This document shows positions 1 to 64,000 of a stretch of DNA of 64,000 nt, in pieces. The position numbers and the translations under genes are program-made. Origin of the DNA: Rikenellaceae bacterium (lineage in GTDB: Bacteria; Bacteroidota; Bacteroidia; Bacteroidales; Rikenellaceae); assembly GCA_017415005.1 (NCBI GenBank), contig JAFQJK010000023.1:1-64000 (forward strand). Direction: 5' to 3'. The notes beneath the pieces were generated by a model, which made no database searches, was not told the DNA's origin, and saw only the letters and a list, made by a program, of their open reading frames with translations. The number at the start of each line of letters is the position of its first letter. Position 1 is the stretch's first letter.

Positions 1-36
1 CGGCCCCCCGCTTCATGTTTCCGGGGCACAGGTCGC

Positions 37-570
37 TTATCTGAAATAGATCACCTTTTCGCGGTCCTCGTCGCGCGGAACGTGCGGCTTGTGCGTTGCC
101 GCGGGATGGCCCACGGCGACCAGGCAGAGGATGCGGTAGTCGGCAGGAGTGCCGAGCAGTCCGCGGACATACTCCTCGGCTGTCCCGTCGGCCGGATCGT
201 CGGTGTGCGGGCGCCCGTGGACATGGACCCAGCACGAGGCGAGCTCTTCCGATTCGGCGGCGAGCTGGAGCACGGTAGCCGAGATGGCGCAGTTGTCGAG
301 CCAGAGATCGGCTGCCGTCTGGTCGCCCATCACGACGAAGGCCATCGGGGCGTCCTTGACGAAACCCGCACCCGAGGGGCGCATCGTCGAGAGCTTGCCG
401 AGCAGCTCGCGGTCGGTAATGACGGCCAGCCGCGTCGATCGCGTATTCTTGGACGACGGGGCCATGAACGTGGCGTCGATCAGCGTCCGGATCGTATCGG
501 CCCCGACCGGTTCGTCGGTAAACTGGCGTGTGCTGCGGCGCTTGCGCAGCAGTTCGAGGAAAGCGTTCAT
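37..570 (-). CDS. Nitroreductase family protein
   Basis: A flavin (FMN)-dependent nitroreductase-like oxidoreductase of 177 residues, a usual length for the short members of the family. The N-terminus has the FMN-phosphate binding pattern RRSTRQF at residues 11-17, followed by APSSKNTRS at 37-45, and a GHP motif near the C-terminus, all typical of the family. The start at 570 is chosen because the family motif begins about 10 residues later; the open frame continues far upstream but that part is not protein-like. It is the last gene of a minus-strand group HAD-rdgB-recO-nitroreductase, separated from recO by 119 bp. The physiological substrate cannot be read from the sequence. Confidence 0.9.
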   Translation of the reverse strand: MNAFLELLRKRRSTRQFTDEPVGADTIRTLIDATFMAPSSKNTRSTRLAVITDRELLGKLSTMRPSGAGFVKDAPMAFVVMGDQTAADLWLDNCAISATVLQLAAESEELASCWVHVHGRPHTDDPADGTAEEYVRGLLGTPADYRILCLVAVGHPAATHKPHVPRDEDREKVIYFR

Positions 571-689
571 AGGATCATGTTTTTGTGGCGTGGCACATGG
601 CGCGGGCCGCGCGGCCCGTAAGGAACGAAGATAGCGGTTTGCGCGGACAATTCCAAGGCCCGGCTGCCGGGTGTCTGGGTGCGGCCCCG

Positions 690-1415
690 TCAGAATACCT
701 CGCGCAGGATGTTGATCGAGCGGACCTCGTGGATCGAGTCGAAGTGGTAGCCGAAGTAGGCGAGCATGCCGCTCATAAAGTCCGAACGCTGGTGCCGTCC
801 GAGCGGGATCGAGGCGAGGGAGTCGATCGGGACCTCCATCAGCGCGGCGAGCGTGGCTGCCTGCTCGGGCGCGAGGATCATCCTGTGGTCGGGGATCGAG
901 GGGCGGAACACGCCTTCGCGGATGTCGAAGCAGTCGCCGGGCATGTACTCGTTGCCGGGATAGAAGCCGAGGAAGGCCGAGAGGCGGACGAGGAACCAGA
1001 GGTGGAAATTGGCCGTTCCCGTCTCCATCCGGTCGAGGGCGACGATGGCCTGGCAGACGAAGTCGAAGAGCGGGCTGTTGGGCTCGACCTCGCGGATCAG
1101 CCGGTAGAGCACTTCGGCCATAAAGAGTGCGACCGTGCTCTTGCGTACGTCGAACGGCACCGACATGAGCGGGATCAGGTTGGAGACCTCCTTCATGCGG
1201 TGCAGCTCGGCGCGCGACGACTCGATCCCTTCGAACTCGAGCACGAACATCGGCTGGAAGAGCGCTCCCTTGTTGCCGCGTCCCCGCGTGCTGCGCACGC
1301 CCTGGATCATGTAGGTCTGCCGGCCCCCGATGTCGGTGAGCAGGTAGGCGATCAGCGACGAGTCGCCGTACTTGACGGTGTGCAGCACGATGCCGCGGGC
1401 TTTGTAGGTTTTCAT
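690..1415 (-). CDS. recO: DNA repair protein RecO
   Basis: RecO helps RecR load RecA on SSB-coated single-stranded DNA in RecF-pathway recombinational repair. The 241-residue product begins MKTYKARGIVLHTVKYGDSS, the usual start of the N-terminal OB fold, and continues with the helical domain of the family. The start at 1415 is set by this beginning; upstream codons in the same open frame are an overlap shadow of rdgB. It lies 170 bp downstream of rdgB on the same strand. The four-Cys zinc cluster of some RecO proteins is not visible, as in other Bacteroidota forms. Confidence 0.93.
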   Translation of the reverse strand: MKTYKARGIVLHTVKYGDSSLIAYLLTDIGGRQTYMIQGVRSTRGRGNKGALFQPMFVLEFEGIESSRAELHRMKEVSNLIPLMSVPFDVRKSTVALFMAEVLYRLIREVEPNSPLFDFVCQAIVALDRMETGTANFHLWFLVRLSAFLGFYPGNEYMPGDCFDIREGVFRPSIPDHRMILAPEQAATLAALMEVPIDSLASIPLGRHQRSDFMSGMLAYFGYHFDSIHEVRSINILREVF

Positions 1416-1585
1416 GCAAATGTTCGGAAGGCGATCCGCGCCGGGATCGCGGAGTGGTGAAATGGGTTCGGGGGGCGTGGCCCTGCCGGTTGCGCGGGTG
1501 GTGCCGGTCCGGGGCGGTTCCGGTGGTTCCGGGGTGTGGGCCGGGCTGTCGTCCGTCCGGTCCGGAGGGTTTCTGGGACGGCCGG

Positions 1586-2182
1586 CTATTCCGATGGAGT
1601 GTCGGTGTAGGCGGCCAGGAAAGCGGCCAGCTCGGCCACGGCCCTGCCGCGGTGGCTGATCCGGTTCTTCTCGTCCATCGGCATCTGCGCGAAGGTCTCG
1701 GCATATCCCGCGGGGCGGAACACCGGGTCGTAGCCGAATCCTTCGGCTCCCGCGCTGCGTGCGGGCATGATCTCGCCGTCGACGCGTCCCTCGAACTGGT
1801 ACTCGCGCCCGTCGATCAGCAGCGCGATCACCGTGCGGAAGCGGGCGCTGCGGTCCTCCTTGCCTTCGAGCCGTGCGAGCAGCAGGTCGATATTGTCTTC
1901 GGGGCTGCATGCCGGCCCGGCATAGCGTGCCGAGTAGACGCCCGGTTCGCCGCCGAGCGCGGCGACCTCGAGGCCCGTGTCGTCGGCAAAGCAGTTGAGT
2001 CCCGTGCGGTCGTGAATGAAGTGCGCCTTTTGTGCGGCGTTGCCTTCGAGCGTGGCCTGGTCCTCGGGAATTTCTTCGGTAAGCCCGCAATCGGCCGGGG
2101 TGAGCAGCTCGAACCCGGGTCCGAGGGCTGCGCGGACCTCGTCGAGCTTATGCCGGTTGTGGGTGGCAAAAACGAGTTTCAT
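1586..2182 (-). CDS. rdgB: XTP/dITP diphosphatase (RdgB/HAM1 family)
   Basis: Hydrolyses non-canonical purine triphosphates (dITP, XTP) to monophosphates, cleansing the nucleotide pool in the cytoplasm. The 198-residue protein starts MKLVFATHNRHKLDEV, has the conserved FADDTGLEVAALGG segment around residues 66-79 and SHRGRA near 181, and matches the family length of about 195-200. It starts 11 bp after the HAD phosphatase stop codon and is probably cotranscribed with it. Confidence 0.95.
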   Translation of the reverse strand: MKLVFATHNRHKLDEVRAALGPGFELLTPADCGLTEEIPEDQATLEGNAAQKAHFIHDRTGLNCFADDTGLEVAALGGEPGVYSARYAGPACSPEDNIDLLLARLEGKEDRSARFRTVIALLIDGREYQFEGRVDGEIMPARSAGAEGFGYDPVFRPAGYAETFAQMPMDEKNRISHRGRAVAELAAFLAAYTDTPSE

Positions 2183-2193
2183 GGGAGTGACGG

Positions 2194-3027
2194 TTATTTA
2201 TCGAAATGGGTGAGCAGGTAGTCGGCTTCGATCTTGTCGATCATCCGGCGGACGAGGCGGTCGATCTCCGAGCCCTCGCTGTAGTCGGCCGGGCATACGT
2301 AATTGACGCGGCCGTCGCGGATCAGCTCGTGCATTGCGCGCCGGGCCGCATCTGACCCGGGCCGGTAGACGGCGACCGAGTGGCCGCCCTGCTGCTTGAC
2401 GAGTTTCATGCAGGGGATGTCGGTGGTCCCGTCGCCGAAGTAGATCATGCGGCTGAACGGCACAGGCCGCTTGTCGAGCTCGACGAAGCGGTTGATCTGC
2501 GTACTGTCGTAGACCGTGTCGATCCCCTTGTTGATCTTGAAGATGAACTGTGTCTTGTTGGTGTAGTTGACCGCCACGGCAGGCCAGTAGGCGATCCCGT
2601 CGACGTTGTAGAGGAACGAGCAGGCGTAGATCTTATGGAACTCGTGGGCGATCGGCGTTCCCTCGATCATCTCCTTGAGACCCGACGAGTTGATGTAGTG
2701 ATGGACCCGGAAGCCGCGCCCGGCAGCGTAACGGTTGATCCGGCCGAACCATTCGGCCACTCCGTCGTAGAGCGTGATCCGGCGCCCGCTCTCGCGGAAA
2801 GCCTCCTTGCGCAGCGAGAGGCCCGAGCCCTGCGCTTCGTGGATCATCTTGTACATATAGGCGAGGATCGGGTCGCCGTCCTGCTCCTCTGCGATACGGT
2901 TGCTCTCCCGCCAGAACTCCTTGCTGCGCTTGCCGATGGCAGGTATGAAGTCGTACTCCTGCATGTTTCCGGGCGAGAGCGTGCCGTCGAAGTCGTAGAT
3001 CAGGGCAATGATAGGTTGGTCGCTCAT
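2194..3027 (-). CDS. HAD-superfamily hydrolase (phosphoserine-phosphatase-like)
   Basis: A 277-residue haloacid dehalogenase-type phosphohydrolase. The nucleophile motif I is DFDGT at residues 12-16. A Ser/Thr motif (INSSGLKEMI) lies near residue 114 and the acidic metal-binding motif IYFGDGTTDIPC near 196-207, so all catalytic motifs are present. The long helical cap between motif I and II is unlike the short phosphoglycolate phosphatases. The substrate is unknown. It heads the minus-strand group with rdgB; a weak -7-like box (CCAAGGTA, reading TACCTTGG on the minus strand) sits at 3053-3060. Confidence 0.88.
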   Translation of the reverse strand: MSDQPIIALIYDFDGTLSPGNMQEYDFIPAIGKRSKEFWRESNRIAEEQDGDPILAYMYKMIHEAQGSGLSLRKEAFRESGRRITLYDGVAEWFGRINRYAAGRGFRVHHYINSSGLKEMIEGTPIAHEFHKIYACSFLYNVDGIAYWPAVAVNYTNKTQFIFKINKGIDTVYDSTQINRFVELDKRPVPFSRMIYFGDGTTDIPCMKLVKQQGGHSVAVYRPGSDAARRAMHELIRDGRVNYVCPADYSEGSEIDRLVRRMIDKIEADYLLTHFDK

Positions 3028-3212
3028 GGTGGTGTCGGTTCGGTTGCGAGAGCCAAGGTACGGTTTTTTGCCCGATTTCGGAAGGGCTGCGGCAGAAAGA
3101 AATGTTTTGCCCGGCTTTCGTTCCGGGTAGGAGCTGCTTGTTCGGGTCGGGGACAGAGGCGCGTCTTTCGGGCCGGGGCGGAGGATGAAGGGCGGTTTCC
3201 GGCGAAGGGGTG

Positions 3213-3257
3213 AAAAAAGCCGGGTCCGGAACAGATGTTCCGGACCCGGCTTTTTTT
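3213..3257. terminator. Bidirectional intrinsic terminator after leuS
   Basis: A 14-bp perfect stem (3219-3232 with 3237-3250) with a 4-nt loop is flanked by A6 on the left and T7 on the right. It can therefore stop transcription in both directions; leuS ends 15 bp away on the minus strand. Confidence 0.93.
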
Positions 3258-3271
3258 GTCGGAATGTTCCG

Positions 3272-6031
<2,760 letters not shown>

Positions 6032-6057
6032 AGTGCGTGTATATTTTTTAATACCCG

Positions 6058-6065
6058 CAAAAATA
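6058..6065 (-). promoter_or_regulatory. leuS promoter -7 box
   Basis: TATTTTTG on the minus strand fits the Bacteroidota -7 consensus TAnnTTTG. It lies 27 bp upstream of the leuS start. No clear TTG is present at the -33 position. Confidence 0.6.
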
Positions 6066-6139
6066 GCGCTTTATTTCGAGATTCGCGAACGGGTGTCGGT
6101 TTTTTGTCGTTCCCGGGGGCGTGATTGTGCTTGTATTGT

Positions 6140-6170
6140 TTTGATATATAGGTTATTATTGTTATCTTTG
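6140..6170 (+). promoter_or_regulatory. Ribosomal operon promoter P1 (distal)
   Basis: TTTG at 6140-6143, a 19-nt spacer and TATCTTTG at 6163-6170 match the Bacteroidota housekeeping sigma consensus. It lies about 240 bp upstream of rpsL. Confidence 0.75.
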
Positions 6171-6311
6171 CGGAGTCTTTGAGGATGGATGCTATAAGTG
6201 TTGCTTATGTGTTTTTAAATTCCATTCGAAAATACGATAGCTTGTCGTGGTGGAAAAGGCGGAAAAGGCTTGAAATCATGGAGAATTGACGAAAAAAAGA
6301 TGCCCGAAGTA

Positions 6312-6340
6312 TTGCGGTTCAAAATATTTCGGTATCTTTG
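6312..6340 (+). promoter_or_regulatory. Ribosomal operon promoter P2 (proximal)
   Basis: TTG at 6312-6314, an 18-nt spacer and TATCTTTG at 6333-6340, 66 bp before the rpsL start. The A/T-rich leader that follows has no strong Shine-Dalgarno sequence. Confidence 0.75.
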
Positions 6341-6405
6341 CAGTCCATTTTGTGTGGAAAAATCAAGTTTTTAACCAATAAGTAAAGGACAAAAAGTAAG
6401 TTAAG

Positions 6406-6807
<402 letters not shown>

Positions 6808-6850
6808 ATCAACGACAACAAACCAACACAACACAAAGATTTTTTAAACA

Positions 6851-7327
6851 ATGAGAAAAGCGAAGCCTAAAAAGCGAATTCTACTTCCAGATCCCAAGTT
6901 CGGTGACGTGCTTGTGACAAGGTTCGTGAACAACCTTATGCTGGATGGTAAGAAGAGTATTGCCTACTCAATTTTCTATGATGCCATGGATATTGTAGGC
7001 GAGAAGATGAAGGATGCAGACAAGGCTCCTCTGGATATCTGGAAGCAGGCCCTCGAGAACATCACCCCCCAGGTGGAGGTGAAGTCTCGCCGCGTGGGCG
7101 GTGCAACGTTCCAGGTTCCGACCGAGGTGAGACCTGAGCGTAAAGTTTCCTTATCGATGAAAAACTTAGTCCTTTACTCTCGCAAGCGCGCAGGTCGCAC
7201 CATCGCCGAAAAGCTGGCCGGTGAAGTTATGGCTGCCTACAACCAGGAAGGCGCTGCTTACAAGCGTAAGGAAGAGATGCACCGTATGGCCGAGGCCAAC
7301 AAGGCATTTGCACACTTTAGATTTTAA
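6851..7327 (+). CDS. rpsG: 30S ribosomal protein S7
   Basis: Primary binder of the 3' major domain of 16S rRNA and nucleator of the 30S head. The 158-residue product starts MRKAKPKKR and shows the conserved segments [16 protein letters not shown] and [11 protein letters not shown]. It sits 43 bp after rpsL and 19 bp before fusA. Confidence 0.99.
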
Positions 7328-7346
7328 TAAGGAGTAAAAGAGCTAT

Positions 7347-9500
7347 ATGGCAACTAGAGATTTAAGATACACGCGTAACATCGGCATCATGGCTCACATC
7401 GATGCCGGTAAGACCACGACTTCTGAGCGTATCCTCTTTTACACCGGAAAAACGCACAAGATCGGTGAGGTGCACGAAGGTGCCGCCACGATGGACTGGA
7501 TGGTGCAGGAGCAGGAGCGAGGCATCACTATCACCTCGGCTGCTACCACCGCTTTCTGGAACTACCAGGGACACAACTACCAGATCAATATCATCGACAC
7601 CCCGGGCCACGTTGACTTCACGGTCGAGGTGGAGCGCTCGTTGCGCGTGCTCGACGGTGCGGTGGCAACGTTCTGCGCCGTGGGTGGCGTGGAGCCGCAG
7701 TCCGAGACCGTATGGCGCCAGGCTGACAAGTACCACGTTCCCCGTATCGGTTATGTGAACAAGATGGACCGCACCGGTGCCGACTTCCTGAGCGTTTGCG
7801 CCCAGATCAAGGAGCGCCTCGGCGCCACTGCGCTGCCGGTCGTTCTGCCTATCGGCGCTGAGGACAAGTTCCAGGGCCTGGTAGACCTTATATATAATAG
7901 GGCGATGATCTACGACGATGCGAAGAAGGCCGAGCTGGTCAACTACACGTTCGAGGAGATCCCCGAGAACATGAAGGCTGAGGCTGCCGAGTGGCGCAAC
8001 AAGCTCATCGAAGAGGTCGCTACCGTCGATGATGCCCTGATGGAGAAGTATTTCGAGGACCCTGACTCGATCACGCCCGACGAGTTGATCGCCGCCATCC
8101 GCAAGGCAACCTGCGAGATGGTGATCGTCCCGATGCTCTGCGGCTCATCGTTCAAGAACAAGGGCGTACAGCTGCTGCTCGACTACGTGATGGCCTTCCT
8201 GCCTTCGCCGGTCGATATCGAGGCCGTGACGGGTACCGACCCGCGTACCGGCAACGAAGTTGCGCGTAAGCCGTCGGAGAGCGATCCGTTCTGCGGCCTT
8301 GCGTTCAAGATCGCGACCGACCCGTTCGTAGGCCGCCTGGCTTTCGTCCGTGTTTACTCGGGCAAGCTGGATGCCGGCTCGTACGTGCACAACAGCCGCT
8401 CGGGCAAGAAGGAGCGTATCAGCCGCATCTACCAGATGCACGCCAACAAGCAGAACCCGATGGAGACCGTAGGTGCCGGCGATATCTGCGCAGCCGTAGG
8501 TTTCAAGGATATCCGCACGGGCGACACGCTCTGTGACGAGAACGCTCCGATCGTACTCGAGTCGATGACCTTCCCCGAACCGGTGATCGGCCTTGCCGTC
8601 GAGCCCAAGACGCAGAAGGACCTCGATAAGCTGGGTATCGCGCTGGGCAAGTTGTCGGAGGAGGACCCCACGTTCACCGTGAAGACCGACGAGGACAGCG
8701 GCCAGACCGTGATCAGCGGTATGGGTGAGCTCCACCTGGAGATCATCGTGGACCGTCTGCGCCGTGAGTTCGGCGTGGAGATCAGCCAGGGCGCTCCGCA
8801 GGTGAACTACAAAGAGGCGCTGACCGCTTCGGCCGAGCACCGCGAGGTGTTCAAGAAGCAGACCGGCGGTCGTGGTAAGTTTGCTGATATTATCTTCGAG
8901 ATCGGTCCTGCCGAGGAAGGCAAGACGGGCCTTGAGTTCGTTGACGTCGTGAAGGGCGGTAACATTCCGAAAGAGTTTATCCCGGCCGTTCAGAAAGGTT
9001 TCGAGTCGGCGATGGCCAACGGCGCGCTGGCGGGTTACCCGATCGACAGCATGAAGGTGACCCTCAAGGACGGTTCGTTCCACCCGGTCGACTCGGATGC
9101 TCTCTCGTTCGAGATCTGCGCACGCAACGGTTTCCGCCATGCAGCCGTGAAGGCACGTCCGGTGATCAAGGAGCCGGTGATGGCTGTCGAGGTTGTGACG
9201 CCCGAGGAGAACATGGGCGACATCATCGGCGACCTGAACAAGCGCCGCGGCCAGATCACGGGTATGGAGTCGAAAGGTACCGCCCGTGTGGTGAAGGCCA
9301 AGGTTCCCCTGTCGGAGATGTTCGGTTATGTGACCGTTCTGCGTACCATTTCATCGGGACGCGCCACTTCGTCGATGGAGTTCTCGCACTTCGAGGAGGT
9401 TCCGGCAGGTCTTGCTAAGGAGATCATCGAAAAGTCCAGTGGTAAGTTAAAAGATTTAGAATACTACAGCTATGAGCCAAAAAATAAGAATCAAGCTTAA
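7347..9500 (+). CDS. fusA: Elongation factor G
   Basis: GTPase that drives ribosomal translocation and, with RRF, recycling. The 717-residue protein has the P-loop [10 protein letters not shown] at residues 16-25, the switch II DTPGH, and the NKMD specificity motif, followed by the usual domains II-V. The C-terminal codons overlap the rpsJ start by 29 bp, so the two genes are probably translationally coupled. Unlike the enterobacterial str operon, no tuf gene follows. Confidence 0.99.
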
Positions 9501-9777
9501 CTCGTACGATCACAATCTGGTCGACAAGTCGGCCGAGAAGATCGTGAAGACCGTGAAAAGCACGGGTGCAGTAGTCAGCGGACCGATTCCGCTGCCTACC
9601 CAGAAGAAGATCTTCACCGTGAACCGCTCGACCTTCGTCAACAAGAAGGCCCGCGAGCAGTTCCAGCTGAGCACCTTCAAGCGCATTCTCGACATCTACA
9701 GCTCGACGCCCAAGACGATCGACGCGCTGATGAAGCTCGAACTGCCCAGCGGTGTGGAAGTGGAGATCAAGGTCTGA
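9472..9777 (+). CDS. rpsJ: 30S ribosomal protein S10
   Basis: Component of the 30S head, known also as NusE in transcription antitermination complexes. The 101-residue product starts [14 protein letters not shown] and contains [17 protein letters not shown], as in all S10 proteins. Its first nine codons lie inside the end of fusA in another frame, a 29-bp overlap. It links the str-type genes to the S10 block in one operon. Confidence 0.99.
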
Positions 9778-9841
9778 TACGCCGATCCGAACGTATCCCA
9801 GATAACAAACACAAAGTAGCAAAGCAAGTAATTAGACAAAC

Positions 9842-10459
9842 ATGTCAGGACTAATTGGAAAAAAAATCGGAATGACTTCCGTTTTCAGTGCCGAGGGTAA
9901 GAACATACCATGCACTGTTATTGAGGCTGGTCCCTGTGTAGTTACGCAAATCAAGACGGTTGAAACCGACGGTTACAACGCAGTTCAGGTTGCCTATGAC
10001 GATAAAAGCGAAAAGCACACCAGCAATAGTTTGTTAGGCCACTTCAAGAAGGCCGGTACGACACCCAAACGCAAGATGGCCGAGTTCAAGGACATCGAGA
10101 AAGAGGTAACCCTGGGTGAGGTGCTCACCGTGGGCGACTTCGTCGAAGGCGACTGGGTGGACGTGACCGGAATCTCGAAGGGTAAGGGTTTCCAGGGCGT
10201 TGTAAAGCGTCACGGCTTCGGCGGTGTAGGCGGCCAGACGCACGGCCAGCACAACCGTCAGCGCAAGCCGGGTTCGCTGGGTGCCTCTTCTTACCCCTCT
10301 CGCGTGTTCAAAGGCAAGCGTCTGCCGGGACGTACCGGCGGCGAGCAGGTTAAGGTGCTTAACCTGAAGGTTCTGAAAGTAATGCCCGAAAACAACCTCA
10401 TCCTCGTGAAGGGGTCGATCCCGGGTGCAAAAGGTTCGTATTTATTAATCGAGGACTAA
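9842..10459 (+). CDS. rplC: 50S ribosomal protein L3
   Basis: Binds 23S rRNA near the peptidyl-transferase centre and initiates 50S assembly. The 205-residue product starts [15 protein letters not shown] and carries the extended loop around [20 protein letters not shown] near residues 121-140. It follows rpsJ by 64 bp, the longest gap in this part of the operon, and precedes rplD by 2 bp. Confidence 0.99.
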
Positions 10460-10461
10460 CG

Positions 10462-11088
10462 ATGGAATTAGCAATTTATAATACTTCAGGCAAAGAGACC
10501 GGTAAGAAGGTCGTCTTGAGCGACGAGATCTTCGGGATCACCCCGAACGATCACGCGATTTACCTCGATGTGAAGCAGTACCTGGCCAACCAGCGTCAGG
10601 GTACGCACAAGTCGAAGCAGCGCAACGAGGTGGCCGGCTCGACCCGCAAGCTCAAAAAGCAGAAGGGTACCGGCGGCGCCCGTGCAGGTAGCATCCTCTC
10701 TCCGCTCTTCCCGGGCGGCGGCCGTGTATTCGGTCCCGTTCCGCGCGACTACAGCTTCAAGCTCAACAAGAAGCTCAAGCAGCTTGCCCGCAAGAGCGCG
10801 CTGAGCTACAAGGCTTCGGAAGAGAAGATCAAGGTGGTGGACGCTTTCTCGATGGAGGCTCCCAAGACCAAGGAATTCATCGCGATCACCAAGAATCTGG
10901 GCCTCGAGGGCAAGAAGATGCTGGTGGTTCTGCCCGACACGGATGCCAACGTGGTCCTCTCGTCGCGCAACCTGCAGAACGTGAAGGTCGTTCTCGCGTC
11001 GAACCTGAACACCTACGACGTGATGAACGCCGCGACGCTCGTGCTGGCCGAGGGCTCGGTGAATGTAATTAACGAAATGTTTGCGTAA
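10462..11088 (+). CDS. rplD: 50S ribosomal protein L4
   Basis: 23S rRNA-binding protein lining the nascent-peptide exit tunnel. The 208-residue product has the conserved [12 protein letters not shown] tunnel loop near residues 69-80. In E. coli L4 also represses the S10 operon through a leader hairpin; no such leader was recognised here. The start lies 2 bp after rplC. Confidence 0.99.
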
Positions 11089-11101
11089 ATAACTCGAAGC
11101 A

Positions 11102-11392
11102 ATGGATATCATAATTAAGCCAATTTTGACCGAGAAAATGACGATTCAGGGCGAGAAGCTGGACCGTTACGGTTTTATCGTAGATCCAAGGGCTAACAAA
11201 TTGCAGATCAAGTCAGCCGTCGAGCAGATGTACAACGTGGTGGTGACCGATGTCAACACGATCAAGTACATGGGCAAGGTGAAGAGCCGCTACACGAAGG
11301 CCGGTATGATGGTCGGTCGTACGAACAACTTCAAGAAGGCAATTGTTACGCTGAAGAAGGGTGACAAGATCGATTTTTACAGTAATATCTAG
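11102..11392 (+). CDS. rplW: 50S ribosomal protein L23
   Basis: Exit-tunnel protein that docks trigger factor and the signal recognition particle. The 96-residue product contains [20 protein letters not shown], typical of L23. It is 13 bp after rplD and 5 bp before rplB. Confidence 0.98.
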
Positions 11393-11397
11393 AAGAG

Positions 11398-12222
11398 ATG
11401 GCAGTAAGAAAGTTTAATCCCATGACTCCGGGTACCCGGCATAAGATTGCCGTTAAGTTTGACGATGTTACCGCAGCAAAGCCCGAAAAATCCTTGCTCA
11501 GCCCGCTGAAAAGCACGGGTGGACGCAACAGTGACGGTAAGATGACCATCCGCTACATCGGCGGCGGTCACAAGAAGATGTACCGTAACATCGACTTCAA
11601 GCGGTCGAAGGACGGTATGCCTGCCGTTGTAAAGACGATCGAGTACGACCCGAACCGTTCGGCGCGCATCGCGCTGATCTGCTACGGCGACGGAGAGAAG
11701 AGCTATATCCTGGCTCCCAACGGGCTCCAGGTCGGCCAGACCGTGGTAAGCGGCCAGGGTGCTGCTCCCGAGGTCGGTAATACGCTCTTCCTGTCGGAGA
11801 TTCCGCTCGGTACGGTGATCCACAACATTGAACTCTACCCCGGCCAGGGAGCCGTGATGGCCCGCAGCGCCGGTACCTACGCACAGCTTTTGGCTCGTGA
11901 AGGTAAATACGCTATTATTAAACTTCCTTCGGGCGAGACCCGTATGGTGCTGGTTACGTGCCGCGCTACGGTGGGTGTCGTGTCGAATCCCGACCACAGC
12001 CTCGAGCAGCATGGCAAGGCCGGTCGCAGACGCTGGCTGGGCCGCCGTCCTCGCAACCGCGGTGTGTCTATGAACCCGGTCGATCACCCGATGGGTGGTG
12101 GCGAAGGCCGTTCGTCGGGAGGTCATCCCCGCTCGCGCAAGGGTCTGCTCGCCAAGGGCTACAAGACCCGTACGCCGAAGAAGGCCTCTTCCAAGTTTAT
12201 CATTTCGAAAAGGAAAAAATAA
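11398..12222 (+). CDS. rplB: 50S ribosomal protein L2
   Basis: Core 23S rRNA-binding protein required for subunit association and peptidyl-transferase activity. The 274-residue product has the conserved C-terminal [14 protein letters not shown] motif containing the functionally important His, near residues 224-237. It lies between rplW and rpsS. Confidence 0.99.
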
Positions 12223-12238
12223 TTAAAATAGTAGCGTA

Positions 12239-12508
12239 ATGAGCCGTTCATTAAAAAAAGGACCATTCATTGAACCTAAGCTCGAGTCGCGGGTGATCGC
12301 CCAGAACGAGAGCGGCAAGAAGTCGGTTATCAAGACATGGTCGCGTGCAAGCATGATTTCACCCGACTTCGTGGGGCAGACCATCGCCGTCCACAACGGG
12401 AATAAATTCATCCCTGTATATGTGACAGAGAACATGGTGGGTCACAAGCTCGGAGAGTTCGCTCCGACGCGCACCTTCCGCGGTCACTCAGGTAATAAGA
12501 AAAAATAG
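12239..12508 (+). CDS. rpsS: 30S ribosomal protein S19
   Basis: Forms the S13-S19 pair at the top of the 30S head. The 89-residue product starts [15 protein letters not shown] and ends with the family pattern around [15 protein letters not shown]. It lies 16 bp after rplB and 12 bp before rplV. Confidence 0.99.
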
Positions 12509-12520
12509 TAGGTAAATATT

Positions 12521-12934
12521 ATGGGTGCAAGAAAAAGCATAAGAGCCGAGAAACTCAAGGCAGAGAAGAAGCAGAAAGCCATTGCTGTGCTTCGCAATTG
12601 CCCGACTTCGCCGCTGAAGATGCGCATCGTGGCCGACACGATCCGCGGCGTCGAGATCAACCGGGCGCTGGGTATCCTTCGCTACAGCAAGAAGGACGCC
12701 TCGATCAAACTGGAAAAGCTGCTGCGTTCGGCCATCGCCAACTGGGAGGCCAAGAACGAGGGACAGCGCCTCGAAGATAGCAAGCTGTGCGTCAAAGAGG
12801 TGTTCGTAGACGGCGGCCGGATGCTCAAACGGATCCAGCCCGCACCGCAGGGTCGCGCTCACCGGATCCGCAAGCGTTCGAACCACGTGACGATCGTGGT
12901 GGACAAAATGGTGGTTAAAGAAGCAAAAAACTAA
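12521..12934 (+). CDS. rplV: 50S ribosomal protein L22
   Basis: Tunnel-lining protein that contacts all domains of 23S rRNA. The 137-residue product begins [17 protein letters not shown], longer at the N-terminus than E. coli L22 (110), and has the conserved C-terminal segment [19 protein letters not shown]. rpsC begins 6 bp downstream. Confidence 0.98.
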
Positions 12935-12940
12935 CGACAG

Positions 12941-13720
12941 ATGGGACAGAAAGTTAATCCAATAGCAAACAGACTTGGTATCGTACGCGGCTGGGAATCC
13001 AACTGGTACGGCGGTAAGGACTTCTCCAGCAAGCTGGTGGAGGACGCCAAGATTCGCGAGTATCTGAATGCCCGTCTGGCCAAGGCAAGCATCTCGAAGA
13101 TCATCATCGAGCGTACGCTCAAACTCGTTACGGTGACCATCTCGACGGCCCGCCCGGGTATCATCATCGGCAAGGGCGGCCAGGAGGTCGACAAGCTGAA
13201 GGAAGAGCTCAAGAAGCTCACCGGCAAGGAGGTTCAGATCAATATCTTCGAAGTGAAGCGTCCGGAGATCGATGCGGTGATCGTTGCCAACAACATTGCC
13301 CGCCAGCTCGAAGGCCGCATTTCGTACCGTCGTGCCGTGAAGACCACGATCGCTTCGACGATGCGTATGGGCGCCGAGGGTATCAAGATCCAGATCTCGG
13401 GCCGCGTGGGCGGTGCCGAAATGGCCCGCAGCGAGACCTACAAGGAAGGTCGTATTCCGCTGCATACGTTCCGTGCCGATGTGGACTACGCACTGGCCGA
13501 AGCACTGACCAAGGTCGGCCTGCTCGGTATCAAGGTGTGGATCTGCAACGGCGAGGTGTACGGCAAGCGCGACCTGTTCGAGATCGCGGGCGTGAGCGCC
13601 AATGCAGCCGGCTCACAGAGCGGCCATGGCGGCGGACGTCCCCGTGGCGATCGCGGTGACCGCCGTGATCGCGGCGATCGCGGAGGCCGTGGCGGCGACA
13701 GAAGAAGAAACAATAAGTAA
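12941..13720 (+). CDS. rpsC: 30S ribosomal protein S3 with a Gly/Arg/Asp-rich tail
   Basis: mRNA-entry-channel protein with a KH domain. The 259-residue product starts [20 protein letters not shown]; the KH core [14 protein letters not shown] lies near residues 73-86. After about residue 223 comes a low-complexity tail of GDR, RDRG and RGG repeats ending in RRRNNK, which is absent from E. coli S3 (233 residues). Such RGG-like tails are expected to be disordered and RNA-binding; that is inference. Confidence 0.99.
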
Positions 13721-13746
13721 TGGACTCTTTAAAGCGATAAGATAAG

Positions 13747-14175
13747 ATGTTACAGCCAAAAAAGACCAAGTTTAGAAGAATGCAGAAAGGCCGCATGAAG
13801 GGTCTCGCTCAAAGAGGTAACCAGCTTGCATTCGGTTCGTTCGGCATCAAGGCAATGGATTCGACCTGGATCACTGGTCGCCAGATCGAAGCCGCCCGTC
13901 AGGCGATCGTGCGCTATATGAAGCGTGAGGGACAGATATGGATCCGTATCTTCCCCGATAAGCCGATCACCAAGAAGCCGGCCGAGGTGCGTATGGGTAA
14001 AGGTAAGGGTTCTCCGGAAGGGTTCGTGGCTCCCGTTACTCCGGGCCGCATCCTGATCGAGGCCGAAGGTGTGTCGCTGGAAGTGGCCAAGGAAGCGCTC
14101 CGTCTGGGTGCCCAGAAGCTGCCGATCACCACCAAGTTCATCGTCCGCAGGGACTACACTGAAAATTCAATCTAA
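13747..14175 (+). CDS. rplP: 50S ribosomal protein L16
   Basis: Contacts the A-site tRNA elbow on the large subunit. The 142-residue product starts [19 protein letters not shown] and contains [16 protein letters not shown] near residues 81-96. It follows rpsC by 26 bp. Confidence 0.99.
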
Positions 14176-14181
14176 GCCGAC

Positions 14182-14373
14182 ATGAAAACTTCAGAAATAA
14201 GAGAACTCACCGCAGCCGAGATCATCGAGCGCGTTGACGCCGAGAAGGCCGAGCTTGCCAAGCTCAAGGTCAACCACGCCATTTCTCCGGTGGAGAATCC
14301 GACCACAATCAAGAAAGCCCGTAGAAATATTGCGCGTATGCTCACTATTCTGGGACAGAAACAAAACGCATAA
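14182..14373 (+). CDS. rpmC: 50S ribosomal protein L29
   Basis: Small helical-hairpin protein near the exit tunnel. The 63-residue product starts MKTSEIRELTAAEI and ends with the KKARRNIARMLTIL helix. It lies 6 bp after rplP and 12 bp before rpsQ. Confidence 0.97.
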   Translation: MKTSEIRELTAAEIIERVDAEKAELAKLKVNHAISPVENPTTIKKARRNIARMLTILGQKQNA

Positions 14374-14385
14374 AGTACATTACCC

Positions 14386-14640
14386 ATGGAAAGAAATCTC
14401 AGAAAAGAAAGAATCGGGGTGGTTGTCAGCAATAAAATGGAGAAATCCATTACCGTCGCTGTGAAAAGAAAGGTAAAACACGGAATTTATGGTAAATTTG
14501 TAAATAAAACCACTAAATTTGTGGCCCACGACGACACGAACACCTGCAACCCGGGCGATACCGTGAAGATCATGGAGACCAGGCCCCTGAGCAAAACCAA
14601 GCGTTGGAGATTAGTAGAAATCATTGAAAGAGCTAAATAG
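14386..14640 (+). CDS. rpsQ: 30S ribosomal protein S17
   Basis: OB-fold 16S rRNA-binding protein. The 84-residue product starts [20 protein letters not shown] and has the conserved [16 protein letters not shown] and [13 protein letters not shown] segments. rplN starts 2 bp after its stop. Confidence 0.99.
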
Positions 14641-14642
14641 TC

Positions 14643-15008
14643 ATGATACAGCAAGAAAGCAGAATGGTAGTCGCTGACAACAGCGGTGCAAAGGAAGTGC
14701 TGTGCATCCGCGTTCTCGGTGGTACCGGTAAGCGCTATGCATCGATCGGCGACAAAGTGGTGGTCACCGTGAAAAGCGCCACCCCTTCGGGCGACATGAA
14801 GAAGGGTACTGTTTCGAAGGCCGTGGTAGTGAGGACGAAGAAGGAGATCAGACGTTCCAACGGATCGTACATCCGCTTCGACGACAATGCCGTGGTACTG
14901 CTCAACAACCAGGGCGAGATGAGGGGTACGCGTATCTTCGGCCCTGTGGCCCGCGAGCTGCGCGATCAATACATGAAGATCATCTCGCTTGCACCCGAAG
15001 TATTGTAA
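14643..15008 (+). CDS. rplN: 50S ribosomal protein L14
   Basis: Interface protein that forms part of intersubunit bridges. The 121-residue product starts [19 protein letters not shown] and has the family pattern [20 protein letters not shown]. It opens the spc-type block: L14, L24, L5, S14. Confidence 0.99.
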
Positions 15009-15028
15009 TCGTTTAAACAAGAGTTAAG

Positions 15029-15352
15029 ATGTCAGTGAAATTACATATCAAAAAAGGGGACATGGTCCAGGTGATGGCCGGCGACAGCAAGGGCCAGCAG
15101 GGCAAGGTGCTCGAGGTCCAGGTTGCGAAGAGCCGGGCGATCGTCGAGGGCGTCAACCTGGTGTCGAAGCACACCAAGCCCGATGCCAAGAATCCCCAGG
15201 GTGGTATCGTGAAGAAGGAAGCTCCGATCCACATCTCGAATTTGCTGCTCCTCGACCCCAAGGGGGGGAAACCTACCCGTGTCGGCCGCAAGGAGAATGA
15301 CAAAGGAAAATTAGTTCGTTACGCTAAAAAATCCGGGGAGGAAATCAAATAA
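15029..15352 (+). CDS. rplX: 50S ribosomal protein L24
   Basis: Early 50S assembly initiator with a KOW motif ([20 protein letters not shown] near residues 8-27). The product has 107 residues. Its TAA stop shares an A with the rplE ATG (TAATG), a coupling arrangement. Confidence 0.98.
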
Positions 15353-15912
15353 TGGCTTACGTACCTACACTCAAAAATGCGTACAAGGAGCAGGTAGTTC
15401 CTGCACTTGTGAAGGAATTCGGCTACAAGAGCGTCATGCAGGTACCCAAACTCGAGAAGATCGTGATCAACCAGGGTATGGGTCAGGCCGTTGCCGACAA
15501 GAAGCTGATCGAGGTCGCCCAGCAGGAGCTGAGCGTGATCACCGGCCAGAAGGCTGTGCAGACCAAGTCGAAGAAGGATATTTCGAACTTCAAGCTCCGC
15601 AAGGGAATGCCGATCGGCGTTCGTGTAACGCTCCGTGCCGAGCGCATGTACGAGTTCCTCGAGCGACTGATCGCCGTTGCCCTGCCGCGTATCCGCGACT
15701 TCAAGGGGATCAACGAGAAATTCGACGGCCGCGGCAACTACACGCTGGGTATTACCGAGCAGATCATCTTCCCGGAGATCGACATCGATAAGATCACCAA
15801 GATCCTGGGTATGGAGATCACGTTCGTGACCACCGCCAAGACCGACGAGGAGGCTTACGCCCTGCTCAAGCAGTTCGGCCTGCCGTTCAAGAATGCTAAC
15901 AAAAAGAACTAA
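15352..15912 (+). CDS. rplE: 50S ribosomal protein L5
   Basis: 5S rRNA-binding protein of the central protuberance that contacts P-site tRNA. The 186-residue product starts [19 protein letters not shown] and contains [14 protein letters not shown] and [20 protein letters not shown]. The start overlaps the rplX stop by one base. Confidence 0.99.
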
Positions 15913-15920
15913 ACGAAGAG

Positions 15921-16190
15921 ATGGCAAAAGAATCAATGAAGGCACGTGAGGTGAAACGCCTCAAGCTGGTTGAACGCTATGCAGCCAAGCGCGCAGCACT
16001 CAAGGAAGCCGGCGACCAGGCCGGTCTGGCCAAGCTGCCGCGCAACTCGAACCCGATCCGCCTGCACAACCGATGCAAGCTCACGGGTCGTCCCAAAGGC
16101 TACATGCGCCTGTTCGGCATCAGCCGTATCCAGTTCCGTGAGATGGCCTCGCAGGGTCTGATCCCGGGCGTGAAGAAAGCAAGCTGGTAG
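15921..16190 (+). CDS. rpsN: 30S ribosomal protein S14 (zinc-free type)
   Basis: Assembles late into the 30S head. The 89-residue product starts [13 protein letters not shown] and has [20 protein letters not shown]. The CxxC pair motifs of zinc-binding S14 are absent, so this is the C-minus long form. rplE ends 8 bp before it and rpsH begins 30 bp after. Confidence 0.98.
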
Positions 16191-16220
16191 ACAACTTTTT
16201 TATTTAATTCATACTTTACA

Positions 16221-16619
16221 ATGACTGATCCCATATCAGATTTTCTAACTCGTGTTAGAAACGCGGTGAAAGCCAACCACAAAGTGGTTGAAGCTCCCGG
16301 CTCAAAGATGAAGCAGGAGATCACAAAGATCCTGCACGAGCAAGGCTATATCCTTGCTTACAAGGTGGATACAGACGAGAAGGGTCGCTCGACGATCAAG
16401 ATCGCCCTCAAGTACCACCCCGAAACCAAGACCAATGCGATCAAGGGGCTTAAGCGCGTCAGCCGTCCCGGCCTGCGCCGTTATGCCAGCGTCGACGAGA
16501 TGCCGCGCGTACTCAACGGCCTCGGTATCGCCATCCTTTCGACCTCCAAGGGCGTGATGACCGACAAGAAGGCTCGCCAGGAGAACGTGGGCGGTGAAGT
16601 AATTTGCTATGTTTACTAA
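16221..16619 (+). CDS. rpsH: 30S ribosomal protein S8
   Basis: Central-domain 16S rRNA binder. The 132-residue product starts [20 protein letters not shown] and ends with the conserved [20 protein letters not shown]. In E. coli S8 is the spc-operon repressor; whether this holds here cannot be seen. Confidence 0.99.
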
Positions 16620-16637
16620 TTAAAAAACGCATCCATA

Positions 16638-17195
16638 ATGTCAAGAATTGGAAAAATGCCTGTAAACCTGCCCGCCGGGGTGACCGTTACGGTCGGCTCG
16701 GATAACGTGGTCAGTGTGAAAGGACCTCTGGGTACGCTGAGTCAGAAAGTTGATCCTGACATCACCGTCAAAGTAGAGGGTAACGTTTTGACAGTAGAAC
16801 GTCCCACCAACCAGCCCCGCCACCGTTCGATGCACGGTCTGTACCGCGCGTTGATCAACAACATGGTGGTCGGCGTGTCGGAAGGCTACACCATCAAGCA
16901 GGAACTCGTCGGCGTCGGTTTCAAGGCCGAGGCCAAAGGCCAGGTGCTGGAACTCAGCCTGGGCTACTCGCACGATATTTTCATCCAGCTCCCCGCCGAA
17001 GTGAAGGCAGAGGCGCTGACCGAGAAGAAAGGTAATCCGATCGTAACGCTCAAGAGCATGGACAAGCAGCTCATCGGACAGGTGGCCGCCAAGATCCGCT
17101 CGCTGCGCAAGCCTGAGCCGTACAAGGGCAAGGGTATCAAGTTCGTTGGCGAACAGCTTCGTCGCAAGGCCGGTAAGTCAGCTAACGCTAAATAG
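16638..17195 (+). CDS. rplF: 50S ribosomal protein L6
   Basis: Binds near the sarcin-ricin loop and stalk base. The 185-residue product starts MSRIGKMPVNLPAGVTV and ends with the RKPEPYKGKGIKF segment common to L6. It is 18 bp after rpsH and 16 bp before rplR. Confidence 0.99.
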   Translation: MSRIGKMPVNLPAGVTVTVGSDNVVSVKGPLGTLSQKVDPDITVKVEGNVLTVERPTNQPRHRSMHGLYRALINNMVVGVSEGYTIKQELVGVGFKAEAKGQVLELSLGYSHDIFIQLPAEVKAEALTEKKGNPIVTLKSMDKQLIGQVAAKIRSLRKPEPYKGKGIKFVGEQLRRKAGKSANAK

Positions 17196-17211
17196 TTAAA
17201 CCGCACAAGTT

Positions 17212-17574
17212 ATGTCATTGAATAAGATAGAAAGAAGAGAGAGGATCAAGATGCGTATCCGCAAGATCGTGAGCGGTACGTCGGAACGTCCCCGCATGTC
17301 TGTGTTCAGAAGCAACAAGCAGATTTACGTGCAGCTGATCGACGACGTCAACGGTGCTACGCTGGTGGCGGCTTCGTCGAAAGACAAGGAAGTAGCCGAA
17401 AAGGTGGCCGGCCTGAACAAGTCGCAGGTTGCCGCGCTGGTGGGCAAGCTCGCTGCCGAGCGTTCGATCCAGAAGGGTATCTCGGAAGTGGCTTTCGACC
17501 GCAACGGTTACCTGTATCACGGTAGAGTAAAAATGTTAGCTGACGCTGCCCGTGAAGGTGGCCTTAAATTCTAA
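17212..17574 (+). CDS. rplR: 50S ribosomal protein L18
   Basis: 5S rRNA-binding protein. The 120-residue product has the arginine-rich start [20 protein letters not shown] and ends with the typical [20 protein letters not shown]. It lies 6 bp before rpsE. Confidence 0.99.
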
Positions 17575-17580
17575 GCGACT

Positions 17581-18099
17581 ATGTCAAACACGAACATAAA
17601 AAAGGTAAGAACAAGCGACCTCGAGCTGAAGGACCGTCTGGTGAGCATTCAGCGCGTTACGAAGGTAACCAAGGGTGGTCGTACATTCAGCTTTTCGGCC
17701 ATCGTGGTGGTAGGTAACGAGAACGGCGTTGTGGGCTACGGCCTGGGCAAGGCCAATGAGGGTACCTCGGCCATCGCCAAGGGTGTGGAGGATGCCAAGA
17801 AGAACCTGGTGAAGATCCCGGTGCTGAAGGGTACCATTCCGCACAAGCAGGAGGCCCGCTTCAGCGGCTCGCTGGTGATGATCCGCCCGGCCGCTCCCGG
17901 TACCGGTGTGATCGCCGGCGGTGCCATGCGCGCCGTGCTTGAGAGCGTCGGGATCAAGAACGTGCTGGCCAAGAGCAAGGGCTCGTCGAACCCGCACAAC
18001 CTGGTCAAGGCTACCGTGGCCGCTCTGCTCGAGCTCCGCGACGCGTACAGCGTGGCCCAGGTCCGCGGCATCTCCATGGACAAAGTGTTTAACGGATAA
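17581..18099 (+). CDS. rpsE: 30S ribosomal protein S5
   Basis: Accuracy-related protein at the mRNA entry site. The 172-residue product has [26 protein letters not shown] and the [20 protein letters not shown] segment of S5. It lies 11 bp before rpmD. Confidence 0.99.
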
Positions 18100-18110
18100 T
18101 TCATACAGTG

Positions 18111-18287
18111 ATGGCAAAACTGAAAATCACACAGACCAAAAGCCGTATCGGGGCGTCTGCACAGCAGAAGAAGAACCTCGACGCACTGGGGCTCCGGAAG
18201 ATGAACCAGACCGTCGAACACGAGGACTCGGCTATCATCCTGGGCATGCTTGACAAGGTTAGGCACCTGGTGAAGATCGAGAAGTAA
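18111..18287 (+). CDS. rpmD: 50S ribosomal protein L30
   Basis: Small 50S protein of 58 residues read directly from the DNA. It begins MAKLKITQTKSRIGAS, continues with the conserved LDALGLRKMNQTVEHED pattern and ends VRHLVKIEK. Both ends are unambiguous and it fills the canonical slot between rpsE (11 bp) and rplO (33 bp). Confidence 0.98.
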   Translation: MAKLKITQTKSRIGASAQQKKNLDALGLRKMNQTVEHEDSAIILGMLDKVRHLVKIEK

Positions 18288-18320
18288 AAGAGTTGTTAAA
18301 TTCATATAGTATATAAGACG

Positions 18321-18767
18321 ATGAATCTTAGTAATTTAAAGCCCGCTGAAGGGTCTACGAAGAACGAGAAGCGGATCGGCCGTGGCCAGGGTTCGGGTTA
18401 TGGCGGTACCTCTACGCGCGGCCATAAGGGTGCTCAGTCACGCTCGGGCTACTCGTCGAAGATCGGCTTCGAGGGAGGCCAGATGCCGCTGCAGCGCCGT
18501 CTGCCCAAGTTCGGTTTCAAGAACCTGAAGCGTGTCGAGTACAAGGGGATCAACCTGTCGGTGCTTGAGGACATGGCAGCCAAGAACGCGCTGACCGCCA
18601 TCTCGGTGGATACGCTGATCGAGGCCGGCTTCGTGTCGAAGAACGACCGCGTGAAGATCCTGGGCAACGGTACGCTGACCAAGGCGCTCGAGGTGACTGC
18701 CCATGCCTTCTCGAAGTCGGCGGCTGCAGCCATCGAGGCCCAGCAGGGTAAAGCCATCAAACTCTAA
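18321..18767 (+). CDS. rplO: 50S ribosomal protein L15
   Basis: Late 50S assembly protein. The 148-residue product starts MNLSNLKPAEGSTKNEKRIG and has the glycine-rich GRGQGSGYGGTSTRGHKGAQ region at residues about 20-39. secY begins 12 bp later. Confidence 0.99.
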   Translation: MNLSNLKPAEGSTKNEKRIGRGQGSGYGGTSTRGHKGAQSRSGYSSKIGFEGGQMPLQRRLPKFGFKNLKRVEYKGINLSVLEDMAAKNALTAISVDTLIEAGFVSKNDRVKILGNGTLTKALEVTAHAFSKSAAAAIEAQQGKAIKL

Positions 18768-18779
18768 TTTGCCCCAGCA

Positions 18780-20102
18780 ATGAAGAAACTGATAGAAACC
18801 ATTAAGAATATATTTAAGATCGAAGAACTAAGGAATAGAATTCTCTATACCTTAGGGCTTCTTCTTATATATAGACTGGGATGCTTTGTGGTGATTCCCG
18901 GCCTGAATCCCGAAGCCCTCGGCCAGCTGGAGCAGCAGGTGAGCGGTAACGGTCTTCTCGGTCTGCTGAACATCTTCTCCGGGGGTGCGTTCAGTAACGC
19001 GTCGATCTTCGCGCTGGGTATCATGCCTTACATCTCGGCCTCGATCGTGATCCAGCTGCTGGGTATCGTGGTTCCCTACTTCCAGAAGCTGCAGAAAGAG
19101 GGCGAGAGCGGCCGCCGCAAGATCAACCAGTGGACCCGCTACCTGACCATCGTGGTCCTGTTGCTGCAGGCGCCGGCCTATCTGACCAACCTGTACCATC
19201 AGCTTCCCGAAGCTGCCTATGTCCTCGGACAGAACAGCTTCCTGTTCACCGTCACCGCGACGGTAGTCCTGATTGCCGGGACTATGTTTGTGATGTGGCT
19301 GGGTGAGAAGATCACCGACAAGGGGATCGGCAACGGTGTGTCGCTGATCATCATGGTCGGTATCGTAGCCCGTCTGCCGCATGCGCTGATCGCCGAGTTC
19401 AACTCGCGTTTCACCGATCAGGTCGGAGGGCCGGTGATGCTCGTGGTCGAGCTGGTTATGTTGTTCCTCGTGTTTGCCGCTACGATCGCTCTCGTGCAGG
19501 CTGTCCGCAAGATTCCGGTGCAGTATGCCAAGCGTATCGTGGGTAACAAGCAGTACGGCGGTGTGCGCCAGTACATCCCGTTGAAGATCAACGCCGCCGG
19601 CGTGATGCCGATCATCTTCGCCCAGGCGCTGATGTTCTTCCCGATGCTGTTCAGCAAGTTCGAGGTGACGCAGGGGCTGGCAGCCACGTTCAGCAACACG
19701 AACGGTTTCTGGTACAACCTCGTTTTCGGATTGCTGGTGGTCGCCTTCACCTATTTCTACACGGCGATTACCGTTAACCCCAACATGATGGCCGACGACA
19801 TGAAGCGTAACGGCGGTTTTATTCCCGGTATCAAGCCCGGTAAGAAGACGGTCGACTACCTCGACACCATCATGACAAGAATCACCCTTCCTGGCTCCAT
19901 CTTCCTGGCGATCGTGGCTATTCTGCCGTCGTTCGCTTCAATCCTCGGAGTCAATCAGCAGTTTGCCCTCTTCTACGGAGGTACCTCGTTGCTGATCCTC
20001 GTCGGTGTGATCCTTGACACTCTCAAGCAGATAGAGAGCTATCTACTCCTCAGGCACTACGACGGGCTGATGAAGACCGGCCGGATCACGGGTAGATCGT
20101 AA
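18780..20102 (+). CDS. secY: Preprotein translocase subunit SecY
   Basis: Channel-forming subunit of the SecYEG translocon in the inner membrane. The 440-residue protein has the usual ten hydrophobic segments. It contains the plug-region pattern NIFSGGAFSNASIFALGIMP near residues 64-83 and the conserved cytoplasmic loop VQYAKRIVGNKQYGG near 248-262. It lies between rplO and map; the adk gene found after secY in many Firmicutes is absent. Confidence 0.98.
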   Translation: MKKLIETIKNIFKIEELRNRILYTLGLLLIYRLGCFVVIPGLNPEALGQLEQQVSGNGLLGLLNIFSGGAFSNASIFALGIMPYISASIVIQLLGIVVPYFQKLQKEGESGRRKINQWTRYLTIVVLLLQAPAYLTNLYHQLPEAAYVLGQNSFLFTVTATVVLIAGTMFVMWLGEKITDKGIGNGVSLIIMVGIVARLPHALIAEFNSRFTDQVGGPVMLVVELVMLFLVFAATIALVQAVRKIPVQYAKRIVGNKQYGGVRQYIPLKINAAGVMPIIFAQALMFFPMLFSKFEVTQGLAATFSNTNGFWYNLVFGLLVVAFTYFYTAITVNPNMMADDMKRNGGFIPGIKPGKKTVDYLDTIMTRITLPGSIFLAIVAILPSFASILGVNQQFALFYGGTSLLILVGVILDTLKQIESYLLLRHYDGLMKTGRITGRS

Positions 20103-20133
20103 CTAATTTGCGAACCGCGAGTTTTTACACGAA

Positions 20134-20916
20134 ATGATATATCTGAAGACACAGGAAGAGATCGAGTTGCTGCGCGAGAATAACATCCTCGTTTCGCAGA
20201 CGCTCGCCGAGCTGGCAAAATACATGAAGCCCGGGATCACGACCCTTGAACTGGATCGGATCGCCGAGGATTTCATCCGCTCGCACGGGGCTCTTCCGGG
20301 GTTCCTCGGGTACAACGGCTTTCCCAATACGCTTTGCATATCGGTCAACGAGCAGGTTGTGCACGGAATACCTTCGGATTATGTCCTTAAGGACGGCGAC
20401 GTCGTATCGGTGGATTGCGGCACGTTTATGAAGGGGTTTTATGGTGATACCGCGTATACGTTCGCGGTGGGGACGGTGGCCGACAAGACGGCCGAGCTCC
20501 TGCGCGTCACCAAGGAAGCTCTTTATAAAGGGGTCGCACAGGCCAAGGCCGGGAATCGCGTAGGCGATATCGCGGCGGCTGTGCAGGAGCATGCCGAGCG
20601 GCATGGTTTCGGAGTGGTCAGAGAGTTGGTCGGACACGGTCTCGGGCGCAGGATGCACGAGGAGCCCGAGGTTCCGAACTACGGTGCGCGGGGCAGGGGC
20701 CCGCTCCTCAAGGAGGGGATGGTGATCTGCATCGAGCCGATGATCAACATGGGAACCAAGCAGGTGGTTTTCGAGCGCGACGGCTGGACCGTACGCACGA
20801 AGGACCGCAAACCGTCGGCCCACTTCGAGAACGCGGTAGCGATCACGAAGAACGGTCCGGATGTCCTGTCGGATTACGCTATCATTGAACAGGCAATTAA
20901 ACAACAGCAACAGTAA
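20134..20916 (+). CDS. map: Type I methionine aminopeptidase
   Basis: Removes the N-terminal Met from nascent proteins in the cytoplasm. The 260-residue protein has the pita-bread metal ligands in [20 protein letters not shown] (two Asp near residues 94 and 105), [19 protein letters not shown] (His) and MVICIEPM (Glu). It lacks an N-terminal zinc finger, which marks bacterial type Ia. It is 31 bp after secY and 8 bp before infA. Confidence 0.97.
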
Positions 20917-20924
20917 AAGACTCT

Positions 20925-21143
20925 ATGGCCAAGCAAACTGCTATTGAAAAGGACGGTACGATCATCGAAGCCCTGTCGAACGCGATGTTCCGCGTTGAGC
21001 TCGACAACGGCCATGTGATCACCGCCCATATTTCGGGAAAGATGCGGATGCACTACATCAAGATCCTACCCGGAGACAAAGTAAAGGTAGAAATGTCGCC
21101 TTACGATCTGAGTAAGGGACGTATCTCGTTTAGGTACAAATAA
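20925..21143 (+). CDS. infA: Translation initiation factor IF-1
   Basis: S1-type OB-fold protein that binds the A site of the 30S subunit during initiation. The 72 residues begin [20 protein letters not shown] and end [12 protein letters not shown], exactly the family length. Confidence 0.99.
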
Positions 21144-21156
21144 TAAGACTTGAAAC

Positions 21157-21273
21157 ATGAAAGTTAAAGCCTCCATTAAGAAGAGAAGCGAGGATTGCAA
21201 GATCGTCAAGCGCAAAGGCAGACTGTATGTGATCTGCAAGAAGAATCCTAAACTCAAAATGCGCCAGGGGTAG
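21157..21273 (+). CDS. rpmJ: 50S ribosomal protein L36
   Basis: A 38-residue large-subunit protein read directly from the DNA, beginning [20 protein letters not shown] and ending [10 protein letters not shown]. Cys14 and Cys27 are present, but the Cys expected at position 11 is Ser and the usual His near position 32-33 is replaced, so the four-ligand zinc ribbon is incomplete. It occupies the normal place between infA and rpsM. Confidence 0.97.
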
Positions 21274-21299
21274 TTAAATTTTAAAAGAGACAAGAATTT

Positions 21300-21680
21300 A
21301 TGGCACGTATAGTTGGTGTAGATTTACCAAAGAACAAACGCGGTGAGATCGGTCTGACCTATATTTACGGTATCGGCCGGAGCACTGCCCGCAAGATCCT
21401 CGAAGCTGCCGGCGTCGACTATGACACCAAGGTTAAGGATTGGAATGATGACCAGATTGCCGCCATCCGTGGCGCCATCGCCGACAACGGATACAAGGTT
21501 GAAGGCGAGCTCCGCTCGGTGGTACAGCTCAATATCAAGCGCCTGATGGATATCGGTTGCTACCGGGGTATCCGCCATCGTCTTGGCCTGCCCGTTCGCG
21601 GCCAGAGCACCAAGAACAACGCACGCACCCGCAAGGGACGCAAGAAAACCGTAGCTAACAAGAAAAAAGCAACTAAGTAA
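21300..21680 (+). CDS. rpsM: 30S ribosomal protein S13
   Basis: 30S head protein contacting the P-site tRNA. The 126-residue product starts [20 protein letters not shown] and ends with the basic tail [20 protein letters not shown]. It opens the alpha-type block S13-S11-S4-RpoA-L17. Confidence 0.99.
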
Positions 21681-21692
21681 TTGTAGAGAGTT

Positions 21693-22082
21693 ATGGCAAA
21701 AAAGACTGGAACAGTTAAAAAGAAAGTTGTTAAGGTGGATGCGCAGGGTATGGCTTTCGTGCACTCGACCTTCAACAATGTAATTATAACCCTGACCAAC
21801 GGCGTAGGTGAGGTGATCAGCTGGAGCTCGGCAGGTAAGATGGGCTTCCGCGGATCGAAGAAGAACACTCCGTATGCCGCTCAGACTGCCGCCCAGGATT
21901 GTGCAAAAGTTGCCTACGATCTGGGGTTGCGCAAGGTGAAAGTGTATGTCAAGGGTCCCGGCTCGGGTCGTGAATCAGCTATCCGCACCATCCATGGTGC
22001 AGGTATCGAGGTCATGGAGATCATCGACGTGACTCCGCTGCCGCATAACGGATGCCGTCCGCCCAACCGCCGTCGCGTCTAA
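21693..22082 (+). CDS. rpsK: 30S ribosomal protein S11
   Basis: Platform protein of the 30S subunit. The 129-residue product has [40 protein letters not shown] and ends [18 protein letters not shown], all diagnostic. rpsM ends 12 bp upstream. Confidence 0.99.
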
Positions 22083-22137
22083 TTCCGGCGGGCACATCAG
22101 TTATTAATTCACAATCAAAAGCTAATAAGTTTTAACA

Positions 22138-22746
22138 ATGGGAAGATATATAGGACCTAAAACCAAAATCGCCAGGAAGTTCGGTGAAGCCATCTTCGGT
22201 GCGGATAAGTCTCTTGAGAAGAAGAACTATCCTCCGGGACAGCATGGTATCGCCCGCAAGCGCAAGAAGGTATCGGAGTATGGTACCCAGCTGAGCGAGA
22301 AACAGAAGGCAAAGGCTATCTACGGTGTTCAGGAGAAGCAGTTCCGCAAGACGTTCGAGGAGGCTGCCCGCGTGGGGGGTATCACGGGCGAGAACCTGCT
22401 CAAGCTGCTCGAGTGCCGTCTGGACAACGTCGTGTACCGTATGGGCATTGCCCCGACGCGCGCCGCAGCCCGTCAGCTTGTGTCGCACCGCCATATCACC
22501 GTCAACGGCAATGTGGTGAACATCGCGTCGTACTCGCTCAAGGTGGGTGACACGGTAGGTGTACGCGAGAAGTCGAAGTCTCTCGAAGTGATCCAGGATG
22601 CCCTGTCGGGTGCGAGCCGCAGCCGTTACGGCTGGATCGAATGGGACGGTGCCTCGATGAGCGGCCGTTTCATGCAGAAGCCCGATCGTGCCGACATTCC
22701 GGAAAACATCAACGAGCAGCTTATCGTCGAGTTGTACTCTAAGTAG
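22138..22746 (+). CDS. rpsD: 30S ribosomal protein S4
   Basis: Primary 16S rRNA binder and assembly initiator. The 202-residue product starts [17 protein letters not shown] and contains the S4 RNA-binding domain [17 protein letters not shown] at about residues 86-102. The N-terminal zinc-binding Cys cluster of some S4 proteins is absent. It follows rpsK by 55 bp. Confidence 0.99.
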
Positions 22747-22770
22747 TAACTAATTGAGAGACCAAATATT

Positions 22771-23763
22771 ATGGCAATATTAGCATTCCAGAAACCTGAA
22801 AAGGTCATTATGCTCGAATCGTCGTCCAACTTCGGGAAGTTCGAATTCCGTCCGTTGGAGCCGGGATTCGGCATGACCGTGGGCAACGCTCTTCGCCGCA
22901 TACTCCTTTCGTCGTTGGAAGGCTATGCCATCACGACGGTGAAAGTGGCCGGTGTCGATCATGAGTTTGCTGCTATTCCCGGTGTTATGGAAGGGATGAT
23001 TGATATTATCCTGAACCTCAAGCAGGTGCGCTTTATTCGCACCGTCGACAACGTCGACAGCGAGAAGGTGACCGTCAACGTTGCGGGACAGACCGAGCTT
23101 ACGGCCGGGTACATCTCTAACTTCCTGACCAACTTCAAGGTGCTCAATCCCGATCTGGTCATCTGCCGCCTGTCTCCGGACGTGAAGCTGCAGGTGGAGC
23201 TGACGATCGGCAAGGGTCGCGGCTATGTGCCTGCCGAGGAGAACAAGCCGGCTGACGCCGAGTTCGGCCTGTTGGCGATCGACTCGATCCACACGCCGAT
23301 CAAGAACGTGAAGTATTCGATCGAGAACTACCGTGTCGAGCAGAAGACCGACTACGAGAAGCTCAACCTCGAGATCACGACGGACGGCTCGATCCACCCT
23401 AAGGATGCGCTGAAGGAGGCTGCCAAGATCCTGATCCAGCATTTCATGCTCTTCTCGGACGAGAAGATCACGCTGAACATGGAGGAGAGCAGCACGGCCG
23501 AGGAGTTTGACGAGGATGTGCTGCACATGCGCCAGCTGCTCAAGACCAAGCTTTCGGACCAGGACCTGTCGGTACGTGCTCTCAACTGCCTGAAGGCAGC
23601 CGAGGTGGAGACGATCGGCGACCTCGTGCGGTTCAACCGCAACGACCTGCTGAAGTTCCGTAACTTCGGCAAGAAGTCGCTCACCGAGCTCGACGACCTG
23701 CTCACCTCGCTCAACCTCCATTTCGGAATGGACGTATCAATCTACAAACTTGACAAGGATTAA
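22771..23763 (+). CDS. rpoA: RNA polymerase alpha subunit
   Basis: Scaffolds RNA polymerase assembly and binds UP elements and activators. The 330-residue protein has the N-terminal dimerisation domain ([20 protein letters not shown] near residues 26-45) and a C-terminal domain ([20 protein letters not shown] near residues 267-286). rplQ begins 2 bp after its stop. Confidence 0.99.
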
Positions 23764-23765
23764 TC

Positions 23766-24365
23766 ATGAGACATAACAAATCAATCAACCACCTCGGTAG
23801 AACGAGCTCGCATCGGAAGGCGCTGATGTCGAACCTGGCCAGCTCGCTGATCATCCACAAACGGATCAACACTACCGTCGCCAAGGCGAAGGCTCTGCGC
23901 ACGTATGTCGAGCCGCTGATCACCAAATCGAAAGAGGACACGACGCACTCGCGCCGCGTGGTCTTCAGCTACCTGAAGGATAAGAACGCCGTTACGGAGC
24001 TGTTCCGCGAGGTGGCTCCGAAGATCGCCGACCGTCCGGGGGGATATACCCGTATCCTGAAGACCGGCTTCCGTCAGGGCGATGCTGCCGACATGTGCTT
24101 CATCGAGCTGGTTGACTTCAACGAGGCTTATACGCAGGCTGCCGGCTCGAAGGCCGCCGAGAAGCCGAAGACGCGCCGTAGCCGTGCAGCGAAGAAACCC
24201 GCTGCCGCGAAGCCCGCAGCCGAAGCTGTTGCTGCCGAGGCAGGAGCTGAGGTAGCCGCTGCCGAGACCGTTGTTGAAGCTGCTGCTGCCGAGGAGAAGA
24301 AGCCCGCTGCAAAGAAGCCTGCCGCCAAGAAGGCTCCGGCCAAGAAGGAAGAGGCTGCCGAATAA
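23766..24365 (+). CDS. rplQ: 50S ribosomal protein L17 with a long Ala/Lys/Glu tail
   Basis: Exit-tunnel-side 50S protein. Residues 1-125 are a normal L17 ([20 protein letters not shown] at the start). The remaining roughly 70 residues are a low-complexity extension of [11 protein letters not shown] and KKPAAKK type blocks, not found in E. coli L17 (127 residues). The tail is encoded in frame up to the stop 27 bp before the operon terminator. Its alternating charged and alanine-rich composition predicts a flexible or helical appendage. Confidence 0.98.
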
Positions 24366-24392
24366 GGTTATCCCTATTTTGCATCATAAGCA

Positions 24393-24421
24393 AGAGAGCT
24401 CCGTCTGGGGCTCTCTTTTTG
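24393..24421 (+). terminator. Terminator of the ribosomal operon
   Basis: A 10-bp stem with one G-T pair (24393-24402 with 24407-24416) and a GTCT loop is followed by a T5 tract, 27 bp after rplQ. Confidence 0.92.
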
Positions 24422-24630
24422 TTGGCGGCTGCGGCCGGCCACGCCGGCCGCACCCTGTTGCCTGTCCCGCTGCGGCAATTATACGTCAGGGCCCCCGCCT
24501 CCCGATGTCCGTGTCTGTGCTCCCGGATCCCCTGCTTTTATCCCCTTATGCTTCCATCACCGCCCCGCACCGGCCGCGTGTGAAAATCATAACGGAGGGA
24601 TGCCGACTTATTTATTATTGTACGGATAGA

Positions 24631-24661
24631 TTGGATAATCGGCGGGTTTTTATTACATTTG
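24631..24661 (+). promoter_or_regulatory. eno promoter
   Basis: TTG at 24631-24633, a 20-nt spacer and TACATTTG at 24654-24661 match the Bacteroidota consensus. The start codon is 120 bp downstream, so a leader of about 110 nt is implied. Confidence 0.75.
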
Positions 24662-24751
24662 TGCGCTGATTACGCGTGCTTTCGACCCGGGCCCCGAAGT
24701 GGGGCGGAGCGGGAGCGCAGAGCTGCAACAGAGGAATTATCAGGTTTCTAA

Positions 24752-26086
<1,335 letters not shown>

Positions 26087-26108
26087 TTCAGTAGCGTTAT
26101 ATTTGTGT

Positions 26109-26138
26109 GCAGGGCGCCTCCGGATGGAGGCGCCCTGC
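26109..26138 (+). terminator. Hairpin terminator after eno
   Basis: A perfect 13-bp stem (26109-26121 with 26126-26138) with a GGAT loop lies 22 bp after the eno stop. The following bases are only weakly T-rich, so termination efficiency is uncertain. Confidence 0.7.
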
Positions 26139-26432
26139 CTGCGTTTGGAGGTACAAGGTTCGCCTGGTCGGGACGAAACGGATACCTGCATGGTTATGAT
26201 GACCGGGAGGTGGCGGGTGCAACGCGTTTCCGGCAGGAATGTCCGGGGTTGGGTTCGTCCGGGATGCAGGATGTTTTTTCCGCCGGGGCCAGGACCGGAA
26301 CCCAAGGGACGCTGCGCGCGGGGCGGGTATTCTGCGGGCGACGAGGTTCGAGGGCATGGCCGAAGCGAGGAGTCCGCTGTGCCCGCAGTGCGTGGCGGCC
26401 TTTTTGCATGAGGGAGTCTCGTGAAGTTTTTG

Positions 26433-26440
26433 TACTTTTG
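26433..26440 (+). promoter_or_regulatory. -7 box before the radical SAM gene
   Basis: TACTTTTG fits TAnnTTTG and lies 20 bp before the start codon. No TTG is found at the usual distance upstream. Confidence 0.55.
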
Positions 26441-26460
26441 TCTCATTAACGCGATTTACC

Positions 26461-27234
26461 ATGAGCACATCGCTTTTCGATCAGGTGATATTCGGTCCGG
26501 TGCATAGCCGGAGGTTGGGCCTTTCGCTGGGTGTCAACCTGCTACCGGTGGACAATAAGCTGTGTAACTTCAACTGCATCTATTGCGAGTGCGGCTGGGG
26601 TGCGAAGGGCGTGAGGCCCCGCTTCAATCCGCGCGACGAGGTGCGCCGGCTGCTCGGGGCCAAGCTGCGCGAGATGGTGGCCGAGGGGACGCCGCCCGAT
26701 GTGATCACGTTCGCGGGCAATGGCGAGCCGACGATGCACCCCGAGTTCCCGGCCATTATCGACGATACGATCGCGCTGCGCGACGAGATCTGCCCGTCGG
26801 CCAGGGTGTCGGTCCTGAGCAATGCGACGATGATCGGCCGCAAGGAGGTCCGCGAGGCGTTGCTGAAGGTGGACAATAACATCCTCAAGCTCGACTCGGC
26901 CTTCGATGAGACGGTGCGCCTCATCGACGGGCCGAACGGCGATTATTCGGTGGCCCGGACGGTAGAGCGTATGAAGCTGTTCGACGGACACCTTATCGTG
27001 CAGACGATGTTCCTGCGCGGCTGGTTCGAGGGCCGGCGCGTGGACAATACCACGGAGCGCGAGGTGGAGGCATGGCTGCGGCTGATCGCCGGGATCGCGC
27101 CGCGCCAGGTGATGATCTATACGATCGACCGCGACACGCCGGCCGAGGAGCTGGAGAAGGTGCCGGTCGACGAGTTGCGCGCGATCGCTGCGCGCGTCGA
27201 GGCGCTCGGTGTCCCGTGCTCGGTGGCCGGATAG
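26461..27234 (+). CDS. Radical SAM protein
   Basis: A 257-residue radical S-adenosylmethionine enzyme. The 4Fe-4S-binding CxxxCxxC motif is CNFNCIYC with Cys at 35, 39 and 42, and the SAM-contacting GNGEP motif is at about residues 86-90. Only this core domain is present, with no auxiliary cluster domain. The family is found in many anaerobes, and its reaction cannot be inferred from the sequence. It is 40 bp upstream of prfB and may be cotranscribed. Confidence 0.88.
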   Translation: MSTSLFDQVIFGPVHSRRLGLSLGVNLLPVDNKLCNFNCIYCECGWGAKGVRPRFNPRDEVRRLLGAKLREMVAEGTPPDVITFAGNGEPTMHPEFPAIIDDTIALRDEICPSARVSVLSNATMIGRKEVREALLKVDNNILKLDSAFDETVRLIDGPNGDYSVARTVERMKLFDGHLIVQTMFLRGWFEGRRVDNTTEREVEAWLRLIAGIAPRQVMIYTIDRDTPAEELEKVPVDELRAIAARVEALGVPCSVAG

Positions 27235-27274
27235 GGACCGGGAAACACATGTAAACTATTATAAACCCGATGAT

Positions 27275-28367
27275 ATGGTAACGACCGATCAGATTAGAGA
27301 GCTTATAAGGCGCCAGGATGCGCTGGGGAGGCATCTTTGACATCGACAGCCGACGAATAGAGCTGGACGAGGAGGAGGGGCGCACGCAGGCGCCCGATTT
27401 CTGGGACGACCCCGCCAAGGCGGAGGCCCAGCTGAAGAAAGTGGCCGGGATCAAATCGTGGGTCGAGGCCTATGACCGCATCAGGGGGCTGGCCGACGAC
27501 CTGGAGCTGATGCCCGATTTTGTCAGGGAGGGCGTCTCGACGCCCGGGGAGCTCGATGTGCTTTACGGCGAGATGCTGGCCCGGGTCGAGGAGCTTGAGA
27601 TGCGCAATATGCTGCAAACGAAGGAAGACCCGCTCGGCGCGATCCTCGAGATCAATTCGGGGGCGGGCGGTACCGAGAGCCTTGACTGGGCGTCGATGCT
27701 GCTGCGTATGTACATGCGCTGGGGCGAGCGCAACGGCTATAAGGTCAAGGTGCAGAACATCCAGGACGGCGATGAGGTCGGGGTCAAGTCGGCCACGATC
27801 GAGTTCGAGGGCGAGTACGCCTACGGCTTCCTCAAGAGCGAGAGCGGCGTCCACCGGCTGGTGCGCCTCTCGCCGTTCAATGCCAACAACAAGCGGCAGA
27901 CGACCTTCGCGTCGGTCTTCGTCTCGCCGGCCGTCGACGACACGATCGAGATCGTGATCAATCCCGGCGATCTCGAGTGGGATACCTACCGGAGCAGCGG
28001 CGCGGGCGGACAGAACGTCAACAAGGTCGAGACGGGTGTGCGCGTGCGCCACATCCCTTCGGGTATCGTGGTCGAGAACACCGAGACGCGCTCGCAGATC
28101 ATGAACAAGGAGAACGCGCTACGTATCCTGCGCTCACGCCTCTACCAGCAGGAGCTTGACAAGCGGATGGCGCTGCAGAACGAATTGGAGGGCTCGAAAA
28201 AACGGATCGAGTGGGGTTCGCAGATACGCAGCTATACGCTCCACCCCTACAAGCTGGTCAAGGACCACCGGACGGGCTATGAAAGCTCGGATACGGGGGC
28301 GGTGCTCGACGGCGACCTCGGCGGGTTTATGAAGAGTTACCTGATGGAGTTCGGAAGCGGGAAGTGA
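27275..28367 (+). CDS. prfB: Peptide chain release factor 2, programmed +1 frameshift
   Basis: Recognises UGA and UAA stop codons and triggers peptide release. The gene is split. The first frame starts at 27275 (MVTTDQIRELIRRQDALGRH) and meets an in-frame TGA at 27338-27340 in the context CTT TGA C. A +1 slip at CTT continues as Asp-Ile-Asp in the frame that ends at 28367, giving 363 residues. The purine-rich GGGGAGG just upstream acts like the internal Shine-Dalgarno of other prfB genes. Downstream are the RF2-specific SPF anticodon motif (RLSPFNANN) and the catalytic GGQ motif (GAGGQNVNK). The slip lets RF2 level regulate its own synthesis. Annotation from 27318 alone would miss the true N-terminus. 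Confidence 0.96.
27325..27341 (+). promoter_or_regulatory. prfB recoding site
   Basis: GGGGAGG, then CAT, the slippery CTT, TGA stop and C. The order and spacing match the E. coli prfB recoding signal. It decides that 27275 is the start of the gene. Confidence 0.93.
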
Positions 28368-28381
28368 TTCCCGCTTTTTTT
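28357..28381 (+). terminator. prfB terminator overlapping the stop codon
   Basis: A 7-bp GC-rich stem (28357-28363 with 28368-28374) followed by T7. The loop GTGA contains the prfB TGA stop codon at 28365-28367, so the coding end and terminator are fused. Confidence 0.88.
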
Positions 28382-28541
28382 ATGGTGTGCCGGCCCCGGC
28401 CCGGCCGCCGTGCCGGTTTCCTCGCCGACGCGTGGCTACGGTTATACTGCCCTGAAGCGTGCGGGGCGTTTACGGGCATCCCGTCATGCCCTGCCGGTTA
28501 TGCGGAAAAATGATATTGTTTGTGTCGAGTCGCATAAAATG

Positions 28542-28572
28542 TTGCCGATCTTGAATTTAAATTATATCTTTA
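28542..28572 (+). promoter_or_regulatory. Possible promoter of the first secreted paralog
   Basis: TTG at 28542-28544, a 20-nt spacer and TATCTTTA at 28565-28572, one base off the -7 consensus, 31 bp before the start codon. Confidence 0.5.
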
Positions 28573-28603
28573 TTGATATAAAACTTTTGGACGTTTTTGT
28601 GCT

Positions 28604-29416
28604 ATGATCAGACTGTGTGCCGTATCTCTTGCTTTATTGGGTTGCCTCGCCTCTACCGCCCGAGCCCAGCAGGCGGTCCGGGTCTATATGTCGTGGGCGG
28701 ATATCGCGCATGAGCGCTATACGGTGGCGGACTCGCTGTGCCGCGAGTCGATCGAGAGCAAGGCGGAGTTGATGGGCGCTGGCGGCTATTTCCGCTTTTC
28801 GGCGCCAGGCGATCGCACGCTTGATAAGCAGTTGCGCAGGAAGGCCGTTGCCGTGGCTCTGCATGACTCGCTCTTTGTGAACAGCTCTCTTTGGAATATG
28901 GAGCGGCGGTATACCTATGCCGAGCGTATGGGCGACCGGATATTTTTCGCTTCGCGCTACCGGGTCGGTAATGACGGACGGCATTTGGAGCCGTTCCCCG
29001 ATGAGGCAGAAGAACCGGATGTGCGACTTATGACTGAAAAAGAAAAAGCGCTGGCGATCGTAGCCGGTGTTGTCGGAAGTGTGGTAGGCGGTGTTGCAGG
29101 TAGTGCGGCCGTGGGCGGTTCGCTGGCGGCAGGTGCGCAGGCCGGAGTTATGCAGTGGACGCTAAACGGAATGAGCGCTGGCGGTTTTCTCAAAGTGACG
29201 CAGCCGGCCAATGCTTATTATTATATGGTGGATTTGCAGGCCGGAACGTTACATCCCCTGTTCCGTCCGGACGAAATGGGGGCGTTGCTTGAATCTTACC
29301 CGGTGTTGAAAAGACGCTATGATCTGGAGAAAAATTATCGCCGAGGTTCGGTCGTCGCCGTTTATCTTTCGGAGTGGTTCGAGCTTGAGAAGCGTCGGTT
29401 GGCTGAGACGGAGTGA
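28604..29416 (+). CDS. Secreted protein with a glycine-zipper segment (paralog 1)
   Basis: Unknown function. The 270-residue product has a clear Sec signal peptide, cleaved probably after ARA-Q near residue 21. A central segment contains HDSLFVN and YAERMGDRIFFASRYR. A Gly/Ala/Val-rich hydrophobic stretch of about 30 residues (about 151-182) with GxxxG spacing looks like a glycine zipper. The C-terminal part contains YYYMVDLQAG and LLESYPVLKRRYDLEK. It is clearly related to the next gene at 29544, which lacks the glycine-rich stretch. The layout resembles small exported DUF families of Bacteroidales (DUF6563 came to mind), but this was not checked. It probably acts in the periplasm or outer membrane. 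Confidence 0.8.
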   Translation: MIRLCAVSLALLGCLASTARAQQAVRVYMSWADIAHERYTVADSLCRESIESKAELMGAGGYFRFSAPGDRTLDKQLRRKAVAVALHDSLFVNSSLWNMERRYTYAERMGDRIFFASRYRVGNDGRHLEPFPDEAEEPDVRLMTEKEKALAIVAGVVGSVVGGVAGSAAVGGSLAAGAQAGVMQWTLNGMSAGGFLKVTQPANAYYYMVDLQAGTLHPLFRPDEMGALLESYPVLKRRYDLEKNYRRGSVVAVYLSEWFELEKRRLAETE

Positions 29417-29543
29417 GTGCTCCCGCGAACGGGGCGGTTGTGGCGGGGCGTGCGATAGGTGGCCGGGAGCGGCGATCCGGGTCGGATCGCGGTTTGGGGG
29501 AGCGGCTCATGCAGCGGCCGGGCAAAGAGATATGTCCCCGTAA

Positions 29544-30215
29544 ATGACAAAGACTATGATACGAAAACGGATCGGTGTAGTGATCGTGTGCTGCATGCTT
29601 AATGTCTCGGCGGCCCGGGCGCAGGAGACGGTCTGTGTTTTTCGGTCGGCCGACAGTCTGGCGGGTAGGGAGTGCGAGGCGTGGGACGATGTCGGGGCCA
29701 GGCTGATCGAGTATGAGGGATGCGGTTCCAGGTACGGTAATCAGTATCGGTTTACCGGTCGCCAGTCCGAGCACAGAAGGTTGTTGCGCGGGGTGGTGCC
29801 GGCCGTCGAGTTCCGGGATTCGCTCTATGTGAGCGGTTCGATCTTCGGGATGAAAACGACCTACCTGTATGCCGAGCGGCTCGGAGACCGGCTGCTTGTC
29901 GTGTCATCGCGACCGATCCAAAATGTCTGGGAGGAGACGAATGAGGTCGAATGGCTCGGAGAGACGTTCCGGGTGATCGGAGGGATGGTCCCGTGGATCG
30001 TGGCATCGTTCGACGGGTGGTATCGCTATTATTTCTGTGTCGATCTGACCGGCCGGGAGATCCGGGCATTGAACAACCGCGGGCAGATGGTCCGTTTGCT
30101 CGCTCCGTATCCGGACCTGGTGACCCGCTATCGCCTGGAGGGAGGTTTGCAGACCAGCCGGGCGGTCGCCCCTTTTATCGACGAGTATCTGCGGCGCGAA
30201 CGGGGTCGCAGGTGA
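29544..30215 (+). CDS. Secreted protein (paralog 2)
   Basis: Unknown function; 223 residues with an N-terminal signal peptide ending near ARA-Q (about residue 26). It aligns with the upstream gene: FRDSLYVSGSIFGMKTTYLY matches HDSLFVNSSLWNMERRYTY, and RLLAPYPDLVTRYRLE matches ALLESYPVLKRRYDLE. Where paralog 1 has the glycine zipper, this protein has a short WIVASFDGWYRYYF segment. It lies 127 bp after paralog 1 on the same strand, so tandem duplication followed by divergence is the simplest explanation. Starts at 29556 (MIRKR) are also possible. Confidence 0.75.
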   Translation: MTKTMIRKRIGVVIVCCMLNVSAARAQETVCVFRSADSLAGRECEAWDDVGARLIEYEGCGSRYGNQYRFTGRQSEHRRLLRGVVPAVEFRDSLYVSGSIFGMKTTYLYAERLGDRLLVVSSRPIQNVWEETNEVEWLGETFRVIGGMVPWIVASFDGWYRYYFCVDLTGREIRALNNRGQMVRLLAPYPDLVTRYRLEGGLQTSRAVAPFIDEYLRRERGRR

Positions 30216-30335
30216 TTGCGGCAGCGGATTTGCAATCCATAAGTTTGTGCGCGCGGTACGGCGGTTTGCCGGACGGCGCGGCCGGGTGCTACGGACGCCG
30301 GGATGGGCGTGGCGGACTTTTTTAATATCAGGCTT

Positions 30336-30728
30336 ATGGAAACGGTACGAACGATCGACCTTACCCGCTATATGGGGCGGTGGTATGAAATTGCGCGGCT
30401 CGAACAGTGGTACGAGCGCGGTCTGGTGGGTGTCACGGCCACCTATACGCTCCGGCCCGACGGCACGGTGTCCGTGCTCAACGAAGGTTGCGAGGGTTCG
30501 CTGTCCGGCAGGCGGAAGATGGCCGCAGGCCGGGCGTATGTGGTCGATCCGGCCGAGCCCGGACACCTGCGCGTTGCATTTTTTCTGTGGTTCTATGCCG
30601 ATTACTGGATCTTGGAGCTCGATACGGTCAACTATGGCTATGCACTGGTCGGGGGTGGCAGGAAGCGCGACGCGCTCTGGGTCCTGTCGCGTACTCCCAC
30701 GCTTCCACAGGAGACGGTCCGGTGCTGA
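30336..30728 (+). CDS. Lipocalin family protein, C-terminus frameshifted
   Basis: Bacterial lipocalin (Blc-like) that would bind a lipid or other hydrophobic ligand. The start at 30336 (METVRTIDLTRYMGRWYEIA) matches the usual lipocalin beginning, with the GxWYEIAR signature at residues 14-21; an upstream ATG at 30303 is possible. The protein ends at residue 130 after LPQETVRC. The expected last helix of the family is found in another frame just after this point (30719-30814), so the gene has lost one base near 30715-30720 or slips there. No signal peptide or lipobox is seen, unlike E. coli Blc. Confidence 0.75.
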   Translation: METVRTIDLTRYMGRWYEIARLEQWYERGLVGVTATYTLRPDGTVSVLNEGCEGSLSGRRKMAAGRAYVVDPAEPGHLRVAFFLWFYADYWILELDTVNYGYALVGGGRKRDALWVLSRTPTLPQETVRC

Positions 30729-30814
30729 CCCGCGCAGCTTCCCTTGGGTACGATATCGACCGGCTGATCTTCACGCCGCAGTCCGCGGACGGGGCCTGTG
30801 GCGTGAACTCCTGA
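30719..30814 (+). pseudogene. Out-of-frame lipocalin C-terminal segment
   Basis: The frame two bases on encodes VLTRAASLGYDIDRLIFTPQ before its stop at 30814. This matches the C-terminal helix and strand expected after the TPTLPQETV region in Blc-type lipocalins. A single-base deletion in the CGG/GTG run at about 30718 would explain it. Confidence 0.65.
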
Positions 30815-31156
30815 GAGGGCGGCCTGACGATCGCTTCGGGGCGCGGGATGACGGGCGGGGGTATTCGCCGGAGCTGCCCGGCCGGGCTATGGTAAATGCG
30901 CCGCATGATTGCGGCGCTTGGCTTTCCGGGCCATTCGTTGTGCCCGCACCGCCTGACCTCGCGGGCCTCCTCGCTGTCGCGCTGGCGGATGAGCGGGGCT
31001 TTCCGCCTCGGCCGGTGGGCCGGGACCGCGACAGAGTGCGTGTTCGCAGGGCGGAACGGTATTCCTGAATGTGTTGGCAAGGTGTGCCGGGGCGGAGGAC
31101 CGCCCGGCGTGCAGCTCCGCAGATCGGGGCCGGGGCCGCAGCAGCCGGGTATCCCG
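30815..31156. other. Convergent intergenic region
   Basis: This 342-bp stretch lies between the lipocalin and the minus-strand U32 gene. It holds a perfect 8-bp hairpin (30898-30905 with 30910-30917, loop TGAT) with A on one side and TT on the other, a weak terminator candidate. Nothing else was recognised. Confidence 0.6.
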
Positions 31157-32401
31157 TTATTGGCTGTCCGCGACCAGCTTGTAGAGCTTGTCGCCGCGGC
31201 GCACCAGTCCGGGCGTGCGGATCGAGCAGGTCGAGCCCTGGAGCGCCGTCCCGACCGGCTGCTCGGCTACGCGGATTTCGTCGGCCGTTGTCTCCAGTAC
31301 GCCGGTCGTCTCGCCCAGGAAGAGCAGTTCGCAGCCCGTTTCGAGCGGCGCGGCCTCGACCTGTACCTCGGCCACCGACAGCTTTTTGAAGAAGTTGGTC
31401 ACCTTGCCCACATAGACCTTGCGGCGGGTGGCCGACGACCCGTACTCCGAGGTCAGCTCGGGTACCGGGCGTCCGGCGTAGTAGCCTTCCCAGAATCCCC
31501 GGTTGAAGACGGTCGCGAGGCGCTCCTTCCACGCGGCCGCGCGCTCGGGCGTGTAGGTCCCGTCGGCGATGGCTCGCAGCGCGCTGTCGTAACATTCGCA
31601 TACCCGCTTGACGTATTCGGCTCCGCGGGCGCGGCCCTCGATCTTGAGCACGCGCACGCCGGCATCGACGAACCGGTCGAGGAAGTCGATCGTGCAGAGG
31701 TCGCGCGGCGAGAGGATATACTTGTTGCCGAGCAGCAGCTCGTCGCCCGTCTCGGCGTCGCGGACGATGTACGAGCGGCGGCAGATCTGGCGGCAGGCGC
31801 CCCGGTTGGCCGAGCATCCCTCGGTCATCAGGCTCAGGTAGCACTTGCCCGAGACGGCCATGCAGAGCGCCCCGTGGGCGAACATCTCGATGCGGATGCG
31901 CTCACCGCGCGGGCCGCGGATGTCGCGCGCCTCGATCTGTTCGCTGATGTGTTTGATCTGGGGGAGCGAGAGCTCGCGAGCCAGCACGACCACGTCGGCA
32001 TAGGCGGCGTAGAATTGCAGCGTCTCGATGTTCGAGACGTTGAGCTGGGTCGAGATGTGGACCTCGACGCCGATGCTGCGGGCGTACGCGATGGCGGCCT
32101 GGTCCGATGCGATGATGGCGCTGACGCCCTCGGTCTTGGCCCGGTCGATGATCGCGCGCATGGCCGGCAGGTCGTCGTCGTAGAGCACGGTGTTGACCGT
32201 AAGGTAGGTTTTGAGGCCGTGCTCGCGGGCCGTGGCGACGATGCGCGCGAGGTCGTCGAGCGTGAAGTTGGCCGACGAGCGCGAGCGCATGTTGAGCTCG
32301 CCGACCCCGAAGTAGACCGAGTCGGCGCCGCCCTGTATGGCGGCCATCAGCGACTCGTACGAGCCGGCGGGGGCCATGATCTCTATCTGGTCGCGGGTCA
32401 T
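31157..32401 (-). CDS. U32 family peptidase / tRNA hydroxylation protein
   Basis: A 414-residue member of peptidase family U32. The signature EMFAHGALCMAVSGKCYLS is at about residues 173-191, followed by further conserved Cys in GCSANRGACRQICRRSY, probably an Fe-S site. The family includes YegQ/TrhP, needed for prephenate-dependent 5-hydroxyuridine formation in tRNA, as well as collagenase-like proteins, so tRNA modification is the more likely role. It starts 11 bp after the polyprenyl synthetase stop and probably shares its promoter. Confidence 0.9.
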   Translation of the reverse strand: MTRDQIEIMAPAGSYESLMAAIQGGADSVYFGVGELNMRSRSSANFTLDDLARIVATAREHGLKTYLTVNTVLYDDDLPAMRAIIDRAKTEGVSAIIASDQAAIAYARSIGVEVHISTQLNVSNIETLQFYAAYADVVVLARELSLPQIKHISEQIEARDIRGPRGERIRIEMFAHGALCMAVSGKCYLSLMTEGCSANRGACRQICRRSYIVRDAETGDELLLGNKYILSPRDLCTIDFLDRFVDAGVRVLKIEGRARGAEYVKRVCECYDSALRAIADGTYTPERAAAWKERLATVFNRGFWEGYYAGRPVPELTSEYGSSATRRKVYVGKVTNFFKKLSVAEVQVEAAPLETGCELLFLGETTGVLETTADEIRVAEQPVGTALQGSTCSIRTPGLVRRGDKLYKLVADSQ

Positions 32402-32412
32402 GCTGTGCGAGG

Positions 32413-33387
32413 TTATTTCTGGCGGTTCATCAATCCGAGGGCCAGCTCGCGGAGCGGAGCCTTGCGTGCGGCGTCGAGCGGCAGGCTGTCGAGGGCCTCG
32501 AGCGAGCGGTCGAAGTATGCGGTCACCTGCCGCTCGGTCAGCTCGCGGACGCCGAGTGCGTCGTAGATCGCGCGCACGCGGACGAACTTGTCGTCCGGGT
32601 CGATCCGCCGGTCGGCCATGATCAGCGCCAGGTCCTTTTTCGTTTTGGTCGGGGCGAGGGCCAGCGTCGAGGCCAGCAGGTAGGTCTTTTTGTTGCAGGC
32701 GATGTCGCCGCCCACGGCCTTGCCGAGCACCGCCGGGTCGCCGTAGGTGTCGAGCAGGTCGTCCTGGAGCTGGAAGGCGATGCCGAGGTCCGTGCCGAAG
32801 CGGGCCAGCGTCGCGGCCTCGCTCTCCGATGCCCCTCCGATGAGGGCTCCGATGCGGAGCGCGCCGGCGATGAGCGCGCCGGTCTTGAGGGCGATCATGC
32901 GCAGGTACTCGTCGGTGGTGACGTCGTTACGCGATTCGAAGTCCATGTCGTATTGCTGCCCTTCGCACACCTCGAGCGCCATTGTGTTGAACACCCCGGT
33001 CACGGCCGGCAATGTCGCGGCCGGCGACTGCATGAGCAGCCGGTAGGCCTGGATCAGCATGGCATCGCCCGAGAGGATGGCCGTACTTGGGCTCCAGCGA
33101 ACGTGCACGGTGGGCTTGCCGCGGCGCGTGGGCGCGTTGTCCATGATGTCGTCGTGGAGCAGCGTGAAGTTGTGGAATACCTCCGTGGCGGTCGCTGCGG
33201 GGAGTGCCGCGCGCGGATCGCCTCCCAGCAGGTCGCAGGCCATGAGCAACATGAGCGGCCGGATACGCTTGCCGCCCTCCTCGAGCGTATAGACGATCGG
33301 GGCGTAAAGTCCTTCGGGCTGGGCCGGCAGGGCCATATGTCGCAGGGCGTGCTCGATCATCGCGCCCAGTTCTTCTCGTGTGTGCAT
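32413..33387 (-). CDS. Polyprenyl (geranylgeranyl/farnesyl-type) synthetase
   Basis: Condenses isopentenyl diphosphate with allylic diphosphates to make isoprenoid chains for quinones or undecaprenyl carriers. The 324-residue protein has the first Asp-rich motif LLHDDIMD with GKPTVH downstream, and the second QLQDDLLDTYGD. The start at 33387 (MHTREELGAMIEHAL) is preferred to 33423 because the promoter -7 box at 33412-33419 lies between them. Product chain length cannot be read reliably. Confidence 0.9.
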   Translation of the reverse strand: MHTREELGAMIEHALRHMALPAQPEGLYAPIVYTLEEGGKRIRPLMLLMACDLLGGDPRAALPAATATEVFHNFTLLHDDIMDNAPTRRGKPTVHVRWSPSTAILSGDAMLIQAYRLLMQSPAATLPAVTGVFNTMALEVCEGQQYDMDFESRNDVTTDEYLRMIALKTGALIAGALRIGALIGGASESEAATLARFGTDLGIAFQLQDDLLDTYGDPAVLGKAVGGDIACNKKTYLLASTLALAPTKTKKDLALIMADRRIDPDDKFVRVRAIYDALGVRELTERQVTAYFDRSLEALDSLPLDAARKAPLRELALGLMNRQK

Positions 33388-33411
33388 AGGCAGGTCGTAA
33401 AGATTGTCCGG

Positions 33412-33442
33412 CAAAGATAACAAGAAAGCCCGGATTTGCCAA
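33412..33442 (-). promoter_or_regulatory. Promoter of the polyprenyl synthetase - U32 pair
   Basis: On the minus strand TTG (33442-33440), a 20-nt spacer and TATCTTTG (33419-33412) form a full Bacteroidota promoter. Transcription should begin near 33405, which rules out the upstream ATG at 33423 as the start codon. Confidence 0.8.
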
Positions 33443-33553
33443 TCCGGCCGACGGACAGCGCCGATGGCCCGGGGCGTGCGGTCGCAGGCACTTTTGGAGA
33501 GGACTTTGCTTGTGAAAATCCGGAGAGCGGTGCCCGTAATCCGATAAAATGTA

Positions 33554-33561
33554 TAAATTTG
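33554..33561 (+). promoter_or_regulatory. -7 box of the ROK kinase gene
   Basis: TAAATTTG fits the -7 consensus, 62 bp before the chosen start codon. It makes the upstream ATG at 33549 unlikely. No -33 TTG at the right distance. Confidence 0.55.
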
Positions 33562-33623
33562 TTACAGCGTGTGCCGCGGGTGCTTCCCGCAGTATGGGCA
33601 CACCGGTTAAAACAGTATCTGCC

Positions 33624-34589
33624 ATGAAGAAAAAAATAGCCGTCGGGATCGACATCGGCGGGACCAACAGCGCGTTCGGGCTGGTCGACCAGGAGGGGAA
33701 TATGTACGGCGAGTCGGTGATGTCGACGCGTAACTATCCCGATCCCGACCAGTTCGTCGAGGAGATGTATATCGGGATACAGACGCTGCTCAAGGCGCTC
33801 GATTTTGCGTATGAGCTTGTAGGTGTCGGGATCGGCGCGCCGAACGCCAACCATTTCCGCGGGACGATCGAGAACGCCGCCAATATCGTATGGCGTGGGG
33901 TCGTGCCGATCGTCGAGAAGTTCAGGCGGTTCTTCCCGAACATGCCGGTCATCATAACCAACGACGCCAAGGCGGCGGCCGTGGGCGAGATGGTCTTCGG
34001 CGGTGCGCGCGGCATGAAGGACTTTATCGTGATCACGCTCGGCACGGGTTTGGGCAGCGGGTTCGTGGTGGGCGGCCAGATCGTTTACGGGCACGACAGC
34101 TTTGCCGGCGAGCTGGGCCACGTGATCGTCAACCGTACTGGGCGCGTTTGCGGCTGCGGGCGTAAGGGGTGCCTCGAGACCTACGTTTCGGCCACGGGGA
34201 TCAAGCGTACGGTCTTCAAGCTGATCGCCGACCATACCGACGACAGCGAGTTCCGGCGCATCAGCTACAACGAGCTGACGGCCGAGATGATCACCAAGGC
34301 GGCCCTGAACGGCGACCCGATCGCCATCGAGGCCTACGAGTATACGGGCATGCTGCTGGGGCAGGCGCTGGCCGATGCGGTGGCGATCACCTCTCCCGAG
34401 GCGATCTTCCTGTTCGGCGGTCTGGCCAAGGCGGGCAAGTACCTGTTCGAGCCGACCAAGAAGTATATGGAGATGCATATGCTGACGGCCTTCCGCAACA
34501 AGGTGAAGCTGCTGCCCTCGGGTATCGCGGGCAAGAACGCGGCGATCCTCGGCGCCTCGGCGCTGATCTGGCAGGCGCATAACGCGTAG
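33624..34589 (+). CDS. ROK family sugar kinase (glucokinase-like)
   Basis: Phosphorylates glucose or a related hexose with ATP in the cytoplasm. The 321-residue protein starts MKKKIAVGIDIGGTNSAFGL, which contains the ATP phosphate-binding DxGGT (residues 9-13). It has the catalytic ELGH motif (AGELGHVIV) and the ROK zinc motif CGCGRKGCLE. The start at 33624 places the nucleotide-binding motif at the N-terminus as in the family. Substrate is probably glucose, by family frequency only. Confidence 0.92.
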   Translation: MKKKIAVGIDIGGTNSAFGLVDQEGNMYGESVMSTRNYPDPDQFVEEMYIGIQTLLKALDFAYELVGVGIGAPNANHFRGTIENAANIVWRGVVPIVEKFRRFFPNMPVIITNDAKAAAVGEMVFGGARGMKDFIVITLGTGLGSGFVVGGQIVYGHDSFAGELGHVIVNRTGRVCGCGRKGCLETYVSATGIKRTVFKLIADHTDDSEFRRISYNELTAEMITKAALNGDPIAIEAYEYTGMLLGQALADAVAITSPEAIFLFGGLAKAGKYLFEPTKKYMEMHMLTAFRNKVKLLPSGIAGKNAAILGASALIWQAHNA

Positions 34590-34629
34590 GCGGCCGGAGT
34601 GGGCCCGGTCCCCGGGCATAGGCTTTTTG

Positions 34630-34664
34630 CGGGCTGTGGCGGATCGTTCGCCACAGCCCGTTTT
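34630..34664 (+). terminator. Terminator after the ROK kinase gene
   Basis: A perfect 12-bp stem (34630-34641 with 34649-34660), a 7-nt loop and TTTT, 40 bp after the stop codon. Confidence 0.88.
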
Positions 34665-34784
34665 GGCTTGTGTGCCGTGGCGCGCGTGTCCTGCGGCGTA
34701 TGGCCGTCCCTGCCGCCTTTTGCGGGACGATGTATAATTTCAGGATTTCCTGTGGCGAGGGTGAAAATATATGGAAAAAATGAT

Positions 34785-34792
34785 TACATTTG
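34785..34792 (+). promoter_or_regulatory. lipA -7 box
   Basis: TACATTTG fits TAnnTTTG, 28 bp before the lipA start; no canonical TTG upstream. Confidence 0.6.
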
Positions 34793-34820
34793 TCTCAATT
34801 GGAAAAATAATAAAACCTCA

Positions 34821-35705
34821 ATGCCTAAAGTCTATGATGAGGTAACCACGCATACAAAACCCGAATGGCTCAAGATCAGGCTCCACAGTAGCGAAGGCTA
34901 CGGGGAGGTCGCCCGCATCGTGGGGGAGCACCGGCTGCATACGATATGCAGCAGCGGCATGTGTCCCAACAAGGCGGAATGCTGGAGCAGGCGTACGGCG
35001 ACATTGATGATCCTGGGCGAGGTTTGTACCCGCGCATGCCGGTTCTGTGCCACAGTCACAGGCCGACCGTTACCGCCGGACCCCGCCGAGCCGCGGCAGG
35101 TGGCCGAGTCTATCCGTCTGATGGGCCTGCGCCATGCCGTGATCACGTCTGTCACGAGGGACGACCTCGCTGACAGAGGGGTTGCGCATTGGGCCGACGT
35201 GATCCGTCGTGTCCGAGAGGTGAATCCCGATACGACCATAGAGGTACTGGTCCCCGATTTCGACGGCCGGGCCGATCTGCTGGACGCTGTCCTTGCGGCC
35301 GGGCCCGACATCGTGGGGCACAACATCGAGACCGTGCGGCGGCTCACCCCCCGGGTGCGCAGCCGGGCGCGCTACGACGTGTCGCTGGGTGTGCTGCGCT
35401 ACCTTGCGGCGCGGGGCGCTGTGGTCAAAAGCGGATTGATGGCGGGTCTGGGCGAGACGCAGGACGAGGTGCTGGAGGCGTTCGACGACTTGCGTGCGGC
35501 CGGCTGCCGTATCGTAACGGTCGGGCAGTATCTGCAGCCGACGCGGGCGCATATGCCGGTGGCGGCCTATGTGACGCCCGGGGGCTTCGCATGGTACCGC
35601 GAGCAGGCACTGGCCCGGGGGTTCGATTATGCCGAGTGCGGGCCGCTGGTCCGTTCGTCCTATATGGCCGAACGGGCGCTGGACGCCTGCCGGGGCCCAA
35701 AATAA
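34821..35705 (+). CDS. lipA: Lipoyl synthase
   Basis: Radical SAM enzyme inserting two sulfurs into the octanoyl group on lipoyl domains. The 294-residue protein has the auxiliary-cluster motif CSSGMCPNKAEC (residues 39-50), the radical SAM motif CTRACRFC (Cys 65, 69 and 72) and the RSSYMAE C-terminal Ser ligand. The start at 34821 (MPKVYDEVTTHTKPEWLKIR) follows the -7 box at the expected distance. lipB follows 7 bp later, a complete lipoate-synthesis operon. Confidence 0.97.
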   Translation: MPKVYDEVTTHTKPEWLKIRLHSSEGYGEVARIVGEHRLHTICSSGMCPNKAECWSRRTATLMILGEVCTRACRFCATVTGRPLPPDPAEPRQVAESIRLMGLRHAVITSVTRDDLADRGVAHWADVIRRVREVNPDTTIEVLVPDFDGRADLLDAVLAAGPDIVGHNIETVRRLTPRVRSRARYDVSLGVLRYLAARGAVVKSGLMAGLGETQDEVLEAFDDLRAAGCRIVTVGQYLQPTRAHMPVAAYVTPGGFAWYREQALARGFDYAECGPLVRSSYMAERALDACRGPK

Positions 35706-35712
35706 CGCGGCT

Positions 35713-36492
35713 ATGGAACGCGTTGTACTGGAAGATGCCGGTCTTGTCGGCTATGCCGCGTGCTTTGCCAGGCAGCGGGAGCTGTTCGATCGGTTGGTGA
35801 GCGGTAAAGTCCGGGAGTCCGGCTGCGAGGCGGGCGATGGGTGCCCCGATGCCGGGTACGGACAGGAGGACAGGCCGTGCGATAGCGGAGCCTGTCCGGC
35901 CGGATCGCCGGACCGGGGCGTGGCCCCGGCGACGCAGGTGCTGATCCTGTGCGAGCATCCGGCGGTCTATACGCTGGGCAAGAGCGGCCATGAGGGTAAC
36001 CTGCTGGTCGATGAAACGTTCTTACGTAAGATAAACGCCTCCTACTACCGGACCGACCGTGGCGGTGATATCACGTTCCACGGTCCGGGTCAGCTCGTCG
36101 GCTATCCGATCCTCGACCTGGAGCGGCTCGGTCTCGGACTGAGGGAGTACGTCGATCTCCTCGAGGAGGCGGTGATCGCCACGGCGGCCGATTACGGCAT
36201 CGGGGCCGGAAGGCTCGCCGGCGCAACGGGCGTCTGGGTCGGGGCCGGCGGCGCGAGGCCGCGCAAGCTTTGCGCGATCGGAGTGCGGAGTTCGCGCTAC
36301 GTGACGATGCACGGGTTCGCGCTCAACGTCACGACGGATCTCGGCTATTTCGGGTATATCAACCCGTGCGGGTTCACCGACAAGGGGGTGACCTCGCTCG
36401 CGGCCGAGCTGGGGCGGGCGGTGATGATGGATGAGGTGAAGGTGCGATACGGCCGGCATTTCGCCCGGCTGTTCGGCGTGGAGTTGGAGTAG
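35713..36492 (+). CDS. lipB: Octanoyl-ACP:protein N-octanoyltransferase with Cys-rich insert
   Basis: Transfers octanoate from acyl carrier protein to lipoyl domains, the step before LipA. The 259-residue protein has DRGGDITFHGPGQLVGYPIL, SRYVTMHGFALNV, the catalytic Cys in INPCGF and the Lys in DKGVTS. Between residues about 32 and 72, before LILCEHPAVYTLG, is an unusual insert with four Cys (at about residues 37, 43, 55 and 60) among Asp, Gly and Pro. Other LipB proteins have a much shorter loop there. The insert is GC-rich but in frame. It lies 7 bp after lipA. Confidence 0.95.
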   Translation: MERVVLEDAGLVGYAACFARQRELFDRLVSGKVRESGCEAGDGCPDAGYGQEDRPCDSGACPAGSPDRGVAPATQVLILCEHPAVYTLGKSGHEGNLLVDETFLRKINASYYRTDRGGDITFHGPGQLVGYPILDLERLGLGLREYVDLLEEAVIATAADYGIGAGRLAGATGVWVGAGGARPRKLCAIGVRSSRYVTMHGFALNVTTDLGYFGYINPCGFTDKGVTSLAAELGRAVMMDEVKVRYGRHFARLFGVELE

Positions 36493-36635
36493 GCCCCCAG
36501 GCCGTTATGGTGGCGCGGGGCTGTGGAGCGACGACGGGCGGGATGCCTGCCCGGAGGCCGGAGCGAAGGAGACGGAGCGCGGGCGGCCGCATGAGATTGA
36601 TAAAAATATTTAAAAAATAATAAATCAATAAAGTT

Positions 36636-38402
36636 ATGCCAGCAGACAAAAGATGGGTAATCAAACCGCAGGGTGATCCGCAGAAGGTGGCCGCGCTGGC
36701 CGCCTCGCTGGGCATCGCTCCCGCGCTTGCCAATCTGCTTGTCCAGCGGGGCATCGAAACGGAAGAGGAGGCGACGCGGTTTTTCAACCCCCGGTTGGAG
36801 GACCTGCACGATCCGTTCCTGATGACGGACATGGACCGTGCCGACAGCCGAATCGAGGAGGCGGTAAGCCGTAATGAGCGCATTATGGTTTACGGCGATT
36901 ATGACGTGGACGGGACGACGGCCGTCGCGCTGGTCTATTCGTTCCTGAGGCGGATGGGCCACAAGGAGCTGTCGTTCTACATCCCCGACCGCTATACCGA
37001 GGGGTACGGGGTGTCGCTCAAGGGCATCGACTATGCCGCTGAGCACAATGTGGGCCTCATCATAACGCTCGATTGCGGGATCAAGGCGGTCGAGAAGATC
37101 GCGTATGCCAAATCGAAGGGAATCGATTTCATCATCTGTGACCACCACCTGCCCGGCGACGAGATCCCGGCGGCCGTGGCGGTGCTCGACCCCAAGCGGG
37201 CCGACTGCCGCTACCCGTTCAGGGAGCTCTCGGGCTGCGGGGTCGGTTTCAAGATGCTGCAGGGCTACTGCCAGTACAAGAACATTCCTTTCTCCGAAGT
37301 CGAGCGCCTGTTGGATCTCGTAGTGGTGAGCATCGCATCCGACATTGTGCCCCTGGTGGGCGAAAACCGCATTCTGGCCTATTACGGGCTGCAGCGGCTC
37401 AATGAGAAGCCCGGCAAGGGCCTCCAGTCGATCATCAAGATATGCGGACTGGAGAAGCACAACATCACCATCGACGATATCGTCTTCAAGATCGGGCCGC
37501 GTATCAACGCTGCGGGCCGCATGGAGGTCGATTCGGAGGGGGCGACGGCGGCCCACTCGGGCGGCCACACGGCCGTCTACCTGATGGTGGCGCGCGACGA
37601 GGAGGTGGCCGAGCAGTACGGCAACTTCATCGACACCTGCAACCAGGATCGCAAGAGCATCGACCGTTCGATCACGCTCGAGGCGCACCAGTTCATCGAG
37701 AGCCGTCCCGACCTCAAGAAGCTCAAGAGCACGGTGATCTATAATCCGAGCTGGATGAAGGGCATCGTGGGTATCGTCGCCTCGCGGCTGATCGAGACCT
37801 ACTACCGCCCGACCGTGGTGCTGACCAAGAGCAACGGGCTGGCTACGGGCTCGGCCCGCAGCGTGCCGGGCTTCGATCTCTACCAGGCGGTCGAGTCGTG
37901 CGCCGACCTGCTCGAGAATTTCGGCGGCCACACCTATGCGGCGGGCCTGACGATGAAGCCCGAGAACGTCGACGAGTTTACGCGCCGTTTCCACGCCTAT
38001 GTCGAACAGCATATCGATCCGGCGATGCTCGTGCCCCAGGTCGACATCGATTCGACGCTGCTGTTCAGCGACATTACCCCGGCGTTCCGTGCTACGCTCT
38101 GCCGCTTCCAGCCGTTCGGGCCGGGCAACAACGCGCCGGTCTTCGTGACGCGCGGGGTGAGCAACCGGGGCGATGCCCGGCTGGTCGGCGCCGAGCAGGA
38201 GCACCTCAAGATGGACCTGATGCAGAACGAGAAGCCCAACACGACGATCGCAGCCATCGCGTTCCAGCAGCCGACCCTCTATGAGTACGTGCGTGCGGGG
38301 CGTCCGATCGACGTTTGCTATACGGTGGTCGAGAACCACTACCGCGGGACGGTGACCCCGCAGCTCCGCATCAAGGACATCAAGAAGTCGCGTCCGCAGT
38401 AG
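36636..38402 (+). CDS. recJ: Single-stranded-DNA-specific exonuclease RecJ
   Basis: 5'-3' single-strand exonuclease used in RecF-pathway recombination and mismatch repair. The 588-residue protein has the DHH-family motifs VYGDYDVDGTTA (near residue 86), ITLDCGIK, IICDHHLPGDE, and GRM at the end of INAAGRM. The DHHA1 motif FGGHTYAAGLTM follows near residue 428 and an OB domain closes the protein. It stands alone downstream of lipB by 143 bp. Confidence 0.97.
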   Translation: MPADKRWVIKPQGDPQKVAALAASLGIAPALANLLVQRGIETEEEATRFFNPRLEDLHDPFLMTDMDRADSRIEEAVSRNERIMVYGDYDVDGTTAVALVYSFLRRMGHKELSFYIPDRYTEGYGVSLKGIDYAAEHNVGLIITLDCGIKAVEKIAYAKSKGIDFIICDHHLPGDEIPAAVAVLDPKRADCRYPFRELSGCGVGFKMLQGYCQYKNIPFSEVERLLDLVVVSIASDIVPLVGENRILAYYGLQRLNEKPGKGLQSIIKICGLEKHNITIDDIVFKIGPRINAAGRMEVDSEGATAAHSGGHTAVYLMVARDEEVAEQYGNFIDTCNQDRKSIDRSITLEAHQFIESRPDLKKLKSTVIYNPSWMKGIVGIVASRLIETYYRPTVVLTKSNGLATGSARSVPGFDLYQAVESCADLLENFGGHTYAAGLTMKPENVDEFTRRFHAYVEQHIDPAMLVPQVDIDSTLLFSDITPAFRATLCRFQPFGPGNNAPVFVTRGVSNRGDARLVGAEQEHLKMDLMQNEKPNTTIAAIAFQQPTLYEYVRAGRPIDVCYTVVENHYRGTVTPQLRIKDIKKSRPQ

Positions 38403-38516
38403 CGGACCCGCCCGGGTCTCGGGGTGCCGCTGCATTGCGGGCGGAGTTGCGCGGGCAGGTTTCTGTGCGGAATACGGCTTGAGCCGATGAGGCGACCTGT
38501 GACGAGGCAGGGTATA

Positions 38517-38563
38517 ACCAAACAGGGGGGGGCGGCCATTCGGCCGTTCCCCTCTTGTTTGGT
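38517..38563. other. Large three-step hairpin
   Basis: An outer 8-bp stem (38517-38524 with 38556-38563), a G8 against C/T-rich stretch with G-T pairs, and an inner 5-bp stem (38533-38537 with 38542-38546). It forms one long hairpin 115 bp after recJ. No T tract follows, so it may be a terminator of unusual form or an RNA-processing structure. Confidence 0.6.
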
Positions 38564-38862
38564 ACAGTATGCGTGATTGCGCGTCCGTGTCCGGTAGCTC
38601 ATGGATTTTCCGCTCGATCTCGTCGGCGATCACTGGCTCGTCGGCTCCTGCGCATGGCATGCGACATGTAGCAGCAGACAGCCGGGCAGGCTGGGAATAG
38701 GTCTCACCGGAATACGGGTTTTAGGGGTCATATTAGTTCAAGGATGGATATTCCGGATTCGGGGCAGGATCGGCGGTGGCTTTTCGTTGCCTTTATGTGT
38801 TATTGTTGTGCCGTGAATAACGTATTTTAGTGACGTAATATCGCATTTTGGCTAAATTCTAT

Positions 38863-38870
38863 TAATTTTG
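38863..38870 (+). promoter_or_regulatory. -7 box before the DUF2851-like gene
   Basis: TAATTTTG fits TAnnTTTG, 31 bp before the start codon. The -33 element is unclear. Confidence 0.5.
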
Positions 38871-38901
38871 CTTGTGAGGAACTGATAATCCGAGGTCTGT
38901 T

Positions 38902-40185
38902 ATGGAGAATCCCGTGGATGCCGACCTGCTCGCCCTCGTCTGGCGTGAGCGTATGTTTGCCGCAGACGCGCTGGAGACGGTCGACGGCCGCCCGGTCACG
39001 ATCGTCGGCCGGGGCGAGTGTGCCGGTTCGCCGGATGTGTTCACCGGCTGCGAGGTGGTCATCGACGGGACGTCGTGCCGCGGCGACGTGCTGCTCAGTT
39101 GCGGCGAGCTGCCGGCGCTCCGGTATGGACGCAGTGGCTGTGCGGACAGCGCCGTGCTTCAGGTGGTGCCCGAGCGGACCGGCTTTGTCTGCCGCAGCGA
39201 CGGGTCGTTCGTGCCCCAGCTCGTGGTCGAATGCCCTGTCGAGGCAGCTTGTACCTATGAGCGGCTGAGGAGGGAGAGCCGGTCGTTCCGCTGCTCTTAC
39301 CATATCGGCTCGCTCGACGGCTTCCGCCGCGAGACGCTGTTCACGCGCCTGTCGCTCGAGCGGCTCGAACGCAAGTACGGCGATGTGATGGCGATCCATG
39401 CCGCTGTCGACCGCAACTGGAACGAGACGTTCTATATCCTGCTGCTGCGCTCGATGGGGGCCAATACCCATAAAGAGATGTTCACGCGGCTGGCCTATGC
39501 CGTACCCTATGTATATGTCACGCGTGAGCGGACCTCGCTCCGGTCGGTCGAGGCGATGCTGCTCGGTGGCGCGGGCTTGCTCGAGGGGCCTGCCGACGAC
39601 GAGTATACGCGTATGCTGCGCGAGGAGTTCGATTACCTTCGGCGCAAGTACGATATCCGGCCGTTGCGCCATATGGGCTGGCGGGAGGGGCACGCCAACC
39701 CGGGAGGCCTCCCGGTGTTGCGCATTGCGCAGCTCGCCGCATTCCTGTCGACGCAGGAGTTCGTCTTTTCGAACATCGTGGCCTGCCGGACGCCCGACGA
39801 CGTGCACCGCCTGTTTCGGGCCGAGGCCTCGGCATACTGGACCGACCATTTCGTGATGGGGCAGCCGGCCGGCAGGCCCACGCCCAAGCGGATGGGCGAG
39901 ATGATCGTCGATATCCTGGGGATCAACCTGGTTGTGCCGCTGTTGTTCGCTTACGGTTCGGAGACGGGCGAAGAGGCCCTGCGCGAGGCGGCTGTCGACC
40001 TGCTCGGGCAGATCGCGCCCGAGCGCAACCGGATCATCAAAGGCTGGGCGCACGAGGGCGTGTCGCCGGCCACGGCTTTTGAGTCACAGGCCCTGATCCA
40101 GCTTTACCGCACCTATTGCGAGCCCCGCCGCTGCGCCGCCTGCCCTGTCGGGCGCCCCGTGCTCCGCCAGTCGGTAGGGCTCTGA
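38902..40185 (+). CDS. DUF2851-like protein
   Basis: Unknown function; 427 residues. The middle and end resemble the DUF2851 family of Bacteroidota: [20 protein letters not shown], a [14 protein letters not shown] segment and a C-terminal Cys motif RRCAACPVG. The N-terminal part that in the family carries a GPDF-type and an EIH-type motif is only loosely similar here ([32 protein letters not shown]), so potential active residues seem lost. It has its own -7 box and lies 152 bp before secA. No signal peptide, so probably cytoplasmic. Confidence 0.75.
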
Positions 40186-40337
40186 GCGACCGGTGTTTTC
40201 CGGATAAAGAAAATCTGCACAAAATCGTACCGGGCGGCGGTTTCTCGCCAAAATTTCGTATTTTTACCCGTCCTTCCGGCAGTGTGAGCCAGGCTGCCGC
40301 GGAGGGGTATTTTTTATTCATTGAAAAACAATCTGTT

Positions 40338-43634
<3,297 letters not shown>

Positions 43635-43977
43635 CGCGCTGTCGCAGCAGCGACCTGTGGAGTCGACGATAAGGCCGCCCCGAAAGGGGCGGCCTTTAAC
43701 GTGGGATAGCGATATTGTGAGGGATAGCCGGCCGTTTTTTCTGTGATTTAGCGGTATTGCCGGAGTGGGGCGTTAAGACCGTATGAAAAAGCATCGTCCG
43801 GAAAGCGTTACGTCGCTGAATCGTTGCCGCAGTCTCTTTCCGGATTCTGTTTTAACGTATTGGTTTTTTGCTTCCTGGGCTGGATTTCATCGCTCCGGGT
43901 CATGCTAAGCCATGAGGCTGTTTTTGTATGGCGCGGAATCGGAGGAATACAGTGACGCAATCCGCAATGGCCGGGGC
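43635..43977. other. Convergent intergenic region secA - small exported gene
   Basis: This 343-bp stretch holds the secA terminator. It also has a 9-bp inverted repeat (43797-43805 with 43836-43844) followed on the minus strand by T5, a possible terminator for the minus-strand gene at 43978. No gene was seen. Confidence 0.6.
43671..43698 (+). terminator. secA terminator
   Basis: A perfect 11-bp stem (43671-43681 with 43686-43696) capped by a GAAA tetraloop and followed by a short T run, 36 bp after secA. Confidence 0.85.
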
Positions 43978-44667
43978 TTATTTGTCTGCCTTAGCGGCCA
44001 GATACGCGTCGTACATGTCCAGCATCCAGGCATCGTTCTCCTTGGACTCTTTTTTATGCACCTTGCCTTCGGGGCCTTTGAACCAGTTCTTGCAGAAATC
44101 TTTCAAGCCCGGATATTGCTTGTCCATCAGCACGGAGCTGACCAACATATACGGATAGACGATCTTGTCAGGGTCATTGTGGAAACGGATGCCGTACATG
44201 GTTTTCAGTACCCGGCGGTCGGTGTTGCCGATCCGCTCGGTCGTCCATATTTTCCACCAGTAGGTCGTGGCATTCGCACCGGCCTTGTTCAGGCAGACCA
44301 TACGACGGATCGTGTGGTAGCGGTCTGCGAGGCCGGGCGACGCCAGCTCGCGCGCTTCCCAGCGGATACCGTCCGGATTGGACTCGGTCTTTTCGACGTA
44401 TTCGACACTCTCCACATCCTCCACCGTGTATTTGACCGGTTCTTTGTCGTCGGGGGTCTTGGCGAGCTTGAACGAGTAGTTCTCTTTTTTCAAAAATGAC
44501 GATTCGGCGTGCCAACCGCGGTGCAGGTAGCCGTCTGCTTTCTCTCCGGATCGCAGGGTTACTACTACCCGGCGGAACTCCTGATCCTCCGGTTTCTTGG
44601 CTTCCGTCCGGCTGATCGTGCCTGACGCGACGAGCACGACGGCAGCGAAAAGTAAAAACTGTTTCAT
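43978..44667 (-). CDS. Small exported protein (pair B, member 2)
   Basis: Unknown function; 229 residues with a Sec signal peptide (MKQFLLFAAVVLVASGTISR). After the signal it has RRVVVTLRSGEKADGYL, a polar segment, and a C-terminal half with WWKIWTTERIGN and YPYMLVSSVLMDKQYPGLKD. The N-terminal domain resembles that of the gene upstream (IYLKSGAVVECVGDDRL), suggesting a shared fold. The start at 44667 is set by the signal peptide. It lies 16 bp after its neighbour and is probably the second gene of a two-gene operon. Confidence 0.78.
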   Translation of the reverse strand: MKQFLLFAAVVLVASGTISRTEAKKPEDQEFRRVVVTLRSGEKADGYLHRGWHAESSFLKKENYSFKLAKTPDDKEPVKYTVEDVESVEYVEKTESNPDGIRWEARELASPGLADRYHTIRRMVCLNKAGANATTYWWKIWTTERIGNTDRRVLKTMYGIRFHNDPDKIVYPYMLVSSVLMDKQYPGLKDFCKNWFKGPEGKVHKKESKENDAWMLDMYDAYLAAKADK

Positions 44668-44683
44668 GCGTATTTTATTTGGG

Positions 44684-45304
44684 TTAGTGTTCGGTCGGAT
44701 CGTAGTCCCGCAGCATGAGGACGGTCTTGTCCCGGTAAGCGTTCGACCGGCGTATGCGTTCGGCCAGTACGGGGTCGTCGTCGATATAACGGGCGATGCG
44801 CTCACGGAAAACGTCTTTCGACCGGCGGGAAGTGCTGCCTACACATTGATATTCGCTATCGCCACGTTTCTGTAGAAAATAGGCCGTCCTCGACCGGCTG
44901 AACCATCTGCGCCGCTGCCAGATTTGTATGCCGCCGTTCGTATCGATGCTGTAGCCCTTCCGCGAATAGACGCACGCCTTGATATACGGAGTCTCGACAT
45001 ATATCCACATCCAACCCGGCTCAGAGGCCCAAACCAGCTTGCGGGCGTGTTCAGGGGTCTTGGCATGCCAGCAAACCACCGAGTCGATCTGATCTCCGGG
45101 GAGGAATTCTTTGGTCTTCGTTTTCCGGAAAGCATCGCGGAAGATCTTCAGTCTCCCGGATCGTTTAGGCATCATCAGCCGGTCGTCGCCCACACATTCG
45201 ACAACAGCCCCGCTTTTCAGGTAAATGCGTCCTTCGACCAGCGACGCCGCATGTGCCGATCCCGCTGCGGCGAGCAGGGACAGAAGCAGTAAAAAACGTT
45301 TCAC
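44684..45304 (-). CDS. Small exported protein (pair B, member 1)
   Basis: Unknown function; 206 residues with a typical signal peptide (MKRFLLLLSLLAAAGSAHA-A, predicted cleavage after AHA). The mature part starts SLVEGRIYLKSGAVVECVGD, then PGDQIDSVVCWHAKTPEHAR, and ends with a charged region. The pattern of a strand, an LKSG turn and a strand resembles member 2 at 43978. A full promoter lies just upstream, giving an operon of two exported proteins. Confidence 0.78.
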   Translation of the reverse strand: MKRFLLLLSLLAAAGSAHAASLVEGRIYLKSGAVVECVGDDRLMMPKRSGRLKIFRDAFRKTKTKEFLPGDQIDSVVCWHAKTPEHARKLVWASEPGWMWIYVETPYIKACVYSRKGYSIDTNGGIQIWQRRRWFSRSRTAYFLQKRGDSEYQCVGSTSRRSKDVFRERIARYIDDDPVLAERIRRSNAYRDKTVLMLRDYDPTEH

Positions 45305-45718
45305 GGAGTCTATTGATTTGATGTCGTTCAGTGAATTGAATTATACAAATATATAATCTAACCTTAATTTTTACAATGGCAAATGCTTTCGTCGGGAGAA
45401 AAAGACACACGGATTGCAAGTGGCATGGGCGGCCGGACCGGCACAACAAAATGGATGTCGGTTCTGGACCGGAGGCGGCCGATGCCGTGCCGTCCGATGT
45501 CGGGTGAGGGTCGGGCAAGGACATGGATGCGTCCGGACGCATCCCGTTCGGTGCCCTGAGCCGGAGCCGTCGGGCCCGGGGTGTTTCTGCGGGGCCGTGC
45601 GATACTGCCGCTGTGTGGATACCGTGCCGGTATGGGGCGGGACATGGCTGCCGGACCTGCGCGATCTCTTTCCGCCACGGCAGCCCTGCCTTCCGTCTCC
45701 CCGTGTGCCCGAATGCCC
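45305..45718. other. Convergent-type gap between pair B and the Ibr-like cassette
   Basis: This 414-bp stretch contains the promoter of pair B at 45346-45376. The remaining GC-rich 340 bp downstream of the ParB-like gene shows no gene or clear terminator. Confidence 0.6.
45346..45376 (-). promoter_or_regulatory. Promoter of exported pair B
   Basis: On the minus strand TTG (45376-45374), a 20-nt spacer and TATATTTG (45353-45346) form a full consensus promoter 42 bp before the start codon. Confidence 0.8.
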
Positions 45719-46270
45719 TTACGGCATCGGTACGGGCGCTTCCTCCGGCTCTTCGCACCATTCGTCGGATGCGCTGAACTCCTTGTCGGCGAAAAGCGCG
45801 GCCAGCCCCGAGATCTGTTTGAGGCGCAGCAGCTCGTCCTTGTCCATGCCGATGTGGCGCATGATCCAGCGGTCGGACATACCCGATGCGACCAGCTCGG
45901 CCACGATGCCCGTCATCAGCTCGACGGAGTGGGTGCCGCGCGCCCGGTTGTGGCGAATGGTGGAGGCCATGCGGTTGGAGAGGTCCTTGTCGATGACCAC
46001 CACCGGCAGTAATCCGTGTTCGCGCTCATAGATGCGGCGCGAGGTCTTCATAACCAGGTAGCGGTGGTAACCGTCGACGATTTCGTAGAGGTCTTGTTCC
46101 TGGAGGTGATAGCAGACGCAGGGCATCGTGTAGCCGTCCTCCCATATCGAGAGTTCCAGCAGGGCCATTTCCGGCGGGGCGACCACGTTCGGGTTATAGC
46201 TGTTGGCCACCACTTTCTCCACCGGAACGGCTTTCACCGCGTATACCGGACTTGCGGATTTATTTTTCAT
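45719..46270 (-). CDS. ParB-like nuclease-domain protein (IbrB-like)
   Basis: A 183-residue protein with a ParB/sulfiredoxin-type N-terminal domain: VPVEKVVANSYNPN at about residues 16-29 and the hallmark YEIVDGYHRYLVM at about 61-73, corresponding to the GERR region of ParB. A helix-turn-helix-like part (SDRWIMRHIGMDKDELLRLK) follows, then an acidic tail. ParB domains of this type bind or hydrolyse nucleotides. Its start overlaps the end of the PAPS-reductase-like gene by 11 bp. Pairing with that gene matches the IbrA/IbrB pair of E. coli, regulators of immunoglobulin-binding proteins. The start at 46270 is the first ATG after a long shadow frame. Confidence 0.85.
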   Translation of the reverse strand: MKNKSASPVYAVKAVPVEKVVANSYNPNVVAPPEMALLELSIWEDGYTMPCVCYHLQEQDLYEIVDGYHRYLVMKTSRRIYEREHGLLPVVVIDKDLSNRMASTIRHNRARGTHSVELMTGIVAELVASGMSDRWIMRHIGMDKDELLRLKQISGLAALFADKEFSASDEWCEEPEEAPVPMP

Positions 46271-47552
46271 GGTCGAGGATTTTGTACTTGCGTATCGCGT
46301 TCTCCCGTCTCTGGCGTTCCTGCTTGGTCGGGGAGAACCCCATGTATTTGCAGGCATGGTCGTTTTTTAGGATGCAGATGCACATCCGCTTATAGGTGGG
46401 CAGTTCCCGGAACTCCGCGATGTCCAGGTCGTCGAGGTACTCCATCCGCACCGGTCTTTTGTCGGTCCGGTAGCCCGATGGGCCTTCCACGCGGATGGGG
46501 ATGCCGGCCGTCCGCAGCTTTGCGATGGTCTCTTCGGAGAGGCATCCTCCCTTTTCGCGCCAGAAACGGACGCTGACCTGCAGTTTCTCCAGGTAATTCT
46601 GCCGAGCCTGCCGGGGTAGCGTGTCCAGCAGGAAATACATATACTCTTTCCATGAGAAACCCTCCGGACAGGTGATCCCCCGCCACCCCATGGCCGAAGT
46701 GCTGCCGTACATGGCGGCGCATCCGACACCGTTGACGCGTCCCACCATCCGTCCCCAGGTGTCGGGATCGACAGCCTTGTAGACGGCCAGGGTCGAGAGG
46801 GCCTGTGAGATGAAAGGACTGGCCACCCGCTGTTTGGCAACCGGGATTCCCGCCTGGTAGTAGAGGTCGTACAACGCGTTGTATGCCCATCCGAACCGGC
46901 TGTTGGCGATCCAGATATCCTCCGTTTTCCAATCGTATATGGGGTAGGCGTTGTACTCGTGCCATCCGATCCTGCGGGTCCATTTGTAGCTGTGGAGGTG
47001 CTGGCAGTTCCGGTCGCTGTGTATGGCCCGCCACCGGTTGATGCTCTCCTGGGTCCGGATCCCGACCATGCAGCATATTTTCCGGCAACGCTTTTTGCGC
47101 CTGAGCCATCCGGCGAACAGGCGCTGGAAGTCATAGTCCCACATTTCCGGCCGGAAGAAACCGAAGTCTTTCTGCGTAAGGCATCCTTCGGGCCTCTTCC
47201 TCACCCAGATGTCCCGGAAACGCTCTTCCCAGGGGCGCCAGTGGGCCTGATACATGGACGTGCAGGTCTCGACCCGGAAAGGGACGCAGCAATGGAACAC
47301 TTCCAGGATATCCCGGTTTTCCGACAGGGTGCGTTCGACATAGGCCGTCGTTTGCCGGTACTGGGCCTCGTAATCCATATGGAATACGCCCAGTTTGCGT
47401 CCCGGAGCGTTCTTGCGGATATAGTCGATGCACAGGTTCAGCAGCACGCCGCTGTCTTTCCCCCCGGAAAAGGAGACGTACACATAGTCGAAATAGTCGA
47501 AAACGATCTTCAGTCGCTTCTGTGCCGCATCATATACGTTCAGCCTGTACAT
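46260..47552 (-). CDS. PAPS reductase-like PP-loop protein, DUF3440 (IbrA-like)
   Basis: A 430-residue protein of the phosphoadenosine-phosphosulfate reductase family. The PP-loop ATP-pyrophosphatase motif is SGGKDS at residues 29-34 in YVYVSFSGGKDSGVLL. A Cys-rich CRKICCMVGIRTQESINRW segment and a DUF3440-type C-terminal half follow. Enzymes of this family adenylate a substrate for sulfur transfer or reduction; the relative DndC acts in DNA phosphorothioation, but this protein is not DndC. Start at 47552 (MYRLNVYDAAQKRLKIVF) is preferred; 47570 is an alternative. It overlaps the GNAT-like gene by 23 bp and the ParB-like gene by 11 bp, so the three are translationally linked. Confidence 0.87.
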   Translation of the reverse strand: MYRLNVYDAAQKRLKIVFDYFDYVYVSFSGGKDSGVLLNLCIDYIRKNAPGRKLGVFHMDYEAQYRQTTAYVERTLSENRDILEVFHCCVPFRVETCTSMYQAHWRPWEERFRDIWVRKRPEGCLTQKDFGFFRPEMWDYDFQRLFAGWLRRKKRCRKICCMVGIRTQESINRWRAIHSDRNCQHLHSYKWTRRIGWHEYNAYPIYDWKTEDIWIANSRFGWAYNALYDLYYQAGIPVAKQRVASPFISQALSTLAVYKAVDPDTWGRMVGRVNGVGCAAMYGSTSAMGWRGITCPEGFSWKEYMYFLLDTLPRQARQNYLEKLQVSVRFWREKGGCLSEETIAKLRTAGIPIRVEGPSGYRTDKRPVRMEYLDDLDIAEFRELPTYKRMCICILKNDHACKYMGFSPTKQERQRRENAIRKYKILDHEK

Positions 47553-47955
47553 GCGTGTGGTGCGGATCATACCGCATTTTTTCGTAGTTTTTCCATTGGA
47601 GACATGGGCTGAAGCCCTGCCGGGCGAAGCGCTCCACATGTCTTTTATGTACCGTGGCCTGAAGTCCGGCCCGGTTTTCCCCGTCGGCGATGACCGTAGC
47701 GAGCAGGCGTTCCAGCAGGTCCGCGTCGTCTCCCCGCACATAGTAGTTGTCGAGGATGCACTCTCCGGATGAGTTCCGCCTGAGCGGCATGAAACCGACC
47801 GCCGCGTCGTTCTCCACGGCGACATACCACGTGTACCTCACGCCCGTTTTGAACGGGTAGTTGTTGTTGTATCTCACGATGGGCGGGCTCATGACCAGCG
47901 GAGCCACCAGTTCGTAAAGTTTTCTGTCCGTTCCTTGCAGTTTGACGATCTTCAT
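47530..47955 (-). CDS. Small GNAT-like acetyltransferase
   Basis: A 141-residue protein with a GNAT-like pattern: VRYTWYVAVENDAAVGFMPL (strands 3-4), CILDNYYVRGDDADLLERLL (strand 4 and helix 3) and KRHVERFARQGFSPC near the end. The classical acetyl-CoA loop (Q/RxxGxG/A) is not clear, so activity is uncertain. It is the first gene of the three-gene overlapping cassette with the PAPS-reductase-like and ParB-like proteins. The start at 47955 follows from the MKIVKLQGTD beginning. Confidence 0.75.
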   Translation of the reverse strand: MKIVKLQGTDRKLYELVAPLVMSPPIVRYNNNYPFKTGVRYTWYVAVENDAAVGFMPLRRNSSGECILDNYYVRGDDADLLERLLATVIADGENRAGLQATVHKRHVERFARQGFSPCLQWKNYEKMRYDPHHTHVQAERI

Positions 47956-48487
47956 GGCGGTGGTGTTGAATTGCTTTCCACAGCGAAACGCGGTCTGGCC
48001 GGGTGTCACGGCGCGTCATACCGCCTTCGGGATATGGGCAAATAAAGAACGTTCCGTGACCCCGGACGCGGAATCCGTGTACGCTCCTCCGGTTCCCTGA
48101 ACGCGAGGGTCCGGGACAGGGACCCGGGCCTGCGGGGGCGCGGCGTATCCCGGGCAGGACACCGCCGCATCCCGGTCCGGAGACGCTTGCAGAGCGGTCC
48201 GTTGCCGGAAACAGCGAATGGGCCCGTGCAGGCGCCGCTTCGATACATGCGGCCGGACGGAGGCAGAACGAATACTTTGTCGGGTAAAATTACAATTTTT
48301 TTTTTAACGTCAGAGGCTTGACCGACATGCCGTTCGTTGGCCCATAGCCATAATTTACTGTCTTGGAGGGGGATGTTTCAGGGGCCTTTTACCGGAGGGG
48401 CGGATGCGGCTTCGGGCCGATGCCCTGCGGGCATGCAGGCATCGACCCGATCTTTGCGGTGAGGATAGGGGCGTCAGGTATCTGCCG
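47956..48487. other. Intergenic region between the Ibr-like cassette and the hybrid kinase
   Basis: This 532-bp stretch precedes the cassette. A T10 tract lies near 48297-48306 and a bulged inverted repeat (48418-48428 with 48435-48444) near the hybrid kinase end. No clear promoter for the cassette was found; a weak TAATTTTA on the minus strand at 48285-48292 is the best candidate. Confidence 0.5.
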
Positions 48488-51601
<3,114 letters not shown>

Positions 51602-51662
51602 TTTTTTCAGTTGTATGATCCGTATCCCTCAGTCTGTCGTATACGATCATTTTTTTGAAGTA

Positions 51663-51694
51663 CAAATATAAGCATATCATCCGGCGTGTCAAAA
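51663..51694 (-). promoter_or_regulatory. Promoter of the hybrid kinase gene
   Basis: On the minus strand TTTTG (51694-51690), a 19-nt spacer and TATATTTG (51670-51663), 62 bp before the start codon. Confidence 0.78.
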
Positions 51695-52310
51695 CTATCG
51701 CCTTCGTTTTAGTGTGGTGAACAAGGGGGTGTTTCCTGTGGCCTTTCCGCCGAGCTCTCCGCGGACCAACCGGTGTCCAACGAAAGGGAACCTCGTTTTC
51801 ACCCCGGTTTCGTCGATCTTTGGTGCGATGGGAGGGCCCCGTTTCGAATAGACGCAACGCAAAACGGTAGACAGGCGATGCTCCGCACCTTTATTGTCTA
51901 AAGGGAGCCGGTACGGCATGTGAAAGAAACACTGGAAGCCGGGGGAGGCTCCTTGCAGGCTATGTCTGTCAAATGCCTGGAGATGGCTGTCCGAGGGGGA
52001 GCCTGCACGAGAATATTTGCCCCGGGTTGAACGACGGCGGATACGCTTGCCCGGCAGACTCCATCCGCGTACGATCCGTAGAGCAATCCGTTAAAGATTC
52101 TTTTGCGGGGGCTCGATCCAGAGACAGATCGTCTTCCATCCGTCTTGAAGGCGATCCCGCCCTCTTGTCGTAACGCGGGGACGCAGCCGCGTGGGGAATC
52201 GGATTTTGTGCCAATGCCATTGCCGCGAGCGTCATTGTCCGATGGGGTGCGTAGGTCCGTCGATCGCGTTCAACAGCTGCCAAAACACGTTGTAGGGCAT
52301 GAAGCCGTAC

Positions 52311-52342
52311 TTTGATTTTGACAGGTGTTTTGGTTATCTTTG
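52311..52342 (+). promoter_or_regulatory. Promoter upstream of the GNAT gene
   Basis: TTTG at 52311-52314, a 20-nt spacer and TATCTTTG at 52335-52342 give a full consensus. The start codon is over 230 bp away, so either the leader is long or another product is transcribed here. Confidence 0.7.
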
Positions 52343-52575
52343 TGTCAGTTGCTTGTGGTCGTTGGCATTCATGCGCAGGGCGAAAATGGCACGGTTGCCT
52401 TTTCGTTGCCCCGCCCCTGCCTGAAGAAATGCAATGGCCCGATTTCTACGTCTGTTGCCATTTTTTAGAGGCGTTTCCGCGGGGACGGCCCTGTTTTTGT
52501 CCGGATATCCGGATGCGCCCGGTGCCGCGGCGCCGGGAGAGGCGGGCAGGGCTCAAATCAAAATGGATGATGCTG

Positions 52576-53067
52576 ATGAGCGAAACATGGAGTGTTGAAC
52601 GGGCGGTGCCCGGCGATGCAGCCGATATCCTCGGGCTGATCCGCCGCCGTATTGCCTGGATGGACGAGCGGGGTATCCACCAGTGGAACGAGGATGCCTA
52701 TCTGGAGGTGTTCCCCCATGCCTATTTTGTCCGGGCGGCCGATGAGGGCCGGCTCTATGTGGTCCGGCAGGGGGGCGAGCTGGCCGGTGCCTTTACGCTG
52801 TTCGAGACCGATGCCCGGTGGGAGGACCGGATGCCTGCCCTGTATGTCCATAACCTCGTTTCGCATCCCGGGCGGCGGGGTGCGGGTCGCGCTGCGCTGC
52901 GTTTCTGTGAGGAGGAGGCCCGGCGGCGGGGTGTCGGCAGGCTCAGGCTCGATTGCATCGCCTCGAATCGCGAGCTGAACGCCTTTTATGATACCTTGGG
53001 TTTCCGTTTTGCCGGGACCTGTGCCGTGGGCTGGTACCGCGGCACGCTCCGCGAAAAACGGTTGTGA
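52576..53067 (+). CDS. GNAT family N-acetyltransferase
   Basis: A 163-residue acetyltransferase. VHNLVSHPGRRGAGRAALRF at about residues 94-113 contains the acetyl-CoA-binding pyrophosphate loop (RRGAGRA), and LDCIASNRELNAFYDTLGFR at about 131-150 is the conserved C-terminal motif B. The substrate is unknown. Alternative starts at 52567 and 52570 lie in the same frame; 52576 (MSETWSVE) is taken because the fold begins immediately afterwards. Confidence 0.85.
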   Translation: MSETWSVERAVPGDAADILGLIRRRIAWMDERGIHQWNEDAYLEVFPHAYFVRAADEGRLYVVRQGGELAGAFTLFETDARWEDRMPALYVHNLVSHPGRRGAGRAALRFCEEEARRRGVGRLRLDCIASNRELNAFYDTLGFRFAGTCAVGWYRGTLREKRL

Positions 53068-53306
53068 CGGGCCCCTGCCCGCATGCGCATGGCCCGGGGA
53101 TACTCCTGCCGCTCGCGCCGATCTGCCGCTCCGTGCCGTAGCGCCGGGTGCGTGGAGCTTTCGCTCCGGTTTTTCCCTGAGGCGCTCCTTCCGGGTCCCG
53201 ACCGCCGCTTCCGGCTCCAGCGGCGCCTTGCTCCTTCCGTCCTGCCGCTCGCGCCGATCTCTGTCGGCTCCTTCGCCGGCGAAGGATAAGCCGCGGTCAT
53301 ATCGTA

Positions 53307-53334
53307 AAGCAGGCTGCCGATTGGCAGCCTGCTT
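53307..53334. terminator. Hairpin between convergent genes
   Basis: A perfect 12-bp stem (53307-53318 with 53323-53334) with a GATT loop. T runs are short on both sides; a bidirectional terminator is the likely role. Confidence 0.65.
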
Positions 53335-53368
53335 CCCGTCCGTCCTTATGTTGTGAATATTTCGACTT

Positions 53369-53379
53369 AACCTAACCTT
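53369..53379 (-). repeat. AAGGTTAGGTT motif, copy 1
   Basis: On the minus strand this 11-nt motif is 78 nt after the acyl-CoA synthetase stop codon. An identical copy is at 63493-63503 on the plus strand, 6 nt after rubrerythrin. Confidence 0.4.
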
Positions 53380-53456
53380 CGATCATGTCCGGACAGACGG
53401 TGTCTCGTCCGTCGTCCGGCCGTGCCCGTTTGCGGTCCGGCACGACCGGTGCCGGG

Positions 53457-55106
53457 TCAGACGATCGTAACGCCCCGCTCTTCGAGCATCTCGACGCCGA
53501 GGTCGCGCAGGCGGTACTTCTGTATCTTGCCGCTGGCCGTCATCGGGAACTCGTCGATGAAGAAGATGTATTTCGGGATCTTGTAGCGTGCGATCTGTCC
53601 GCGGCAGTATAGCTTCACGTCCTCTTCGCTCAGCGTCTCGCCGGCCTTGAGCTTGATGAACGCGCCGACCTCCTCGCCGTACTTGGGGCTTGGGATACCG
53701 ACCACCTCGACGCCCTGGATCTGCGGCATCTTGAACAGGAAGTTCTCGATCTCGCGCGGGTAGATGTTCTCTCCCCCGCGGATGATCATCTCCTTGATGC
53801 GGCCCGTGATGCGGTAATTACCCTCCTCGTCCTTGACTCCGAGGTCGCCCGAGTGTAGGAATCCGTCGGCATCGATCACTTCGGCCGTGGCTTCGGGATT
53901 CTTGTAATAGCCCTTCATGATGTTGTAGCCGCGGCAGCACATCTCGCCCTGCACGCCAGCCGGGCACTCCTCGCCGGTCTCGGGGTCGATCACGCGGACC
54001 TCGACGAATGGGAACTCGCGGCCGACGGTCGTTGCGCGCACCTCGGTCGAGTCGGTGATGCGCGTGGCGGTCATGCCGGGCGAGCTCTCGGTGAGGCCGT
54101 ACACGCTGATCACTTTGCAGTGCATGCGGTCCATCACCTGGTTCATCGTGTCGATCGGGCAGACGGCGCCGGCCATGATGCCGGTGCGCAGCGACGTGAG
54201 GTCGAACATGTCGAACATCGGGTGGTTGAGCTCGGCGATGAACATCGTCGGCACGCCGTAGAGGATCGTGCAGCGCTCCTTGTGGATCGAGGCCAGCACC
54301 TTGAGCGGGTCGAAGTCCTCGACCATGACCATCGTCGAGCCGTGCGTAATGACGGCGCAGAGCGCCAGCACGCAGCCGAAGCAGTGGAACAGCGGCACGC
54401 AGGTGAGCAGCTTGTCCTCGGGCGTGAAGCTCATGAACTCGCCGGTGGCGTTGCCGTTGTTGAGGATATTGTGGTGCGAGAGCATGACGCCCTTGGGGAA
54501 TCCGGTCGTCCCCGAGGTGTACTGCATGTTGACCTCGTCGTGCGGCGAGACCTTTGCCTCAGCCTCGCGCAGCGCCTTGTCGTCCAAGTATGTCCCGGCC
54601 GTGATCAGCTCGGCGATACTGTACATGCCGCGCTGCTTCTCCTGTCCGATGTAGACCACGTTGCGCAGCTCGGGGAACTTCTCCGAACGGAGATGGCTGC
54701 GGTCGCCGCTTTTCAGTTCGGGCACGCTCTCGTACATCATCTGCACGTAGTCGCTGTCGCGGTATCCGTTGACCATGCACATCGTGTGGATGTCGGCGTT
54801 CTTCATGATGTATTCGAGCTCGGCGGTCTTGTAGTTGGTGTTGACCGTTACGAGCACGGCGCCGATCTTGGCCGCCGCGAACATAATGGTCAGCCAGTCG
54901 GGGACGTTCTTGCCCCATACGCCCACCTTGCTGCCCTTCGTGACCCCGATCTCGAGGAAGGCTTTGGCCAGTTTGTCGACGCGGTCGTTGAACTCGGCGT
55001 ACGTAAGGCGCAGCGCCCGGTCCGAGTAGACCAGGAAGTCGTGGTCGGGTCGCTCGGCGGCGTGTTTTTCGAGCAGTTGCCCGAAGGTATAGTCGATCAG
55101 TTCCAT
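53457..55106 (-). CDS. AMP-dependent acyl-CoA synthetase/ligase
   Basis: Activates a carboxylic acid through an acyl-AMP to its CoA thioester. The 549-residue protein has the P-loop-like YTSGTTGFPKGVMLSHHN (about residues 196-213), the adenylation motif VYGLTESSPGMT, the hinge SGDLGVKDEEGNY and the catalytic Lys in TASGKIQKYRLRDL. It resembles medium- or short-chain fatty-acid and propionate-type ligases of Bacteroidales. It lies downstream of the XRE-cupin regulator on the same strand, a pairing common in this group; the regulator probably senses the same acid or its CoA ester. Confidence 0.93.
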   Translation of the reverse strand: MELIDYTFGQLLEKHAAERPDHDFLVYSDRALRLTYAEFNDRVDKLAKAFLEIGVTKGSKVGVWGKNVPDWLTIMFAAAKIGAVLVTVNTNYKTAELEYIMKNADIHTMCMVNGYRDSDYVQMMYESVPELKSGDRSHLRSEKFPELRNVVYIGQEKQRGMYSIAELITAGTYLDDKALREAEAKVSPHDEVNMQYTSGTTGFPKGVMLSHHNILNNGNATGEFMSFTPEDKLLTCVPLFHCFGCVLALCAVITHGSTMVMVEDFDPLKVLASIHKERCTILYGVPTMFIAELNHPMFDMFDLTSLRTGIMAGAVCPIDTMNQVMDRMHCKVISVYGLTESSPGMTATRITDSTEVRATTVGREFPFVEVRVIDPETGEECPAGVQGEMCCRGYNIMKGYYKNPEATAEVIDADGFLHSGDLGVKDEEGNYRITGRIKEMIIRGGENIYPREIENFLFKMPQIQGVEVVGIPSPKYGEEVGAFIKLKAGETLSEEDVKLYCRGQIARYKIPKYIFFIDEFPMTASGKIQKYRLRDLGVEMLEERGVTIV

Positions 55107-55313
55107 GAAGTCGTTGTTCTGTCAGAGTTTGTGGTTTGGTGCTTCTGGCCGTTGGCCGGCCGGGGTTCTGTCCGTCGGCGGAGGCCGGCCGTGCTTCCGG
55201 GGAGCTTCGGTGCCGTTTCCGTGCTTGTGGATGGCAGAAATCTTCCGCCCGATTTTACGATGTCCACCCGGAAAGTCGCTCCGCTCCGCGATGCTGTGCC
55301 CGGCCCCGGCCGG

Positions 55314-55883
55314 TTAGCAGGGCGTGTACGTAACGGCCAGTACGCGGGCCGTTTCGCCCTCGGCCGCGGTCGACAGGCAGTGCGGTACGATCGAGTCGTA
55401 ATAGATGCTGTCCCCCGTGCGGAGCGTGTAGGTCTGGTTGCCGTAGCGGAGCTCTGCGGTCCCGTCGACCACATAGAGGAACTCCTCGCCCTCGTGGCTC
55501 GACCGCTGGTCGTCGCTGCATTTGCGGTAGGCGACGTTGACCATGTAAGGCTCCATGTTACGGTCGGTCTTGTCCTTGGCCAGCGAGAAGAAGTCGAGGT
55601 GTGTGCGTGCCGCGGCGTTCTCGCTGGAGATGCTGACCGTGGGGATCGCATTTCCCGACGAGACGACGGGTCCGGGATGTTCTTCGCCGTCGAGGATGGT
55701 TCCGAGGCGTACGCCCAGCGCGCGGGCGATCTTGATCAGGGTCGATATCGACGGCACGAGGTCGCCGCTTTCGATCAGTTCCAACTGCGAGACCGGCAGG
55801 TGGGCCGCTTCGGCGGCCGTGTCCGGGGTGATCTGTGAAGCTTCGCGCAGCTGTTTGATTTTCTGTCCGATATGTTCAGCCAT
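55314..55883 (-). CDS. XRE-family transcriptional regulator with cupin domain
   Basis: A 189-residue regulator. Residues about 5-63 form the HTH_XRE DNA-binding domain (IGQKIKQLREASQITPDTAA), and residues about 110-185 a cupin with HEGEEFLYVVDGTAELRYG and DSIYYDSIVPHCL. Regulators of this type bind a small ligand in the cupin and often control an adjacent metabolic gene, here the acyl-CoA synthetase 207 bp downstream. A perfect inverted repeat is located 17 bp upstream of its start. Confidence 0.92.
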   Translation of the reverse strand: MAEHIGQKIKQLREASQITPDTAAEAAHLPVSQLELIESGDLVPSISTLIKIARALGVRLGTILDGEEHPGPVVSSGNAIPTVSISSENAAARTHLDFFSLAKDKTDRNMEPYMVNVAYRKCSDDQRSSHEGEEFLYVVDGTAELRYGNQTYTLRTGDSIYYDSIVPHCLSTAAEGETARVLAVTYTPC

Positions 55884-55900
55884 GGTGGTGGATTTTGCTT

Positions 55901-55916
55901 TTTTAGTGATCTAAAA
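55901..55916. promoter_or_regulatory. Candidate operator of the XRE-cupin regulator
   Basis: TTTTAG-TGAT-CTAAAA is a perfect 6-bp inverted repeat 17 bp upstream of the regulator start and close to the expected promoter. HTH dimers typically bind such sites, so autoregulation is likely. Confidence 0.5.
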
Positions 55917-56038
55917 GTAAATTGCACCATCCGGATGCGGAGGAAAACTTTCCGGGAAAATACGAAGTCCAACCGGCTGTTTCCGTATGCGGCGGCCGAT
56001 GTCCTGCCCTTGCCGGCGCGCGATATGCAATATTTTGC

Positions 56039-56046
56039 TACCTTTG
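56039..56046 (+). promoter_or_regulatory. -7 box of proC
   Basis: TACCTTTG fits TAnnTTTG, 24 bp before the start codon. No TTG is found 19-20 nt upstream. Confidence 0.6.
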
Positions 56047-56070
56047 CGGGGTAGGACCTATTTATATTGA

Positions 56071-56868
56071 ATGGAGATGAAGATTACGATCATTGGTGGC
56101 GGCAATATGGGCGGTTCGATCGCCCGCGGTGTCGTGGCGGCCGGCGTGCTGGCAGCCGAAGACGTGACGGTGTCCGACCTGTCGGATGCCGTGCACGATG
56201 GATTTAAGGCTTTCAACCCGGCGATCCGGTTGTCGAAAGACAATGCCGAGGCTGTGCTCGGCGCCGACATTGTGTTCGTAGCGGTCAAGCCGTGGCTGGT
56301 CGAGACGGTGATGAGCCAGATCCGCGATGTGCTCGACGCGACGCGGCAGATGGTCGTTTCGATCGCTGCCGGCGTGTCGTTCGAGGCGCTCGAAGGCTAC
56401 CTGATGACGCCCTCGCAGCCGGCCCCGGTGCTGTTCCGCGTGATCCGCAATACGGCCATTTCGCTGGGCGAGAGCGTGACCTTCGTTGCGCAGCACGGCG
56501 CATCGGACGACCAGGTGCGTACGGTCGGGGGCATCCTGTCCAGGCTGGGCGAGGTGATCCTCGTGCCCGAGGAGAAGATGATGGCCGGGACGGCGCTCGC
56601 CTCGTGCGGGATCGCCTATGCGCTTCAGTATATCAACGCCTCGATGCAGGGCGGCGAGGAGCTGGGTTTCACGCAGGACGAGTCGCTGCGTATCGTGATG
56701 CAGACCGTTCGCGGCGCTCTGGCCATGCTGGCTGCCAACCACACGCTGCCGCAGGCCGAGATCGACAAGGTGACCACGCCGGGCGGCATTACGCTCAAGG
56801 GGCTGGCAGCCATGAAGGAGGCCGGCTTCGCCGAGGCGGTGATCGCCGGGCTCAAGGCCAGCCGGTAG
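56071..56868 (+). CDS. proC: Pyrroline-5-carboxylate reductase
   Basis: Last step of proline synthesis, NAD(P)H-dependent reduction of pyrroline-5-carboxylate. The 265-residue protein has the Rossmann motif IIGGGNMGGSIA near residue 6 and the C-terminal signature VTTPGGITLKGLAAMKEAG near residue 232. A second ATG at residue 3 would also serve as start. It heads proC-proB-proA, a complete proline pathway from glutamate on one strand. Confidence 0.97.
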   Translation: MEMKITIIGGGNMGGSIARGVVAAGVLAAEDVTVSDLSDAVHDGFKAFNPAIRLSKDNAEAVLGADIVFVAVKPWLVETVMSQIRDVLDATRQMVVSIAAGVSFEALEGYLMTPSQPAPVLFRVIRNTAISLGESVTFVAQHGASDDQVRTVGGILSRLGEVILVPEEKMMAGTALASCGIAYALQYINASMQGGEELGFTQDESLRIVMQTVRGALAMLAANHTLPQAEIDKVTTPGGITLKGLAAMKEAGFAEAVIAGLKASR

Positions 56869-57018
56869 CGGCTTGTCCGGCCGGTCCGCGGTACTCCGCG
56901 GCGGCCGTCGGGCGCTGTCCCCGGGCCGTGCTGTCCGTGGCGGCCGGCCGTGCCCGACACCTCTGCGCCGTTGTGCGGGCAGGGCGCTGTCTATTTCCCA
57001 TATCAGTTTTCAAGTGAG

Positions 57019-58110
57019 ATGACAAAGTATAAATATAAGAGGGTGGTGGTCAAGATCGGCAGCAACGTGCTGACCCGGTCCGACGGAACGCTCGACACGA
57101 CGCGGATGTCGGCGCTGGTCGACCAGATCGCCGCGCTGCACCGCGCGGGCGTCGAGGTGATCATGGTCTCGTCGGGGGCCGTGGCTTCGGGGCGCAGCGA
57201 GATGCGCGGCACGGTGCACAAGCTCGATCCGGTCTCGGCGCGCCAGTTGTTCTCGGCCGTGGGGCAGGTCAAGCTGATCAACCGCTACTACAACCTGTTT
57301 CGCGAGCAGCAGATCGTCTGCGGCCAGGTGCTCACCACCAAGGAGAACCTCTCGACGCGTCGCCATTACCTCAACCAGCGCAACTGCATGCACGCGATGC
57401 TGGCCAACGGGGTGATCCCGATCGTCAATGAGAACGATACGATCTCCGTGACGGAGCTCATGTTCACCGACAACGACGAGCTCTCTGGCCTCGTTTCGAC
57501 GATGATGGACGCCGAGGCGCTCATCATTCTGAGCAACATTGACGGTATCTACAACGGCAACCCGGCCGATCCGGGGACCGAGGTGATCCGCGAGATCCGT
57601 TCCGGGAAGGACGACATCGCGCAGTATGTTCAGGCCAGGAAGTCTGAGTTCGGACGCGGGGGGATGCTCACCAAGAGCCGTATTGCCTCGAAGGTGGCCG
57701 ACGAGGGCGTTGAGGTGGTGATCGCCAACGGTAAGCGCGACAGTGTGCTGCTCGACGTGCTCGATCCGCAGTCCACGCTTGTCTGCACGCGCTTCGTCCC
57801 TGCGCCGCGCGCCATTTCGGGGGTCAAGAAGTGGATCGCCCATTCGGACGGCTTCACCAAGGGCGAGGTGCATATCAACGAGGGGGCGTACGAGGCGCTG
57901 ACCTCGCCGCGCGCGGTGAGCCTGCTGCCCGTGGGCGTGAGCCGTGTCGAGGGCGAGTTCGAGAAAGACGACGTGGTGCGTATCGTGGCGCCCGACGGTA
58001 CCCCGATCGGCGTGGGCCGCGTCGCGGCCGACAGCGCGAAGGCGCGTGCCATGATCGGCAAGAAGGGGGCCCGTGCGCTGATCCACTACGATTACCTTTA
58101 TCTGGATTAG
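57019..58110 (+). CDS. proB: Glutamate 5-kinase
   Basis: First step of proline synthesis, ATP-dependent phosphorylation of glutamate. The 363-residue protein starts with the amino-acid-kinase pattern VVVKIGSNVLT near residue 9 and has IVNENDTISV and a C-terminal PUA domain (about residues 275-355), as in the long ProB form. Start at 57019 (MTKYKYKRVVVKIGSN); the longer upstream frame is not protein-like. A perfect hairpin follows the stop codon directly. Confidence 0.97.
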   Translation: MTKYKYKRVVVKIGSNVLTRSDGTLDTTRMSALVDQIAALHRAGVEVIMVSSGAVASGRSEMRGTVHKLDPVSARQLFSAVGQVKLINRYYNLFREQQIVCGQVLTTKENLSTRRHYLNQRNCMHAMLANGVIPIVNENDTISVTELMFTDNDELSGLVSTMMDAEALIILSNIDGIYNGNPADPGTEVIREIRSGKDDIAQYVQARKSEFGRGGMLTKSRIASKVADEGVEVVIANGKRDSVLLDVLDPQSTLVCTRFVPAPRAISGVKKWIAHSDGFTKGEVHINEGAYEALTSPRAVSLLPVGVSRVEGEFEKDDVVRIVAPDGTPIGVGRVAADSAKARAMIGKKGARALIHYDYLYLD

Positions 58111-58140
58111 GCCGGTCGCATGGCCGGCCATGCGACCGGC
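58111..58140. other. Hairpin directly after proB
   Basis: A perfect 13-bp stem (58111-58123 with 58128-58140) with a CCGG loop begins at the first base after the proB stop. No T tract follows. It may attenuate or stabilise transcripts between proB and proA. Confidence 0.7.
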
Positions 58141-58210
58141 CGGTGCCGGGATGAAACGATAATATGCCGGGGGGCTGAGCGTCCTCCGCAAGCGATAAAA
58201 CCGAGAGACG

Positions 58211-59458
58211 ATGAACCTGAAACCGCTGTTCGGGCGGAGCCGCGCGGCGAGCGTGCAGCTCAACCTGCTCGATGAGAAGAAGATCGGCGAGGTGCTCGGC
58301 CGGGTGGCCGATGCCGCCGAGGCCAATACGGATTATATCCTGGCCGAGAATGCCAAAGACCTGGCCCGCATGGAGCGCAGTGATCCGATGTACGACCGGC
58401 TGTTGCTCACGCGCGAGCGCCTGGCGGGGATCGCGGCCGACATCCGCAATGTGGCGACGCTCCCTGCGCCGCAGGGCCGCGTGCTCGAAGAGTCGGTGCG
58501 CCCCAACGGGATGCGGATCACCAAGGTGAGCGTGCCGTTCGGCGTGATCGGCGTGGTCTACGAGGCGCGCCCCAATGTCAGCTTCGATGTTTTCTCGCTC
58601 TGCTTCAAGTCTGGCAACGCCTGCCTGCTCAAGGGCGGTACCGACGCTTACCGTTCCAACGAGGCGATCGTCTCGGTGATCCGGGGCGTACTGGCGCAGT
58701 GCGGCGTGAGCGAGGATGCGGTGATCCTGCTCCCGGCCGGCCGCGAGGCGACGGGCGAGTTGCTCGCCGCCGTGGGCGACGTCGATCTGATCATCCCGCG
58801 CGGCAGCAGGGGACTGATCGACTTCGTGCGCGACCATGCCCGCGTGCCGGTGATCGAGACCGGTGCCGGGATCTGCCATACCTATTTCGATAAGGCCGGC
58901 GACACGGCCAAGGGCGCCGCGATCGTCCACAATGCCAAGACGCGCCGCGTGAGTGTCTGCAATGCGCTCGACAGTCTTATCGTGCATGCCGACCGCCTGG
59001 CCGACCTTCCCGCGCTCTGCGCCCGGCTGGCCGATAGCCGTGTGATCGTCTATGCCGATCCCCGGGCCTATGCGGCACTCGCTGGCCACTATCCGGCCGA
59101 CCTGCTCGAGCCCGCGACGGACCATAGCTTCGGGACCGAGTTCCTCGACTATAAGATGTCGGTCAAGACGGTCGACTCGATCTCTGGGGCGATCGACCAT
59201 GTGGCCCGCTACTCGTCGAAGCACAGCGAGGCGATCGTGACGGAGGACGCCGATGCTGCGGCCCTCTACCTCAAGATGGTCGATGCGGCCTGTGTCTATG
59301 TCAACGTTTCGACGGCCTTCACCGACGGGGCACAGTTCGGTCTGGGGGCCGAGATCGGTATCAGTACGCAGAAGCTGCATGCCCGGGGCCCGATGGCGCT
59401 GCGCGAGCTGACCAGCTACAAGTACCTCATCGAAGGCGACGGCCAGATCCGTGCCTGA
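58211..59458 (+). CDS. proA: Gamma-glutamyl phosphate reductase
   Basis: Second step of proline synthesis, NADPH-dependent reduction of glutamyl phosphate. The 415-residue protein has [20 protein letters not shown] near residue 118 and the catalytic Cys in [13 protein letters not shown] near residue 257. It lies 100 bp after proB, beyond the hairpin. Confidence 0.97.
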
Positions 59459-60088
59459 GCGGCGGGCCGTCCGGTACAGGCCGGTCGGAGACGGGCATGT
59501 GTTCCTGAGGCGGCGGTCGTCCCGGCCCCGGCCGATGGACGGTCGGTTGCCCGTTCACCGGCCCTTCGTTGCCCGTCCTGTTTCCCGTGTTGCATAGGAT
59601 CGTTTATTCTTTACTGTTGTCTTTCGGACAAGTTACTTTTGCCATTGCCGTAAAAGCAACCCAAAGGTCTACCGCTCATAAAACCGGCTGAAACCGGGCA
59701 GTCCGTCCGGGCGACGGCTACCTTCTCCTTTTAGGCCTCGGGTGCTCACGTGTCCCTCGGCCTAATGTTCGTCGGACCGCAGCCGTCGCCTCCCTGTCCG
59801 TCCGCCCCCGGTTTCTTCACGCCGGTTTTATCAGGCAGGTTGCAGGGGTAGCCGCTTTTCCTGTAGGCGATCGGCCCTGCGGCCGGCGTGGGGCGCCCGC
59901 TCCGCGAAGGCGTCCTCCCGGAGCCGCAGGCTGTCCGGGCGAAGTGAGTTTTGCGGCTCAGGACGGCAAGCGGCTAATGCGGTGGATACAAAGGAACGCA
60001 GCCTCATTATTCGGAGTCGCCGGAGCGACCTTCTTTTGCATCAAGGCAAAAGAAGAATAAATAAACGATCTTCTGAAATGCGTCGACC
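59459..60088. other. Intergenic region between proA and the HAD gene
   Basis: This 630-bp region contains the structured element at 59620-60060. The first 160 bp are GC-rich without recognisable features. Confidence 0.65.
59620..60060. repeat. Large structured intergenic element
   Basis: About 440 nt densely filled with inverted repeats. The 154-nt core at 59678-59831 has an 11-bp perfect outer stem (59678-59688 with 59821-59831), a 6-bp stem (59693-59698 with 59807-59812), a 10-bp stem (59710-59719 with 59781-59790) and a 7-bp inner stem (59731-59737 with 59759-59765). Then come an 8-bp stem (59876-59883 with 59923-59930) and a closing 10-bp hairpin (60030-60039 with 60046-60055). A -7-like TTACTTTTG sits near its left end. 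It looks like an intergenic repeat family or a structured RNA; no transposase is present. Identity is unproven. Confidence 0.6.
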
Positions 60089-60709
60089 ATGAGGTACAGG
60101 CACCTGGTTTTTGACATCGACGGCACGCTGCTCGATTCCGAATATGCCGACCTGCACGGGCTGCAGGATACGATCCGCGAGCTTCGGGGCCGGGTTGTTC
60201 CGGTCGACGAGCTTCGGTTTGCATTGGGAATTCCCGGCGAGTCGGCGCTCCGGCAGTTGGGGATCGCCGATCCGGTGTCCGCCAATGCGCTTTGGAACAG
60301 GAATATGCAGAGGTATGGCGGGACGATCCGCCTGTTCGATGGCATTGCCGGGCTGTTGCCCCGGCTCAGGGAGCAGGGCCGTTCGCTCGGGATCGTCACA
60401 TCGAAGAACCGGCAGGAGTTTGCGCTGGACTTCGAGCCGCAGGGGGTCGCCGGTTATTTCGATACGGTCGTGTGCGTTACCGACTCGCCGCGTCCCAAGC
60501 CCTTTGCCGATCCGCTGCTTACCTATATGGAGCGGACCGGCACGCGGCCGTGCGAGATCGTCTATATCGGCGATACGGCCTATGATTCCCTCTGCGCGCA
60601 GCGCGCCGGCGTCGATTTCGGCCTTGCCTTATGGGGCGGCGCTCCGGCCGACCCGGTCGAAGCCCGCTACTGTTTTCGTGATCCGGGCGAGATCCTGGCG
60701 GTCGGGTAG
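60089..60709 (+). CDS. HAD-superfamily phosphatase (phosphoglycolate-phosphatase-like)
   Basis: A 206-residue phosphohydrolase. The nucleophile motif is FDIDGTLLDSE at residues 8-18, the Thr motif IVTSKNRQEF near 109, the Lys in PRPKPFADP near 136, and the acidic motif IGDTAYD near 161. A helical cap after motif I is of the Gph/PGMB type. The exact substrate is not determined. It lies immediately after the structured element, with the start 29 bp beyond. Confidence 0.87.
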   Translation: MRYRHLVFDIDGTLLDSEYADLHGLQDTIRELRGRVVPVDELRFALGIPGESALRQLGIADPVSANALWNRNMQRYGGTIRLFDGIAGLLPRLREQGRSLGIVTSKNRQEFALDFEPQGVAGYFDTVVCVTDSPRPKPFADPLLTYMERTGTRPCEIVYIGDTAYDSLCAQRAGVDFGLALWGGAPADPVEARYCFRDPGEILAVG

Positions 60710-60868
60710 CCGCTGTCGCCCCTCCCCTCCGTTTGGCCGCCTTATTGGAGTCCCTGATGCCGCACCCGGTCCGGCGACGCGGGTGTACCGGCAGCAGTCG
60801 CCTGCGCGTTACTGCTTCCGGCGGGGCCTGCAGGCTCCTGGCCGGAGGGGATCCCCGCGCCCCTGCCG

Positions 60869-61375
60869 CTAAAGCTCGATCTCGGCCGGCATCTCCCCGT
60901 CGGGCAGCAGCCCCCACTCATTGTCGACGAAGCTCTCGCCAGAGATATCCTTGACGGCCATCTTCATGTACTTACCCTCGGCCGTGGCGGCCACCTCGCC
61001 GTTGGGGAGGATCAGCTCGCCCGTTCCCTGGAAGAAGCGGCCGTGGTCGACGGTGATCCGGCCGATCACCTTGAGCTCCTGTTCGAGGGGCACCTGTTTT
61101 TTGTATCGGGTCGTCAGCTCGAGCGTCACGCCCCACACCATGTCGCCGTAGTGGGCACAGATGGCACGCCCGATCGTTTCGTCGAGCATTGCGGCGATCG
61201 CCCCGCCGTGCATCCGGTTGGGATAGCTCTGGTGGTGGTCTTCGGGCGTGAACACGGAGATCAGCTCGTTGTCCTCGGTTTCATAGAACCGGGCCCGGAG
61301 GCCGTGTGCGTTGTCCATGCCGCAGACGAAGCAGCGGCGCGAGTTGAATTGCTGACGTTTGATCTTATACTTCAT
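60869..61375 (-). CDS. Hotdog-fold acyl-CoA thioesterase (PaaI-like)
   Basis: A 168-residue single hotdog domain. RRCFVCGMDNAHGLRARF near residues 11-28 is the CFVCG-N-x-GL start of the PaaI-like group, and NRMHGGAIAAMLDETIGRAI near residues 51-70 carries the catalytic HGG and acidic residues. It probably hydrolyses acyl-CoA esters in the cytoplasm. The start at 61375 (MKYKIKRQQ) follows a -7 box in the upstream repeat array at 61395-61402, leaving a very short leader. Confidence 0.87.
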   Translation of the reverse strand: MKYKIKRQQFNSRRCFVCGMDNAHGLRARFYETEDNELISVFTPEDHHQSYPNRMHGGAIAAMLDETIGRAICAHYGDMVWGVTLELTTRYKKQVPLEQELKVIGRITVDHGRFFQGTGELILPNGEVAATAEGKYMKMAVKDISGESFVDNEWGLLPDGEMPAEIEL

Positions 61376-61394
61376 AGTTCGCGATTCTTTGTAC

Positions 61395-61402
61395 CAAATA
61401 TA
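61395..61402 (-). promoter_or_regulatory. Thioesterase -7 box inside repeat unit A
   Basis: TATATTTG on the minus strand is a perfect -7 match, 19 bp before the thioesterase start codon. Identical copies recur at 61468, 61541 and 61761 in other units. A TTG lies only 15 nt upstream, shorter than usual. Confidence 0.55.
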
Positions 61403-61772
61403 GTGAAAGCCGAGCGACAAGGCGAAAACTTGTTTTCAGACTTGTCCGAGGCGCCTCCTGTATTATTCAAATATAGTGAAAGCCGGGCGGCAAGGCGAAA
61501 ACTTGTTTTCAGGCTTGTCCGAGCGCCTCCTGTGGTTTTGCAAATATAGTGAAAGCCGGGCGGCATCGTGCAAATTGGTTTGCAAAGATGTCCGAACCGC
61601 ATCTTATATGCTACCGGTATAGCAAAAGCCGAACGACAGTCGGAGCGTCTGCGCTCAAATATTGCCGGGCCGCCTCCCGTATTCTATCGATATGGTGGAA
61701 GCCGAACGACAAAGCCGAGCTTGCCCGCAGCCCTGCCGGGATCTTTCCTGCCCGTATATACAAATATAGTGA
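61395..61772. repeat. Tandem array of 73-nt units with conserved hairpins
   Basis: Unit starts at 61395, 61468, 61541, 61614, 61687 and 61761 (period 73, last 74). The first two units are near-identical; later ones diverge. Each unit begins CAAATATAGTGAAAGCCG or a variant. Units A and B contain an outer stem GACAAG/CTTGTC (61416-61421 with 61441-61446 in A) and an inner GAAAAC/GTTTTC. Unit C has a different sequence at the same offsets but keeps both stems (61562-61567 with 61587-61592; 61569-61574 with 61579-61584). Unit D keeps the inner stem GAGCG/CGCTC. The last unit is truncated. Confidence 0.85.
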
Positions 61773-61875
61773 TTTTCCCGGTTCGTTCGGCTTCCTTTGC
61801 GCCGGCTCCGGTGCCGGGCACGTGCTTGTTCCGCAAATCCCCGGCCGTCCGTGAGCAACGGAACGAGAAATAAAT

Positions 61876-61883
61876 TACCTTTG
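61876..61883 (+). promoter_or_regulatory. -7 box of the DUF486 gene
   Basis: TACCTTTG fits TAnnTTTG, 105 bp before the start codon. The -33 element is unclear. Confidence 0.5.
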
Positions 61884-61988
61884 CGCCGGTCATCTCCTGT
61901 GGTGGGATGTACCCGCCCGCGTCGGCGTGCCATAGGCGCACGCGGCCGTATCCGCTGAATCCGCCAACCGCAATAACTGCTTTGCCCG

Positions 61989-62357
61989 ATGAAAGGAATC
62001 TCTGCCATTTTGCTGCTCGTGGTCTCCAATATGTTCATGACGATGGCCTGGTACGGCCACCTCAAGTTCAGGGAGATGAAAGGTTTCGACGCGTTGCCGC
62101 TCATTGCGGTCATCCTCGTGAGCTGGGGCGTTGCGTTTTTCGAGTATTGTTTCCAGGTGCCGGCCAACCGGATCGGCTTCCGGGGGAACGGAGGCCCGTT
62201 CTCGCTCGTCGAGCTGAAGGTGATCCAGGAGGTGGTTTCGCTTACGGTCTTCACTCTGTTTGCGCTGCTGTTTTTCAAGACCGAGACTTTTCGCTGGAAC
62301 CACCTCGTCTCGTTCTTTTGTCTGGTGCTGGCCGTCCTTTTCGCGTTTAAGAGATAG
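61989..62357 (+). CDS. DUF486 family small membrane protein
   Basis: A 122-residue integral membrane protein with four hydrophobic segments (about residues 3-22, 37-55, 77-95 and 102-119). SWGVAFFEYCFQVPANRIG near residue 46 is the family signature. DUF486 belongs to the drug/metabolite transporter clan, but no substrate is known. It stands alone and starts with MKGISAILLLVVSNMFMT. Confidence 0.9.
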   Translation: MKGISAILLLVVSNMFMTMAWYGHLKFREMKGFDALPLIAVILVSWGVAFFEYCFQVPANRIGFRGNGGPFSLVELKVIQEVVSLTVFTLFALLFFKTETFRWNHLVSFFCLVLAVLFAFKR

Positions 62358-62418
62358 CCGGCTGCTTCCCGCTCCGGCCCGACCCTGACTTTTGCCGCAT
62401 AAAATTTATGCCCTGAAG

Positions 62419-62449
62419 TTTGGCGTTTTGATTTTTATCGCTATTTTTG
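62419..62449 (+). promoter_or_regulatory. Promoter of the fur-rubrerythrin operon
   Basis: TTTG at 62419-62422, a 19-nt spacer and TATTTTTG at 62442-62449 form a full consensus, 31 bp before the regulator start. Confidence 0.75.
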
Positions 62450-62480
62450 TGTCGGATTCATATTTGTAATTAGTACAATT

Positions 62481-62903
62481 ATGTCGGCAAACGTTCAGGA
62501 ATATCTCATGCGTCACGGCATACGTCCATCGCTCCAGCGGATGGCGGTGATGGAGTATCTGATGACGCACCGGACCCATCCGACTGCCGATGAGATTTAC
62601 GGCGCACTGAGCCCGTCGATGCCCACGCTGTCCAGGACCACGGTCTACAATACGCTCAATCTGCTTGCCTCCCGGGGCGCTGTGCTCGCGCTCGATATAG
62701 ATGCCCGGCAGACGCGTTTTGACGGCGATACATCGCTGCATGCCCATTTTCTTTGCAAGTCGTGCGGCGCGATCCACGATATGCCCGTGGCGGACGACGC
62801 TATGCGGATGCTCCGCCCGTTCGTCCCGGTACAGGTCGATGATGTTCAGATCCTGTATAAGGGTGTTTGTTGCGAATGTTACAAATGTAAGACGAACGAT
62901 TAA
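62481..62903 (+). CDS. Fur family regulator (PerR-like)
   Basis: A 140-residue metal-dependent repressor. Residues 1-80 form the winged helix (MRHGIRPSLQRMAVMEYL, TADEIYGALS, SRTTVYNTLNLL). The dimerisation part has HAHFLCKSCGAIHDMP with its HxH and CxxC, and a closing CCECYKC, the structural zinc cysteines. The neighbour 31 bp downstream is rubrerythrin, so the regulator probably senses peroxide (PerR) rather than iron. The gene order regulator-target is a common oxidative-stress arrangement in anaerobes. Confidence 0.92.
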   Translation: MSANVQEYLMRHGIRPSLQRMAVMEYLMTHRTHPTADEIYGALSPSMPTLSRTTVYNTLNLLASRGAVLALDIDARQTRFDGDTSLHAHFLCKSCGAIHDMPVADDAMRMLRPFVPVQVDDVQILYKGVCCECYKCKTND

Positions 62904-62934
62904 CTCATATATTTACCGATTTAAACTTAATTAG

Positions 62935-63486
62935 ATGATGAAAAAGTTCAGATGTACTGTTTGCGGTTATGTGCACACCGGTGACGAGGCTCCCGAGAAA
63001 TGCCCCCAGTGCGGTGTTCCTGCGTCGAAGTTCGTAGAGATGGAAGAGAGCGAAGGCGCGCTGTCGTTTGCCGACGAGCATGTGATCGGCGTGGCCAAGG
63101 GTGTTGACGAAGAGGTGCTTGAGGGCCTGAAAGCTCACTTTATGGGTGAGTGTACCGAGGTGGGCATGTACCTGGCCATGAGCCGTCAGGCCGACCGCGA
63201 GGGCTATCCCGAGGTGGCCGAGGCATACAAGCGCTTTGCCTGGGAGGAGGCCGAGCACGCAGCCAAGTTCGCCGAGCTGCTGGGCGAGGTGGTCTGGGAT
63301 ACCAAGACCAACCTGAAGGCCCGCATGGAGGCCGAGTGCGGCGCTTGCGAGGACAAAAAGCGTATCGCTACGCGTGCCAAGCAGCTCAACCTGGACGCTA
63401 TCCACGATACGGTTCACGAAATGGCCAAGGACGAGGCGCGTCATGGCAAGGCTTTTGAAGGGCTTTATAACAGGTACTTCAAATAG
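62935..63486 (+). CDS. Rubrerythrin (reverse domain order)
   Basis: Non-haem di-iron peroxidase protecting anaerobes from hydrogen peroxide. In this 183-residue protein the rubredoxin domain is at the N-terminus ([10 protein letters not shown] at residues 7-16 and CPQCG at about 23-27). The ferritin-like di-iron domain follows, with ligands in [22 protein letters not shown] and [10 protein letters not shown]. This is the reversed order relative to classical rubrerythrin. The start codon is doubled (ATGATG). It is cotranscribed with the Fur-like gene. Confidence 0.94.
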
Positions 63487-63492
63487 TGGAGT

Positions 63493-63513
63493 AAGGTTAG
63501 GTTATTAGGTTAG
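63493..63513 (+). repeat. AAGGTTAGGTT motif, copy 2, with a third GGTTAG
   Basis: The motif at 63493-63503 is followed by another GGTTAG, giving three GGTTA steps in 19 nt just after the rubrerythrin stop codon. Confidence 0.4.
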
Positions 63514-63709
63514 TGTGGCAACGGGGCGTCCGGCAGGGTGTCCCGTTGCTGTTTTTGCGCTGTTCGGGCCGGCGGCTGTCCGGGCTGCCTGCGGGTCTTG
63601 CGACCGTACTCATGGTCGTTCCGTGTCTCGTCCCGTTTCGCGCGATCGTGGAAGTGGCCATTGCCGGGGCTGCGGCGGGGATTTGGACCGTATGGCCGGA
63701 GATGTAAGA

Positions 63710-63746
63710 AAGCCGCCCCGGTCGGCAGAAACCGGGGCGGCTTTTC
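63710..63746. terminator. Terminator between rubrerythrin and nitronate monooxygenase
   Basis: A perfect 13-bp stem (63710-63722 with 63731-63743), an 8-nt loop and a T4 run to the right. It lies between convergent genes and is likely bidirectional. Confidence 0.85.
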
Positions 63747-63791
63747 GTATGATGAGGGGCCGGTGCTTCGCGCGTCGGGCCCGGTCGGGCA

Positions 63792-64000
63792 CTATCCCCG
63801 GTTCTTGAGCTCGGCGGCCTTGCGCGAGAACTCGCTCACGAGTGACGAGATCGTCTCGCGGACGGTCGTGATCTTGTCAGCCATGTAGGCGTTGGCCCCG
63901 GCGAATGCGTACCCGTTGCGCAGGTTGCCGCGCGCTGCGTTGTATAGCGCCAGCATGATACAGTACGGGCTTTTCCGGTAGTCGCAGGTGCGGATGCAGT
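63792..64000 (-). CDS. Nitronate monooxygenase, C-terminal part
   Basis: The last 68 codons of a minus-strand gene whose start lies beyond the window. The visible end CIRTCDYRKSPYCIMLALYN, then NLRNGYAFAGANAYM, matches the C-terminus of the NPD/nitronate monooxygenase family: FMN-dependent enzymes that oxidise alkyl nitronates. The stop codon is at 63794-63792. In the N-terminal remainder one would expect the FMN-binding barrel. Confidence 0.85.
   Translation of the reverse strand, partial: CIRTCDYRKSPYCIMLALYNAARGNLRNGYAFAGANAYMADKITTVRETISSLVSEFSRKAAELKNRG

Follow-up and report, generated by a model that had tools for sequence, protein, structure and literature searches.

Three overlapping genes in the window (the whole 64,000 nt stretch of Rikenellaceae DNA analysed here) form a conserved operon, and our literature searches found no description of this trio. 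At a probability of roughly 40%, we read the operon as a self-contained, horizontally moving unit of gut Bacteroidales, in which an IbrA-IbrB core and a GNAT-fold accessory protein would act on DNA targets. The first-pass annotation had described an overlapping three-gene cassette at 45719-47955; its coordinates and its overlaps of 23 bp (genes 1 and 2, 47530-47552) and 11 bp (genes 2 and 3, 46260-46270) were borne out, and all three genes lie on the minus strand. The features of the operon are listed in Table 1. The start of IbrB was set at 46270 by family alignment; a longer ParB ORF begins at 46357.

Table 1. Genes and motifs of the three-gene operon, with positions in the window
Feature	Position	Strand	Description
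Gene 1, GNAT-like, 141 aa	47530-47955	minus	GNAT fold; no Pfam, NCBIfam or PHROG family
Gene 2, IbrA-like, 430 aa	46260-47552	minus	PP-loop ATP pyrophosphatase domain (SFSGGKDSG), then DUF3440
Gene 3, IbrB-like, 183 aa	45719-46270	minus	ParB/sulfiredoxin-type domain (VDGYHRY, IRHNRARG) and C-terminal helical, HTH-like part
Motif NNNYPFKT of the GNAT-like protein, residues 30-37	47845-47868	minus	family alignment
Beta4-alpha3 region of the GNAT-like protein, NYYVRGDDADLLERLL, residues 70-85	47701-47748	minus	conserved NYY and acidic loop

The arrangement of the three genes is no chance association. The GNAT-like gene was recovered in 11 genomes besides its own in a survey of 60 relatives, each time adjacent to the IbrA gene, and all 22 strong GNAT-like matches in 294 Bacteroidales genomes lay beside a DUF3440 gene (in one of the 22, G295, the contig ends inside IbrA). 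Strong DUF3440 matches (E<1e-50) were present in 23 genomes of the order survey, 22 of which also carried the GNAT gene. In the remaining one, G129, the position just upstream of IbrA is taken by a SNF2-type helicase. A scan of public genome contigs identified the complete trio, all genes full-length and with order and strand conserved, in 74 of 80 loci. The tight co-expression layout proposed from the window recurs across these public loci as near-zero spacing, with medians of -1 and -7 bases. Essentially all of the 80 loci belong to gut Bacteroidales (Bacteroides, Phocaeicola, Parabacteroides, Odoribacter, Rikenella, Prevotella relatives, Butyricimonas and Barnesiella), two metagenome bins being labelled Roseburia and Clostridium, and no strong match outside the Bacteroidales was detected among 392 Bacteroidota genomes.

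Non-conservation of the trio, or inactivated PP-loop and ParB-like active sites in most of its homologues, had been named in the first-pass annotation as grounds for abandoning the proposal; both were checked, and neither applied. Besides the 74 complete loci, we found the PP-loop motif SGGKDS intact in 75/75 IbrA sequences and the IbrB box VDG[FY]HRY kept in 74/75. The IbrA gene is split into pieces in three loci (L128, L159 and L161), the GNAT gene is cut to half in G013 (L037), and G031 (L038) keeps IbrA-IbrB with the GNAT gene absent from the kilobase upstream. These cases look like minor decay, and the last two indicate that the GNAT partner can be lost. Three trio-bearing GenBank records are named 'Bacteriophage sp.' (MT835983.1, MT839645.1 and MT838936.1; L041-L043); their other genes look chromosomal (transporters, an aminotransferase, an epimerase), and we rejected reading them as phages; the records look like fragments of bacterial chromosomes. 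Two further trio-bearing records, labelled as plasmids (NZ_OY725755.1 and NZ_OY725969.1; L283 and L284), contain GH92 hydrolases, thiazole synthase and efflux genes, and may be mislabelled chromosomal pieces.

The operon has moved between families, as revealed by discordant identities of IbrA and of SecA, which was used as the vertical marker. The same-genus genome G001 shares 61% identity with the window in IbrA and 94% in SecA, whereas Odoribacter laneus (G331) shares 75% in IbrA and 65% in SecA. The left flank and secA are syntenic with G001, and the region to the right of secA is not. The operon is found in tractable human gut species, including B. fragilis and Phocaeicola vulgatus ATCC 8482 (NC_009614.1), the latter with two divergent copies (L105 and L150). 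No neighbour recurred in more than 9 of the 80 loci, the few tRNAs at the loci followed no pattern of tRNA-linked insertion, and upstream of the operon we detected no shared operator or parS-like repeat, only A/T-rich promoter-like words. Between secA and the operon in the window lie two adjacent overlapping ORFs (43978-44805 and 44684-45304), which are probably secreted and have no Pfam or NCBIfam match. A hybrid histidine kinase (48488-51601) also adjoins the operon; four relatives lack a close counterpart of it, whereas its own genome has many paralogues (the best at 40%), and it looks like a product of lineage-specific hybrid kinase expansion.

The genomic setting bears on the proposal that the trio is an anti-phage defence system. 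Patchy distribution of a small mobile operon and homology to phage-borne genes would suit such a role, but the 79 flanking proteins sampled were mostly housekeeping or generic, with one strong type IV restriction match, and no defence or mobile gene recurred across the loci. None of the three proteins gave a strong PADLOC match. We consider a defence function improbable; the neighbourhood survey advocated in the first-pass annotation upheld the conservation of the trio and not its clustering with defence or mobile genes.

The strictly linked partner encoded by gene 1 is named 'hypothetical protein' in public Bacteroidales records, and a sequence search against solved structures yielded weak matches only. 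The AlphaFold2 model, built from an alignment of 56 relatives, was confident (pLDDT 92.2, pTM 0.86) and adopts a GNAT alpha/beta fold over its whole length (Foldseek 1e-6; best VIA Z 14.4, to ElaA, with an rmsd of 2.3 A over 129 residues). The GNAT acetyltransferases ElaA, YjcF and RimI match the entire model with Z of about 13-14 and rmsd of 2.3-3.1 A, at 10-19% identity. The original guess of a GNAT protein was therefore right at the level of the fold. However, the acetyl-CoA pyrophosphate loop, Q/R-x-x-G-x-G/A, was found in 0/75 members in the beta4-alpha3 region, which was placed by alignment to the RimI-like 9mto; an ordinary GNAT of the same window (52312-53067), taken as a control, does have the loop. 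At this place the GNAT-like protein has a short acidic loop, preceded by an almost invariant NYY. The family keeps a second private motif, with NNNYPF present in 75/75 members and N30, N32, P34 and T37 invariant in the 56 aligned sequences. The fold topology suggests that NNNYPFKT and the NYY/acidic loop may both sit close to the cleft in which donor and acceptor come together.

Judged from its alignment, the GNAT-like protein appears to have lost the cofactor loop that is usual in GNATs. Because this loop is absent and other motifs are kept, we describe the gene 1 product as having a GNAT fold and private conserved motifs, and do not call it an acetyltransferase; the classical acetyltransferase reading is not supported. 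The suggested structure prediction delivered a confident fold, and the absence of the acetyl-CoA loop from all 75 sequences makes acetyl transfer doubtful as one step of the three-step modification that had been proposed. The same loss weakens the idea that the operon is a module of toxin-antitoxin type, with a GNAT toxin neutralised by IbrA/IbrB. A small GNAT-fold protein is indeed encoded by the first gene of an overlapping operon, but IbrA/IbrB is no classical antitoxin and both phages and E. coli have IbrAB copies that lack the GNAT gene, and we regard such a module as hardly probable at all.

The likeness of genes 2 and 3 to IbrA and IbrB was confirmed by family searches. IbrA matched the Pfam families DUF3440 (PF11922, 8e-90) and PAPS_reduct (PF01507, 2.5e-11), both over their cut-offs, and PHROG 2302, a phage 'PAPS reductase' family (3e-100); against solved structures its sequence gave weak matches only. 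Four cysteines of IbrA (C89, C391, C393 and C401, numbered as in the window protein) are invariant in the Bacteroidales set; for C89 and C391 the invariance extends to the wider IbrA set that includes phage sequences. The catalytic motif of PAPS reductase, ECGxH (C-terminal ECG[IL]H), was found in 0/75 IbrA sequences. The common annotation 'PAPS reductase' is consequently misleading, and a PAPS-reductase (CysH) identity of IbrA is not supported. The missing motif also argues against an operon for sulfur assimilation or small-molecule metabolism that pairs a PAPS reductase with an acetyltransferase. The PF01507 match would be in keeping with such an operon, as would the thiazole synthase gene that adjoins one operon copy; set against this, no metabolic neighbour recurs and hardly any locus lacks the ParB-like protein, which leaves this alternative very improbable.

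IbrB, directly downstream of IbrA in the window and in the same order at the 74 complete loci, belongs to PHROG 2159, 'ParB-like partition protein' (3e-76), and its Pfam ParB_N match (0.0016) falls under the curated cut-off. The AlphaFold2 model (pLDDT 81) contains a ParB-type domain plus an HTH fold; its best folds were KorB, Noc and ParB, with DNA-binding helices (E about 2e-6 to 5e-6, at TM of only 0.4-0.56), followed by Srx and free serine kinases. A sequence search against solved structures gave one modest match, to Noc. The canonical CTPase box of ParB proteins is GERRxR. This CTP-binding box is absent from IbrB, where VDG[FY]HRY takes its place, so the clamp behaviour of ParB cannot be assumed for IbrB. 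IbrB thus shares a predicted fold with the ParB/KorB/Noc CTPases and with Srx/SerK, and differs from ParB, KorB and Noc in its box and in its partners, which are IbrA and the GNAT-like gene instead of ParA. ParB-type folds bind CTP, ATP or GTP according to a recent survey, in which a bacterial ParB-acetyltransferase fusion bound GTP (PMC12704722). An NTP-dependent role for IbrB is accordingly plausible, and nucleotides other than CTP are possible.

Homologues of IbrA/IbrB occur in many phages and in E. coli, where the same PP-loop and DUF3440 gene is followed by a ParB-like gene in the IbrAB island, in YbdN/YbdM of K-12 and in the phage 'co-activator of prophage gene expression'. They share PHROG 2302 and 2159 with the Bacteroidales set, and the window IbrA is about 31% identical to E. 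coli phage IbrA (H42) over 99% of its length. In E. coli, IbrAB is reported to activate prophage eib genes (PMC10434257), and activation of target-gene transcription by the pair is known from E. coli alone. CitR represses ybdNM, the homologous operon in that species (PMC9068703). The Bacteroidales version differs from E. coli IbrAB in that a third, GNAT-fold gene precedes IbrA and in that the operon is chromosomal, not prophage-borne. The papers that our searches found give no account of the biochemistry of IbrA/IbrB homologues.

The PP-loop proteins of the Dnd, Ssp and BREX type 4 systems (DndC, SspD and BrxP) insert sulfur into DNA (PMC10853773, PMC12839542), and Dnd also includes a ParB-superfamily protein, DndB (PMC10853773). 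The trio resembles these systems in its PP-loop enzyme, but the similarity of IbrA to DndC and BrxP is weak (E about 1e-4 to 1e-5), and neither a desulfurase nor an ABC ATPase is encoded in the trio. A TIGR03185 search of its own genome (92% complete) gave no match to DndD. The analogy with Dnd made in the first-pass annotation is not supported by these comparisons, and we rejected a Dnd relationship, as the 92% complete genome gave no DndD.

A more general form of nucleic-acid or nucleotide modification is the main rival to our reading, and shares most of its evidence with the regulatory complex. IbrA would adenylate and thiolate, or otherwise substitute, a base or the backbone at DNA selected by IbrB, the GNAT-fold protein would add or position a further group, and in phages the result would protect DNA from host restriction. 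A PP-loop enzyme with conserved cysteines, a ParB-like partner, the precedent of sulfur insertion by the Dnd, Ssp and BREX type 4 proteins, the abundance of IbrA in viral contigs and the SNF2 helicase of many phage versions are all consistent with this proposal. Against it stand the operon's lack of a desulfurase, DndD or other phosphorothioation gene, the genome's lack of DndD, the weak DndC/BrxP matches and the missing CoA loop of the GNAT-like protein. We consider modification a serious but rather unlikely alternative; a multi-step modification pathway is conceivable.

The phage versions revealed that the third gene is exchangeable. A survey of viral contigs with IbrA returned at least 590 candidate stretches, and 80 viral loci were analysed. 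IbrB lies next to IbrA in 71 of these, and a SNF2-type helicase (PF00176, 7.7e-12) is encoded in 35, mostly directly upstream and ending at the IbrA start. A small conserved protein (~130-150 aa, motif NRxAW[IL]G) was present, either before IbrA or after IbrB, in 25/80 loci (L182:648-1046, L231, L232, L244 and others); none of its members scanned matched a Pfam family over cut-off. The GNAT-like gene was found in just two viral loci, on contigs that single-protein and narrow-alignment searches had missed and that surfaced with the IbrA search. In the 80 loci SNF2 never occurs together with the small conserved protein or the GNAT-like gene, but the exclusion of SNF2 and GNAT is not absolute, as the Bacteroidales genome G011 has the order SNF2-GNAT-IbrA-IbrB. 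Listeria carries a hypothetical protein-SNF2-DUF3440-ParB cassette between pyrH and tkt. The phage and Listeria cassettes share the IbrA-IbrB core and an upstream overlapping partner gene with the Bacteroidales operon; the partner is a SNF2-type helicase (PF00176) in the former and the GNAT-like protein in the latter. Since other third genes often accompany viral IbrA-IbrB, the GNAT-like gene fills a swappable slot, and we read IbrA-IbrB as a core with an exchangeable third subunit. The swapping of partners is a concrete hint that IbrAB normally acts together with a third subunit.

The fold of IbrB, the PP-loop of IbrA, the association with SNF2 in phages and the report on eib in E. coli led us to favour a DNA-associated, NTP-driven regulatory or modifying complex as the most likely nature of the trio. 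We infer a physical complex in which IbrB, with its ParB/Srx-type NTP-binding fold and HTH, would bind DNA in an NTP-dependent manner. IbrA, a PP-loop ATP pyrophosphatase with conserved cysteines, would consume ATP to activate a target that the complex holds, and might thiolate it. With the CoA pyrophosphate loop lost and other conserved motifs kept, the GNAT-fold protein could serve as a specificity or adaptor subunit, occupying the slot that a SNF2 translocase or another small protein would fill in phage versions. By analogy with IbrAB and the prophage eib genes of E. coli, the most likely net output would be a changed expression or state of particular DNA targets, an analogy limited by the distance of the homologues (about 31% identity).

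We further speculate that IbrA and IbrB make up a DNA-acting machine of general use, driven by NTP and with a third subunit that can be exchanged, of which the Bacteroidales version is undescribed, and that the GNAT-fold protein, without the usual use of acetyl-CoA, gives specificity or a new donor chemistry, leading to DNA or nucleotide modification of a new type. This extension is unlikely as a whole. With three sets of conserved motifs, a partner that is strictly linked to it and still unnamed, and its occurrence in tractable species, the Bacteroidales operon is a suitable place to study the family.

Several viral contigs contain further arrangements of these domains. In L181 (5344-5997), one protein joins the GNAT-like domain and a C-terminal piece of DUF3440 (PF11922, 7e-7), a fusion that counts in favour of the proposed functional unit. 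This piece of DUF3440 (P.YK..C..ILKND...LGF) behaves as a separate module: it is apparently fused to the small NRxAW protein in L228:8258-8953, and stands alone in small ORFs about 257 bases upstream of IbrA in L230, L239 and L252. In L195 (2376-3686), a reverse transcriptase gene (PF00078) lies directly upstream of the GNAT-like, IbrA and IbrB genes.

Follow-up and report, generated by a model that had tools for sequence, protein, structure and literature searches.

The window, the whole 64,000-nucleotide (nt) stretch of DNA analysed here, contains a tandem array at positions 61395-61768, between two divergently oriented genes. To one side, on the minus strand and downstream of the array, is a hotdog-fold thioesterase-like gene (60869..61375; TIGR00369, E = 4.8e-5, under the cut-off) with its start codon at 61375 and an orthologue of 86% identity in a genome of the same genus, G001. 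To the other side, on the plus strand, is an open reading frame for a 122-amino-acid membrane protein (61989..62357), which adjoins the thioesterase gene in G001 as well. Elsewhere in the window, a gene for a PerR/Fur-family regulator is followed directly by a rubrerythrin-like gene (62481-63486), forming a plausible oxidative-stress pair, and short tandem repeats of 27 and 15 nt at 24218-24348 resemble part of a repetitive Ala/Lys-rich coding stretch.

The array comprises five units, of which four are recognisable (starts at 61395, 61468, 61541 and 61614) and the fifth is a degenerate remnant that starts at 61687. The 73-nt tandem periodicity reported in the preliminary description is recovered by TRF (period 73, 61395-61565, score 284), and covariance model R1 matches four of the units on the plus strand. 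Unit A (61395..61466; 89.2 bits, E = 3.8e-18), which is proximal to the thioesterase-like gene, contains the full hairpin; unit B (61468..61538; 70.2 bits) has a G.T pair within its outer stem; unit C (61541..61612; 80.8 bits) differs in the letters of its stems with the structure kept; and unit D (61614..61685; 35.0 bits, E = 9e-5) has diverged. The remnant, unit E (61687..61759, plus strand), begins TCGATATGGTGGAAGCCGAACGACAAAG and was recognised by eye; it has no match to model R1 and folds no better than shuffled sequences.

The perfect boxes previously noted as pointing toward the thioesterase-like gene are also present, with CAAATATA (on the minus strand, TATATTTG) at 61395, 61468, 61541 and 61761. 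Read on the minus strand as -7 boxes, the proximal one (61395..61402) lies 19 nt upstream of the thioesterase-like start codon, followed by those of unit B (61468..61475) and unit C (61541..61548), the latter with a TTTG 22 nt further upstream. The last box of the array (61761..61768), with CAAATATAGTGATTTTCCC at the far end, has a flank similar to that of the G001 promoter and is read from this similarity as the native -7 box, displaced.

Each of the outer stems (GACAAG/CTTGTC, GGCAAG/CTTGTC and GGCATC/GATGTC) and inner stems (GAAAAC/GTTTTC, TGCAAA/TTTGCA and, in unit D, GAGCG/CGCTC) listed in the preliminary description occurs in the array, the outer stems at the offsets given there when counted from zero. 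When folded singly, the window units are just modestly better than their shuffles (z = -2.5, -1.5, -2.7, -0.6 and +0.5 for units A to E), such that the window alone provides weak evidence and the case rests on its relatives.

The array had at first been allowed to be a single degenerate copy, but it is 1 of 50 arrays in its own genome. Within this 2.66-Mb draft (92% complete), 121 units form 50 tandem groups at E <= 0.01; a covariance model built from 39 units returns 125 matches at E <= 1, and a DNA search returns 52. Across the family, units range from 64 to 87 nt in length, and there are four cases in which identical 53-nt bodies are shared between different arrays. The search of related genomes proposed in the preliminary description locates the unit in other genera of Bacteroidales: it is present in 15 of 41 genomes (40 relatives and the source genome) and in 16 of 148 genomes sampled from the order, with several carriers having close to, or at least, 33 matches. 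An exact search for the left-end pattern recovers at least 117 stretches, and the 80 left-end matches listed are from Bacteroidales, as judged by their titles. Named carriers include Paraprevotella clara, P. xylaniphila, Proteiniphilum acetatigenes, Bacteroides caecigallinarum, Xylanibacter rarus and Barnesiella spp., and Prevotella is also among the genera that have the unit. Beyond the order, a class-wide draw produced only two genomes, with one weak match each. The family is high-copy yet patchy in Bacteroidales. Carriage by phages was considered and rejected, there being one match in 2.9 million viral contigs; the sole contig of the viral collection with an exact unit start is an IMG/VR contig (L266, positions 2836-2855).

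Arrays vary in their linkers and boxes. Some arrays of the source genome, such as C49, C121 and C43, contain two linker types in alternation, CTATCTTCTGCAAAGATAG and a second, CTGTCTAAGACnnAGTCAAAGATAG, and the units of G296, a carrier from a second genus, have a longer linker, CGGCGAAGCCAAATTAG (L245, G296:C13). The later boxes of this G296 array drift to CAAATTAG and the first remains CAAATATA, as if selection retained just the gene-proximal box.

Sites without units in related genomes reveal where the units enter. At ffh, the empty site in G001 contains one box and reads AAACAAATTCG-TATCTTTGC-CATCTAATCG (its short form ending in CATC), and the occupied site in the source genome reads AAACAAATTCG-TATCTTTGC-two units-TATCTTTGC-CGTCAAACCG (its short form ending in CGTC). 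The box is doubled at ffh relative to the empty site, constituting a target-site duplication. This is the only empty site that is clean to the base, the others having diverged. The promoter at the window locus is likewise empty in G001, where the box TAACTTTG lies 21 nt from the start codon. Because G001 (85% complete) has no unit match at E <= 0.01, the copies in the source genome were either gained after the split of the two genomes or lost wholesale in G001. G394, a further genome of the second genus, lacks three of the arrays of G296 in its syntenic stretch and shows a single -7 box at two of these three loci.

The sequence shared before the box is usually 0 to 1 nt, indicating that the duplicated tract is about 7 to 8 bp. 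Longer target duplications (up to 18 nt, at L138) were rejected, since the flank is the end of the preceding unit. Of 34 arrays, 31 have the same variable box letter, K, at their two ends, and the other three have a degenerate proximal box.

The orientation of arrays relative to genes is strongly biased. In 45 of 47 arrays in the source genome (P = 1.6e-11), the neighbouring gene on the 5' side is transcribed divergently from the hairpin strand, as it is in 94 of 99 arrays in other Bacteroidales, where the distance between box and start codon has a median of 43.5 nt. Gene calls came from a purpose-written codon-usage script, so that start codons are approximate. As a result, almost every array, when viewed from this 5'-side gene, begins with CTATMTTTG. 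The orientation of the gene on the far side is unbiased (45:42). In every good unit, a Bacteroidetes -7 box (TATMTTTG) faces the gene on the 5' side, and most arrays in the source genome have one further box past the last unit, after which the sequence is unrelated; overall, a distal box of the AAANATA type follows 62 of 102 arrays, against a background of 1.8%.

Native promoters of the source genome provide a standard for these boxes. The motif TANNTTTG occurs 80 times in 208 upstream regions versus 10 times in reversed strings, and the preferred distance of a TTG upstream of the box is 20 nt (seen for 9 of 72 native boxes, with approximately 1.2 expected). Among units, 35% of those in the source genome and 48% of those elsewhere have CAA(A) precisely 20 nt from the box, which on the gene strand yields TTG/TTTG-N20-TATMTTTG, the spacing that is commonest in native promoters. 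Most of the 72-nt units of the source genome, including units A and B of the window, are without a -33 TTG, and unit C has it at 22 nt. The genes downstream are a mixture of housekeeping genes (ffh, uvrB, lgt, prfA, mutY, dxs, mreC, mgsA and others). A regulon was rejected after a scan of 40 downstream genes, which are functionally mixed. An exceptional unit (G000:C117:5368-5438; L093 4869-4939) overlaps the 3' end of a gene for a 948-amino-acid nuclease/helicase-like protein, where it sits at a pseudo-box, GCAAATCTCC, and the stop codon of the gene lies inside the unit.

These properties bear on the multi-promoter array, one of the roles suggested in the preliminary description. In such a domesticated cis-regulatory array, each unit would serve as a promoter or would be bound by a protein, and copy number would tune downstream expression. 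The suggestion holds with respect to the gene-facing -7 box of every good unit and to the CAA(A) spacing, which fits the native TTG-N20 preference, and the arrays precede essential housekeeping genes, where transcription must survive. It does not hold for the many units in the source genome that are without the -33 TTG; moreover, the downstream genes share no function, the orthologous promoters of relatives are without units, and a promoter needs neither compensatory changes in its stems nor a preference for folding on one strand. We regard this reading as unlikely.

The plus strand of the unit has the form CAAAKATAG-[TC]GAAAG-SYN-GAG-N-stem-inner hairpin-stem-C-CGA-RSC-GCATCC-TATMTT. At the foot of the hairpin, AAAKATAG pairs with CTATMTT, after which comes a 3-bp stem (GCC/GGC, GGC/GCC or GGT/ACC). 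Above this stem lies a tandem G.A/A.G mismatch, which a lone G-C pair separates from a one-base bulge; the stem that follows and the inner hairpin are both variable. Among 150 units, 92.7% of cells pair, and there are 466 double-change cells versus 151.6 expected in shuffles and 31 to 47 in slid controls. The rows behind these figures were aligned to a model with most of this structure built in, which works in its favour. The first set of units, aligned with MAFFT without structure, agrees, with 101 double-change cells versus 33 in shuffles and 5 to 20 in slid controls. The test of stem covariation called for in the preliminary description is thus, with the whole family, far above both controls. 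Its proposal that selection acts on structure gains support from the covariation of these 150 units, drawn from many genera, and from the conservation of positions that do not form Watson-Crick pairs: in other Bacteroidales, about 95% of units retain the tandem G.A mismatch. The hairpin is shown by these patterns to be under strong constraint. Letter K of the box covaries with the right arm of the unit (GC, 62; UA, 52; GU, 15).

Covariation might also arise without selection. Quasipalindrome correction, in which template switching makes paired changes together, is a known mutational process and would keep a palindrome matched, with the units spread by recombination alone. The concerted changes in the box and right arm are of the kind that it produces, but such correction should erase mismatches, and both the tandem G.A/A.G and the bulge persist. 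Nor would it be expected to favour one strand, and exact entry at -7 boxes needs a further process, making this explanation very improbable.

The two strands of the unit are not equivalent. With DNA parameters, the plus strand is the more stable in 66:13 units of the source genome and 134:16 other units, and with RNA parameters in 65:15 and 122:28, respectively, P values for this preference being nominal because the units are related. Wobbles in the stem are more often G.T (99) than A.C (45). It is the favoured strand that serves as template for the downstream gene, such that the mRNA would carry the complement, which folds more poorly; this preference favours a function as single-stranded DNA. 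The structured RNA raised in the preliminary description, or a leader element transcribed through the array, draws on the strong covariation, the wobble pairs and the prospect that transcripts starting at distal boxes would cross the proximal units, but is the least probable of the readings considered, given that the folding strand is the template, that the right end (TATMTT followed by C or A) offers no TANNTTTG box for transcription in the opposite direction, that single units begin at the -7 box and their own promoter would hence not transcribe the hairpin, and that Rfam yields no match in the window at the gathering threshold and none for the array up to E = 5.

In the reading that we consider probable, the array represents the tandem insertion of a mobile palindrome of Bacteroidales, a small REP/MITE-like element that is non-autonomous and that targets and regenerates -7 boxes. 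Its units are dispersed, stand with few exceptions in one orientation upstream of genes, insert at the -7 box and duplicate it, and are constrained on one strand. The element probably moves as a single-stranded DNA hairpin, the foot stem of which is formed by the box (AAAKATA) paired with the element's own right arm (TATMTT), and the right arm may serve as a guide that chooses a matching -7 box. That K matches at both ends of arrays and covaries with the right arm suggests guide-like target choice, for which IS200/IS605 elements offer an analogy, although this covariation could be explained also by selection on the stem alone. Upon insertion, the box would be doubled and the gene would retain a -7 element; with the start signal duplicated, spread before essential genes would be possible without silencing them. 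Repeated insertion or unequal exchange could then build the tandem arrays. With many subtypes comes a TTTG located 20 nt upstream of the box, and these would then act as ready-made promoters; judging from sequence, promoter activity of the units is plausible. The biases in orientation and location could instead reflect the selective loss of insertions elsewhere.

A more specific form of this mobile palindrome, which we offer tentatively and consider rather doubtful, is a self-guided, single-stranded DNA element whose right arm pairs with the target box and thereby selects TATATTTG or TATCTTTG promoters. A host-encoded or unrecognised recombinase other than RAYT would insert it adjacent to the box and the promoter would be rebuilt, resulting in an order-wide family specialised to housekeeping promoters.

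A search for what might mobilise the units found no such enzyme, and no parent transposon was seen. The Y1_Tnp domain (PF01797) is absent from the source genome, a 92% complete draft, and from 11 of the 12 unit-bearing genomes searched; a RAYT/IS200 transposase was rejected as the mobiliser because this domain is absent or rare in unit-bearing genomes. The mark of an autonomous element, a left end situated far from a right end, was present in none of the 97 left-end matches when these were set against the matches to the model. In another family of Bacteroidales, a RAYT-like gene (302 amino acids, PF01797; L108, G032:C20, near position 16402) lies between numerous tandem copies of a different repeat, GGACCTGTGTCATTTTGAGTCGGGAATGCGTCTAGTCCG, apparently a separate REP family.

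If the proposed explanation is true, the units add to gut Bacteroidales a widespread and apparently undescribed class of short mobile elements that target the core promoter itself. Should the pairing of box and guide be real, it would supply a rule of targeting that can be tested and perhaps a means of placing short DNA at promoters, and if the units are active promoters, changes in their copy number would generate variation in expression upstream of ffh, prfA, dxs and similar genes. No description of the unit was found in open-access full texts, a scope that stops short of subscription papers, supplements and preprints, and the main texts on BrickBuilt, TnpA_REP subclass 2.6, the GTAG/CGTC repeats and 104 candidate RNAs contain no match to it.

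Several known systems resemble the units in part. The GTAG- and CGTC-tagged repeats are also palindromic DNA repeats, the CGTC type being reported in Bacteroidetes, but neither tag is in the unit consensus (PMC3733652). The BrickBuilt MITE of Porphyromonas gingivalis is likewise an intergenic tandem repeat of Bacteroidales, and its promoter activity was shown in a reporter (PMC4596501). It differs in having 23-nt repeats between a leader and a tail, in about 19 copies within one species, and in having no fixed insertion at promoter boxes (PMC4596501), whereas the units are 64 to 87 nt in length and have neither leader nor tail. Like classical MITEs, the units are short, non-autonomous, situated near genes and associated with a target-site duplication. 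Unlike them, any likeness to terminal inverted repeats is limited to the pairing of box and right arm, in that the left arm is the target box itself and TATMTT of the right arm complements it, and compensatory changes in the stem are atypical for MITEs.

Closest in phylum are the repeats of TnpA_REP subclass 2.6, which in Bacteroidetes is flanked by "atypical secondary structures" (PMC6006769). As portrayed there, these repeats share with the units non-canonical hairpins without GT[AG]G and copies elsewhere in the genome (PMC6006769). The comparison is by description rather than by repeat sequence, and genomes rich in units are without the subclass 2.6 gene. With REP and REPIN sequences in general (RAYT, TnpA_REP), the units share their form as short, intergenic, palindromic hairpins, dispersed in high copy number, along with tandem clusters, a patchy distribution, a mismatch or bulge in the hairpin and a single functional strand. 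They differ in that the foot is CAAAKATA-G[TC]GAAAG (with GTGA or GCGA beside the box) rather than GT[AG]G or CGTC, in that they insert at promoter -7 boxes and duplicate them, and in that a Y1 transposase flanked by the repeat was not found in the source genome or in 11 of 12 unit-bearing genomes. Because two of the features that define REPs are missing, the units are classed as a variant of the REP/MITE kind and not as REPs.
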